From Conchocele bisecta (lineage: Eukaryota; Mollusca; Bivalvia; Lucinida; Thyasiridae), in contig CM055265.1 in assembly GCA_029237695.1 (NCBI GenBank), positions 78,796,447 to 78,860,446 on the forward strand: a stretch of 64,000 nt of DNA, read 5' to 3'. The notes under the pieces were generated by a model, which was not told where the DNA came from, made no database searches, and saw only the letters and a list, made by a program, of their open reading frames with translations. Position numbers and translations under genes: made by a program. Shown in pieces: positions 1 through 64,000 of this stretch (positions are counted from its first letter, which is position 1; each line of letters begins with the position of its first letter).

Positions 1-1306
1 GTTTATAGTTATATGGTTGTATGTCAGATGTGCATACTTCTTAAACTTGACTAGATTGATTGTTTAATACCCCGGAATGGCTTATTTAGACTACATACGT
101 ATAAATATTGGCTTGTAAATCTAGTTATATAATTATATACATGTGCTTGGAGGACATACACATCTTTTCAGAAGTCAGACATACTTTTAGCCACATTTGT
201 CAAATATTCATTTTGGCACAGAACTGCAAAGACTACACTGAAGCGATGTATTAAAATATGTAATGATGATGTTATGCTATGCAGGTATATGCAACTCTGA
301 ACTATGAAAAGTTGATCATTTAAAACCTACATCATTTTTGGATTTTAATAATTTGACACAACATGTGTAGAGTAACACATGTGCTACAATTAAGAACACT
401 GCATGTACAAATCAGGTTAGAGAAAATAGTTGATGTATGCCTACATAGCAGCTATATGAATAGAGTGGATATATTTGAAGAGCATATTCATGCTTTTAGA
501 AAGATCATGCACCTTCAATTTCTTTGTTTGTATGGAAATTATGAATGTTATAAATACCTTACATGTCATAAAATGTCACTATTATGAAATCATGGTTAAA
601 TATTAACTTATAATGTCTCACTTACAAAAAGTAATATTGTAATGGGTGCCTTCTCAAATGGAGCAATATACCTGCTTGTATTAGGCAATGGCCATGATGC
701 ATTCAGGGGCGTACACGTACACTGGTAATGTATGACGGTCATACACATTGGAACACAGACGTTATCGTATGATAGATAGTTTATTTTTAAAGTGGAACAT
801 GCTACATAATATAGCAATAATACATGTTTGATTACTGAACAGCCATCATACAGAGGCTTATGATGCATTACACACATTAATACATACACGTACTTGGTAT
901 TTTGCGGCTATGAGTACTACAAGACGCATGATGGAAGAAGTGCACAGTAACATATACAGCCAGTGAGGCGCCAGATCAGCCTACATGCATCCATGCAGTC
1001 TGGTCAGAAGCCACACTGGACGTACGCGCTATATCAGTGAATTTACAGATCATAACTACATTTACGATGGGCTATCATTAATCTATAGTGGGTTTACTTA
1101 CTGCGACCGTTGATCTAATGATAGGATTAGCGGTGCTAGTAAGAAACCTCATTCTCCGTCATCATGATGGGTCACGTAAGCATAGTTCACAATTACGAAA
1201 TATTTATTAGTGTTTAAGAAAATGAGTTTAAATATTTGTCTGAGAAAGTTCAACACAATATATTAAATGGCTATGAATTGCTACCAGTGTAGCTCCAGTA
1301 GCCGAT
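1..1306. other. No gene seen; AT-rich intergenic DNA
   Basis: No open frame here resembles a known protein and none has coding character. Around 955-1018 there is a short sequence with the pattern agatcagcc...cagtctggtca. Related sequences recur near 4,537-4,603, 19,860-19,945, 37,940-37,990 and 56,370-56,400, so it belongs to a dispersed repeat. Confidence 0.6.
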
Positions 1307-1593
1307 TTCATCAACATTGCAAAGTATACTTATCCAGCAAAGTATACTTTGAGGGAGTAATCATTTATTTTTCCAAAAATGCATTATTTCATATAGAACT
1401 AACCACTGCATATATTTGATGAATACAAGTATGCAGAATTATTATACTGAATTTATTACATTATCACAGCCAGAATGGCTGTGATAATGTAATACATTCA
1501 GTATAATAAAGATTAATAAATTTATCCTAAAATTGAAAATGTCTCCCTCAAAGTATACTTTGCTAGATAAGTATACTTTGCAATGTTGGTGAA
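1307..1593. repeat. MITE-like foldback element with about 48-bp terminal inverted repeats
   Basis: The left end (ttcatcaacattgcaaagta) and the right end are inverted copies of one another over about 48 bp with few mismatches. Each arm contains two copies of the motif aaagtatactt. The centre, about 1,439-1,510, is itself a palindrome around cacagccagaatggctgtg. There is no coding capacity. It reads as a non-autonomous DNA transposon, but no family can be assigned and no target duplication is obvious. Confidence 0.7.
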
Positions 1594-2576
1594 ATAGGCT
1601 ACATATGTATGACCGTAGTGTATTTCAGTAGTTATACTAGTTATACATTGTTTACTATATGCAGGATTGTATAAGTACATGCGCCAACTACACATTTCCT
1701 GTTCCTGCCGATGACTCAAGGTGGGCTGAGGGGATATTATTGGAATGCACGATAAATAGTGCGTACATTCTGTGGAACCGGGATATATATATCACAGTTT
1801 CATCGGTTCTACTACATTATTTTTATGTGAAACAAACTCATTTACTTGCGTGGCTGTCATCTTGAAAGTGTACATTGTATTTGTCCTGTTTTATTCCAGC
1901 TTAGCTTGCTCATATTATCGACAGCTATCTTAATGTTCTGTATTTTAGTATTTACTGTGTCATACATGGAGTAATATGTGCTACAAATCATTCATTCAAC
2001 AGGGTAGAAAATGTATATTTCCTATATCCAATGTGCAAATTAGTAACTATGACCTATACTATTGACAGTAATAATTATTTATTTATTTTACTTAATGGTG
2101 TTTCACGGCCTGTCAACAGATGAGAGTAATACGTGTAATTACATGTATATGTATCAGAGTCATTCATATCGGAATACACAACATAGTAATTATGGTAATT
2201 GGCACGACTGCATAAATATCCAATGGACATATATAGAGACGAACAGCCATGCATTCTGTATTCTGAAATGTGTGTGTGTGTAACTAATATACAGGTGTTA
2301 GTAGCTACACATTCATATGAACCGTTCATAAGTATATGGCAGCGTATACAGTAAGAATAAGTATTACATGTAAAATGACATTTGCTTCAGGAGAAATATG
2401 TCTGCAAAAAATCCCACAGGGAGGTCCATTTCTGGCTGACGGTCTATGTCTATTATACTAGGTTGTCCAATATTTAACATAATAGACAGTCCGAGTACTA
2501 TAACCAATTTAAACATGATACAAATGACATCCCTTTGTATTATTTAAACTACATGTACATGTATGTCCCAACATGT
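1594..2576. other. No gene seen
   Basis: Only short open frames (up to about 84 codons) on both strands, without recognisable motifs and without plausible splice-site pairs joining them. AT-rich. Confidence 0.55.
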
Positions 2577-2951
2577 ACAGTGCAACCTCTCTACAACAGC
2601 CTCCCATGGAAAGACGCAAAACTGGCTGTTGTAGAGAGGTGGCTGTTGTAGGGAGGTTAATGCTGAATTAAACTTTATCGTCCGCTGTTTATTTATTTTC
2701 TTCGATAATTCTCATCAAAACATGCTTTGGCAACATTTTAGAATAATTTCCAATGGAAATGATTCTAAAATGATGTCAAAACATGTTTTTGTTGAGAAAG
2801 AAGGCAAAAGCAAAAGCAGACGACAAGTTTCGTGCTCAGCAGTCTAAGGGTTTGATACAGAGGAAATCATCCATTTGTGATATAAAATAGCGGCTGTTAT
2901 AGAGAGGGTGTTGTTGTAGAGAGGTGGCCGTTCGGGGAGGTTCGACTGTAT
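2577..2951. repeat. Dispersed repeat family A, copy 1
   Basis: About 375 bp beginning gcaacctctctacaacagcc and ending with the related inverted text gttcggggaggttcgactgt. Phrases such as ctgttgtagagaggtggctg recur inside it. A second nearly full copy lies at 53,549-53,920 and a short inverted end fragment at 54,349-54,380. The ends are partly inverted copies of one another, as in foldback elements. Non-coding. Confidence 0.75.
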
Positions 2952-3104
2952 ATTCGCCATGATGTTCATATGGCATGGGAAGCACATACCGGCGTTAATA
3001 ATGAATAGCTGAGTGAGTGTTTATACTAACAGGTACATGTAGATGCATGCTGCACGAACACTGTGTAGTTTGACATGGGCACGTGCTTATTATTTCAATG
3101 TTTT

Positions 3105-4130
3105 GAAGCTTAAGGACCCGGGGCCCGTTTCACTAACCTTCGTACGACTAAGATGCTCCTAAGTGCAAATTTTTGATCGTCTGGAAATTTCAATTGATGG
3201 ATTTACATTTATTGAGCATAGGCTGCATATGCAGAAAACAGTGTTAATGTGGAATTTACAGACTATCATAATTTTGCAGTTACGAGCATTTTAGTCTTAC
3301 GGAGTTTAGTGAAACGGGCCCCCGTTCTGTACCTGACCATCCTTTGATTCAAAGATAATTGCTTCGTAAATGTGATGGAATATATGTATACTATATATGT
3401 GAATACTGCCTCGTTACTGTATCCTATACGGCACATGGAGTGGCGAACTCGGCCATCTTTGTATTTTCAAGCCATCTGCCACTTTCACCTCTTCTGGTGT
3501 TTGACACAAAGCGCAAAATGTGAAGTAGAACATATGATATTATGTAATTAATCACATGTAGAAAAGCCAAGACAATGGACAGGTTTGTGCCTGTGTTTTT
3601 AACAACACGAACCACCATTATAAATAGCCTCATACACAGAAAATCGCACAGTGTAACACGTTTTACCTGGCAAACCACACAACACATACCATATATACAA
3701 ACTACTGTACTCTGTTATTTGTCATTGGTGTCTACTCACCTACTATGCGAGTAAACATGACTTTACCTATGGGTAACGTGTACACTAACACTAGGCTGTA
3801 CATCAGATTGAAACGTTTACACATCAATATTTATCTTGAGATTGATGGGAAAAATGCTCAGATATCTCGTCTTTTGTATAGTTTTGCTGGTATACTATTT
3901 ATAGCACGCCGTTGTCATATCTGTCTATGATGTATTGTACCAAATTGTATTTACTGTCATATTATTTGCTGTATGAGTCAAACGCACGAAGTGGCGAAAC
4001 TGTACGATGGCTTGTGCATACAAAGCTGGCGGAGATGGCAACTCAATGTACCATATATTATACAGTAATTTGACAATATTCATATATGTTATATTCATAT
4101 ATTACATCAGTCTTATGAAGAAATGATCAT
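3105..4130. repeat. Long-TIR foldback element, copy 1 (decayed, interrupted)
   Basis: The left arm (about 3,330-3,530) contains a cacctctt..gtgtttgacaca stretch. The right arm (about 3,970-4,080) contains its inverted form. The same pair of arms frames 20,056-20,840, and a right-arm fragment lies at 16,150-16,320. The left end (ttaaggaccc / cccgttctgtacctga) is split by the small element at 3,121-3,321. Non-coding; exact ends are uncertain. Confidence 0.6.
3121..3321. repeat. Palindromic MITE family M, copy 1 (nested)
   Basis: The ends read gggcccgtttcactaa and the inverted ttagtgaaacgggcccc; the next internal block is cgtacgactaa and its inverse. Related copies lie at 4,795-5,017, 10,484-10,726, 50,208-50,335 (truncated) and 56,844-57,064 (left end lost). 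This copy sits inside the arm of a larger foldback element. Confidence 0.85.
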
Positions 4131-4794
4131 TGAAGCCAATCTATGACCTAATACCTTACTACAGCTGTGTGAATGTGTAAGATTACAGACATCTGCAACT
4201 GTTGCACATATTTCGAGTGGTATAATTGTATGGTCCAAGAATATAAAGAATATCAATCAATCAAATGAACATTGGGTCAACATGGTCAAAGGGACATAAC
4301 TACAACATTACAAGCCCATAGTTCTATATTCTATTCTATAATCAGTACTTAAACACATTAACTCCATCACTATTTAAATGTAAGTACTTTTTCATCAATA
4401 ACAGAAAAGTCACCCTCCCCATTTTTTATTCGATGAAATTTCATTAATTATTGATATTATCCTATGGGAATTTAACATTGGGCAAACAGAGTTGGAACAG
4501 CTGCAGGAGGCGGCTAACAACGCAAAGACAAGGTTTTGCCACCAGTACAGATCCAGATCAGCCCGTGCATTCACACAGTCTGATCATGATTTGCACTGCT
4601 CAATATATCGTAAATGTAAACCCCGTCATGCTTCTAACAAACAATATACTCGTTATTCGGCTATACTCGTGTAGTATGCTATTTGATCAGGAGCTACACT
4701 GGTCAAAACTCCCGTAAGCCCCAGTCATAGCCACATATGAGACAAGTCATGTGATTTTGTACCTAAGATATGCGATATCTCGTGAAAAGTGCCA
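4131..4794. other. No gene seen; repeat fragments
   Basis: 4,380-4,470 matches part of the foldback element at 22.9-23.3 kb (tactttttcatcaataaca, agtcaccctcccc). 4,537-4,603 is a copy of the dispersed agatcagcc...cagtctgatca repeat. Open frames here are short and overlap those repeats. Confidence 0.6.
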
Positions 4795-5017
4795 GGGGCC
4801 CGTTTCACTAAACTTCGTACGACTAAAATATTCGTAAGTGCAAATTTAGGATCGTCCGGAAATTTCAATTGATGGATTTACATTTGCAGCCTATGCTCAA
4901 TAAATGTAAATCCAATACTTGTTTAAAAGAAAATATTGCTAATGTGAAATTTACAGACTATCATAATTTTGCACTTACGAACATTTTAGTCGTACGAAGT
5001 TTAGTGAAACGGCCCCC
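4795..5017. repeat. Palindromic MITE family M, copy 2
   Basis: Complete copy with the inverted ends gggcccgtttcactaaactt and its complement. The interior has a short palindrome around the motif cagcctatgctcaataaatg. About 223 bp; non-coding. Confidence 0.85.
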
Positions 5018-5300
5018 TGGTTATAATTTATCCCGTCAACACAGTGCGTATGTACCGTGAAACACGGTGCCGTGAAACATTTTTGATATCCAGTCAATAC
5101 AATTTTTGCATTTTACAGCCATTTGTAGGTGTTGACGGGATAAATAGAATAGTAGGTTAGTGCCGTGAATGAGAAAAAATATCTGGCGCGGCACGGAAAC
5201 GGGATGTGTTCGGCAGAGTCTCGCCCATCCCGTTTCCTGAGCATTGCCAGATATTTGTTCCCATTCACGGCACTAACCTACTATTCTCTATATAGAGAGA
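5018..5300. repeat. Double-hairpin repeat H, copy 1
   Basis: Two consecutive inverted repeats. The first runs from ttatcccgtcaacacagtg to its partner tgttgacgggataa (about 5,028-5,143). The second runs from agtaggttagtgccgtgaat to its complement (about 5,146-5,286) with a GC-rich loop containing aaacgggatgtg / cccatcccgttt. A second copy is at 43,822-44,161. Non-coding. Confidence 0.8.
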
Positions 5301-5334
5301 CAGTTAGTTTGTATATTCTGTAGATACGACATTT

Positions 5335-5785
5335 TCTGGCAAAATAAACATTCATTCCATTACCGCACGTATTGATTGGCATTATTATACAGTTTATATC
5401 AGACGTAAATTTCCACACTGATAACAGGGGCGATAACCGTGTTTCCTTAAATTGTTAACGGACATTACTATTTGTTCTCGGTATTTATTTGTTTGATGTG
5501 CAATACTCTTACTTTATAATATGTCGAAAATATTATTTTTTCAGGTGATGCATTGAATAAGTATAACTAATTAAAACATATCATGCCTCATTTGCATATG
5601 AATACAGCCTGATACCACCGCGAGTCACGATCAGTGAATTAATATTATTAAGTGATCATATCTGTATAGGGGGCACTTGTGATTTTTAGAACTGGTGGAA
5701 TAGTGAAACAATTATACACTTATTTAATTCCTATAAAGAACATGTTGTGCCTACTGAGTGGGCATGTGCCTTTAATAAAATGTCC
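5335..5785. repeat. Dispersed repeat R450, copy 1
   Basis: About 450 bp shared with 58,900-59,360 (same orientation) and with 19,195-19,830 (inverted, partly duplicated). Shorter pieces lie at 14,950-15,085 and 57,160-57,305. Shared phrases include ggggcgataaccg, gataccaccgcgagtc and tttttagaactggtgga. There is no open frame common to the copies, so it is read as a non-autonomous mobile repeat of unknown class. Confidence 0.7.
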
Positions 5786-5803
5786 GCCCTGGGCTATAGA
5801 CTA

Positions 5804-7241
5804 CGGAAGCCCACTAGGGCCACTTCACTTTTTTATAATTTCCATTTATTGAAGATGTTTTCTTGAATTTTCATGTTCTTTTTTTTAATTTTCAAGATCT
5901 TTTCTTGAATTTTCAAGAAAAGGTCTTGAAAATTCAAGAAAAGAACTTGAAAATTCAAGAAAACATCTTGAAAATTCAAGAAAAGATCTCGAAAATTCAA
6001 GAAAGTATCTTGAAAATTCAAGAAACAATCTCGAAAATTCAAGAAAAGATAACATGAAAAGTAATGCAGAGCATGATGTTATTAGCCGATCAAATCAGGG
6101 TAAAGTGCATCGAACATATGTAGGTGTCTCTGGTAACATTGTCAATGGTAAACTATTTTCGACCACAGTTCTGTACCCAGCGTTGACATTTTTCTCGATT
6201 TTGTGCAGGTTTTGGAAACCCGTTCCCAAATCCATCCAATAGCAGCAATGCCATAGCAGCAATGTTTTGTTGTCACCATTATGTTGCGAAATATTCCAGC
6301 GTAACACCTGTACTGTATGCTCTATTTATCTACAAATTACACTCCGCAATACACAAAGTTGTAGTCACTGTGTGTTTGTCCGAATTCTGTGGCAGCAAGC
6401 GAGTGGGCGGAGCTACCAGAGCTATATATATCTAGCGGTTACAGTGTCATCTAAAAATAGACGCAAGCTCCTGCGTATTCAGGCACATGCCCAGATTGGC
6501 CTAATGTGCCCCATCCGTGATTTTTTGCGCGATGTCGGGCGCAAGACAATCAATAATTTGCGGCATTGATAATAATTAAGGGGGATTGCCGCAATCGCGC
6601 GTGCTGGATGCATCCCTGCCATCCCTGCATGATACGTAAACAAAGTTCGCTATGAAGGGCAATTCTTCGTTTTGATTGGTGGAAAATTTTGTGAATATTA
6701 ACTAGCGTCAAATGACGCGCATACGCGATCCAATGGGATAAACCCGAGATGCTGGGATAAACCCGAAAATGCTGGGGTTGCTAGTAAGGAGATTTTGAGC
6801 AGAGGTCGATTATAAATTAGCCGAATAAACACATTTGACGCGATTATACGTGGCTGAAACTTGTTCTGTTTAATAAATAAAAGCTTTAAATTAGCCCAAT
6901 AATCGGCGTATGTTGGCGTATATGGCCATTAGAGCCAACTATGGACTTCAACAACAATAACTTCCGCGTTAAATCTCTTCCGCGTTCAGCTCATTACGTA
7001 TTCAACATTGTGTTATTTGGCTATAAGTAAAGTTTTAAACGGAGATAATTGCCAAAAATGCAAACTTTATCGGTTGATGCAATTTGGAAGTGATACAGAA
7101 AAATTCGCGTTCGTAGATTACCGAATAGCGGAGAAAAGGGTTGCTACAAACTTTTTCAGAATTCGATGGATAACCAATATATTAGCCGATCTATAAATAG
7201 ATCGGCTAATAAAAAAGTGAAGTGGCCCTAATGGGCTTCCG
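5804..7241. mobile_element. TA-flanked non-autonomous DNA transposon (1,438 bp)
   Basis: The termini begin CGGAAGCCCACTAGGGCCAC at the left and are repeated in inverse at the right with one mismatch over about 32 bp. Both ends are bounded by TA (5,802-5,803 and 7,242-7,243), the target signature of Tc1/mariner-type elements. Inside are a tandem repeat (5,864-6,052) and several ttagccgat motifs, one forming a short palindrome next to the right TIR. The longest internal open frame is about 100 codons and shows no transposase motifs, so it probably depends on a transposase in trans. Confidence 0.8.
5864..6052. repeat. 21-bp tandem repeat inside the TA-flanked element
   Basis: About eight imperfect units of the type cttgaaaattcaagaaaaga, repeated through 5,930-6,052, with inverted units to the left (5,864-5,920). 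Each unit is a small palindrome (ttgaaaattcaa), so the tract can fold in many registers. Both strands stay open only because of the repeat; it is not a gene. Confidence 0.85.
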
Positions 7242-7999
7242 TAATAGACAGACACTGCAAGTAGCAATTCCATTGTCAATATGTTTTTCTCATCGAGTGA
7301 ATTGAACCAGGGGACAGAGAAGACAACACAGGCTTATATATGACACTTGATGCCGTGGTTTCCAGACGGTGTCAGAGAATGCGTTATAGACTGTGAGCCG
7401 GATAAAATACAGCAACAGGTCAGTAAGCGTTACAGTGGGGTCAGCGTGTAAGTGTACACACGAACGAACACGACAGGTTGGTTCCAACCTGTCGTGATCG
7501 TTTGTGTGTGCACTGACACGCTGACCCCACTGTATCTACATGTACAAGGGGTTTTCAAACTATTTGGAAACAATTCACAACACCATATCCATTATTTATT
7601 AAAGTGGCTGTGTCTCGGATGATGTCTCAGATATCCAATTTCTGTTTTGTTTCGCTTCATTTTATTTGATCATATTCCCAAAGCCATTACATGCATTATA
7701 GTCAAGTACATGCTATCAGAAATTATGATACGCAGGGGCAATAAGTTGGCCTGGCATAATTTGGCATTTCGTTATACATGCAGCAGTAAGGAAACTGTGA
7801 AATTTCTTTATTCTTTGTTGAGAAATAATAATACTATTACAGTTACAAATACGTTCCTATTATATACTGTAATGTTATTAATGTAATAAAATAATTAAGT
7901 AACTATTGATTGAACTAGACATGGATATGCACCCATGGCATACTGGACTCTGATTATAGATTGTGTATAAAAAAGATAATTTGAAAAAGTCTTACAAAA
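7242..7999. other. No gene seen; contains one long hairpin
   Basis: Apart from the hairpin at 7,431-7,534, this stretch has only short frames without recognisable motifs. Confidence 0.55.
7431..7534. repeat. Near-perfect 104-bp hairpin
   Basis: Arms of about 51 bp with roughly five mismatches, starting tacagtggggtcagcgtgt and meeting at ggttggttccaacc with almost no loop. No other copy was noticed in the window. Confidence 0.85.
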
Positions 8000-9400
8000 T
8001 GTTGACATAAGAAAATGACTAAGTGTTTCAGTACCATTTTGAAGGTCACAGAGGTCAAGGTCATGTAATTGGAGGTGCAAGCGCATCACACATGTGAATG
8101 AACTGTCCAACTATTAAAGCAATAATTATTGCAGATATTGCATGATGGAGAAACTCTTACAAACTTTTCGACGTAAGAAAATGACTAAGTGTTTCAGCAC
8201 CATCTCGAAGGTCGCAAAGGTCAATGTCATGTCATTGTCATGTCATTGGTGGTGAGAGTGCGTCACACATGTTCAGGTGAATGAACTGTCCAAATACAGG
8301 TCTTTGGGTAGGAAAATATATTCACATGCATACAACCATTTTTGTCGTGCCCTCTTGCGGAAAGCGAGACATAGTGATCACAATGACGTCCTGGTGCCGT
8401 GCGTGCGTGCGTGCGTGCGTGCGTGCGTCCGTCAGAAATATGGGTTAAAGTTTTTAAATAACTTATATTTCAGCAGTCCTGAGTCACATTGGATTGGAAC
8501 TTCATATGCGTATTAGTCATCGTCCATATATGCATGGTGTATCACACTCATGCGGTCCCTGTGCCTAAAGTCAAGGTCAAATGACTTAGAAGTTTGTGTT
8601 ACATTTTTGTCAAAATTTGCGTTAAGGTTTTCCGATACCTACTATCTCTGTAACCGTAAGTCAGATTTGCTTGAAACTTCGTACCCCAAGGTCAAGGTCA
8701 AATGACTTAGAATTTTGTGTTATTATGCAATCTGCGTTAAAGTTTTTACATACCTTATATCTCCAGAATCGTTACTTCAAACTTCCAATACTTCCTTTCA
8801 TCATCCATAATTTCATTCCATAGACTGTCCATGTGGCCCACATGCCCAAGGTCAAGGTCGAATGACTTTGAAGTTTGCGTTAAAGCTTTTACATACCTTA
8901 TATCTCCACAACACTAACTCCGATTTAGTTCAAACTTCAATTAAATCTTTATTATCATCCATATTTGCATTCTATAGCTCACCAATACGGCTCACATGCC
9001 CAATACCAAGGTCAAATGGCTTTAAAATTTACGTTCAAGCTTTTACATACCTTATATCTCCAGAATCGTTACTCCAATTTACTTCAAACTTCCAATACTT
9101 CCTTTAATCATCCATATTTGCATTCTATAGACTGCCCATGTGGCCCACATGCCCAAGGTCAAGGTGGAATGACTTTGAAGTTTGCGTTAAAGCTTTTAAA
9201 TACCTTATATCTCCACAACACAAACTCCGATTTAGTTCAAACTTCAATTAATTCTTTATTATCATCCATATTTGCATTCTATAGCTCACCCATACGGCCT
9301 ACATGCCCAATATCAAGGTCAAATGATTTCAAAATTTACGTTAAAGCTTTTACATACCTTATATCTCCACAACCCTTAAGTCAAACTTCAAATAAATACA
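8000..9400. repeat. Decayed tandem array with TGACCTT motif
   Basis: Two units near 8,000-8,290 share aagaaaatgactaagtgtttc and gaaggtc...aggtca. From about 8,560 to 9,400, six units of mostly 146-162 bp each contain aaggtcaaggtc followed by gttaaagcttttacatacct and tatctccacaac. The open frame at 8,965-9,474 is only this repeat read through. Related but inverted text (tttaacgcaaat, aatttgaccttgacctt) occurs at 16,360-16,866, 25,915-26,080 and 45,360-45,960. Confidence 0.75.
8398..8428. repeat. Tetranucleotide microsatellite (GTGC)n
   Basis: About seven uninterrupted GTGC units. Confidence 0.95.
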
Positions 9401-10268
9401 CTTCGAGACCATCGTTTCCATCGGCGGGCTCGACGGCGGGTCTGGGCCATCTGGTAGATATAAACCACTGTTAAGGACTGACTTTATAGAATATGACCAC
9501 TTGTTTTAAATTTAGTAGATTCATACATGTGACGGAATATCTATATAAAGTATATCCTGCTCTTCTTCGTGTACATTATACAGTGCATTGAGATGCCATC
9601 GCCGCCATTTTAGTGTGTATATGCTATCGGACAGTTTCACCACTTTAACACATACAGCAAATACTATGGCAGAAAATCTAATAAAATTTAGTGTAAAATG
9701 TCAAACTGATGCACTGTCTATTATTAGAAGTACATCTGACACAGGCACTGTGTATTGTTTTTAGTGTTACACAGTCGTTACTGAATTCTCAAAACATTTT
9801 GACAAAGGGTCAAAATCAAACGTTGTATATACATTTGATGACAACAAGGCATAGCACGCTGGACTCTGATGTCTCCCGATCATGTTGCACCAAATTGTAT
9901 TCATGTGTTTGTCATATTGAAGCGACCCAGCCAACGAAACATCGCTATACACGCTTGTGTATTGCGTATTCCTCGCTTCGAATCTATTACACATTTTGGA
10001 CAACAAAACACGTCTGTCATTTTGTGCACACAACTTACCATGATCTCCGATGCATGCCTGAATGTTCACAATTGTCAATAGTTTATGATTGTCGTCTTCA
10101 CACACCAGGGAACTTGTTTAGTTCGTTATAATTCACAATAGTTTGTTGACATTTACTGTGTGTTGAATGCAGCCGCCATGTTTACTGTCTGTGCTTGTTT
10201 TGACTCGTGTCTGATCGGAACTGTCCGTCCTCCAGCCAATCACTGTGCACATAGTTCCGTAAATATTT
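9401..10268. other. No gene seen
   Basis: Overlapping frames of 140 codons (+, 9,709-10,131) and 112 codons (-, 9,767-10,105) have no recognisable domain and cover each other. 9,480-9,620 shows weak similarity to the arms of the long-TIR element (20.1 kb) and to the last 100 bases of the window (actttatagaatat). Probably repeat-derived. Confidence 0.5.
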
Positions 10269-10376
10269 CGGGACTTGTCCAAAACCTTACGGAATGCACC
10301 GGAACTTGTCCAAAACCTTAGTGAAAGTATCGGAACTTGTCCAAAACCTTACGGAAAGTCACGGAACTTGTCCAAC
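10269..10376. repeat. Short tandem repeat, about 34-bp unit
   Basis: Three to four units of ggaacttgtccaaaacctta followed by cggaa, with small differences. Confidence 0.85.
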
Positions 10377-10483
10377 TCGGCCTGACAAAACCTATAAATA
10401 GGAGTGTAATCTGTCAGTTGGCGACTTTGTCCCGAGAGACGCAACTCGAGACGCAACTCGCGTCTCAAAACTCCCAAGGCCCA

Positions 10484-10726
10484 GGGGGCCGTTTCACTAA
10501 ACTTCTTACGACTAAAATGTTCGTAAGTGCAAACTTATGATAGTCTGTAAATTTCACATTAACAATGTTTTCTTGTAAACAATTATTGGATTTACATTCT
10601 TGAGCATAGGCTGCATATGCAGCCTATGCTCAATAAAAGTAAATCCATCAATTGAAATTTCCAGACGATTCCAAATTTGCACTTACGAACATTTTAGTCC
10701 TAAGAAGTTTAGTGAGACGGGCCCCA
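10484..10726. repeat. Palindromic MITE family M, copy 3
   Basis: Complete copy with the gggccgtttcactaaactt end and its inverse. The centre holds a longer palindrome around gctgcatatgcagc. About 243 bp; non-coding. Confidence 0.85.
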
Positions 10727-11070
10727 GGTATCCTCCCCCCTTAAAGGTACATGCCCACGCAGCAGGTTACACTGTACTACTACTTTTAATTTTCTGTCAT
10801 GCCTTATATGAGTCATATGTCTACCCACTAATGAGTTATTTTTAATTACGGCGCGTGTTAATTGGTGTTAAATCGCATTTTATATGCCTCGACTAGAAAG
10901 GGTATTTTCCGACCTCGTGCTATTTTTACCAATACGCGTCACGTGACACGGTCAATCATATCACATCTTTGACATGCGCAGTGAAGTATCGGAAGTCGAG
11001 AAGAAAAATCTCTATTCGAGTCCAAATCTAAATCTCCAAGAAACTTTTTCCATTTGGTAATCTGGTCAAG
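10727..11070. other. No gene seen
   Basis: 344 bases between a MITE and the 3' end of the LINE. It contains a short fragment of the R450 end (aggtacatgcccac). No coding signal. Confidence 0.6.
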
Positions 11071-14000
11071 ATAAGATAAGATAAGATAAATTTTATTTAA
11101 CGTCGGCAAGATATATAACAAGTAACATAAGTTCTCAAGAACTTTTGAACCGACACATATAAACAGATAGGACAGTACAAAACAGCACAAGTTTGGACAG
11201 CACAATTACATGTAACATGAATATCACAATTAAGTTTGGTTCAAAAATAAAAAAATATAAAAAATAAATAGTACAATATAGCACAATTTTGGACAGCACA
11301 TTTAAATAGAACATGAATATCACAATTAAGTTAAATTTAAATAAAAATGGATAAAAAAAAAAAAAAAAAACGACAATTTTAACAAAACCTGATATAAATA
11401 ATGCTCACTCAACCGGCTATGGCAAAACTAGTTGTTTCATCTAGAAGTTTGCACAGGCTGAGCATTTACAGTCAGTGCCGCTCCAGGATGACATTAACTG
11501 CTTAAACTGATTGAAATTTGTAATCTTTCTGAAGTCTTCGGGTAGGGAGTTCCATAAAACTGGCGCTGCATATCTAAAGGAGTTCTTGCCGTATCTGGTT
11601 GAGTTCACCTGAGGTATACTTAGAATATTTGAGTACCTAAAACTGTATTTATTCTCTCGTTTGTGGATAAGATCTGTTAAAACTGGCGGAGCCAGATCAT
11701 GAAAGATTTTGAAAGTTTCTATTGCAACCACACGCATTCTTCGAATGTGTAAGGTTGGCAATTTAGCTTTCAGCAAAAAAATCATTATATGAAAGATTGT
11801 AATCATTATACACAAATCTAAGAGCCCGTTCCTGTACTTTTTCGATTTTTTTGGTATTCGCTTCAGAACAAAAGTGCCATGAGAGGGGACAAAAGTTTTT
11901 AAAATTAGACAAGATAAAAGTATAAAAAATAGTAAGCCTGTTCAGTTTTGAGAGATCTTTTCCAATACGTTTGAGAATATTAAGTTGCTGTGCTGCTTTC
12001 TTCAGAAGCTTAGAGATATGACCATCAAAATTTAATTTGAAATCAATGTCTACACCTAATAATTTTACAACTTCATCACAAGAGATAGTTACTTCCCCTA
12101 TTTTAAATGCAGGTGATCTATCAGCCGTTTTCTTCCCAACTGCTATGGCCTGAAACTTGTCTGGGTTTGCCTGCATGCAGTTAAAATCAAACCATTCAAT
12201 AAGGACTTTACTCTCGGATTCTAAAACATTTGTAAGTTCATCAAAATTTTGGTGAGTTAAATGAAAGTGTGTTATCATCAGCGTAATTATACAATGTTCC
12301 TTTTTTAATAAAATAAAAAATGTCATTTATAAAAACATTAAAAAGAAGTGGTCCGAGAATAGAGCCTTGGGGAACCCCCTTCTTCAGATTTGCCCATGTA
12401 CCAACAATATCCCCAATTTTAATCTGCTGTTTCCGCCCGGACAAATAACTATTCATCATACAAGTTGAGTTATCTGACAGACCATATGCAGATAGTTTAT
12501 TGATTAGGATATTGTGTGGTAAACAGTCAAATGCTTTAGAGAGATCCATTAAAATTGCCGCTACAAATTCATTTTTATCTAGAACTTGTTTCCAGTCTTC
12601 TAAAAGTTTTAAAAGAGTTGTCTGGCATCCGTGTCCCTTACGAAAGGCGCATAGAAAGTTATCAAAAATGTTATCAAAAAAATCTGACAGCTGATCTGAT
12701 AAAACTTTTTCAAAAATTTTGGAGGTCATAGGTAGAATGCTTACAGGCCTGTAATTAGTCTTTGACATTGGGTCATTCTTTTTGAAAAGTGGACTAACTT
12801 GGGCTTCTTTAAGTCTATCAGGGAAAATATTAGAAGTAATTGACAAGTTTATTAAATTTGTGAGGGGCTTGACCAGAGCCGGTTTACCATTTTTTAGAAG
12901 TTTAGCCGAGATGCCGTCGACTCCCGTTGCCTTTTTTACCCCCAACTTATTTATTAATTTTGATACAGTTTCCTGATTTGTTTCCTTAAAAGTGAATGCA
13001 TTAGGAGGAAAGTTTTTATCTTTAATAGCATTAAGACTAGGATGATTTTCAGGGTTAAAATTGTAATCTTTACCTATATTTTCTGCAACGTTTACAAAAA
13101 AGTTGTTGTTAAAAACCTCAGCTACTTCAGTGTTTTCAGTTATTAGGTTATTATTTTCGGAAATAATTATTTTTGACTGCGAGTTACAGGATTTTTTCGA
13201 CAGATACGGTTTAATTGTTTTCCAGAAATCTGTTGATTTACAGCCCCCAATACATCGTTCATGAAAATAATTATTTTTTTATTTGGTTTTAAGTTTATTT
13301 ACCAAATTTCTACTTTTCCTATACAGTTCCCATGATTTGTTTGTATTATATTTTAAATATTTATTATAAGTCATTTTCTTTTGATAAATAGCTTTCCTTA
13401 ACATTTTATTCATGTACGGTAACGGATTGTTTTTTCTGTAAGCCTCTTTAATCGGTACGTGCTTATTGAAAATTTCAGTTACATCTACCTCGTATTGATC
13501 ATAAGTTGAATTCACATATAATGAGTCACTGATATTTGAGCTATTTGGTTTTATTTGGATCTGAGATAATTCACAGTTTAAATGCTCAACATTTAGGTTT
13601 TTAAAACTTCTATATTTAAATTTGCTTTTTTCTATGTTTGGGGTTGTAGTATTAATTACAGTGCTTATCATATTGTGACAATCACTAACACCAGTAGGAA
13701 AATTCAACGTTCTGATGCATGTGCGTGAGCAATTTGTAAGTATGACATCCAGTAGAGAAGGCTGGCAATTTTTCATAAAACATGTGGCTTCCTTAATAAG
13801 ATTGGACAAGTTGAACAATTCCATCAAATCAAACAATGTTTTTCCTTTGCCTTTACATAGCATATTGTAGTTTAGATCACCAATCACTATGTAATTATCA
13901 TATGCAGAAATGCACTTATCAATCAATAATGTGAAGGATTGACTAAATAATGAATCGGGCAAGCTTGGTGGTCTATATATGCAAACAATACACCATTTTA

Positions 14001-14589
14001 CTTTCTGAAATGTTACTTCATGTACTAAATTTTCTAGATTGTCAGATTCTATATCTCTCCGTCTACGACCTGGAATGTCTGTCCTGATAAATGAAGCTAC
14101 GCCTCCGCCATGTACATTTCTATCCCGCCGCTCAAATTTGTACCCTGGAATGTCAAATATGTTGTCGCTGTAGCTGGAGTCGAGTTTGGTTTCCGATAAA
14201 TATAATAAGTCTACTAATCTGTCCAACAGAATTTCGTGGATTTCTTCAAATTTGGATTTCAAACTGTTGATATTAAGGTGAGCAACAATAAATTTATTTG
14301 GATGTTTGTTTCTGAGAGATTTCAGCTCGTCGAAAGTAGAAGCACTGTTTTTTTCACTGTATGTGGAGTCGAAAGATATATCTGAGTCGAATAAAGAGTC
14401 CGAAAAATGCAATAAATGCGATTCACATGATCGACAAAGCCAGGGGTCATCACTCGCGCCTAACTCCCGATATTCCGCTGGGGTGATATTGGCACATTTG
14501 ATATGGCACCAGAAATAGCACGCCTCGCAGTAGACCGCTCTGTGGTTGTTGTTGACTGATTTTTTGCAGCCTCCGCATGGATTCTGGAT

Positions 14590-14640
14590 AGGCCCTGGGT
14601 TGAGTGACACATCTCCGCACATGAGAATCGCGAGGAGTCT
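14590..14640 (-). other. 2A-like (ribosome-skipping) peptide in the LINE leader
   Basis: The leader reads LLAILMCGDVSLNPGP directly before the zinc finger. 2A peptides have a C-terminal core D-x-E-x-N-P-G-P; here the core is D-V-S-L-N-P-G-P, so all positions fit except Glu, which is Ser. 2A-like leaders are known in APE-type LINEs of sea urchins, molluscs and trypanosomes. If active it would release the leader between the last Gly and Pro. Activity with the Ser substitution is unknown. Confidence 0.75.
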
Positions 14641-14701
14641 GTGTTGACGATGTTCGAGCTCGATGGGGATCGATAATGGATAATGGTCGCCAATATTAAC
14701 C

Positions 14702-14723
14702 ACTCTCTCTCTCTCTCTCTCTG
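14702..14723. repeat. (CT)n microsatellite in the LINE leader
   Basis: About ten CT units. On the element strand this is a GA run between the ATG at 14,742-14,744 and the main frame. A length change here would move the start codon in or out of frame. Confidence 0.95.
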
Positions 14724-14744
14724 TACTGCCTGTCCCTCAGACAT

Positions 14745-15224
14745 TTCGCCTTTCTTTTGGCCGACGCTGTTTCATACAATTTCCGTCCTGGACGTTTCGA
14801 CATGTTGGTTTTCTTGTTTACATATTGGGAAGCCTACTGGCGCGCGTAGTATACTGCGCATGCGCACCGCAAGCCGTGATGTGTAAGTCGTCGTCCCCGC
14901 ACATTATCAAAATAGACAGTTACCGCCGCGCGTCGCTAACAGTAAATTGATAATTAATAAATGATTATATTTGTATAGCGGGCACTCGTAATTTTTAGAA
15001 CTGGTGGAATAGTGACATAATTATACACTTATTTAATTCCGATAAAGAACATTTTGTGCCGACTGCGTGGGCATGTACCTTTAACCATTACTCACCGACG
15101 ATGTTACCAATGGTCCGTTTGTCGTTAGATGTGATTATTTGAACGTGATTCTGGCATTATTGATTATTAATATTGGCTGGAGCCATGATAATGCCAATAT
15201 CCCATTACCCCACCCACTTTTTCC
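14745..15224. other. No gene seen; contains R450 fragment
   Basis: 14,950-15,085 matches the right part of R450 (gcgggcactcgtaattttta, aactggtggaatagtga). The part next to the LINE may be its 5' untranslated region, but the boundary cannot be set. Confidence 0.6.
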
Positions 15225-15750
15225 CCATTGCGATACGATTCTCGACTAGAGCTTCGTGACCCCCTGCTGTGTGACTCCCCACCCTGGCTTCGTGCTCCCC
15301 TCCATTCAGCTAGTGTCATAATACCTACCCCAGCTCTGTGACCCCCATTGTGTGACTCCCCACCCCTGCCCCGTGCCCACCTGCTGTGTAATTCCCCACC
15401 CCGCGACCCCACCCAGCATAATTAGTCCCCATCCTAGCTTCGTGATTCCCGCTGTGTCACTCACCCACCCAGCTTATTTCCCACCCCAGCTTCGTGATTC
15501 CCGTTGTGCGACTCCCCCACCCAACATTAATCCCAACCCCAGCTTCGTGATTCCCGCTGTGCGACTCCCCCACCCAACATTAGTCCCAACCCCAGCTTCG
15601 TGATTCCCGCTGTGTGACTCCCCCACCCTGTATTATATCCCCACCCAAGCTTCGTGATTCCCACTGTGTGACTCCCCCACCCAGCATAATTAATACCCAT
15701 CTTAGCTTCATGATTCCCGCTGTGCGACTCCCCCACCCAGATATTTCCAC
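15225..15750. repeat. C-rich minisatellite, about 53-bp unit
   Basis: Roughly eight to nine units built on agcttcgtgattcccgctgt and gcgactcccccaccca, spaced 52-58 bp in the better-preserved right half and more diverged to the left. Open frames on both strands across it (15,352-15,603 and 15,527-15,736) are by-products of the repeat. Confidence 0.9.
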
Positions 15751-16149
15751 TATCTAGTTGCTCACACTGTCGCCTATATGCCAGTTAGTCTCGACTCGCA
15801 TACATGTACTACAAATATATACTAACTATTGATTTATATAGTTCTGTATATCACCCCGATACCATTATTGTTACCGTGAATTGTCACCCTCATACAGTTG
15901 TATGTGTTGCATAATATTGTGTGTTATCTGTTATCAAAATATCAGGTATTAATACTGAATTCGCCACTTTCGTTCTTTCATTGCCAAGTATTTATAGTTA
16001 TAGTTATTCCCGCTTCCATATCCTGATTCACAAGGGCCCGCTACCAACCCCCTGCGTGAACATGAAATAGTATGGTCTATCGCGTATTCTTGAAGACAGA
16101 CGCAACGAAGGGTCGTTACAATATTATTACTGGTACATGTATATTTCAA
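15751..16149. other. No gene seen
   Basis: No coding or repeat structure recognised. Confidence 0.5.
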
Positions 16150-16320
16150 ACGCAATAAGAGGTAAACAAACTGGACGATGTCTTGTACACACTAAGATGG
16201 CTGACATGGCAACTCTATGCACCGTGTAGGACATAGTAAGAAGAGAATGTTCACGTGTATGTTATGCATATATCGCATCACCTTTGCAAAGCAATTATGC
16301 ATGAATCATAGGATGATTTG
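16150..16320. repeat. Right-arm fragment of the long-TIR foldback element
   Basis: The text aactggacgatgtcttgtac, gatggctgacatggcaactc and acatagtaagaagagaatgt parallels the right arms at 3,990-4,110 and 20,545-20,830. No left arm is present nearby. Confidence 0.6.
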
Positions 16321-16359
16321 CGGTGTCACGTATACCCCCGGCAGCCGCCTGGACTGACA

Positions 16360-16866
16360 CATAAAACTTTAACGCAAATATTTAAAACAGTTTAACGTAA
16401 ATTTCTAAGTAATTTGACCTTGATCTTGGACACGAAAGTTTGGAATGAAAATATGAATGATGATAAGTATATGAAGTTTGAAGTCCATCCGACTTACCGT
16501 TGCAGAGATAATGGGTACCCGAAAACTTTAACGCAAATCTTACGGATGCAAATTTCTAAGTAATTTGACCATGACCTTGGAAATGAAGACCGCATGGGTG
16601 TGGTATGGAATTAAAATATGGATTATGATACGGACGTATATGAAGTTTGAAGTCCTCCGACTTACTGTTGCAGAGATAATATGTAACCGAAAACTTTGAA
16701 CGCAAATGTCACGGATGCACATTTCTAAGTAATTTGACCTTGACCTTATGTATGAAGGCCGCATGAGTGTGGTATGGAATGAAAATATGGATACTGATAA
16801 GGAAGTATTTGGTGTTTGAGGTCAATCCGACTTACCGTTGCAGATAATGAGTACCCAAACACTTTA
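16360..16866. repeat. Tandem units of the TGACCTT repeat, inverted relative to 8-9.4 kb
   Basis: Three units each contain aaaactttaacgcaaat, aatttctaagtaatttgacc and atgaagtttgaagtc, spaced about 160 bp. They run into the GGAC array at the right. Confidence 0.75.
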
Positions 16867-16946
16867 ACATGGACGGACGGACGGACGGACACACCGGATG
16901 GACGGACCGGACGGACGGACGGACCGGACGGACGGACGGACGGACA
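16867..16946. repeat. (ACGG)n microsatellite
   Basis: Interrupted array of acgg/ggac units, about 80 bp. Confidence 0.95.
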
Positions 16947-17249
16947 CAATTCATTATCAGTGAACTAAATTAATTTGTCTCAGGTGAGCTAAAACATGAA
17001 TAGCCTCATTTCATTTCTCATGAAAGCGGTAAACTCATTTAATAAAATATCATATGAACTCATCACAACGTTAGATTGCATTGGTTTCGTAAGCATAACA
17101 TCATCCATTGCAGCTGTACTGATCACCCATATGTGTTTCCCGTAGCGGTCTCATTTACATAATGTATTATAGTGAAACCTCACTAAACCGGACACCCTGG
17201 GAGGTCCCTATGGTGTCCGGCTTAGAGAGGTTTCACTGTAAATCAGACA
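16947..17249. other. No gene seen; includes a 69-bp palindrome
   Basis: 17,172-17,240 is an imperfect palindrome from gtgaaacctcactaaaccgg to ccggcttagagaggtttcac. The left half also occurs near 57,150-57,173, so it is a small foldback repeat. Confidence 0.65.
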
Positions 17250-18059
17250 TTGTACAATGGGTTTTGGGCTACAAGTTCTCACAACATTAGTTACAGCCCT
17301 TACCCAAGTATTACAACAATGCAGCAATTTAACAGCAATGGCAACAAGTATACAAGTATATGTACATGGGTACAGACAAATAATCATGTGATATATATAA
17401 GTTTGCAGAATGTACGAGAGAAAAAAACTCTGATAAAAAGAGAAATAAAAGGTGGATAATTAGAGAGGAGATTGGGGGAAAGAATGAATGAGTCATGCGT
17501 CACAATGTAAATATAGTATAGAAGCTAATTTATCGACAGATGTGTAGTGCAGTTTAGGTTGATGTTGGAAAATGGAAAGCATCCAATAGAGCTTGCGTCC
17601 CAGGCATCCACCAATGGTGTTACTCAAATGCTGTTGTAGTTTTAATATCATCTGTATAGCTTTAAAAATACAGTATTGTTTGCTTCAGGTATGCCATGCA
17701 AAAGCATAATTTAGAGTTTAGAGGATACAATTGTCGCAGTGAATGGCATAAAATTAGACGCTGCACATGATCATGATGATATTTATTACATCTAAAGAAG
17801 TAATATTCTGTATCTTCTACAACTTCGCTACTTTCACAGAGGGAGTTTCTCTGATATGGTTATTGCAAAGATCACAATTAATAATACTACATTTATTTGG
17901 AAGTCTTGCATGTATACCGGATACAAATATAAATAATATGGTGGTATATTATATTGAGTAGTTGTTGGGCTGATGATATTTTGAAGTGTCTAAGACTATC
18001 TACATATCTTAGCAACGGATCAATTTCATTCCAGAGTTATACTGAATATGGTACAGACG
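17250..18059. other. Probable 3' non-coding part of a decayed LINE
   Basis: AT-rich stretch directly downstream (on the minus strand) of the reverse-transcriptase remnant. No gene or other repeat recognised; the assignment rests on position only. Confidence 0.35.
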
Positions 18060-19110
18060 ATTGTTTGTATATTTTCCGTCGTGTAGTGGGGGACATTTAA
18101 ATCAAATTGATTTCTAAGAACGTGCTATATTATTAACAGTAGGTGAAATTATGTTATAAATATAACTACATGCAGGAACTTGATTATTGCTGGTTTTGTA
18201 CATGATCGAAAGTTTTTGGATAAAACGTCGAACAGACAGCAGTTGCCATCCAACTTCATGCCTGAAGTTTTCGAGTGATATTGGCCGTGTTAATCCTACT
18301 ACTATTCTCGCGGCTTCATTCTGATTTTGTTCCAAAGAATCCTTTTCATATTCTGTACACCCATCCCAGACTTATGAAGCATATGCTAGAATAGGTCTTA
18401 TAAGATATATATATATTTGGTTTACAGACTGTCTGCTTATCTCAAAGTTTAGGTTACGCATTATGTCCAATACTCTCGTAGTCGAATTAATTACATTTTG
18501 TATAATGTGTACGCCATTTTCCGTTATTGCTCAGTGTTAAACCAAGGTGCTTATGATCGTCAACAAAGGTTGTGCACGTGTTCTGAAAGTCGATCAAGTT
18601 GTACTAGTGTTAAGAGTATCGCTTCAGTCTTGTTCGGATCGAAACTAACCAACATTGTTTAGTCCAATCTGAAATACTGTGCAGGTCATGATTTATTATG
18701 CCTTCTAGATTGTCAACATTTGTTGAGGAAAAGGACAGAGAGCTGTTGTCAGCAAACAGTCGAACAATACTTAGTAGATGATCCGTTATGTCGTTGACAT
18801 ATATTATAAATAGTAATGGGCCGAATACCGAGCCTTGCGGTACGTCAACAGTAATTATTTTGGTATGTGAGGTTGTGGACCGTATTGATATGGACTGTTT
18901 CCTAGTTGACAAGTAGTTTTCGATCCAGTGTAAAATACAACCATTCATTCCATTTTGCCTTAGCTTAAATATTAACCCCGTATGCTATACTCTATCATGG
19001 GTTTTAGAAATGTCACAAAATACTGTGCATGTAGAGTGCCGTTCATCAAATGTCTGACATATTGATGGTGAATGATATACCGTGGAATGGCCTGGTAAAA
19101 AACCCCGAAT
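18060..19110 (-). pseudogene. Decayed LINE reverse transcriptase (Jockey/CR1-like)
   Basis: Read in several frames on the minus strand, recognisable RT pieces appear in order. They are an FCDISK-type finger/palm motif near 19,000, HWIENYLSTRKQ, VPQGSVFGPLLFIIYVNDI, and FADN where FADD would be catalytic (near 18,765). Further along come a HLGLTLSNNG-type motif near 18,540 and the thumb/C-terminal pattern NEAARIVVGLTR...GWQLLSVRR (18,114-18,335). Multiple frameshifts and stops make this an old copy. The family is clear as a LINE; the clade is less certain. Confidence 0.85.
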
Positions 19111-19194
19111 GTCTGTTATAAATCAGTTGTTGTGACTGCAAGTGATTATAATTATATATGTTTAAATATTGTTCTCTCCATTACCGTACCTAGA

Positions 19195-19830
19195 CAGGTA
19201 CATGCGCACAAAATGTTCTTTATAGGAATTAAATAAGTGTATAATTGTGTAACTATTCCACCGGTTCTAAAAATTACGAGTGCCCGATATACAGATCAAA
19301 TCATTCTGTAATATTTATTTTTTTACTGATAGTGACGCGCGGTGGTATCAGGCTATTTTCATATGTGAATATGTCTATGGGGATTTAAAGGCACATGCCC
19401 ACTCAGTAGGCAGAAACTGTTCTTTATAGGAATTAAATAAGTGAATAATCGTGTCACTATTCCGCCAGTTCTAAAAATTACAAGTGCCCGATATACAGAT
19501 ATTATCATTTTGTTGTAATATTTATTTTACTGATAGTGATGCACGGTGGTATCAGGCTATTTTCATATGCAAATGAGGCATGCTATTTTTTAATTATTTT
19601 TACTAATTAAATGAGTTACCTGAACAAAATAATATTTTCGACAGATTATAAAGTATTATCATTGCACATCAAATATAAATACAGAGAATAATTAGTAATG
19701 TCCGTTAACATTTTAAGGAAACACGGTTATCGCCCCTGATATCAGTATGGAAATTTAAGTCCGATATAAAATGTATAATAATGCCAATATGTACGTGGGG
19801 TAATGGTGAATGAATGTTTAAGTTAGAAGC
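19195..19830. repeat. R450 repeat, inverted copy with partial duplication
   Basis: Inverted relative to 5,335-5,785. The end segment occurs twice (about 19,195-19,355 and 19,388-19,560), each with cgtgtcactattccgcc / ctaaaaattac and gtggtatcaggctattttca. The second continues through ggaaacacggttatcgcccc to about 19,830. It looks like two nested or tandem insertions. Confidence 0.75.
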
Positions 19831-20055
19831 ATTACGGGTGTTTCATTGACTGAATGGCGAACAATGCAGACCCTGATCAGACTGCGCGGATACGGATAGT
19901 TGTATATGCAGTGTCTGGAGAAATGGGGCTTATGGGTTTTGCCACCAGAGCAGCTCCAGTCACAGCCACAAATATAGAAAGAAACTGGAAATAGCTAATG
20001 CCCGACGATCACAATATGTCAGTAATATAACAACGTTATTGCATCGCCGAACCGG

Positions 20056-20840
20056 TTTTAAGGACCAATTCCCGGATCATCATATGACTCATGCGTAATT
20101 GCTTCATAAATGTGATGGGATATATGCATAACATACATATGAACAATCTCCTCTTACTATATCGTACACGGTGCATGGAAATGCCATGTTGACCATTTCA
20201 GTGTATACAAGCCATTTGCCAGTTTTACCTCTTGTGGCGTTTGACACATACCACCACTAGTATGGCAAATACATGAATACAAGTTTGTGCAACATGATCG
20301 GAAGACATCAGTGAACATTGTGGTATGATTGCTATGTGTGTTGATATGCGTCAAATGAATATACAAAGTATGTTACCTAAATGGTTTGTTGACGTTTTGT
20401 AAACATGTAAGTGCAGGTAGGAAAGCACAGACATTTTGTGTAATTTGCTGAAATAATATTTATATGACGTTGTCGTCCTATATAGCTGGTACGTATTGCA
20501 CCAAATGTTATTAGATGTTCTACCATATTATTTGCAGTATGTGTCAAACGCTCCAAGTGGTGAAACTGTCCGATAGCATGTACACTATAAAATGTCGGAG
20601 AGGGCAACTCAATGCTCTGTACATTGTATCATATGTTTTACTTTACATATTCCGTTGTTTGTCAAACGCCACAAGAGGTGAAACTGGCTGAAACATAAAA
20701 AATATAGCCGACTTCAAGTGCCGTATAGGATACAGTAACGAGACAATGTTCACATAATTATGTCATACATATATCCCATCACATTTATAAGCAATTATGT
20801 TTAAATCATATGATGATCAGGTATAGAACGGGTCCTTAAA
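20056..20840. repeat. Long-TIR foldback element, copy 2
   Basis: The left end (ttttaaggaccaattcccgg) and the right end (its inverse around aacgggtccttaaaacg) start imperfect inverted arms. The arms continue through aaatgtgatgggatatatgc and the cacctctt/gtgtttgacaca segments, well over 100 bp each. A third internal gtttgtcaaacgccacaaga segment near 20,650 suggests an internal duplication. Non-coding. Confidence 0.75.
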
Positions 20841-20968
20841 ACGTAACCATGTTGCGGGAGCTTCAAAATACAATGGAACCTCTTTAGATGCGCCACTGTA
20901 ATTCAGGTATATGAGCGTGCCGAGACGTGCTTCTGTTAATTGCTAACATGAAGAGTATATTATGTATA

Positions 20969-21959
20969 TGTAAGACTCAGATCGGGGGTCAGGCCCAGAA
21001 CGTTCTGGTTTTGATTTCAAGCTTGTTGACGTCACGCTATGCGTCCAGATAAACTAGATTTTGTCGCAAGCGAGGCTTACGGAATACCCCCACCCTCGCG
21101 TGTGCCCAGGTACTCCCAAATATGTTTTCTACATATGTGGGCATGCGATCGCGATCCTCGGCTTAGCGAGGGCAGCACGAACGGGGATTTGTCATAGGGT
21201 GGTAGGGGACCAATGGAGCAAGTCATGTGTGAAATGTGAAGCAGATCCGAGCTAGGAAACATAAAGTATAAGCCATTTATCCGAGCGTTAAGGTTTCGAG
21301 CACACAAAGTATGTGACATGGAACTCGGGATCAGCGGGGGTTGGACGGTCGTGGATTTGTCATAACATGATAGCGAACCCTTAGAGGAATGCATGCCTGA
21401 AATGTTAAGAAATTTCGATGAAGGAAATAGAACTTATAACCGATTTCTCCGATGTTAAGTTTGGTAAAGAAAGTATGTGACCTTGACCTTGGGATCAGTG
21501 AGGGTTGGACGGTCGTGGATGATAGTAGAGCCTGAGAGGAATACGTGCGTGAAATATTAAGAATGTTCAATGAAGGAAATAGAAGGTATAACATATTTCT
21601 CTCATGTTAAGTTTAGTGAAGGACGGACGGACAGACGGAGAACCTGACTCCAGTATACCCCCACAACTCGTTGCGGGGGTATAAAAATGGCGGCAACTAG
21701 TGACGACGTCGGGTTTTTCATTGTGGCCAAGCGTACACTACCCACCGTGTTTAGTAATGAAGCGCATTAAACGAATAGTATGCCATTTCTGTTTCCATTT
21801 TGCAAATGTCCAATGTGTGCAATTTCCCTGCCGTTACCGGCCATTGTCAGATTGACCACGTTCTGGGATTGACGTCATGTTTTCGGCCCCGTTCTGGGAT
21901 TAGCCCCCGTGCTGGGATTGGCACCCGTTGTGGGACTGACCCCCGATCTGGGTCTTACA
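20969..21959. mobile_element. TA-flanked non-autonomous DNA transposon (991 bp)
   Basis: The ends read TGTAAGACTCAGATCGGGGG on the left and the inverse on the right, one mismatch over about 24 bp. Both are bounded by TA (20,967-20,968 and 21,960-21,961). The subterminal regions repeat the word pattern ttctggg / cccgttctgggatt. No transposase-like frame exists inside. The TA signature suggests mobilisation by a Tc1/mariner-type transposase. Confidence 0.75.
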
Positions 21960-21984
21960 TATGTATTAAAAATGAGATCGAGAG

Positions 21985-22500
21985 AGATCTACTATCTGTT
22001 TCACGAAACCTGCCCACACATTTTACGTCCATATAAAAATGCATAAACATTTTTTTCAATAATATTAAATTTAATCAAAATTTAAGAATGAGTCTTCCTT
22101 TTATTTCGTGAAATTTGGTCAAATATCGATTTTATTACGGAAAATTGATTTGTCTATGGGAATTTAAGGAGGCAGAGGGGCTGTGGGAGGAGTCAAAAAT
22201 TGACTCTGAAACACTCAATTTTGAAAATCGGTCCACTATTTCTGAAATTAGAAACATGTCCCCATGATAATTCCCCATAAACATCTTCAGTCTTCACTCT
22301 GTGAAGATGTCTATGGGGATTTGAGATGGGGAAATTGTTTTTTCGTAATAAAGTCAATATTGGACCAAATTTAATAAAATAAAAAGAAAGCACATTCTTA
22401 AATTTTGATTAAATTTAACATTATCGAAAATAATATTGTTTTTGCATTGTTCATATAGCCGTAAAATTTGACAGCTTCGTGAAACAGACAGTAGAAAATG
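21985..22500. repeat. Foldback element, about 515 bp
   Basis: The left arm (tactatctgtttcacgaaac ... attttacgtccatataaaaa) is inverted at the right (ccgtaaaatttgacagcttcg ... gaaacagacagtag). The arms continue inward through aatttaatcaaaatttaagaatg and its inverse, about 180 bp per arm. The centre holds a small palindrome around catcttcagtcttcactctg. A fragment of one end recurs at 57,870-57,915. Confidence 0.75.
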
Positions 22501-22829
22501 TCTTCATGAAACACCTGCACGGATCAAGTCGATGAATAGGTTGTCCGACAATGTCTGATGTCGATAATCATAGGAAAGTCACATCTGTTTGTTCGCTGCT
22601 GTCATCACGATAATTAAGTTTAATCTGCAAGGCTCAGATTGCAAATTGTATACAGGAAACAGAATAACACACAGCGTTGTCATGGTTCTTGAGCTGTAAC
22701 TTTTGTCAACAATAGTTTCAATGAGCATTAGCTGATTCCCGGCAGACTGTTCGACCAATGGAATGTGAGATAAATTATGTTTCATATTTTCTACATATGC
22801 ACAGCATTGCAGAACCTCCAATTGTTCAC

Positions 22830-23385
22830 CCTCCCCTATTGTTACCCCGGTAACACCAGGGGAGGGTAACAATAGGGGAGGGCTTTAGAACTGTCTGTTC
22901 CACGTTTTGCTGCCGACGAACTTTTGGCCATTAAACTCATGAAATCTAAAAAATATTTAAATGTTAGTACTTTTTCATCAATAACAAAAAAGTCACCATC
23001 CCCAAAAAATTTAATATGGTGGCTAAAAATAGATTTTTAATGTTTTTTTTATTTGTGGACCGATTTTCAAAATCTAAATTTTTTTTCTTAGTTACATCAT
23101 TTTCAAGCTATCTCGCCAGGTTTCGGAGTCAAACGAAAAAATTTAGAAATTGACTCCCCATGTTAAATTCCCATATGAAATTTTTTTTCGCAATAAAATC
23201 AATATTTGATGGAATTTCATCAAATAAAATGTTTTGTGGAGGGTGACTTTCTTGTTATTGATAAAAAAGTACTTACTTTTAAATATTTTTTAGATTTAAT
23301 GTGTTTAATGGCCAAAAGTTCGTCGGCAGCAAAAAGTGGAACAGACAGTAGTGTCCACCCTCCCTTATTGTTACCCCTCAGTAAG
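22830..23385. repeat. Foldback element with cctcccctattgttacc ends
   Basis: The arms of about 110 bp read tgtctgttccacgttttgct, ttttggccattaaac and tactttttcatcaataac on the left and the inverse on the right (23,225-23,350). They are bounded outside by cctcccctattgttac palindromes. The frames at 23,206-23,471 on both strands are by-products. A partial relative is at 4,380-4,470. Confidence 0.75.
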
Positions 23386-23539
23386 TTCACCAATTCAGTT
23401 CTCGTCGGCGACCAAAACAGATGCCGAGATAGTATATCGGAGGTTTGGAGTCCGATATAGCGCACATTCACATGCCGATATCACCGTTCACACGCTGATA
23501 TAATTCTAATCGTCCATGCAACATGATTTTTGTGACTGA

Positions 23540-23735
23540 TAACATTAGGGGAGGGTGATACATATGGGGTTCTACAGTCCTCCCCTATTGTTACCCTCCC
23601 ATATTGTTCCCGGGGTAGTAACAATAGGGCAGGATGAACACTATGGGGTTCTACAGTCCTCCCCTACTGTTACCCTCCCCTATTGTTCCCGGGGTAACCA
23701 TAGGGGAGGGTAAACAATAGGGGGCTCTACACAAC
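23540..23735. repeat. Tandem pair of about 95-100 bp, gttctacagtcctcccc unit
   Basis: Two units, each with ggggttctacagtcctcccc, tattgttaccctccc and tattgttcccggggtaac. The words are shared with the ends of the foldback element to the left. Confidence 0.8.
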
Positions 23736-24922
23736 ATATGTATCTTTTTTCATATGAATTGCATATGTGACACATTTTGCTGCGTATACATGGGCGTCAT
23801 CAGCATTTTTAAAGACGGGGTTCGACTCTCAGCTGATGTTCAGTCCAGGGACCCCTTACAGATTTCGGTTGCTTCACAGTTCCGGAGAGATTTTGATTTC
23901 TAGAAGCCAAATGTTACATTTGGGTATGTTTTTACAACAAATAGCTCCTGGGCAAAGAGTTTTGGATCCATTGAAGAAGCGTATTTCAATACGTCAGGCG
24001 CCGATTGATTGTGTTTCGTTAGTAGGGCATTTGACTACATGTACTATAATGTCTGATCATTCATGTACTGACAATAGCATTAGACGACCTAACTTATATA
24101 AACTAAATCATGCTGGCTCCGAAAAAGGGGGTTCGTACGAACCCATCGAAACTCCCCTGACGACGCCCTTGGTATACGTATGTAGTCGATGCAGGGTACA
24201 ACTATTTTATATTAGCTAGCGTTCATTCGGTCAATGCATATATGAAGCGTGTTGCCTGATGCAAATACAGGGCTCCAGATAAGGAATTTATAATTATTGA
24301 GTCATTCCATCATTTCTGAAGCAATTGGGAATTTCAAAATTTTAATTGGGTAAATACAATCACACTACTGTTTACACATCAACAGACAGCAATTATTGAA
24401 TGGTTTGCTTCGAAATGAAAACATGTATTGGCATTTCATTAGAATTGGCTCCAAGGAGACAATTGTAATGAAATACCAAGATATGTTTTCATGGAAAATA
24501 AGACAAATATGCTATATTTGTGGTCTGTTTATTGTGTTATGCAGCATGATAAAGGTACCACAATTTATTTTATTGCTTTTTGATGCTCGCTACTTCTGAT
24601 TTCAATTGGGGTTTTGACAATGTTAATTGGGTATTTAAGCAAATACGAAGCTCATCTGGAGCTCTGCAAATATAATGATAATGATCTACTTTCTGTTATA
24701 TTAATCAAACATTATATAACCTATCAGTAATTCCATTATTTTTGGGACGCAATCATAACAGAGAAAGGCATTCAAATATGACGCATATAAACGGTTACAT
24801 GACACAGGTCGCCATATCCCTAATCTGAAACTGTATTAAATAACAGCACAATCTGTATTATATCATGTAATTATATAAAATTGGTTTTCGCAGTGCACCT
24901 GTATTAACGCAACCTAATAATT
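23736..24922. other. No gene seen
   Basis: A 150-codon frame at 23,767-24,219 (+) has no recognisable domain, signal peptide or splice context, and I would not call it a gene. The rest is AT-rich without structure. Confidence 0.5.
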
Positions 24923-25283
24923 CCAGCACAAAAATATTTACACAATTCCCTAACATTTGATTGGTCCGTAGCAAGTCTCTGTCCAAAGTTTATATCCCAG
25001 TCAACTTCCACGCCGAACTACTTTCCGTAACCGTCAGGCGCAGTTAAAATAATTCTTAAGAAAACGAAAAATAAACACATGTTCTTGATGAATTTATTTA
25101 AAATGCTGGAATTATAAAGAATAAATGGCCTTTTTGTGGAATTTATCTGGGATATAAACTTGGAAAAGTCGCGGGAATACTGGACGAGGCCTTCCGGCCT
25201 TCGTCCAGTATTCCCGCGACTTTTCCAAGTTTATACCCCGATAAATTCCACAAAAAGGCCATTCATTCCTATATTAAAGACCG
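24923..25283. repeat. Foldback repeat F, copy 1, with long perfect hairpin
   Basis: About 360 bp starting attccagcacaaaaatattt and ending at a hairpin of about 75-bp arms (ggcctttttgtggaatttat ... cgggaatactggacgaaggc-type text). The hairpin pairs almost perfectly around aggccttccggcctt. Copies 2 and 3 are at 54,381-54,742 and 55,407-55,757 in the same orientation. Confidence 0.9.
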
Positions 25284-28200
25284 TAATTTACTAGTAGGCG
25301 AATAGTATTAGGCATAAAATCGCCAAAGATCGAACACAAAATAAGCCAATGTTTTTCAGTATATGTCCGGAATATCATTAGGAGAAACATATCAAAACGC
25401 CCCATGAGTCCCACTGGAGCTTAATCCAGGATTCAAGATGACGTTCAAGATGGCTGCCACAAATTTATTAAACACATTAAGGTGATTATAATGAACATAT
25501 TCACACATAGGGTGGCAGCATATCACTGAAAAATGCATATATTAACATTTCCAATCAGCAGGAGTCACTTAACATTTCATACATCCAAGATTGCTGCCAA
25601 GATTGCCAACACAATAAGTAAAAGTTTTCTTCACAACATAAACTAATTGATTTTTAATTCTCTTGGAGTTACATTTGCTATTATTAAAGCTTCAATAAGT
25701 TTATATTTGAAATAATATGGAGTCCAATATGGCCTCCACAACTTGAAAACATCGTCCAATATGCATAACAGACGGCCGCAGTCCGCATGATGAGCCCGCC
25801 TAAGCTGTTGCTAGTCCGAGGGTGTATTGAGAGTCCCAATGTTTAGTGATCGTATCAGGGTGTATATATGTGGTTCGATATACACGTACATAGTACTTAA
25901 AACGTTTAATTAAAAATCTGTCGAACCGTTAATACAATGTAATTTGACATTGACCTTGTATATGAAGGCCAAATGGATGGTGTACAGACTGAAAGTATAG
26001 ATGGTAACTAAATAAGCTTTCAAGTTGACGCGACTTAGCGTTGCAGATATACGTGTAAGGTATTTAAAAGAAATGAAAATTTTGTGAATAACGTTATAAC
26101 GCAATATGATTATGAGTGGAGAGATTTAAGCGATGTACATTTCAGACGGACTCTCCCGCGGACGGACGTACATATATCATCGTGATCACTATGTCTCGCT
26201 TTGCATGATGGGCGCGAAAAACAATTACTTTAGCATCTGTCTTTCTACTGGAATTAAATTCACACTAACTATCAATTTTATAAAATATAGCATATTGCAA
26301 CACAGCATGTAAGATCCATCTAATTAAATGTGGCCCCCGATATGACTGACAAAACCTGCCATTTTGTATCATATATTGATCGGTAACAACATGTGTATAA
26401 TGTTTCAGAAGTATCTTCTTGTTACCGTAATTACATTTATATACAACTAAAGTGTAGAAATAAATAATTATTTGTCAGGAAAAATGTGTCGTTTTGCCTG
26501 CCAGTCTATATTGTTATGCATGTGCATGTATGCCTACCTTCAATGTATCAGCTTATACGATGGTATTGACATTTTAAGATACATGTATATATATTTGATA
26601 AATTATAATACATACCATATGCTACTAATCAATGGTTAGATATCATGACATTCTCAGTGATATATATGAGCCGCGCCGTGCGAAAACCGGACTTAATGAC
26701 ACAATTTTCAGTTTTTACATGTTCGCGTATTCTGAATTGTGCATCTTTTAAAAGCCATGTGCCGCAAAATTATCAATGTATCCCAATTATTTTTCAGTTT
26801 CGAAGTATTTTTATAACGTGTGGTAAAAACTTATATGACGTTTTAGGTAAATGACGTCGAAATTACGAGGTTTTTTATCAACGGCGTATACAAGGGGTGT
26901 TGATAAAATACGCGGACAAGTCCTATATATTTGTCATCTTTTATCGCATGTCAACCAAATTTGGATATCTCGTAGCCTAGCCATTAAGCCAAGACAAAGT
27001 ATGAAAATAATGTTCATAGCTCGTGTTGCAGTTGCTAATGTAACGTCATGTTTTGGATTGCGGCCCAAGTAACGTACTTTCGTATGAATAATTTTCAAAT
27101 AATGCAGAGTGAGTCGTGTTGGCGTTTCATTGTTGATTGCTGCTGTCTGAAATAATTTTGGGGAATAATAGCGACATTATTTAACATTTCGTATGCGACA
27201 ACATATTTTAAAAATCTGACATCATGACCGGAAATGACGTAGTTTAACGACTGCCAGCTCTGTGTAAGAGAATATGCCGGAAAAACCAAGAGATTATATT
27301 AAAGTTTGTATTTTAACACAAAACACGAGATATTGATGATAAGAGAAAGTCCATCATCGGGATGACAATACATGAACGATACAGTCGGATAGAAAATGGA
27401 CATGAAGGCGCGAAAGTCTAGGCCAGACATGGACATACAAAAGTTACGTCGTCAGACGTTGTGACCCAAAGTAAAAGTCTTGGTCGACTGACCACTTTTC
27501 GTGAAATGCCAGATCGGTTGAACTCATTGTGTGATTAAAAGGATTTAAATATGAGGAGACGTATGAGTAGATGGATCACGATGATGGTGAACATGTAGCA
27601 GAAGGCCAGGCAAGTTACCAATTTCTCTCGAATTTTAGGATAGTTGAAATGACATCTGTACATTTTTCCAATTGAGTGGTTACAGTGGATGAATCTATTA
27701 TCAAATGTCGTCGATTGAGGCGTTATTCAATCCTATTCAATCAATTCGCCAAATCTTGCCCCATGTGATTTCATTTTTTAATACCGTACACGAACAGCGT
27801 CATAAAGGGAATCCACTTCGACAACGTCAACAGTCAATAATGTTACTTCTGGTATTTCAGGTGGTGTGTTTGAACAAAGATGAATTGCATTGCCTGACTT
27901 AGCTGTCGGAAGTGCATGTAGTATAAACAAAAGATGTTATACATGTTATTCCATTGAACAATATGGAGCATAACATAACGCCATTTTGACGTCGGGCCCC
28001 ATATCGCGTGATGACGTTGTGTTGGTAACGATAACATTGCCCATGATATATTAATGATGAGTTGCGCATATGAAATCGATGAAGCATTTATCAATCATCA
28101 TGGATGTGAATTTTCAGTTAACCCAAGGCATATGGATGTTGCAGCATAATAATACTGGTTATTCAACTAACACTGGAAATCGAAAACTCTTACAAGCAAC

Positions 28201-29927
28201 CTATCCGCGATGATCGGTGGCTGGTAATAATGTGATGTGTTGGCAGTTTCAACATTAGACACACGAATAACCGTACAACTTTATGTACATATTGTGCTTG
28301 CAAATATTATAAAATTATCCCGCGGGACCTTAACCCAAACCGCGTAAATATAATACATAATTGGATGTTGCAGTTGCAGGTTATGAATATCCCCCAGATA
28401 AATCCGCCACAGCTGGAAGCTCATTTTAGATATGTGTGACGAATGACTTTCATATCATGATTAAAGTGGTGTTATTTTAATTACTATATTCAGACCAACA
28501 TAAATTGCAAGAAGTGATAAAAAGATCACGTACAAACTTTCAATTTCTTTTTATTTTCATTTCAATATGAAATAATGTACATTTCAGACGCACCGATTGG
28601 CATTCAGGGATGAACTATATTCTCAAGGGGCGCTTGTCCCCGAATCCCCAATCCCCACACATCGTCGCCAGATCATATGATTGTGCCCACACGTAATTTT
28701 CACGATAATTGTTTTCTATTCCAATATTATATCATAAGGATGTGTACGGAATTGCTGCAAATGGAGTATTTGTTTGTAGACATTGCACGTGTACATCTGC
28801 AGTAGGCCGCTTATAACATTAACTTTGTGACAAAACACGACGTCGGGCAGATTTGGTAGCGTGATACCGTATAATTGTCTCTGTGTGTCTTTCTTGGGGA
28901 TCTCATTATCATCGCCTGATATACATTATTATGCAGTCAAGTGATAAGCTGATGATTTGATACTACAAATCGTGCGAAAAGCAAGTTTATGACCATCAAA
29001 TTTCCAATTAATTTCAAACTCCACCGACCTAGCTGTGTGGTTTGTGCATTATGTATTGCTTATACACAAACAATCAAGAAGCTGCATTGAAATCATTGAT
29101 TCTGAATCTATTAGAGAGATTTTGATGCATTTGTTTTGCCAAATTCAATACAAACCCCGGATAATTATGTCAATATATAGCTGCGTGTCTACCCCCATTT
29201 ATGATAAAATGAGTGGCATTAAAAGGCATATCATTCGCTAAGTACTGGCTATAATTGTTCAAAATTCTAAATTTACCAAGATAATAGATGGTAATATCGT
29301 TGACATACACTAGGTTCATATTTAAGGCTATGATTTAGGAATCAAAGTGCAGTGTAAGTGAAGACTTCGCTGATATGTAGCCAGTTAAAGTAAGCATTCA
29401 CCATTTTTAATTGATGAGGACAACCGACGAAAAAGAGTGACAATATCAAAGAACGACATTTATGCGACAATGTACAGCGCCTCGAGCATTTGCAAGTCAT
29501 TGATGCTGCGAGGAATTCTCGTGCAAGTATCCATGCTATAATATTTTGCCACGACACCATGGCCATAACGTCAACCATGGATTCACGTTCAGTGACGTCA
29601 CAAGTGCGTGATGTCACGTCATGACGTCATTATATGTGTACTGAGGCATCGCGTCTCATATTAGTGAAAGTTTCAGTAAGTTATCATTTTCCGTTTTCTG
29701 TTCACACTTAATGTTAACTGACACCAATAAACGTAAATGGGAGGGCAAAATGTAAACTTTTACGGCGACGTTAGACAATCTGAATCGTCGTTTTTCCTCG
29801 TCGTTTACCGCTTTTCATGACGTTGTCATTAAGCCCGGTTTTAGTATGGCGCGGCCCATATCTTTACAATGGTGCAAGTTATATATTATGTGTAATACAT
29901 ATGGATTGCAGTGCCCCACGTTGCAAA
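25284..29927. other. No gene seen over 4.6 kb
   Basis: 25,370-25,745 shares text (ccactggagcttaatccagg, aagatgg) with an inverted copy at 31,885-31,945. 25,915-26,080 is a fragment of the TGACCTT repeat. Elsewhere all frames are under 100 codons with no recognisable motif, and no clear splice-linked exons were found. A gene with short exons or a non-coding RNA cannot be excluded by eye. Confidence 0.5.
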
Positions 29928-30067
29928 TGTCACAGGGTGAGAAAAATGTGCACCCGCCCGGGGCTCGAACCCGGGACCTCTGGTTTACCGTACCATCGCT
30001 CTAACCGACTGAGCTAGCCGGGCACGAATACACACTTCCTCCCCACAGTGAGTTACATACCGTGACA
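29928..30067 (-). repeat. 3' LTR of the miniature element, copy 1
   Basis: 140 bp, 138 of 140 positions identical to the other LTR, with TGTCA/TGACA ends. Confidence 0.88.
29951..30023 (-). other. tRNA-like sequence in the 3' LTR with pol III boxes
   Basis: Starts GCCCGGCTAGCTCAGTCGGT, identical to the 5' part of animal tRNA-Lys(CUU) as I know it. The A-box (TAGCTCAGTCGG) and B-box (GGTTCGAGCCC) are intact, the T arm pairs (CCGGG/CCCGG), and TTTTT follows within about five bases, as for a pol III terminator. The anticodon loop lacks U33 and the acceptor stem mismatches, so it is not a working tRNA. It may still drive pol III transcription. Confidence 0.8.
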
Positions 30068-30168
30068 TACATCCCCGCCAAATTGGAATTCGTCCCCGAA
30101 TTCTATATTTAATTCGTCTCTGAATTCCATATATTTGATACATTTTGGGTAGTATATATATCAGTCAC

Positions 30169-30187
30169 GGTCCCTCGTTGGGCGCCA
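30169..30187 (-). other. Primer-binding site of the miniature LTR element
   Basis: TGGCGCCCAACGAGGGACC on the minus strand, two bases after the 5' LTR. It is complementary, with one or two mismatches, to the 3' end of tRNA-Lys(CUU)-type tRNA including CCA. Confidence 0.8.
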
Positions 30188-30189
30188 AA

Positions 30190-30329
30190 TGTCACAGGGT
30201 GAGAAAAATGTGCACCGGCCCGGGGCTCGAACCCGGGACCTCTGGTTTACCGTACCATCGCTCTAACCGACTGAGCTAGCCGGGCACGAATACACACTTC
30301 CTCCCCACAGTGAGTTACATACCTTGACA
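30190..30329 (-). repeat. 5' LTR of the miniature element, copy 1
   Basis: 140 bp, directly upstream (on the minus strand) of the primer-binding site. Confidence 0.88.
30213..30285 (-). other. tRNA-like sequence in the 5' LTR with pol III boxes
   Basis: Same as the other LTR with one change in the acceptor 3' strand. Again 73 nt, with A-box, B-box and a T5 run just downstream. A transcript from here would stop inside the LTR unless it reads through. Confidence 0.8.
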
Positions 30330-32293
30330 CATATATCATATAAGTACACACTTTTAGCAGTATACATCACTGAACATTCATTTATATGGAAGTATGTGAC
30401 ACACTGTCCAGGTCTCATTCCCTTGAAGTTTGATGTTAACAACCGACGTTTAAAGAGTCTTCTGTTTACATTAACTGACATGTTGAGGGCGGTTGGCTGG
30501 GAGCATTAGTTGGTCGGTGCCTAAAATGACCATCGCTGTTGACAGTCCGTTAAACACACTAAATCAATATACATATATCTGTCTAGCATTATAGCTGCCC
30601 AAGAACATGAGTTTAATGTTACATAATGTTTATACTTATTTTCTTTTCTATTCGGTGTATCGTAAAGTCGTACATCATGTTTATGCATACCAGAACGAGT
30701 TGAAACATGTCTCATTTGATACATGTAATACGGCATAGTATATTGCAAAAACAACCATATGGATCGAATCGATTCAATTATCGCTCTAGACAAGCGATAC
30801 ACATATCAATCATTTTATATGGTTACATGAATAGTATGCATTGAAATAATATAGTGGTGGTTGCATATGTTATACCATTTCCTGCAGATGTCAAAAAGTG
30901 AAATGTCACGCTAGAATGTGAATCTTACATGTATATGTACGTTAAATTATTGCTGATTTAGTAAATATGGTCATAATGAGATCAGTATTGTAAAATAAAT
31001 GGATCTTTGAACTCGATCGATCAATCATGTTTATCCGCGCTAATGGAAACTACAAATATATTATTTACAATTATTATATGTCTAGGTACCATAAATTTAT
31101 GGGTTAAACTACACCGATATAGATCAAAGGTACTTGCGATAGTTTCAATATGGTGCTTCGTGACGATAATGTCAGTGGTGATTTGTATAAAAGATACTGA
31201 TAAGTTTCCTAATTCAGCAGGTTATTCCAATTAGTTATGCAGTTACAAACATAAGTGTGCTTGATAGTGCTGCAATGAACTAAGTCTGCCAATTTCAGAC
31301 ATGTTTCAAGCATGAATAACAATGAAGTGTTGTTGTTTTTTTTAATTTCCCTGTGCTGATTTGCCTATATAGATGTATGCTATTTTGCGATAGTTCTCAA
31401 AAGTTGATGGCCATCTTGAATATATAATTTTGATAATACAATAATTAAAGTATGCATTAAATGTACTGCGTAGTTCAATTGTCTCCATAGGACCTATATA
31501 GCACATTCAAATATTGTAATTATGGTAAATGTTATATTTTATATACAAATTTACGTCATGCGGCATTTCTCGCAATTTGGTGGCCATCTTGAATACCATT
31601 TTACATAACATAATATATAAAATATGTATTAAATATATTGTATAGTTGGAATGTCTTCTAATAACCCCAATATTACATTCGAATATATTTATTCCAAATT
31701 GTCCACATGTTTGTTCAGTTTAGAGAGTTAAGAGATGTTAGCGGCCATCTTGGACACCATTTGGATAGCATTACAGTTGACAATTTGAATTATTATTAGT
31801 CGTTAGTTATATTTAGTACTTTTCGGCACATTATTTTCCTGATTGGTTTAGTGGATTTTGCACTAGTTTTGTTGGCCATTTTTGGACGCCATCTTGATTC
31901 CAGGATTAAGCTCCAGTGGGATGCATGGGGAGTTTTGATATGTTATTACAAATGATATTTTGGTCATTTTCTGAAAAATTCAGCTTTGGCTTATTTTTTT
32001 CCGATCTGAACCCTAATACTCTTCGTCTATAGATATGCAAATGAGCTAGCTACATACACCATGTTAGGTAATCCGTACCCCTTAAAATTATGATGATGTG
32101 CTTATGCAATAAATATAATCCTACAATTGTGTTGATTTAATAAAATGATATTTATTAATCTCGTTAACTGATTTCATATTAAGAAACTCGGAAAAGCCTC
32201 ATTTCTTATGAACTCAATAAACTCGTTTAATAAATATTGTATTAAATCACCGCTCATGTAAGATCCTCTGTGTCACCATTTCTTTATTACAGA
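30330..32293. other. Region upstream of the GPCR exon; intron or intergenic
   Basis: No coding exon recognised. 31,400-31,990 contains phrases such as ggccatcttgaataccattt repeated about every 180 bp, and 31,885-31,945 is an inverted copy of text at 25,385-25,445. The end (tctttattacag at 32,281-32,292) is a good 3' splice site, so part of this stretch is probably an intron of the GPCR gene. Confidence 0.6.
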
Positions 32294-33835
32294 ATGCACA
32301 CCGCTAACGTTACGATGGAGTTGCAGACTGGAGGGAACACTACGGTCGCCCTTTTAGAGAATAAGCATGGCGGGAATGTGAATGTGTTCATGCCGGCGAT
32401 CGTCTTCACCGCCTTTTCATGTGTGGTCGGGACCATTGGCAATGGTACGGTGCTTATAGTTTACACGAGGAAGTTCCAACAGACTAACCACACGTATTTC
32501 ATTTTGTTAATGGCCATTTGTGACATATTAACGTGTTCAATTTGTATGCCATTCTTGATCGTGGACATGGTGTACTCATACCAGTTTGCAGACAGACTAC
32601 TATGCCGTCTGTTTTTATTTATGACTTATGTCACGTGTCTGACGTCAGCTACAACGCTGTGTCTTATCGCCATAGACCGGTACAGAAAGCTATGCGCGCC
32701 TCTAGCGAAACAGATCAGTACTGACATGGCGAAGAGATTAGTGTTGGTCGCGTTATGCGTCGGCTTAGTAACGGCTCTGCCTTCTGTATTTATAGCTGGA
32801 TACGATACGATTGAACTGGGATACGATATAACAGCAGTTACATGCTTTATCGACGTTTCGTTCAAGTATTCACTATTTCCCAAATTATATATCGTTGCAG
32901 TGTCATTAATGATAGGAGCATACTGCCTGGCTATCACAACATGTTATTATAGAATTATAAAACAACGATTGCATAGAAGTAAAAATGGCTCGAGGTCAAT
33001 GTTAACGTCAACTCAGAACAATAAGCCTTCATTTCTGAATCCAATACGTAGCAATCAGCGACATATTCCAACGGCAATTGAGAATGACCGCATAGATAAT
33101 TCTAGGATGTCTATCAGCTCCATTAAAGTGCAGCGACTGGACGGCACGCTACTGGTTCGAAGAACAGTGCAAGACTGTCGAATACGAGGCATCAATCGCA
33201 GGTCACAGAGCATTAAAGAACGCACTGAATATTCTGATAATGATGAAGACATAATCGAAAAGGAAGAAACTATATGCTCAGTTGAAAACCATGAACCGGA
33301 CACTCAACGGGACAGTTCTGCAGTTTTCAGTCCTACACCCACATCTGAAAATAATACAGAAAATATGCAAACCGACCAAACTGACATTACTACAACAGGC
33401 GCAGTTTCTTTTCATACAGAGGTCAACACAGCATGTTATGCCGGAGGCAGGTTTCAGCTTAAACTCAGGGAACCAACCAGACGGGCTAGTTCCAAGTCAA
33501 TAGTTAGAACGACTACCAGACGCAAACATTTTATAAAGAGAAGTGCCACGACCTCTGCAAATCATTCAAAATGGAGAGATAGGACCATGATACGAATTAC
33601 AAAAATGATGTGTCTTATCACTGCTCTTTTCATCTTAAGTTCATTGCCACATTTTACGCTAACTATTATATTATTAATAAACGCTAGATTTTTCGAGTAT
33701 ATGTCGTTTGGAGAAGCGGCACTATTACAAGTTTTATTGCGATCATTTCTGATACAATCTGTTGCAAATCCAATAATATACGCATGCATGGATAGAAACT
33801 TTAGAAAGCAATGTTTTCACCTTCTAGCTAATTGA
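32294..33835 (+). CDS. Rhodopsin-family (class A) G-protein-coupled receptor
   Basis: A 513-residue seven-helix receptor expected in the plasma membrane. The N-terminus has two N-glycosylation sites (NVT at 5, NTT at 15). TM1 (about 32-57) contains GN, and TM2 (67-91) has Asp77 (2.50). Cys104 and Cys184 are placed for the TM3-ECL2 disulfide. TM3 ends in DRY (128-130) and continues RKLCAPL. TM5 is about 195-218. The third intracellular loop is very long (about 219-437), basic and Ser/Thr-rich. TM6 (438-461) has SSLPHF in place of the usual CWxP. TM7 holds NPIIY (492-496). The tail after helix 8 is only about 10 residues. I start at the ATG at 32,294 because it directly follows a 3' splice site (ttattacag, then one base); an upstream non-coding exon is likely. 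The ligand is unknown; peptide or amine receptors of molluscs share this layout. A LINE fragment begins at the stop codon. Confidence 0.88.
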   Translation: MHTANVTMELQTGGNTTVALLENKHGGNVNVFMPAIVFTAFSCVVGTIGNGTVLIVYTRKFQQTNHTYFILLMAICDILTCSICMPFLIVDMVYSYQFADRLLCRLFLFMTYVTCLTSATTLCLIAIDRYRKLCAPLAKQISTDMAKRLVLVALCVGLVTALPSVFIAGYDTIELGYDITAVTCFIDVSFKYSLFPKLYIVAVSLMIGAYCLAITTCYYRIIKQRLHRSKNGSRSMLTSTQNNKPSFLNPIRSNQRHIPTAIENDRIDNSRMSISSIKVQRLDGTLLVRRTVQDCRIRGINRRSQSIKERTEYSDNDEDIIEKEETICSVENHEPDTQRDSSAVFSPTPTSENNTENMQTDQTDITTTGAVSFHTEVNTACYAGGRFQLKLREPTRRASSKSIVRTTTRRKHFIKRSATTSANHSKWRDRTMIRITKMMCLITALFILSSLPHFTLTIILLINARFFEYMSFGEAALLQVLLRSFLIQSVANPIIYACMDRNFRKQCFHLLAN

Positions 33836-34890
33836 AATGTAAACTATATGCGTCTGTTATAAACGAACGACTGACTAAGTGGGCGGATAATAATGCAAAA
33901 CTGTCAGACAATCAAAATGAATTCCGGGAAAAACGCAGTACAATCGATCACTTGCCAACTCTTACAACAATCGTCGAAACCCGGAAGAAGAAACGCTTGT
34001 CAACGTTCTGTGCTTTTATTAACTTCCGAAAGGCACATGATTGTATAGACAGACGCATTCTTTGGAATAAACTGGCCGATGCTGGTGTAAATATTGTTAT
34101 GCTTAATGCCGTTAAGTCTGTGTGTCTTCATGTATTCGAGCCAACGATTGTACCACTGATTGGTTCGATGTTACATCGGGCCTACGACAGGGGTGTTCAT
34201 TATCACCTCTCCTTTTTAACCTGTTTATCAATGACTTGGTCCTGCATATCAGCGCTATGGAGAAGGGTATACTGTCGTTTGGCGATACTAATGTATGCAG
34301 ATGATGTTGTGATTATTGCCGAAAATGAAGTCGATTTGCAATCAATGCTAGACGGATTGTCTAGTTGGTGCAATACTAACATGACCATAAACTATGATAA
34401 AAGTAAAGTTGTCCAGTTCAGACAGAGAGCTATATTGAAAACTGCAACTATGTTTAGCTGTGGGGGACAAACCATTGATGTAATTGATAAATACAAATAT
34501 CTAGGTCTAATTTTAGACGAACATTTAGATTATAAGTTAACGGCTAAAATTGAGTGCAGGCAGAGCGCTAGAAAATGGGTGGGATGCCATATACTGTATA
34601 TACTAAGTTGTATGACTCTCTTGTGTGGTAAATTATCTCGTATGGGGCCACAATTTGGGGCACTACACGGTATTCGTGTATCGAGGCAGTACAAAACCGT
34701 GCACTGCGATTCTTCTTTATGCTTGTCTACATGTAACATTGAGTTTTTTAAATAAATAATAGGGGTTTTATAGGGCGTTTGGGATATGAGACTGTTGTAG
34801 GTCGTGTATTTTTATGAGAAAAAAAATACGTGAAAACAGGTTATCAAAATATTATAACAAAATAAAATATAGGAATGGACGTCTATTACA
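33832..34890 (+). pseudogene. Degraded LINE reverse transcriptase abutting the GPCR
   Basis: From KLYASVINERL onward the translation follows a non-LTR RT: LSDNQNEFREKRSTIDHL, then a finger/palm motif with FINFRKAHDCIDRR where F.KAYD is usual. In a second frame (34,122-34,260) it reads SGLRQGCSLSPLLFNLFIND. Back in the first frame it has the catalytic MYADDVVI and KYKYLGLILDEHLDY. Near 34,600-34,720 another frame continues toward the RT thumb (an EAVQNRALRF-type motif). At least three frameshifts are needed, so it is dead. It lacks the endonuclease part and begins within about 20 bases of the GPCR stop. The clade is uncertain. Confidence 0.85.
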
Positions 34891-34929
34891 TGTTCTGTGC
34901 TGATATACGTATATTGATACACATGCAGG

Positions 34930-35685
34930 TGAATGTTTTACGTATTAATTTCCATAAAGTCACTCCATTTTGAAAGGAAAATATCTAGTTTATCCTTAAT
35001 AGTGGCAATAGTCACTTCTATTATTATTGTTTGCTTCAGATATATTTTAAAACGGCCTATCGATGGTTGCATTTCATCATATTTGCACTTAAAAATAAAA
35101 TATTTTGCTCGAAGAATTAAAAAGCTGATAAGCAATGTTTTATTTTTGCAGTCAACCCTCACGTTACAAAATGATATCTTTTCATATGTTAAATTACTAT
35201 TGTAGTCTAACCTACTTGTTTGCAATAGCAGGTTGATATCCGACCAAAAAGGTTGTATGACGTTGCATTCCCAAAACATATGCTTATATTAGAATCCACA
35301 TTCATATGACAGAATTCACATAAGTTAGATGGTTTTAATTTGCATTTGAATAGAAAGGTATTGTTTGGAATTAGTCTCATCAAGTATTTCTACTGAAATG
35401 CTCCAAGTTTTGTACTTATTGTGCTTTTATACGACAATGAAAAAATGTATTTCCATTCTATATCTTGTTTATTTAGTTCGTTTTCCCATTTGATTATATG
35501 TTTTTGTTGTGCTAATCTTGATTTTCCAATCTGTATAATATATACTATTTTACTTATATGCTTCGATGATAAACATAAATTTATTGCATATTTGGGCGTT
35601 TCATTAGTCAATGGCTCGGTTTTCATTTCTAGTTTCCATTCGGTTTTAATTTTACTTAATACTTTATAATATTTTGCAATTATAG
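34930..35685 (-). pseudogene. C-terminal fragment of an L1/Tx1-type LINE
   Basis: On the minus strand the translation contains KWENELNKQDIEW, then SYKSTISTKLGAFQ (ending near 35,393), and after a frameshift FWECNVIQPFWSDI (35,279 downward). This is the layout of the region behind the RT in L1/Tx1-type elements (K.T.STKL..FQ...C..C....LFW.C...QPFW). Only the 3' part is present and it is broken. The strand is opposite to the neighbouring LINE fragment, so it is a separate insertion. Confidence 0.7.
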
Positions 35686-35712
35686 CGGTATTCGTGTATC
35701 GAGGCAGTACAA

Positions 35713-36071
35713 TGTGTGCGGCAATTTGTACGACAATGTGCGGATGAGTTGCGAGATTGGTGAAAGAAGACATTGGACGGCTAGAATTTTAGTTCAAACA
35801 GTTCAAAATTCTCGTAGGCACTTTCAGACATTATGCGAAGTTTCGACATCAAGTTTATCAAGCTCGGCTCGGACTCTGCAGAAATGTATCGTCAACTTTC
35901 CAATGTATACCCCGGCATTATAGCCGAACGACACCACCATCTTATTTCTACATGTATGTAGACGACTGCATATGTTCATTATGAATAAACGTTCTGTTCG
36001 GATAATTTATCGGGCATATACAAGCTTAAAATTCCAGAAATACCAGTATCAAGGTGTATGATCACGTGGTT
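35713..36071. other. No gene seen
   Basis: Short frames only. 35,686-35,712 just before this stretch is an exact 27-bp repeat of 34,668-34,694. Confidence 0.5.
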
Positions 36072-36345
<274 letters not shown>

Positions 36346-39300
36346 GTACTGAAACATTTTATTTTGTCCTTATTATGTAGCCGATTTTGATTACATATGG
36401 CGCATCAAACGCGTCTTGATAAGCTGCATTTGGTAGTCTCGGTACTTTGGTCCAAACTTCTGTCGACACGGAAATCGATTCATCGCAAAAACGACATAAG
36501 TATGTGCCGAACTCCCGGTACCACTAAAATGCAGCTCACGAAGACGCGTTTGCTGCGCCATATTTCAGTAAAATCCGTTGCCTATTAAGGAAAATATCAA
36601 ATAATACTTACTTTGGAGTGGGCGCACTGTCAACACTTTCAGCCATTGTTGTTGTTGTTGTAGCCACGTAATCATGTACCTTGAGTATTGTTTTACTTGT
36701 CAAAGTGTATATCCCCGATAAATTCGCCAAACAAGTCACTTCTAACAAGAATGTAAATCCTAGTTTTCATAATGTTTCCAGATTTTAGCAAAAATGTATA
36801 CCAATACTCATTTGCATTCTTTTTATGATGTTTGGCGTCAAAATCAGTGACGCAAAGGCTACTCGCGGCCAATGAAAAGTAGCAGAATCGTGTATACCAT
36901 TTAGGATTAGGATTATTGTGTTGCCATGGTTACCTGTACGCTGACCACGTGATGCATGCGATGATAACGAGGAGCTTCATGATAGCTGCTGGTGAGGAGG
37001 GTGAAATGTCTGAAAATGTAATAAATAGAGGATGTTTGCCGGTTTTCTGGATTGAAAATCAGTTCAGTATTACGGTGAAGCGTTAGCGAAACCGTAAATC
37101 TGATTCTCAGACCATAAAACCTCCCACATACCGCTCCAAATTGAACGACAAAGCATGGTTATCCCAATGTCAGTGCATTGTAGTGTGCACCCTGTTTTCT
37201 GAAACGTCGGAGCATATATCACGAAGAGCAATATTTTTCAATAAGGCAGCTGGTTGTTGTCGTCATCGATAACCACCTCACACCAAATGAATTTGAAGAA
37301 ATGTCACTCCGCTAAAGAAAAGTCCCATTTTAAAATGAGATTAACCGGACCTTTTAGTTCTAATTAATGCATACATGTACTCGACTCTAAAGTTTATTTT
37401 GACAATGTTATTGCTTTCTTTGTGTCGTTGCAACAGTTGATTGTTTTTATTGACTTAAAAATCATGCAAACATTTCTGCCGAACAGTTGATTTCGGGTGA
37501 AACGGAATTTTATATTAGACCCTTGGAACTGATAATGCAAATAAATGACACAATAACCTTCAACATTCCTTAACATTTTTCGAGACGCTACGCAAACAAA
37601 TATGGAACGCAATTATTAGTTGTGTCATTTTGTTTGTTTTATTTCTCAAAGTATTTCACATTTATTATTATGATTATAGTGAAATATCCAAAAGATACCC
37701 ATGAACCCATGTAAGAGGAAACTAACGCAACGCAATACATCATGATACACACATGAACCGCGCACAGCAAAACACATTAACCAATGAACATATAAATAAC
37801 ATAAATTTGACTCAAGGATATTAGAAGTTGAATCGTCTTACCGTAATCATGGCAATATGTCCGTTGATGTCATAAACTGCCGTAAGTCAGAAGTGTGCCT
37901 GTGATTGGATACACGGGGCTTATTGTTTTTTGCGACCAGTGTAGATCCAGATCAGTCTGATTCAGGATATGCACTGGTCTCCATTTCATCAATGAAACAC
38001 CCGGCATGCTTCTAACGAGTAATATATACATAATATATCATTATCAGGCTGCATTATCATGTCACGCAATTGATCGCATAGTGGAGTTAAGTTAGCCTAC
38101 ATCTCAGAGTCCCGGGTCGGCTCCCGTGCCTAGACTACCAAACGGCGCCCCAAGGACCACCAAACGTGTGTCCTAGTTGCGAACGGTAACTCTTTCAATC
38201 TACTCCCGTACCCTCCTCGGACGGTAAGGGAGTATATTGCAAGAGTTACCGTTCGCAACTACGTGGGTCCGACATTCCAGCCAATCAAATTGAGTGAAAA
38301 TCACTATCGAGCAATCTGTAAACTGACTACCAACCTCCAGGAAACCAGTTATATAACATCCGGTCGACATTTCGTGATATTGCATCCGAATTACACCGGC
38401 TGGTCTGGTTTCAGTCAGCCACAAGTAGTATTAATTACCAAACATGTCTGTACTATCGATTTGAAATGTGAGCACATGCCGTTCCGTTACACAAATGCCT
38501 GGCATTCTCTAAATGTAGGAAAGCAGCGCTTGATGCGGGTGTATATACCAGTTTCGTTTTCCGCCCATTAGCCACCATGATGAATATCAGTCGCGAACTG
38601 AATGTACGGCATAACCTTCAGAGTGAGACAGTGTGCCCCAAATTATCTTATCGCGACTGATTAAGCAATATCAGGAAGTGCACGAACGTAGTTTCTTACA
38701 TTTCAGCCAGTAGGTACATACATTTAGCGGTGAATTACGCCACTCGGCAGCTTTAGTTTACACCCCTCTCGTGCTTACCATATATGGAGAAGTGACGTCA
38801 ATAACGTCGCAATTACGTGTTTCCTTCAACCAATCAAATCATGTGTTCGGACACACCCACTGAATTGGGAGACAGTCGTCGTCACTATATACGGCCCGCA
38901 TCCAGAAATTAATTCGCATAACTCTTAGCCATATTTGGTATAAACATATTTTATTAAATAGTAATTACATAATTGTTCGGTATACAAGCAGTGTAAAGAG
39001 GATTGGAACGAAATATTGCTATCTTATAGAGTTCCTCTCCTTGAACAAGGTAATTAGGGTCCCAGGTGGACATAAACAATCGCAATGGTCTCACATGTCA
39101 ATCTGAGGCCCATTCGATGCAATAATAGCAGATACAATTTAAGTGTGTATTATGTTTACGGATTGAAAAATCATGTGTGAAATGTAAGTAAATGTTTATT
39201 TAACCAGGTGATCTATTTATTATGAAATAATGCCATTGTGCTTGGGCCCTACCGCTAAACAAACACACTCGTTTGTTTGGGGTAATGACCCAATCACTCG

Positions 39301-39444
39301 TGCAATATTGCACGATAATCAGTTCACCTTGTTAAATAAACGGTATATCTGTGCAGCCATTTATGTCAATATGCGATGAGTACCATCAGTTATAATCACC
39401 ACACATCCACTAACATTTACGCCGAGTGTATATCCACAAGTATT
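36346..39444. other. No gene seen over 3.1 kb
   Basis: 37,935-37,990 is a copy of the dispersed agatccagatcag repeat, and a hairpin lies at 38,174-38,261. The 102-codon frame at 38,263-38,571 (+) begins inside that hairpin and has no recognisable domain. Nothing else stands out. Confidence 0.5.
38174..38261. repeat. 88-bp hairpin with 38-bp arms
   Basis: The arms begin tagttgcgaacggtaactct and pair with about three mismatches around a loop of roughly ten bases (ctcctcggac). Confidence 0.88.
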
Positions 39445-39542
39445 AAAGGTTGTATGAAAATGATACTATCGAGGTCGTAATTCTCACCCCGCTACCGGGG
39501 TGAGAATTATGACCGAGGTGGTATCATTTTCATACAACCTTT
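39445..39542. repeat. 98-bp hairpin with 47-bp arms
   Basis: The arms begin aaaggttgtatgaaaatgat and meet at attctcaccccgctaccggg, with about five mismatches and a loop of only a few bases. Confidence 0.88.
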
Positions 39543-39730
39543 ACTACTATGCCTCTGTATTTAGTGTAAATACATAGCGCCGTCGTCTGTCGTCGGTTCA
39601 TACCTCGGTCATATTCCACGAGGGTAATCCCCTTTTCTAGCCTTTTTTAGTGAGAGCGGGAAAAACTTTAGGGCAAACATATATATGTGAAAATGAGTGT
39701 ATCGTAAGATCGTAAGGTCGTATTAGAGAT

Positions 39731-39790
39731 AAAAACACCCTCAAGCATACCAGTGATACTGTCACTAGTTCACTTTTTCATATCGTTCAC
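39731..39790 (+). repeat. Isolated unit of the TGACG satellite
   Basis: Contains acaccctcaagcataccagt, then gatactgtcactagttcac and tttttcatatcg, as in the array at 40,748-41,165. It is separated from that array by about 950 bp of other sequence including the second miniature LTR element. Confidence 0.8.
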
Positions 39791-40352
39791 AGAACCCGCG
39801 TGGGGAATTTATATGTAGAGCCAACTCTACAGTATTGACCACCGCCATATGAGAGCGTGTGAGCCCCCAGTCGGTGACAAATGGTGGCCAATGTGGGGGC
39901 ATGAAATTCGACCAAAACCGATGATTTGAGTCGCACAAAGAGTAAACATCGAGTATTCTCTGGATTTTGAATATGTATGAGATGTGTAGTGTGACGTCAC
40001 TCACACCGACCAGTGCCTAAGCCAATCAGATTAGATATATTATATTCCACCCGGTTCCCGGAGATTGTTTGTAAACAAACAACAACACGTGCGTGTTAGA
40101 TAGAGTGGATCCGCATATAAACTGTCGTACCGGTGTTCACCAAGGAGGCGGCGACACGGGACATCAGCAACACCTAGAATCGTGTACGACGGAGCTGACG
40201 ATTGGTTGCGAACGTTATTCCACGAACGCGTTTGGATTATCTGTGACCAGATGATTAGTGACAGTTACATTCGTGTGGCTTGTTTATGTACTTTACTGTG
40301 ACTGTGATATATACTTGGATTTACGATACTAGTCGGCTGTTGGTGAGTCAAT
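39791..40352. other. No gene seen
   Basis: No coding or repeat structure recognised between the lone satellite unit and the miniature LTR element. Confidence 0.5.
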
Positions 40353-40747
40353 TGTCTCTATACGTACGAAACTCACTGTGGGGCGGAAGTGTCTATTCGG
40401 TCGGTTAGAGCGATGGTACGGTAATCCAGAGGTCCCCGGTTCGAGCCTCGGGTAGGATATGCATCTGTCTCACCCTGTGACATTTGGCGCCCAACGAGGG
40501 ACCGTGACTGATATATATACTACCCACAATGCACCAAAAATATGGAATTCAGAGACGAATTAAATATAGAATTCGGGGACGAACTCCAATTGGCGGGGAA
40601 GTATTTCACGGTACGTAGCTCACTGTGGGGAGGAAATGTGTATTCGTGCCCGGCTAGCTCAGTCGGTTACAGCGATGGTACGGTAATCCAGAGGTCCCCG
40701 GTTCGAGCCGCCTCGGGTAGGATATGCATCTTTCTCACCCTGTGACA
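40353..40747 (+). mobile_element. Miniature LTR retrotransposon with tRNA-like LTRs, copy 2
   Basis: Plus-strand relative of the element at 29,928-30,329. The 5' LTR is about 40,353-40,482, and the primer-binding site TGGCGCCCAACGAGGGACC is at 40,485-40,503. The same internal words follow (gaattcagagacgaattaaa, attcggggacgaa, ggcgggga), and the 3' LTR is 40,604-40,747. The 3' LTR keeps the tRNA-like start (gcccggctagctcag at 40,648) and B-box. In the 5' LTR about 16 bases including the start of the A-box are missing. Both B-box regions are altered at their 3' side and the T-run is shortened, so this copy is older than copy 1. Confidence 0.82.
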
Positions 40748-41165
40748 CATACCAGAGATACTGTCACTAGTTCACTTTCTTATATCGTCGAAAGTTAGGT
40801 GACGTGAGGCGGTATTAGAGATAAAACACCCTCAAACATACCAGAGATACTGTCACTAGTTCACTTTCTTATATCGTCGAGAGTGACGTGACGTGACGTC
40901 GTATTAGAGATAAAACACCCTCAAGCATACCAGTGATACTGTCACTAGTTAACTTTCTCATATCGTCGAGAGTGACGTGACGTGACATGACGTGACGTGA
41001 GTGACGTGACGTGACGTGACGTTGTAATAGAGATAAACACCCTCAAACATACCAGTATTACTGTCACTAGTTCAGTTTTTCATATCGTCGAGAGTGACGT
41101 GACGTGACGTCGTATTATAGCTAAAACACCTTCAAGCATACCAGTGATGCTGTCACTGACCCGAT
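40748..41165 (+). repeat. Satellite array with TGACG core, about 90-110 bp units
   Basis: Four to five units, each with cataccag.gatactgtcact, agttcactttctcatatcg, tcgagagtgacgtgacgtga and gtattagagataaaacaccc. The tgacg part is itself amplified at about 40,970-41,020. The left end touches the LTR element directly. Confidence 0.88.
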
Positions 41166-41207
41166 TTGAATTTAAGCTAAAAATAAGATTTTCTTATATT
41201 AAAAATC

Positions 41208-42050
41208 ATGACGAGTTGTAAAGTCGAAACCATGACGAGTCGTAAGATAATTGACGACGAATTCCAAAGGATTTTCGAACGCATGAAAAGTGGCATAGCG
41301 ACCGGTCTGGGTGCTACGGCTCACACGCAGAAGGTCGATGATGATGATCACTATATGCGTGATGAGGATGTAACGGCGGTAATAAAATAGTTAGTCGGAC
41401 CAGTCGAAATCGCTCGAAGAGGTCGTAGAACCATTACTATATGGACCTATCACACCGGTATGGATGGCGTGATAAGCGAGAGAATAATGCGAGACGTAGA
41501 GTCAAACGGTCGCAACGCCTTTTACCTCAGATATTCGTGCTCGTACATTCTTCGTAATATCGAAAATGATAAGACTATGGTATTTCACAAGGAATGCCAC
41601 GGTAGTCCTTGGATGAACGAACTCGCTCAAGCTCGCGATTGGATAGTCTTTCAAGAGTCGATACGAGTGGAGATCGATCAAGTCGAGAGACCGAGCAGCA
41701 AGTGGGTGTTCGTAAATTGGGTGTCAGTCGAGGTGAAGATGATATCGATAATCAACGAATACTCGTAGGTAATGGAAAACTACCTGATTGGTTGAGACAG
41801 ACAAAAGGCATGTACGCTGTCGACACGTTCGATGACGATTTGTGTCTATTCAGATCCATCGCGATACATCGAGCAAAAAGTACGGATGTTGTACGGAGGC
41901 TAGATAGCTGTCAGAAAGGTTCTTTGGTCGCCATGCCACACCAGAGAGTAGAAAGGTAACAATGGCAATGATACCAAAGGTGGAAGAGAAGTTCAAGCTC
42001 GGCATACGAGTGTACGATCCAGCTGAAAATGGAGCGTGGAGTATAAAGAA
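41208..42050 (+). pseudogene. Polinton (Maverick) fragment, probably the amino-terminal part of DNA polymerase B
   Basis: Two frames read in order. From 41,460: CHGSPWMNELAQARDW, VERPSSKWVFVNWVSVEVK. After a frameshift near 41,750: GNGKLPDWLRQTKGMYAVDT, FDDDLCLFRSIAIHR. Then, beyond a stop at 41,957, VEEKFKLGIRVYDPAENG. From memory this series is typical of the region before the catalytic part of Polinton-type PolB in invertebrates. Frameshifts and stops make it non-functional. The first 200 bases are assigned only by continuity. Confidence 0.65.
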
Positions 42051-42792
42051 AATACAAGTACAAGTACGTCCTGACAGTCGTTGACGTAGCGAGTCGCTAC
42101 AAGGAGACTGAGCCACTGACCACGAAGGAGGTCAATGAGGTGTCCCAAGCTCTTTCCCCCCCCCCCCCCCCGCATATACAAGAGGAGCCTTCTCAAATGG
42201 CCGAATATTCTCCAGGTCGATCCTGGGCGCGAATTCATGGGCGCAGTCTCTCAGCTGCTGGGCAAGCACGGGGTCTCGGTAAGACGCGGTCGTGTGTATG
42301 TCCATCGGGATCAGGGGATGATGGAGCGGTTCAATTGGACCCTGGCTGAGCGGCTGTTTGGGCACCAATATGCCCAAGAGCTTGTAGACCCTCATACGCG
42401 ATCAACTGAGTGGGTGACCAGGCTGCCGGTCGTGGTCTCTGCACTGAACGGGGGTGACCAGAGTGGTCGGTAAGAAGCCCGTGGATGACATCAAGGCGAA
42501 CAAGGTGTCGCATAAGCTCTATACCGTCTCGCGCGGGCGACCCGTTGGTTTAGCGGAGCAAAAGCTTCCCTCGGGTGTTGGCGTCCGGTACCTCTACCAG
42601 CCCGGGGAGCTGGAAGGTGGCAGCCGCTGCGCGACTGATCCCGTGTGGTCTCTCAATGTATATCATCTGGATCAATATATTACCAAACCAGATGAGCCCG
42701 TGCTCTACTACCTTGACAGTGGTCCATCGCGCGGGTTTGTCCTCGAAGAACTTCTTGCGGTGCCTTCTGACACACAGCTGCCAGCGGGCTAA
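42051..42792 (+). pseudogene. Polinton-type integrase (DDE), frameshifted
   Basis: The retroviral-type integrase core is readable in three frames. TVVDVASRYKE (first Asp at 42,083-42,085) is followed by WPNILQVDPGREFMG (second Asp), HRDQGMMERFN (Glu), LAERLFGHQY and TEWVTRLPVVVSALN. After another shift near 42,460 come the C-terminal pieces GKKPVDDIK, GVGVRYLYQPGELEGG and DPVWSLNVYHLDQYITKPDE. A run of 16 C at 42,156-42,171 causes the first shift, between the two Asp. The N-terminal zinc-binding part was not found. The similarity to Polinton integrases is strong; the element is inactive. Confidence 0.85.
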
Positions 42793-43294
42793 ACACATTC
42801 CAACGGCTCGGTGTGGATCCCGTCCGGTGGGACCCGCCTCTTATCGTAGTAGACGGAGAGTCCGAGCTTCCGCTGTGAATACGTTTTCATTGCTCTGTTT
42901 TCATTTTCTGCCATATCGATTCCTCCTTCTAATGCCATCTTATATATATACCATGTCAAGTCGTTTGTTCTTTTCGACATTCCCTTTGCCGAGCGTGTCA
43001 CTCTACCTTTTCCATACAATCCCTCGTCACCACTAACGTAGTAACATTTGCTACATAACACGATGACACTATCACCTCGAAACTCCAGTCCTGGAGTTCT
43101 GTTACTCCATTGATCCCAAGCGAGCCATTCTTTTTTCTCTTTACGAAACTCTTCTATTCTTTCGCATCGGACTACACTCTCCAACTCTTTACAAGACAGT
43201 GCGAAGTACATACTGTCCGTGTCCATCTGTATTAGTTCGAAATCTCTTCTGTCAACGTATCTATGTAGAAAATCGTAGTAGAACTCTAGCTATT
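42789..43294 (-). pseudogene. Polinton DNA polymerase B, carboxy-terminal fragment
   Basis: On the minus strand the frame contains FYYDFLHRYVDRRDFELIQ directly followed by MDTDSMYFAL, with the DTDS catalytic motif of family B polymerases. It continues to the palm/thumb words SAKGMSKRTNDLTWY, TYSQRKLGLSVYYDKR and DGIHTEPL at the end. It ends tail-to-tail with the integrase fragment. It starts abruptly at about 43,294, so the exonuclease and most of the palm are missing. Confidence 0.85.
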
Positions 43295-43821
43295 GCACAT
43301 TGACAGGATATCAAAAAAAGGTCACGGCACCGTGTTATCTACCCCATGGTGGTGATAATATGTACTGTATTTATGTGATTTGTTTTGTTGTTGTCAACAG
43401 CTGAGGTCAGATTTAAGCTGTCTCCGACAGAGTGGTGAACAAGTTTGCATGCAGAGAGACCGGCCGACAAGTTGCATAACTCGTCTAACTATCGAATAGC
43501 ATGGTTCGATGCTTCGTGAAATATGATCACCAATAGTATAAGCTGAGCATATTCTACACTATTGGAAAGCGTAGTGAAAACAAATAAAGACAACTGCACC
43601 GTCTGAAATCGTCCACATCTAACTAACTAATGTAGTAATAGCCCCAATGAAAATGATACTGTTGGACAGCTATTTATCGATGACGCAATATATTATGAAA
43701 TAACATATATCACACTTCTAAGGGCGCGTGTGTGTCATTGTACAAGGGCATGTCGTTTTCAAACAGTTTACATAGATACGACTAATCACACTTCGTGTGT
43801 TTTGTGCCGTGGTTGCTAGAT
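43295..43821. other. No gene seen
   Basis: Between the polymerase fragment and the next repeat nothing recognisable is present. There is no sign of Polinton terminal inverted repeats. Confidence 0.5.
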
Positions 43822-44161
43822 TTATCCCGTCAACACAGTGCGTATGTACCGTGAAAGACGGTGCCGTGAATTTTGTTTTGATATCCTGTCAATACGACCT
43901 AATCACTGCGTATGAATATGCACGGTTGTCATGCTAGTCGATTCTCCGATTTTGAGGATGCAGCTGGGGTTATTGTTTTTGCATTTTAAAGCTGTTTGTA
44001 GCGTTGACGGGATAACTAGACTAGTAGGTTAGTGCCGTAAATGGGAAAACATATCTGGCGCGGCACTGAAACGGGATGTGCTCGGCAGAGCCTCGCCCAT
44101 CCCGCTTCGTAAGCCAGATATTTTTCCCCATTCACGGCACTAACCTACTATTCTCTATATG
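43822..44161. repeat. Double-hairpin repeat H, copy 2
   Basis: Same organisation as 5,018-5,300, with ttatcccgtcaacacagtgc, a longer first loop (about 60 extra bases), then the agtaggttagtgccgt hairpin with the GC-rich loop. Non-coding. Confidence 0.82.
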
Positions 44162-46851
44162 TAGGCACATGCATTGATATTTGAAAGACACACATTGCAT
44201 ATGTACGTAGATAGCCGCCCTCCTAAAATGTTGTAAAGTGTAAACCAATGATGGACTTTAATTATTTTCGCAAGATTGAGATTGAGTCTTACATACGAAA
44301 TAGTAGAATTAACGTCGACTCCAAATTTAACACTAGTAGGTTCATGCCATTAAGCCCATAGTCGGGCACAGACATTCAGAGTAACTGAAATAAGTTGATT
44401 GCAACCATACAGACGCATATGCTTTTCTTACTTTATATTCGTCCGAAATTCATAACTCATGACATAACATTTCCTTCAACCACTGTACTATTGGTGCCCT
44501 TGATACAGTTTTTACAACATGGTGAAGAAGTAAATAATATATCGTAAACATCATTGTAAATTAGCCATATCCCCAAATTAGATAGACAGACGTGTACATG
44601 CATATGTCTCAGCGTATTTAGTGGGTGTGATACGCCCAGGTGTTTGCGGAATTGCAAACCAACCAATGAAATAATATTTGGAAACGCACGTGAACGATAA
44701 GTCATTTATGTGCTACATCGGCTTGGTATCTGTGACGAACAAGGACCACGAAACGTGTATATGTTCTTTGTAAATGACACATGTTCATTTGTGTCGAGGA
44801 CTGCACCCGTATCGTCCTATAGTGCATAACACAAACACCTCGTCGTAACGGATGCATTTAGTACATATAAACAGGCGAAATGTGCACACCTGTCGAAATG
44901 TCATGTCCAATATCAATCAAGCAACGGGAAATTAATACAATACCTAGAAGAGCCCACTAGGATACATTACAGCCGCCACATTGATATGTACTTCATAAAA
45001 AATAACAGCACTACTGTGAGAACGTGAATAAATGTTGCCACCACACCAACACGTGTTATCAACGATGTGATGCATGCAAGCACAAGTTTTTGTATCTGAC
45101 CACTGTATACTAGTTACATTCTAGTTACTGATGCATTCAAGCAGTGTCAGAAAATATACTATTTGCTCAGTACTCTCTGTGCTAGTCATGGTGAATTGTG
45201 GTTGTAAATCCGTGTGCGAAAAAACAAAGGGAGATAACTAAACTAGATGGCCGCGGCCAGCATATAACGACTGCCGAGGTATTTGATGGTCTTACTATGA
45301 ATGTATCTGGTTAGAGAAATATGATTATGGATAGTGACAGGTTTAGCGCAGACTTTAGATAAACAATTAACGCATATTTGAGATTAGTTTAAAACATGGA
45401 TGATGATAAAGAGGTGTGTGAAGTTTCACGTCAATTGGACTGAGGGCTGTGGAGATATTGGATACTTAAAAGGTTTAACGCATATTTACAAAAAAGGCAA
45501 ATTTCGAAGTAATTTGACATTGACCTCCGGCATGCGGACGCATGGGTAGGCTATATAATGATAAGGATGTGGAGATATTAGGTATTGCAACTTTAAAGCA
45601 GATTCTACAAAACAATGCATTTCACAGTAATTTGGCCTGGGGGCCGCAAAGAAATATAATGAAGATATGGATGTTGCTAAAGAGGTATGTGAAGTTTCAA
45701 ATCAGACTTAGGGTTGTGGAGATACTTGATACATAAACATTTGAACGCAGATTTTACAAAAGAAACGTTTCGCTTGACATTTGGACAGGAGGGCCATATG
45801 GGTGAGCTATAGTTGGTATTTATAAACTTTAACGCAGATTAAAAAACAAAACATTTAACCAATATTTCAAAGTAATTTGACCTTGACCACGGGCAAAAGA
45901 GCCGCATGGGTGGGCTGCAGAAATAAAACACGGACATTTGAGTCGTGGAATGTGCATGTGTGAAGTTTCATGGAAATATTTCAAACGCTATTCGCGTTAT
46001 ATTGAGTACAAGAAATCAGTGCGCGAAAACACAAAGGGAGATAGCTCGAACATTAGCGAGGAAAAAGTTTGGGTCATTGTCTATACATGAGTGACGTTTC
46101 ATGAAAAGAAGAGTCAGCGGTGGACGTAGGTGCGATGATACTCGGTATCAATTCCATAGTATCCCACCCCCACACTTTCTTCCGGAGGTTACCACTAACG
46201 CAACGACTGTGTCATAGAATGCAAACGACGGCAAAGCCCACGGCATAACAAGGCCCCAGGCGATGAACAAAGAAATAAACAAATACAGATACAATCAACT
46301 GGTACTGGCAATCAGTTACGCAAGCCTGGGTTAACCCCATATACATACATGGCGCCATAAGCATCCAACTGCCTTGTTGTGTGTCCCTCCGCGACAACCA
46401 CGTAATATCATATAAGAAACGACACAGATACAAGCAAATGCAGCCGCAATGGTACCGACACAGAACGGTTAAAACCAGTCTACGAGGCAGGCAATATGAC
46501 ACTAGAGATAAGCTGTGTCAGGCAATCATTAAAACAATACTAGAATATAAATTCACCGAATTCCAATGATAGAAACTGCATACTGAAATGTACAACGGTG
46601 CTATAAAAGTAAATGAAACATGAACAATCAACACACAAAATACATCGAAGCAACAATCACTACAGTCGGAGCTAAAGGAAATACTAGTATGGACAGCTAT
46701 GACTGGAAAAACAATATAACAATGTTAGCATCTACCTGTAGTGATATGCCCGCAGGTCGGTGTGCAACGAAATCTGTAGCAATACATGTAGTCACCAACC
46801 GTAGACCGGTCAATAACTAATCGCGCAGTACGTTGTAAAATGGAGTTGTCG

Positions 46852-46852
<1 letters not shown>
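44162..46852. other. No gene seen over 2.7 kb; TGACCTT repeat fragments
   Basis: 45,360-45,960 holds three to four decayed units with tttaacgcagatt, agtaatttgaccttgac and gtgaagtttca. Elsewhere only short frames (up to about 96 codons) without recognisable motifs. Confidence 0.5.
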
Positions 46853-46882
<30 letters not shown>

Positions 46883-46905
46883 CTCTCTCTCTCTCTCGTA
46901 ATCAG

Positions 46906-46949
<44 letters not shown>

Positions 46950-46972
46950 TCTCTCTCTCTCTCTCTCTCTCA
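46853..46972. repeat. (CT)n microsatellite
   Basis: About 120 bp of CT repeat with two short interruptions (ctcgtaatcagatcat, ctcctct). Confidence 0.98.
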
Positions 46973-49529
46973 GATCATCGATTACCGAAGCAAAACATCG
47001 TATTCCAGGCTTCATATCCTCTGTTGACCTACTGGTAAGCCTTTGTAATTAATCTGGGAATACATGACTACCCTATATACTACACCAGGTGGTTGGGCGA
47101 TTCCGTTCTGCATCATTGTTTTAATATTGTCATTAGTGCTCATCTTGACAAGGTTATGGCTACAGTAGCATATTAAGACAAACATCGACTGTTGTGTTTA
47201 CTGCAGCAGCTGTGTTCAAAACATTTGGTTCTCGGTTCTGTTTAATGATCACTATGGGACAGAAATAACTTTAGACATAACAAGTGAGTTATGTTCCACA
47301 ATAAACTCAACGGACGATGGTAATATGTAAACGGACCGCATAGTCCGCATGACATTAACATATGGCCAAATACAATATACTCATGTAAATGACATGTCGC
47401 GTATGTTACCATAATAGTATTGCTATTTTAGATTACATTATATTTATGAGCCTTAGATTTCATAGCAGACTCATTTCATAGACACATCTGACCATTGCTG
47501 AGACATATCGGTGTAGCCTGTCATACCACAGGTTCTTGAATAAAGGTTCATATTTCGGTGTTTTATGTGTTATTTCGGTATCTGGTAGTTTGGGAGCATT
47601 GTCACCAACATACAATTTACGTCATCTCTCGCGAATTACACGAACTAGAAGTACAAAGGTGTGAAACGGAGATTCTACCCGCGCATGTTTTTAACCAATA
47701 AAACCATTATTTGTTAACTGATAACAATAAAACCGGTCCCAAACTGTTTGTTGATATTCATGTAGTTGATCTTAACCGCCAATGCAAGTCGAACATTTAT
47801 GGTCTGTAAATCGTCAAATATCCTCGGATAGCCTCGCTCTTTGAGCGGGGAAATTCGTTTACACATCCTTACATAGCCATTTAAACCTCTTTACAACACG
47901 ACGTTCACTGGCTGACATACATGTGACACCATGGCTACGGATGGTCCGGGATCACCCCGGAGCTCGGTCTGTGGCGATCCGTGGAGAACATTGGTAAGTC
48001 CGTAGCCAGGCAGTAGTGATACAATGACGAACCGTGGTCGGCCTGGACGTTTGTAACTGTTCTAAGCATCCGTGGCCATCAGGGACGATCGTTGGAACTC
48101 TCTGGTACCGTAGTGAATTCATAGTAGCAACGGGATGGCCGTAGCGGGTCCGTAGTACCATCGTAGTATTTCCGTGGCGATCCGGGGTGGACCAGGAGTG
48201 TTTATGTAAGAGGGTGACAACACGGATTGTACGATACGGTATCACTACGGAGACCCCGGATCTACAGTGGTAGCACCGTAGCGTCCGTAGCGCTGCCGGG
48301 GTCATCCGGCTATCCGTAGTGATACGTAGTAGAACCGTACTGGCCCTGTGTTCCCGGACGGCCCCGGTGATGAAACTCGGAGCGTCCGGGGCCATCCGTG
48401 GCCATCCGTAGTTCATCCTTGCTATGTGTGACTGGGGCTTAATAATTGCGTGACGGGGGATGTCATAGTGGATTTTGACACATCGCGATAAATTGGCTAT
48501 CCAATCAAATGACGCGCCACTTGTGTAACTCCGCTCAGAAGGCTCGTTAGAAAATCGCGCAATTGTATGGCTTTTAATGTCTTAACTGTAGGAACAGATA
48601 AAGGCAGTGCACGTATTCTATCGGCATCAGCAGATTGATATATGTCTCCTGAATCGATAGAACCCGAATTTGGAGGCTGAACATTGATGATATAATTGGT
48701 CCTAAAGCCACGCATGTAGGAACTTTTATTAGCCAAATATTGAAAAAGCTTTCATTCCTTGATATTTGACAGTATAATAGGGCCGGAAAATTTGGTGAAT
48801 ATGTAGATAATAGGCGAATCCTGTCGTGTGTAATGTTTGAGCAATTTATTAGTTATGCAAATTACCCAAAACCAACGCAATCCACCCAACCCAAATTCAC
48901 CAAAATGCCCATATGACACCAACATATTGATCAGCTGTGGTCATACTCGCTTAAATCTAATTTGGAATATAAAACAGTCTTCAATAATGAAAACTTAAAA
49001 TGCAACAATGGCATCGTTATCACTAAGCTAATCCCCTCTCTGGCAGCCTTGATAACAAAAACAACACAAACAAAACATGTTTGCCTTACAAACAAGGTGA
49101 ACGGTGACAAGGTCCTCAGTGACCTTGTCCTTGGGCGATCGGACGTGGGTCGTATGCAAAACAAAGCATCATCCCTAGACACTCATTGTGGCAAAATACT
49201 GTTATTGAAAAATGAAAGGCGTTACCAACGCACGCATATACGTACGTACATTGAGTAATGCTCTAGACTCTTGCCTATCGGCGATGGGGTAAAAAGAAAA
49301 CACAGTACAGTTTACATTGCAAGTTTGTAATTCGTGGAAAAGCGACGTTGCCTCTCAAGCGCGTGCTATATTTGAAAAGTGTATACAAATGAAATCACAC
49401 ATTAACAAATCACCGATATCGTGAGACGTTACTTGAGCTTAATTATTAACCGAAACGTAGTTGTTGAACAAGGGACTGAATGTACGGAGTGTAATGGCAA
49501 TGGACATATTCGGCGTTACTGACTTCATT
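46973..49529. other. No gene seen; GC-richer patch with repeated words
   Basis: 47,930-48,420 is GC-rich and full of recurring words (ccgtagt, gatccgtgg, ggccatccgtgg), suggesting a decayed short tandem repeat; the 154-codon frame there reflects this. 49,020-49,200 shares a segment (ttatcactaagctaatcccc, tcggacgtgggtcgtatgca) with 57,435-57,610. No gene recognised. Confidence 0.55.
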
Positions 49530-50035
49530 TTATTTTGTACAAACAACACATGTAAGCTCCCGACCTTGGACATACGGCGGACATTCCAGGGAGCCCCCAC
49601 ACACACCTTCAACAAGGACCAATACATTCCCATCGTTACTGGCTCCTCCACCAACTATGACCTCGGCTCGGCGGTCCAGGCAGATATACGCTGTGGCTGC
49701 ATGATGACCAGGATAACCGGACACGAGGTAACCGCTGTATTCCTCTGTCCATCCGGGGTAACACCGGGTCCTACCCGGGATCATCATTGCAGCCGACCGC
49801 GCGGAATGGCATACGGCACACGGGGCGTCATCGTCTTCTATGTTGTTGCCGAAGAATTGTCCTGAACCATCAACATGTGGCTGACTGGAAAAGTCCCCGA
49901 ATTCGTACTCAACACCGTAGACTTTGCCTAAACTCTCTATGCTCTCGTCGTAGTGGTCCCAGATAGAGTCTGCTGTCAGACAGATGCGGTTTACAGCGGC
50001 CCCGGTATCCGAGTACCTTCCTCCGCCCATATAAC
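49530..50035 (-). CDS. Terminal exon of a secreted short-chain collagen C4-like protein
   Basis: A 506-nt exon encoding 168 residues up to a stop at 49,530-49,532. The 3' splice site (ttattttccag) on the minus strand precedes 50,035. The residues YMGGGRYSDTGAA follow on from the preceding exon. Next come CLTADSIW, YGVEYEF, APCAVCHSARSAAMMIPGR, CYPGWTEEYSGYLVSG, AYICLDR, GVCGGSLECPPYVQGRELT and the end CVVCTK. The regular Cys pairs suggest an extracellular disulfide-rich domain. Database proteins of this type, often named short-chain collagen C4-like, are numerous in bivalves and other marine invertebrates; their function is not established. It joins in phase 1 with either upstream microexon. 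Confidence 0.85.
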
Positions 50036-50207
50036 CTGGAAAATAAGTAATTACGTCTGTGTTACCATGAGATACACGAAGGAGACCAATTAATCCACGA
50101 GAACATTCATTCAACTCACAATACAACAGTCCAGTAACATGATCGAACAGCCTTCAACGTAACACAATCATGCAGCTATGAACAATGGTGTACGGTCTTC
50201 AGAAGGC

Positions 50208-50335
50208 AGTTTCACTAAGCTTCGTACCACTAAAATGTCGTAAGTGCAAAATTATGATTTCCCATTAAAATTGTTTTCATGTAAACAATTATTGGATTTA
50301 CATTTATTGAGCATATGCTGCATATGCCAGCGTAG
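50208..50335. repeat. Palindromic MITE family M, copy 4 (truncated)
   Basis: Starts gcagtttcactaagcttcgt and runs to gcatatgctgcatatgccag. The right half is missing, and the exon-derived tandem array begins where it breaks off. Confidence 0.75.
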
Positions 50336-51018
50336 TTCCATTGGTGGGGCAAGTAGTGCGGCTCCATCTCACGTACCTGAGTAAGCCAGCGTAGTTCCAT
50401 TGGCCGGACAAGAAGTAGTGTGGCCCATCTCGCGTACCTGAGTAAGCCCCAGTGTAGTTCCATTGGTGGGGCATGCAGTACGGCCTCATCTCACGTACCT
50501 GAGTAAGCCAGCGTAGGTCCATTGGCCGGACAAGTAGTGCGGCCCCATCGCACGTACCTGAGTAAGTCAGCGTAGGTCCATTGGCCGGACAAGTAGTGCG
50601 GCCCCATCTCACGTCAGACCCGTCCCCTGAATACATGCAATTCTTACTCAGCGTAGGTCCATTGCCCGGAAAAGTAGTGCGGCCCCATTTCACGCGGGAC
50701 GTGTAGTGCGGCCCCATATCACGTACCAGAGTAAGCCAGCGTTGTTCCATTGGCTGGACAAGTAGTGCGGTCCCATATCACGTACCTGAGTAAGCCAACG
50801 TGGTTCCATTGGTCGGCAAGTAGTGCGGCCCCATCTCACGTACCGCAGTAAGCCAGCGTTGTTCCATTGGCCGGACAAGTAGTGCGGCCTCATCTCACGT
50901 ACCTGAGTAAGCCAGCGTGGTTCCATTGGCTGGACAAGTAATGCAGCCCCATATCACGTACCTGAGTAAGCCAGCGTACTTCTATTGGCTGGAAAAGTAG
51001 TGCGCCCATCTCACGTAC
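50336..51018 (-). repeat. 59-bp tandem array derived from a coding microexon and its 5' splice site
   Basis: About eleven units (57-61 bp, mostly 59), plus one partial, of the minus-strand text gtacgtgagatggggccgca, ctacttgtccggccaatgg, then ttactcag. Each unit repeats the microexon codons for VRWGRTTCP.NGTTLAYSG. Nearly every junction reads CAG/GTACGTGAG, a strong 5' splice site, although units at 50,722 and 50,839 have changes there. Since 59 is not a multiple of three, reading through units shifts the frame. Confidence 0.88.
50558..50626 (-). CDS. Alternative microexon (A2) of the short-chain collagen C4-like gene
   Basis: 69 nt with its own 3' splice site (attgcatgtattcag on the minus strand) and a 5' splice site CAG/GTACGTGCG. 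It encodes GDGSDVRWGRTTCPANGPTL and then TYSG across the junction. It is in phase 1 at both ends, so it can replace or follow A1 without breaking the frame. It arose by duplication of A1 including its acceptor. Whether it is used is unknown. Confidence 0.6.
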
Positions 51019-51090
51019 CTGAGTAAGCCAGCGTGGTTTCATTGGCTGGACAAGTAGTGCGGCCCCATCTCACGTATGTAGACCCGTCCC
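51019..51090 (-). CDS. Microexon (A1) of the short-chain collagen C4-like gene
   Basis: 72 nt, phase 1 at both ends. The 3' splice site on the minus strand is attgcatggcttcag and the 5' splice site is CAG/GTACGTGAG. It encodes GDGSTYVRWGRTTCPANETT and then LAYSG across the junction. The YVRWGRTTCP segment opens the Cys-rich domain in this family, just before YSGYMGGG of the last exon. Joining 53,960-54,248, this exon and 49,530-50,035 gives 867 nt, 288 codons plus stop, without a break. Confidence 0.78.
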
Positions 51091-51238
51091 CTGAAGCCAT
51101 GCAATTAGAGAAGAGCGCTATTTACTGGCAATTGGCGGAACATTCGCAAAATCTTAAATGAGTGCCGATTTATTAAATCGGGTTAATACCTATAATAATT
51201 ATAATAATAATACCTATCGCTTTAAAGCAATACGTATA

Positions 51239-52813
51239 CTGAGCAAAACTAGAAACGTCCCTCCATGTTTAAGGAAATATTCATCAAAAACCAAAAGGGT
51301 TACTTTTAAAAATCAAAATGGAAAAACAAGTTCATTCATTTCTGTATCAAAGCCAATAAATTGCATTTGGATATCTTGTTAAATATTCGAGAGATAACCG
51401 GCCAAGGGCGGTAGGGGTCAAAATCAAAAATCACAAAAACTCAGAAATGTGTTACTTAATGTTTAGAGATGGAATTTCAATAAGTAATGTGGCAAATTCA
51501 GTAAATCTCGTTAGTACCGAGTGTGGCCACCATTTGCATGAATGCATGCAATGATCCTACGCCGCATCGACGTGACGTAACGCAATACCAGTGCGTTGGG
51601 CAAATTCCTCCATTCCCGTTGTAACGCCCGTGTAAGATCGCGAACATTGTCAATCTGATGGTTAGCTCGTGCTTTGCGGCCCAGCTCATCCCATATGTGC
51701 TCAATGGGATTGAGATCCGGGGAGACCGCGGGCCATGGCATGACGTCGACGTTGTTTTGCTGTAAGTATTGAGTGGTGACCCTGGCTACGTGAGGGCGGG
51801 CATTGTCGTGCATCAATGTCACACCAGGACCATGCTGACGGATAAATGGTAAGGCATGTGCATTTAGCACATCTGCAACATAACGTTGTGCATTGATGTT
51901 GCACTGTACAACAACCAAATCTGTCTTCCGGTTTCCCATGATCCCACCCCAGACCATTACGCTCCCTCCCCCAAACCTGTTCCTCTCAACAATGCAACAA
52001 TCGGTGAATCTTTCATTTTTACGCCTGTATACCCGTAATCTTCCGTCAGCATGACTAACTGTCAACCGAGATTCATCGGTGAACAAAACTCGGTTCCAGT
52101 CAGCCCTTCTCCAGTTCAGATGACGTCGCGCCCATAACAGTCTGGCAGCACGGTGACGTTGGGTCATTATCTGACCAGTGTACGGGCGGCGTGCCCGGAT
52201 TGGTTGGGCGTTACGACGTAACCGGTTGTGAATGTTCTGCCCTGAGACACCGTATCGCCTAGCAGTGACTGTGGCTGCCAATAGACGTTGACGTAAGTGC
52301 GCCAACGTAATGTAACGATCGGCTCTAGCCGTCGTTACACGAGGCCTACCAGGTCGCTGCCGGTCGTGAACAGCCCCAGTCTGCTGGTACCGGGCTGCAA
52401 GACGATCAATCGTCTTCCGACAGCAACCAAACCGAGGCGCGACCGCCCTGGCGGCCATCCCACCCGCAAGCATCCCAATTGCCTGATTTCGCTCGTTTTC
52501 GGAAAGCCGTGGCATATCGAAAACAGTGAAAAATTAAAAAAGTTTTTTAATTTTCCGAATAGCCCCTATCGCATGAATGGTACGACATGAACTGAATCAC
52601 CTTATCGATGACAAGTATAGCGTGCACGTGCAAATAGTGGAAATCAACGTTCCGGTCACTGGCCGCTATGTAAACCGTGTGTATCGGCTAAACTATACAC
52701 GATCGTATTCTGAACATCGCCACGGTTTAAAATACATGTACTTTGAACATGTGGTACATACATAGACAGAGCTACACCGGCTATAAAACAGGGACGTTTC
52801 TAGTTTTGTTGGG
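51239..52813 (-). mobile_element. Tc1-type DNA transposon, apparently complete (1,575 bp)
   Basis: The terminal inverted repeats share caaaactagaaacgtccct (51,244-51,262 and inverted at 52,790-52,808) without mismatch. The outer five bases differ at three positions. Both ends are bounded by TA (51,237-51,238 and 52,814-52,815). It contains one uninterrupted transposase gene. It lies in the intron between the first coding exon and microexon A1 of the short-chain collagen C4-like gene, in the same orientation. Confidence 0.92.
51511..52515 (-). CDS. Tc1/mariner-family transposase (DD34E), intact
   Basis: 334 residues, the usual length for Tc1 transposases, with no stop or frameshift. The N-terminal part (about 1-110) is the paired-type helix-turn-helix DNA-binding region, with a GRPR motif at 56-59. 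The catalytic residues are Asp147 in LFTDESR, Asp237 in MHDNARPH and Glu272 in SPDLNPIEHIWDELG. Asp237 and Glu272 are separated by 34 residues, which is DD34E. A glycine-rich GGGSVMVWGG lies between. The enzyme would excise and insert its own element at TA. The gap from the start to the right TIR (52,516-52,789) would hold the promoter. The intact frame suggests recent arrival or maintained activity. Confidence 0.95.
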   Translation of the reverse strand: MPRLSENERNQAIGMLAGGMAARAVAPRFGCCRKTIDRLAARYQQTGAVHDRQRPGRPRVTTARADRYITLAHLRQRLLAATVTARRYGVSGQNIHNRLRRNAQPIRARRPYTGQIMTQRHRAARLLWARRHLNWRRADWNRVLFTDESRLTVSHADGRLRVYRRKNERFTDCCIVERNRFGGGSVMVWGGIMGNRKTDLVVVQCNINAQRYVADVLNAHALPFIRQHGPGVTLMHDNARPHVARVTTQYLQQNNVDVMPWPAVSPDLNPIEHIWDELGRKARANHQIDNVRDLTRALQREWRNLPNALVLRYVTSMRRRIIACIHANGGHTRY

Positions 52814-52815
52814 TA

Positions 52816-53548
52816 TATATTATATTTTCTTCATTGAATAAATGCAGTGTCCTATATTGAAGCTGTATCGATCGCATTACGTGTTTTTTTGTATCAGTCT
52901 CATTTACATATTTAGTATTCTAATGCATTACTTTTATTAGTTACAATGTTGCCTGCATGAAACTGGGAAAGTCTGTGTTAGTCAACCAACCGTGAGATTA
53001 AATTTCTGGTACCATTGGTACGACAAAGACGCACACACTTGTCAACAAAGAAACAAAGTACAGTGTATAGTGCTCGGATATGAAGTATTATGCGCAAAGT
53101 AGGCATCATAGTTAATGGGCCCATGTACATGATGTATGCACAGATTTAAGACCATTATATTAGACATTTATGTACCCACATCGTCTCCCAATAAAATCAC
53201 TCACGAATTACGCAGTAAATGAACTTAATGCAACATATGCGTTATACAACACAACGGTTACCAACCTTAAAGCCCCGGCTGCAAATAACGGTCCCATGAT
53301 ATAAAGACACGTGTATCGATGTGGAACGGTATGATGGTTAATTATAAACTGCCCACTTGAGGGTTACACATAGATGTGACGTCATCGGCTATATTGTCAC
53401 TTGTGACACATGAGTAAGGACACTCGATGCCTGAGAGGCTCATGTGTTTCACAGCATTGATACATTTGATATCAAAAGACAACAGCCTGATATACTCTAT
53501 ACAGTTGTTTGTCCGCAGAATGGGGGTATGGGACTTTCAGTGTTAAAT
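52816..53548. other. Intron sequence of the short-chain collagen C4-like gene; nothing recognised
   Basis: No exon or repeat identified between the Tc1 element and repeat family A. Confidence 0.5.
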
Positions 53549-53920
53549 ACAGTGCAACCTCTCTACAACAGCAACCCATGGGAAGACGCAAAACTGGCTG
53601 TTGTAGAGAGGTGGCTGTTGTAGGGAGGTTAATGCTGAATTAATTTTTTTCGTTCGCTGTTTCATAATTCTCATCAAAAGTATGCTTTGGCAACATTTTA
53701 GAATAATTTCCAATGGAAATGATTCTAAAATGCTGTCAAAACATGTTTTTATTGAGAACGAAGGCAAAAGCAACAGCCGACGACAATTTTCGTGCTCAGC
53801 AGTCTAAGCATAGACCATGTCTTGTACAGAGTAAATCATCCATTTGGGATATAAAATAGCGGCTGTTATAGAGAGGGTGTTGTTGTAGAGAGGTGACCGT
53901 TCGGGGAAGTTCGACTGTAC
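53549..53920. repeat. Dispersed repeat family A, copy 2
   Basis: Nearly co-linear with 2,577-2,951. It lies in the intron just downstream of the first coding exon. Confidence 0.85.
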
Positions 53921-53959
53921 AGCATAAATGTTTATACCAGCAGACAATTTATGACATAC

Positions 53960-54248
53960 CTCTACTGGACGACTCCAGACGAGAAACCTGACTTTGAAGG
54001 TGGGTGTTTTGACTTTGAAGCTGGCTGTTCTGGCTTTGAAGTTCGGAAACATTTCTTTTTAGTTGATCATTCTCGTGTTGGAACTGAACCATCTTGTTTT
54101 GCATCTGAACACTATCTGCCTTCAGGGTCTGCAACGCCTGTGAAATGTCCAGGTCACTGTGTAGAAGTATTCGCCTCTCATGTCCTGGGTCGGCACCAAC
54201 GGCACCAACAAATATAGCCAGAAACACGACTGTCTCCATTATTAACAT
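53960..54248 (-). CDS. First coding exon of the short-chain collagen C4-like gene (signal peptide, coiled coil)
   Basis: 289 nt encoding 96 residues and one base of the next codon, ending at a 5' splice site AGAG/GTATGT. The start at 54,248 gives MLIMETVVFLAIFVGAVGA, a good signal peptide, followed by DPGHERRILLHSDLDISQAL. After that comes a coiled coil with LQSQNSQ, LQSQNTH and LQSQVSR heptads. A signal peptide, a short acidic/basic segment and a coiled coil before the Cys-rich domain is the usual layout of this family and suggests an oligomeric secreted protein. The frame is open further upstream to 54,449, but that part runs through repeat fragment 54,349-54,380, so the later Met is preferred (54,239 is another option). 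Confidence 0.8.
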
Positions 54249-54348
54249 GATCGGGAAGTGGCGTAGTCGCAATAGAGCATAAAGTTCAGAACACACCTCA
54301 AGATAATAAAATGTCATCGCACGTACGCTTCCTGGTATTGATAAATTG

Positions 54349-54380
54349 CAGTCGAACCTCCGCGAACGGCCACCTCTATA
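54349..54380. repeat. End fragment of repeat family A, inverted
   Basis: Inverse of the right end of family A (gcagtcgaacctccgcgaac, ggccacctctata), directly abutting foldback repeat F copy 2. Confidence 0.75.
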
Positions 54381-54742
54381 TAATTCTAGCACAAAAATAT
54401 TTACACAATTCCCTAACATTTGATTGGTTCGTAGCAAGTCTCTGTCCAAAATTTATATCCCAGTAAATTCCCACGCCGAACTACTTTCCGTAACCGTGAG
54501 GCGCAGTTAAAATAATTCTTAAGAAAACGGAAAATAAACACATTTTCTAGATGAATTTATTTCAAATGCTGGAATTATAAGGAATGAATGGCCTTTTTGT
54601 GGAATTTATCGGGGATATAAACTTGGAAAAGTCGCGGGAATACTGGACGAGGCCTTCCGGCCTTCGTCCAGTATTCCCGCGACTTTTCCAAGTTTATACC
54701 CCGATAAATTCCACAAAAAGGCCATTCATTCCTATAATAAAA
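54381..54742. repeat. Foldback repeat F, copy 2
   Basis: Co-linear with 24,923-25,283. The hairpin at about 54,587-54,735 is nearly perfect around aggccttccggcctt. Frames on both strands here (for example 54,575-54,853) are by-products of the hairpin. Confidence 0.9.
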
Positions 54743-55406
54743 ACACCCACTCGGTAACAACCGTATTGTATATCCCAAATGGACAATTTCCTCCTTATGT
54801 AACCTTCGAACAGCAGCCATCTCTCTACAACTGTCAGTTTTGAGTCTTTCCATGGATGGGTCTTGTAGACGTTACACTGTATGATAATAGTCTATTGACC
54901 GTGTGTTTCGTATGCTTTGCCACTATATCACTTCACTATTTTCTAACAAGTTCAAACTGCGCCAATCAAATTGCCGCCTGAATCCGGACACGAGACTCAA
55001 CAGGTGCAATGCATACATTCTCCTGCTACATTGATTCGTGTTCCGGATGATCATAGACCATGTCTTATACATGTACTAACGGTTAGAGAGCTTCACAATC
55101 ACAGACCATGTTACTAGTATATGTAACTATGTTAATTTTACCTAGGAAACATGTGGACATATATCAAAGCATTTTCTTTCTTGTCATTCATTGTGTAGGC
55201 GATAATATAAATTAATTACGAGATTTTAATCCATTTTTAAAATGTGGGCGTGGGGTGGATCACGGGGGCTTTTATATTTCATTTAATATATGTTTCTATA
55301 TTTGCTTATCTGAATATACACCGGTTGCAAACCCCATAAGCCTAATTTTTTTCAGTTACAGCCACATATGTCATTTTGGTTGAGACATTTTTAAGATATT
55401 ACGCTA
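54743..55406. other. Upstream of the secreted-protein gene; no exon seen
   Basis: Nothing recognised; the 5' untranslated region or promoter of the minus-strand gene could lie here or closer to the start codon. Confidence 0.5.
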
Positions 55407-55757
55407 TAATTCCAGCACAAAAATATTTACACAATTCCTTAACATTTGATTGGTCTCTGTCCAAATTTTATATCCCAGTAAAAGCCCATGCCGAACTACT
55501 TTCCGTAACCGTGAGGCGCAGTTAAAATAATTCTTAAGAAAACGGAAAATAAACACATTTTCTTGATGAATTTATTTCAAATGCTGGAATTATAAGGAAT
55601 GAATGGCCTTTTTGTGGAATTTATCGGGGATATAAACTTGGAAAAGTCGTGGGAATACTGGACGAGGCCTTCCGGCCTTCGTCCAGTATTCCCGCGACTT
55701 TTCCAAGTTTATACCCCGATAAATTCCACAAAAAGGCCATTCATTCCTATAATGCAT
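55407..55757. repeat. Foldback repeat F, copy 3
   Basis: Co-linear with copies 1 and 2, with a short deletion near the start (the ccgtagcaag segment is missing). Hairpin at about 55,603-55,750. Confidence 0.9.
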
Positions 55758-56843
55758 GTAGCTTTTTATCACCCCTACAACTGTAAGCGCGTCGTTGCAG
55801 GAGATAGTGGATTAAAGAGACTGCTTTAATATGATAACACAATTTACATGTAAGTTATTTCGTTTCGCTCTATTGGTTAGTGTCGTGTAGTGATGGGCCA
55901 TGGCATATAGGACATATGACATTGTTCTTCAATACCGGACGTTGTGAGTTCAATACTCACTCTAGGCGTTAAAATAACTACATAGCAAGTCTATCCCATT
56001 GTCGGATGAGACTTTCAACTGTGGTCCCGTCTATATAAAATGTGTGGCATGTGAATTCCATGTTTTTCATATGAATTTCATATGAAGATTTCATATGCAA
56101 ATGATATAAAATGAGCCAATATGCAATTCATATGCAAATCATATGTACTTCATATGTAAATCATAAGAATTTCATATGAAGACCTACGTACAATGCTTTT
56201 AAATCTAAACATTTTTCATATGAATTTCATATGAAAAACATATGAATTTCATATGAATTTTGCATATGAAAAAATGTATATTTCATATGAATTGCATATG
56301 AAAAAAGGTATATTTCATATGGATTGCATATGCGCCAAGCCATTTCAGACTTTTATATGCGCTAAATTCAAACAAATGCAAACAGTCTGATCAGGATCTA
56401 CTGCTTCTGCTGTCCGTGTATCAATGCATCCTGCACGGTTTCTTGTACATTCTGGAGTATCAAACCTTACAGCAAGTCTTCTGTTGCCTTGTGTGTGGCA
56501 GCTGGTGGTCTTTTATAATATTTCTTGTAAATTGTTATTTTAAGACATTTTATGTAAGATACTACGACACCTTAAACAGGACATCCACAAGTGTTTTCTA
56601 TAAAGTTCCCACCAGACAGAATCTCGTTACCATGAGTTAGCTATCTCGTTCCCACGACATAGCATCTCGTTCCGACGACAAGCATCTCGTTCCCACGAGA
56701 TAGGATATCGTACCCACAAGTCAGCGATCTCGTTCCCTCGACATAGTCAGCCAATCAAAAGGTAGCAGCATCGTAATTCAAGATGGTGGAGCAATATCTG
56801 CTAGTCTATCAAGTGGCTGATTATGGTGTTCGAACGAGATGCT
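55758..56843. other. No gene seen; catatgaa-rich and atctcgttccc-rich tracts
   Basis: 56,050-56,340 is packed with the palindromic word ttcatatgaa and relatives (gcatatgaa, tcatatgcaa), more than 15 times. 56,620-56,745 holds four to five units of atctcgttcccacgacata. No gene recognised. Confidence 0.65.
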
Positions 56844-57064
56844 TCGTACGACTAAAATGTTCTTAAGCGAAAATTTAGGATCGTCTGGAAATTTCAATTC
56901 ATGGCGTTACATTTATTGAGCATAGGCTGCAGCCTATGCTCACTAAATGTAAATCCATGAATTGTTTACTTACAAGAAAACAGTGTTATTGTGAAATTTA
57001 CAGACTATCATAATTTTGCACTTACGAACATTTTAGTCGTAGGAAGTTTAGTGAAACGGCCCCC
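56844..57064. repeat. Palindromic MITE family M, copy 5
   Basis: The left end is lost at gatgcttcgtacgactaaaa; the right end is complete (gaagtttagtgaaacggccc). The central palindrome is cataggctgcagcctatg. Confidence 0.82.
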
Positions 57065-58640
57065 AGTTTCTTTAAAGTGATTATGTCTCAGATGATGTCT
57101 GAGATATCAAATATGTGATTATTCACTTCACTCACTGTAAATGACATGCAGTGAAACCTCGCTAAACCGGATATAAAATGTATAATAGTGCCAATCAATA
57201 CGTGGGGTAATGGTGAATGAATGTTTGGTTTGCCAGAAAATGTCTCAGATGATGTCTCTGATATAAAGAACATGTTGTGCCTATTGAGTGGCCATGTACC
57301 TTTAATGTAAAGTCACATTTCAATCCAGACATTCAACGAGTATGATACAACGGTTACGTCATGCAATAGTACAGTGACGCAACGTATATGCCAATCATGT
57401 TTGCAGTTTCATGAGAGCAACTGAAACAAGGCATAGTTATCACTAAGCTAATCCCCTTGCTGGCAGCCTTGATAATAAAAAATAAAATGAAAAAAAAAGA
57501 CGCAATTGCCTTACAAACAAGGTGAACATAAGATAAGTCCTCAGTAACGGTCGGACGTGGGTCGTATGCAAAACAAAGCACCATCTCTAGACACACATTG
57601 TGGCCGAATATTATCAAAATCAGTGAAGCGTTTAATAAGTTATTGCAAAATGAAAGCTGCACACACGCACGCACATAATGGCGAATGTACTTGCTGAGTC
57701 ACTAATGTCTAGTGAGTGTGCTCTACGTAATTAACGTATAGTTACATTCAGTCATAATCCTACCTAATCACCATCGAGAAAAGAGAAGAGAAGAATAAAT
57801 TGATTATTGACGGTATGGTCGAGTTCCTTCTCTTTTTTTTGTGAAAAAAAAAGAAGTGTTTTTACATTGTTTTATATGGCCGTAAAATTGGGGCAGGTTT
57901 CGTGAAACAGACTGTATGCATTTCTATTTATAGGCTGGCTTACAGACAGACTTAAATATCTCGATGGCAACTCAGTTCTACCTACAAATTCACATGTGTG
58001 TGATCTATAAACTCTATTATTAAGCCGGCTTAAAAATAGGCATGAACAGTCACGTTACGAGACACAGTTAGACACCTAACTATGGAAGGTAATATCCGCC
58101 ATAATTCTATTAGGCTTGATGCTTGCTTGCTGATGACATTCTAAGTTCTACCCGTCTTATTACAATTCTATGTGGCTTGATGCTTGCTGACTGGTGCCAT
58201 TACAACTTACTGTCATGTTATTTTATTCGTCATTCGTGTTTGTGACATTTGAAATCTTCTTGGTTATAGTCTAAATTGCATGTGCATTTGGCTTGATGCT
58301 TTATTCATTCGCACTGTTTCAATGCGTGTGTGTTGTTTACATTCTAAGTAGCTTCATGATTCATTCTTAGTGACATCCCGAGTTCCATTATTGATTATTG
58401 CATCGCTGTTTTGCGATGCGGTTTGTTACCTCGCTAAGCCACGCCCCTTGACAACAACAATGGCAACAGTAATTTGGCAACAACCATTAAGACGCCACGT
58501 GCGCTGCTAAAACTTAAAATATTTCTCCCTAAAATGATTTAATATGCTGGTACCCGTCCTACAATGCGTTGCTCTCTAAATTGGTTCCATGTCCCTAACG
58601 GTGTTGATGTAGATTGATGCCGCCTTTTCTGTTGCGCCAT
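57065..58640. other. No gene seen; repeat fragments
   Basis: 57,160-57,305 is an R450 piece. 57,435-57,610 is shared with 49,020-49,200. 57,870-57,915 is the end of the 22-kb foldback element. 58,075-58,135 (ctatggaaggtaatatccgc, cataattctattaggcttga) is inverted at about 63,810-63,870. Confidence 0.6.
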
Positions 58641-60040
58641 GTTTAGGTTAACATACACCAAATAGTTTTATTGTATAATTTAACCGAATCCCAGCCAGTC
58701 TTTCCTACTTTCACTATTCGTATGGATGTTGTGGGACCAACCTCGTCATGTCTCCCAATATTGTTTACATTATTTGGCCACGGAAACTCTGTTTACATCA
58801 TTCTTTTAAATGCTTCAAATATGCTGAAAACTGGTGTTAAAACACCCCTTTTCTAACCTTAAACATAGAGTGTACATGCCAGTTTATAATATAGGGAGAC
58901 ATGTTTTTCTTTATTCTTTCAATCTGACATTTTTCTGGCAAAATTATTACCATTTCCAGACGTACTAATTGACATTATTATACTTTTTATATCAAACGCG
59001 AAATGCCAGTCTGATATCAGGGGCGATAACCGGGGTTCCTTAAAATGATAACGGGAGCAACTATTTATTCCATTTATTTATTTTTTGATGTGCAATATCA
59101 TACTTTATGATATGTCGATAAAAATAGTTATTCAGCATTTAGTTGATATAAATAATTTAAAAATACTGCATCATTTGCATATGGAACTAGCTTGATACCA
59201 CCGCGAGTCTCTATGAGTACATTCAAGATTACTAAATAATTATATCTGTGTAGCTGGCACTCGTAATTTTTAAAAGTGGTGGACTAGTTGCAATTATACA
59301 CTTATTTAAGTTCCATAAAGAAAAGTTTGTACCTACTAGATGGGATCCCAGCTTCAACAATAATTAAATCTCTATTTTAATTAGTCAAGATCCAGAGCAG
59401 AATTGGTGGTGCAGGTTATTGGAAATTAGGTCCCACAACATCCATAAGAAAAATGAAAGTAGCAGAGAATAGCAAAATGTGTGGTAACGGGTTAGTGTTT
59501 TAGGGAAAATCAATGGTGGTGGCCCACCTTAGTCTGATCCCGGATAATTTAATTATGAGGATACATGTATGTATGAAACACATTAGTAAGTCAAACACCA
59601 TACATACATATGCAATTTAGTTAATATAGGTTAGAGAATAACAAATGGTGCGAAATCGTCAAGACGGTAAAAGTAGTCCGGTATGAACAAAATCGTGCGG
59701 GTGTTTTGAGGTCACTGACACAGTTTGCTTGCAAATCTTGATCCATTACTACCCAGTTTCACTTGAGGAACATGTTGGTCATGTGATGTAAACAGAGTTT
59801 CCGTGGCCAAAAAAAAATGTAAACAATATTGGGGGACATGACGAGGTTGGATTTTTCTGTCTTAGGAGTAAGTGAAGCAATTGTTTAATTCATGCAGAAC
59901 CAGTACAGACCGGCTGCAGGCTATGTACAAGTAGGTCCCACAACATACATACGAATAGTGAAAGTATGAGAAACTGACCTTCTTGGATGGGATTCGGTTA
60001 AAGTGTATAGTAAAACTATTTGGTGTCTTCTAACCTATAC
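58641..60040. repeat. Inverted-repeat element around an R450 copy
   Basis: Left arm 58,641-58,830 (caccaaatagttttattgta, ttaaccgaatccca, actttcactattcgtatg, cctcgtcatgtctcccaata, ggccacggaaactctgttta). Right arm 59,785-60,030 carries the same blocks inverted but with about 60 bases between two of them that the left arm lacks. An R450 copy (58,900-59,360) lies in the spacer. Confidence 0.75.
58900..59360. repeat. R450 repeat, copy near 59 kb
   Basis: Same orientation as 5,335-5,785, with aggggcgataaccggggttc, cttgataccaccgcgagtc and cactcgtaatttttaaaagt. Confidence 0.75.
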
Positions 60041-60366
60041 TGTGATTATTTGTAGGTGAAATCTTACATCAACACCGGCATTGGAGGTGTGCCTCAAACA
60101 GCCAATCACATCTCGTACTATTATTTATTAGTCGGAGGATTCCTAACATTGACAGCAGTGCCATCTGGCGTCATAATGAGGCACTACTAACATATATATT
60201 GCTTGTGTGGCAGTTGGAATTTGTGGGGGGTTTGAATAAATATACAAAACCTGGGTTTGTTATGTATTTAATCCCATTAACTTCCTAACCATTTCGGTTG
60301 TACATGTATTTGGAATTTGGGTGATGAATTAAAAAATATAAAACTTGTCTTTGTGATATATAATAT
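60041..60366. other. No gene seen
   Basis: Short AT-rich stretch up to the LTR element; nothing recognised. Confidence 0.5.
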
Positions 60367-60625
60367 TGTGACGAAGTCGTTGTCCGGAACTCTATTAATA
60401 ATGACTGTTTAATATAGGATGTGCGGTGTGGTTGAAGTGATGTTTAATATTGGGAGTGCGAGGCGGTTGAGGTGAATGTCGTTGATACCGGAAGTGTTGT
60501 AGCTAGCGTGCTCGAAGTTTAATAGAAGAATCCCCGGTTGTATCAATCTGTGTAGATCTGTTGATGTCATACATGCTTCTAACCAATTAAAATATATTGC
60601 CTGAGCTGTCTTCAGAGTTGTCACA
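60367..60625 (+). repeat. 5' LTR of the gypsy-like element
   Basis: 259 bp; see the element entry. Confidence 0.9.
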
Positions 60626-60885
60626 TTGGTGGCAGCGGTAAAAATCGTCAAAAACTAAACACGGCCGATTCGTCCCCATATGTTTCGCCCCACAACAACA
60701 ACAATAACGAATGAAACACGGGTCCGAATTACGTCCAGTGAAATTATCAGAATAAATTATTGCAGGTGATAAAACAGTACTGCTGTGTTGTTGACTTGTT
60801 AATTGTTTATAATTTATGATCGTGATGACATTTTAGGCTAGTCATTCTAACGTTGCCTATTTCATGCGCACACTGTATGTCGGAT

Positions 60886-61385
60886 NNNNNNNNNNNNNNN
60901 NNNNNNNNNNNNNNNNNNNNNNNNNNNNNNNNNNNNNNNNNNNNNNNNNNNNNNNNNNNNNNNNNNNNNNNNNNNNNNNNNNNNNNNNNNNNNNNNNNNN
61001 NNNNNNNNNNNNNNNNNNNNNNNNNNNNNNNNNNNNNNNNNNNNNNNNNNNNNNNNNNNNNNNNNNNNNNNNNNNNNNNNNNNNNNNNNNNNNNNNNNNN
61101 NNNNNNNNNNNNNNNNNNNNNNNNNNNNNNNNNNNNNNNNNNNNNNNNNNNNNNNNNNNNNNNNNNNNNNNNNNNNNNNNNNNNNNNNNNNNNNNNNNNN
61201 NNNNNNNNNNNNNNNNNNNNNNNNNNNNNNNNNNNNNNNNNNNNNNNNNNNNNNNNNNNNNNNNNNNNNNNNNNNNNNNNNNNNNNNNNNNNNNNNNNNN
61301 NNNNNNNNNNNNNNNNNNNNNNNNNNNNNNNNNNNNNNNNNNNNNNNNNNNNNNNNNNNNNNNNNNNNNNNNNNNNNNNNNNNNN
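60886..61385. other. Assembly gap of exactly 500 N
   Basis: A round number, so most probably a placeholder of unknown true length. Open frames called across it are artefacts. Confidence 0.98.
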
Positions 61386-61508
61386 TAGATAATCGACACG
61401 AGGGAAGACCACAGAGGAATCGGAGACGACCACCATGGCTGCAAGACTATGTAACTGATGAGGTTGAGGCAGAGAGTGATAGTGGGTCTAGTGATGAGAG
61501 CGAGTGAG
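61386..61508 (+). pseudogene. C-terminal end of the LTR element polyprotein (partial at the gap)
   Basis: The open frame leaving the gap reads DNRHEGRPQRNRRRPPWLQD, continues YVTDEVEAE and an acidic Ser-rich tail, and stops at 61,506-61,508. An RRxPPxWLxDYV-type motif near the end is usual for the integrase tail of gypsy-like Pol proteins. Only about 40 codons are visible, so the gene may be intact in the genome; it is partial because of the gap. Confidence 0.65.
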
Positions 61509-61610
61509 ACTTAGTAGTTGAGTAGTCATTCAGGAAGTTGTAACTTAATTTGGGGTTGTTTAGAAACAAATAATAACTCGAGGGCGAGTCTTATTTAGGG
61601 GGGAGAGTAG

Positions 61611-61869
61611 TGTGACGAAGTCGTTGTCCGGAACTCTATTAATAATGACTGTTTAATATAGGATGTGCGGTGTGGTTGAAGTGATGTTTAATATTGGGAG
61701 TGCGAGGCGGTTGAGGTGAATGTCGTTGATACCGGAAGTGTTGTAGCTAGCGTGCTCGAAGTTTAATAGAATAATCCCCGGTTGTATCAATCTGTGTAGA
61801 TCTGTTGATGTCATACATGCTTCTAACCAATTAAAATATATTGCCTGAGCTGTCTTCAGAGTTGTCACA
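61611..61869 (+). repeat. 3' LTR of the gypsy-like element
   Basis: 259 bp, one mismatch to the 5' LTR, preceded by a polypurine tract. Confidence 0.9.
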
Positions 61870-61911
61870 ATATCTTCCACTCCTTGACCAATGTAGCCCT
61901 TTCTAATGTAT

Positions 61912-63068
61912 GAAGGGTGCGTAGCCCCTTTTGGTACGCCGGATTCCGGCTGATTTAGAGGGTATTCCGGATGCCGAGTATGGGTACGCGGTACGCCGCT
62001 ATCATAGTATTTCGTCCGCGTACGCCGTTCCCGAAATTAACATGATGCTAAATACTGTCATATGCTATAAAAATGCTACATATGGTCTTATATGTCTTAT
62101 ACGTATTTCCGAACAGAGTATCGTCAGGTGTTTGACTGGGACAAACTGTTTCAGCAACGAGTCGTATTATTCCGGTTTGAGTTCTCTCCCTTGTCAACTT
62201 CCGTTTTTATTTATTCCAGTTCCGGTCATAATTTTGGCACATTGTTTTGAGGAAATTTTTTCACATTCACGTGAATTATTAGGCCTATATCAAACTATTT
62301 AAGATTCGAATTAAGTAAAAACAGATGGCATTGATAGAGGCAACTAGCCGTCTGTTCTTTCGAGAATCATAACAAGACAAAGTCAAGTGAGCCATGATAT
62401 CCGTGAAATACAACTACCAGAAAAAAATACATTGCAAGTGCTGTTTTATTGCACCTGTACATTTATGTCAAGGACTGCAACAGTAGTGACCCAACTTATG
62501 ACATAAAAGACTCCTAGCACCGGCTTAAGCGAAACTCAATGTAAAGGGTATACACATAGCAGGCGCGGATACAGGGGGGGGGGGGGGTCAAGGGGGTCCG
62601 GAACCCACCCCCCACCCTGCTCCAGGAAAAAAAAGAAAAAGACGAAAATCTACAATACTCGAATAGTTGGATGACTTTTTTCGTGGCCTAGGTGTCAGGA
62701 AATCGCATCCGTGGCGATCTGGCATCTACAAATTTCCTGGGGGAGGACCCCCAGACCCCCCTACTTTACGATTTAGCGCTCGCGGAGGTCGGCTATGCCG
62801 ACTTGTAATTGTAGACCGCCCCCCCCCCCTGCAATTATTTCTGTATCCGCGCCTGCATAGTACGAAATTCATATGTGCTCCTTTCTCATTGTTTTTATAT
62901 GCAATATTGCCACAATTTGTAGTATATATTTACGCAACCAGAGCAAATTGTATTCCAGTTGCCGACCCTGGCTTATAGAGTATTCTGTGGATGCCGACCT
63001 CAAATTTAGAGGGTATTCCGGATGCCAGGGGGGGGGGGGGGAGGGAGGGGGGCTACGCACCCCTCATA
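61912..63068. repeat. Foldback-ended region with nested MITE
   Basis: The left end reads gaagggtgcgtagcccc and the right end, inverted, gaggggtgcgtagcccccc. The word ttagagggtattccggatgc occurs near both ends (61,957 and 63,006). The 123-codon frame at 61,931-62,302 has no recognisable domain. Probably a decayed DNA element. Confidence 0.5.
62560..62855. repeat. MITE with CAGGCGCGGATACAG ends
   Basis: The terminal inverted repeat CAGGCGCGGATACAG is perfect over 15 bases and followed by a G run (left) and a C run (right). It is flanked by catag on both sides (62,555-62,559 and 62,856-62,860). 296 bp; non-coding. Confidence 0.8.
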
Positions 63069-64000
63069 TATGTATACACCCTCGTTGTAGTCTAGTATCG
63101 GTACATTTAGGTCCAGTCAATGTAGCACTTTCAGATTTACCTGTAGTGTACTGGACTATTACAGTTCAGAATAGGTATATTGTTGACTGGACTAGTGCAG
63201 TTCTTTTGTTAGGAAGTCACATGACTAACAAATGCATGTTGCATGCGCACGCAGCTTTTTCCGATCACTTTATTTTCCCGACGCCATATTGATCACTTGT
63301 GTACATGTTCGATATAAATTATCTTGGTAAATATTGTATTTACAGGAAATGTTTTGGGTTACAATTGTGCATTGTCTTGTCCCCAGAGATATACGCGACA
63401 TCAAATATTCATTTGTGTCACATATATCGCTGGAGATCTATTCCAAAATCCGTTTTCTTGAATTGATCAACACTTTATTTTCCCGACGCCATATTGATCA
63501 CTTGTGTACATGTTCGATATCGGACTCTGGCTTGATGCTTACTTCCTGCGGCTTTGTCCTTACTGCTTTCGGCCTTATTCAAAGTGCTAAGTGCTTGTTC
63601 TTACTTTCTATTGCAAATGCTTAGTGCAATAAAACAGGGACACGAATAAGGACGTATCAATAATTGTAATGTAAATAAGACGAATGAACAAAGCAATCTG
63701 CAGAATGGAACCTGTAAGAAAGACAAATACAATTACAACAAGCAGATTTCAAATGTAATAAATACAAATGACGAATGAAATAACATGAATATAAGTTGTA
63801 ATGTCATCAGCACGCAAGCATCAAGTCACATATAATTATGGCGGATATTACCTTCCATACCTAACTGCCCGCGTATAGAATTAGCAGCAGGCCGATAATG
63901 GACGACTTAAGGACTAACTTTATAGAATATCATTATTTGTTTAAATATAATACTTTCGTAAAGTTTTTTAACGTGAGTGGACATTTGTTTATGGCATAAA
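63069..64000. other. No gene seen; contains an exact 50-bp direct repeat
   Basis: 63,266-63,315 and 63,471-63,520 are identical. 63,810-63,870 is the inverse of text at 58,075-58,135. Short frames only. Confidence 0.6.

Follow-up and report, generated by a model that had tools for sequence, protein, structure and literature searches.

The window, a 64,000-nucleotide stretch of the Conchocele bisecta genome, harbors a complete miniature LTR retrotransposon (TRIM) of 402 bp (Table 1). In brief, two direct repeats enclose a short internal part, and on the sense strand, which is the minus strand (30329 to 29928), the order is LTR, TT, TGGCGCCCAACGAGGGAC, internal part, GGCGGGGATGTA and LTR. Within the window, the repeats at 29928-30067 and 30190-30329 are 98.6% identical over 140 bp (E 1.7e-67). 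This structure of an LTR pair and a primer-binding site is far beyond chance. No open reading frame of 150 amino acids or more overlaps the element. The preliminary description had placed a miniature LTR element at these coordinates, with 140-bp LTRs that differ at two positions, TGTCA/TGACA ends, a tRNA-Lys-type primer site two bases past the 5' LTR and a G-rich tract before the 3' LTR, and our analysis confirmed each of these points.

Table 1. Features of the 402-bp element and of the second copy in the window
Feature	Position	Strand	Remarks
Complete Helenus-type TRIM	29928..30329	-	402 bp, no visible coding capacity
5' LTR	30190..30329	-	140 bp, ends TGTCA...TGACA
3' LTR	29928..30067	-	140 bp, 2 differences from the 5' LTR
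Internal part	30068..30189	-	122 bp, no run of four or more T on the sense strand
tRNA-like sequence of 5' LTR	30211..30285	-	RF00005 44.8 bits, ARAGORN Thr(GGT)
tRNA-like sequence of 3' LTR	29951..30023	-	RF00005 41.2 bits, ARAGORN Thr(GGT)
Box A of 5' LTR	30267..30278	-	TAGCTCAGTCGG, LTR position 52
Box B of 5' LTR	30223..30233	-	GGTTCGAGCCC, LTR position 97
T5 run behind tRNA-like part, 5' LTR	30204..30208	-	pol III terminator-like, LTR 122-126
T5 run behind tRNA-like part, 3' LTR	29942..29946	-	
Primer-binding site	30170..30187	-	TGGCGCCCAACGAGGGAC, tRNA-Lys 3' end type, two bases past the 5' LTR
G-rich tract	30068..30079	-	GGCGGGGATGTA, directly before the 3' LTR, polypurine-tract position
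Flank of imperfect 4-bp target duplication	29924..29927		CAAA
Other flank of imperfect 4-bp target duplication	30330..30333		CATA, 3/4 match to CAAA
Second, more diverged copy (subfamily B)	40364..40747	+	first LTR damaged
Primer-binding site core of second copy	40485..40496	+	

The second copy, which the preliminary description leaves out, lies about 10 kb from the first in the opposite orientation. The two are 86% identical over 400 columns, and 94% identical in the internal part. No run of four or more T (T4+) occurs on the sense strand of 40346-40747, and Rfam detected no tRNA in the second copy when matches up to E 1 were allowed. GTGAC-rich tandem repeats follow at about 40747-41108.

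Several other features were observed in the window. A non-LTR retrotransposon at 11441-14736 (minus strand) has separate open frames with reverse transcriptase and PHD-finger domains and a weak match to an endonuclease. A rhodopsin-family GPCR is encoded in a single open frame at 32246-33835 (plus strand), directly followed by a reverse transcriptase fragment at 33832-34755. A search with the GPCR gene (32246-33832) gave four weak matches. The 340-aa open frame at 51511-52533 (minus strand) has DDE_3 and Tc3-type helix-turn-helix matches, as in a Tc1/mariner-like transposase. A 35-bp double repeat occurs with the same score at 60406-60475 and at 61650-61719, 1.24 kb apart, perhaps by local duplication. 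By eye, the open frame at 42789-43289 (minus strand), with the motif MDTDSMYF, resembles a fragment of a family B DNA polymerase; a Pfam search of this frame up to E 1 gave one unrelated match (0.11).

The tRNA-like sequence and the primer site

Each LTR contains a tRNA-like stretch with box A, box B and a T5 run, as the preliminary description had noted. Both stretches score above the Rfam gathering threshold for RF00005 (29 bits), and box B at LTR position 97 reads GGTTCGAGCC. The proposed identity, tRNA-Lys, was not supported, as ARAGORN assigns both stretches to Thr(GGT). From the Rfam alignment, the anticodon loop of the window copy was read as ACGGUAA, in which position 33 is C. When folded in isolation, the tRNA-like stretches gave no cloverleaf, and their fold stability was not clearly above that of shuffled sequences (z -0.63 and -1.28; 50 and 22 of 200 shuffles, respectively, fold equally well or better). 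The D arm and T arm resemble those of tRNA-Lys.

The primer site is read from 30187 down to 30170 on the minus strand, with TT in front. Allowing at most one mismatch, TGGCGCCCAACG has two sites in the window against 0.10 expected, and the second of these falls inside the second copy at 40364-40747. TGGCGCCCAACGAGGGAC matches 16 of 18 bases of a general tRNA-Lys(CTT) 3' end. In three related loci (L065, L069 and L075) the site reads TGGCGCCCAACGTGGGGC, an 18/18 match to the same end. One exact-pattern scan of viral contigs for the primer-site stretch gave no match. The G-rich tract reads GGCGGGGATG in the window element and GGCGGGGGAG in several relatives, and is not pure purine.

Genomic copies and subfamilies

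Searching the genome (1.89 Gb, 1196 contigs) with the 402-bp element gave at least 100 matches, not all of them full length, with 40 of the 2899 first candidates scored. The second copy gave at least 72 (40 of 2646 first candidates scored), and copies from both searches were chosen by similarity to the query. The exact junction of CATNTTTCTCACCCTGTGACA, TT and the primer core occurs 426 times in the genome. A looser pattern of box B, gap and primer core occurs 809 times, and the reversed pattern not at all. The locus thus belongs to a multi-copy TRIM-like element with tRNA-derived promoter-like sequence in its LTRs, as first proposed.

Target duplications were sought around 38 copies or arrays from loci L001-L060 that have full LTR ends and are not duplicates. 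Exact 4-bp flanking duplications were present in 25 of the 38, against 33 of 1406 in a cross-pair control, and none of the 38 had a 3-, 5- or 6-bp duplication. The exact 4-bp duplications flank 18 of 23 single copies (9 of 12 A-type, 8 of 9 B-type and one of two mixed) and 7 of 15 arrays. Among C- and D-like loci, 4 of 16 could be delimited, and three of these four have exact 4-bp duplications. Between the two LTRs of each of the 12 single A-type copies there are 0-6 substitutions per about 140 bp; since these differences are so few, some insertions look recent, unless conversion made the LTRs alike. The element is a real, high-copy one that has probably been active recently.

Head-to-tail arrays of a 262-bp unit and head-to-head pairs also exist, and more than three simple parts were found in 28 of 56 clusters (L001-L060, a sample chosen by match score). 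Four arrays (L025, L046, L053 and L054) mix A- and B-type LTRs inside one intact 4-bp duplication. In L060 an A-type 5' LTR and a B-type 3' LTR lie inside TATG/TATG, and L075 combines a C-type 5' LTR, an A/B-type internal part and a truncated A-type 3' LTR. Because ordinary reverse transcription makes both LTRs alike, the mixed copies need some form of exchange, and we infer recombination with LTR circles or gene conversion. Three loci with other sequence behind the primer site (L066, L068 and L076) have no open frame longer than 93 aa in the available stretch; they resemble truncated copies more than a helper element.

The first 100 listed of the 809 junctions were sorted by motif into 68 A, 16 B and 16 C-like, the latter including two labelled D (L072 and L073). 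A T4+ run lies behind box B in 70 of these 100 junctions, namely in 54 of the 68 A and all 16 C-like ones but in none of the 16 B. Counted over the LTRs of L001-L060, T4+ is found in 94 of 104 A-type and in 0 of 52 B-type copies. The B-like second LTR of L067 carries T5, so that loss of the T run within subfamily B is likely but incomplete. The D-type loci L072 and L073 have TTTT in the internal part.

The promoter boxes are common to the subfamilies. Of the 156 distinct LTR copies, 104 are A-type and 52 B-type; 100 and 50 of these, respectively, match a loose box A pattern, and 96 and 46 contain box B. All eleven majority differences between A and B fall within LTR positions 84-123; none is in box A or in bases 1-10 of box B, and one is at the last base of the 11-base box B. 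Two more rows in the list of differences stem from trimming of the B query. Aligned LTRs of types A, B, C and D (11 in all) agree almost fully in box A and box B but differ in the anticodon arm; a twelfth LTR, from L041, had no match to the pattern and was left out. Of 12 C- or D-type loci submitted to ARAGORN, 9 were predicted to carry tRNA-Thr(TGT), and the sister family with tRNA-Thr(TGT) LTRs has the same primer-site core. The Rfam tRNA threshold is reached by one of eight B-type LTRs (four loci). Across subfamilies, the promoter boxes thus persist longer than the tRNA score and longer than the T run.

Within subfamily A, the mean non-majority fraction is 0.0088 for box A, 0.0201 for box B, 0.0187 for the tRNA-like part, 0.0216 for LTR 1-44 (U3-like) and 0.0137 for LTR 120-140. 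Among these copies, variation in the T run and in box B is not clearly below that of the sequence around them, which gives no support for selection on either inside subfamily A. Because box B varies no less than the remainder of the A-type LTR, the comparison between subfamilies has limited power. T4+ is absent from 89 of 89 internal copies. This is weak evidence: T4+ occurs in 615 of 2000 shuffles of one internal part, which puts the expected absence at about 69%, and all copies descend from a single ancestor.

Relation to Helenus and other miniature elements

Helenus elements are TRIMs with tRNA-like sequence in their LTRs, described from fungi, animals and plants (Kojima 2024, Biology 13:119, PMC10886601). 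Kojima reports them from six animal phyla, with 51 families in five bivalve orders, and a meeting report from 2026 mentions them in one sentence and a reference (PMC12859917). Compared by description, the window element matches animal Helenus on each defining feature examined. It is short and non-coding, with two LTRs, a tRNA-like part with boxes A and B in the LTRs, a primer site, a (G-rich) tract at the polypurine position and 4-bp duplications (3/4 in the window copy), and it belongs to a dispersed multi-copy family. The 4-bp duplications agree with those given for animal Helenus, and 402 bp lies within the Helenus range of 311-1263 bp (PMC10886601). For bivalve Helenus, Kojima lists tRNA-Lys among the primer sites and seven families able to encode tRNA-Thr, so that both traits are known from bivalves. 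Hundreds of copies are given for some genomes, and tandem arrays for LTR-11_DR (PMC10886601).

The preliminary description viewed the element as an animal counterpart of the plant Cassandra elements. It is indeed an analogue with tRNA-derived LTR sequence, but not a new kind of element, as this kind was published in 2024 as Helenus (PMC10886601). The window family is possibly an unlisted Helenus family, judged by described features. Cassandra shares the pol III-type promoter and terminator-like signal in the LTR, the lack of coding capacity and the tandem arrays; its promoter, however, is 5S-derived, it is known from vascular plants and its primer site is TGGTATCAGAGC (PMC7215508). Membership in Cassandra was rejected, as Rfam at gathering thresholds finds only tRNA in the window element. 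The biv-TRIM of Satovic et al. (2019, PMC6934838) is likewise a bivalve TRIM with solo repeats and tandem arrays, but has repeats of 202-218 bp, an internal part of 77-80 bp and no unambiguous primer site as described there; membership was rejected in view of the 140-bp LTRs, 122-bp internal part and clear tRNA-Lys-type site of the window element. Ajax, a nemertean TRIM, also carries a pol III-type promoter in its LTR, but this is a partial 5S promoter, and its target duplications are 5 bp long (PMC10886601).

It had further been suggested that the tRNA-like part was captured from tRNA-Lys(CUU) by primer-related template switching. Direct origin from the tRNA-Lys primer was rejected in view of the Thr calls, Thr(GGT) here and Thr(TGT) in the sister family with the same primer-site core, and of the report that the LTR tRNA-like part of Helenus lacks complementarity to the primer site (PMC10886601). 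Kojima proposes insertion of a SINE into the LTR instead. Since the D and T arms show the likeness noted above, and since Kojima aligns molluscan Helenus to an Aplysia tRNA-Lys (PMC10886601), a distant tRNA-Lys origin may still be considered from the sequence.

Transcription and mobility

We suggest that the window element is a TRIM of the Helenus group, moved by a helper and replicated from a template made by RNA polymerase III, and we give this whole reading a probability of about 0.8. As a non-coding and non-autonomous LTR retrotransposon, it would depend on an autonomous LTR element for its movement in trans. The helper would most likely be a Gypsy element that primes reverse transcription with tRNA-Lys; Kojima describes animal Helenus as moved by Gypsy and pairs the primer sites of bivalve Helenus, the Lys type among them, with Gypsy elements (PMC10886601). 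The element RNA would most likely be made by pol III from box A and box B of the 5' LTR; pol III transcription of Helenus is expected by its author and given there as unproven (PMC10886601). LTR positions 1-44 would correspond to U3, about 45-126 (from the tRNA-like part to the T run) to R, and the last 14 bp to U5.

As the T5 run sits between promoter and primer site, the template RNA would have to read through T5 in the 5' LTR and run into the 3' LTR. RNA stopping at the first T5 would be a dead-end, short tRNA-like transcript. Against a pol III template stands the T4+ run between promoter and primer site in 70 of the 100 listed junctions, where many pol III transcripts would be expected to end with the template still incomplete. 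Subfamily B, mostly without T4+ in its LTRs, has also transposed, as its exact 4-bp duplications show. In the main text of PMC10886601 we found one passage on terminators, termination, read-through or T runs, and this concerns Cassandra; a T4+ run between promoter and primer site was not found discussed for Helenus there. Tentatively, and with some doubt, the LTR T run may be an attenuator of a pol III retrotransposon. The polymerase would then pass the signal, which is in both LTRs of most copies, in the 5' LTR and stop at it in the 3' LTR. Most initiations would thereby yield short tRNA-like RNA, and few the template.

The T runs also speak for an unlikely alternative, in which the same element has its full-length template made by RNA polymerase II, from a weak promoter of its own or by read-through from flanking genes, and the tRNA-like part mainly yields short RNAs or is a passenger. 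T5 in the window copy, the T4+ runs in 70 of 100 listed junctions and an ATTAAA in the internal part agree with this. The LTR of the window element, however, has no AATAAA, ATTAAA, TATAAA or TATATA, the boxes are common to the subfamilies although the tRNA score of B-type LTRs decays, and subfamily B transposed with no T4+ run in the LTRs counted.

It is very improbable that the element spreads functional tRNA-Thr genes in the form of its tRNA-like parts. The Thr(GGT) prediction in the window copy would fit, as would Thr(TGT) in nine of the twelve C- or D-type loci, but position 33 of the window copy reads C, only one of the eight B-type LTRs (from four loci) reaches the Rfam threshold and yet B-type copies transposed, and Kojima judges tRNA function unlikely (PMC10886601). 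There is next to no probability that the locus is just two adjacent copies of a tRNA-derived SINE, with no LTR element. Head-to-tail arrays of the 262-bp unit could suggest this, but the element has a primer site and TG...CA ends, and in 18 of 23 single copies exact 4-bp duplications flank the LTR-internal-LTR unit as a whole; as the target duplications enclose a two-LTR unit, the tandem SINE was rejected. The case that the preliminary description named against itself, a tandem SINE without primer site or the lack of a multi-copy element with these ends, was accordingly not borne out by the genome copies.

The family adds another LTR element outside plants with sequence like the promoter of a small-RNA gene. 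Its tRNA-like LTRs inflate tRNA gene predictions, and the promoter-like sequence may offer a low-cost way of retroposing through pol III. Should the terminator reading hold, subfamilies with and without a terminator could be compared within one genome for making of the full-length template. If the T run is an attenuator, the T4+-free subfamily B would be a natural test of the pol III template, and also of the need for a terminator in the LTR.
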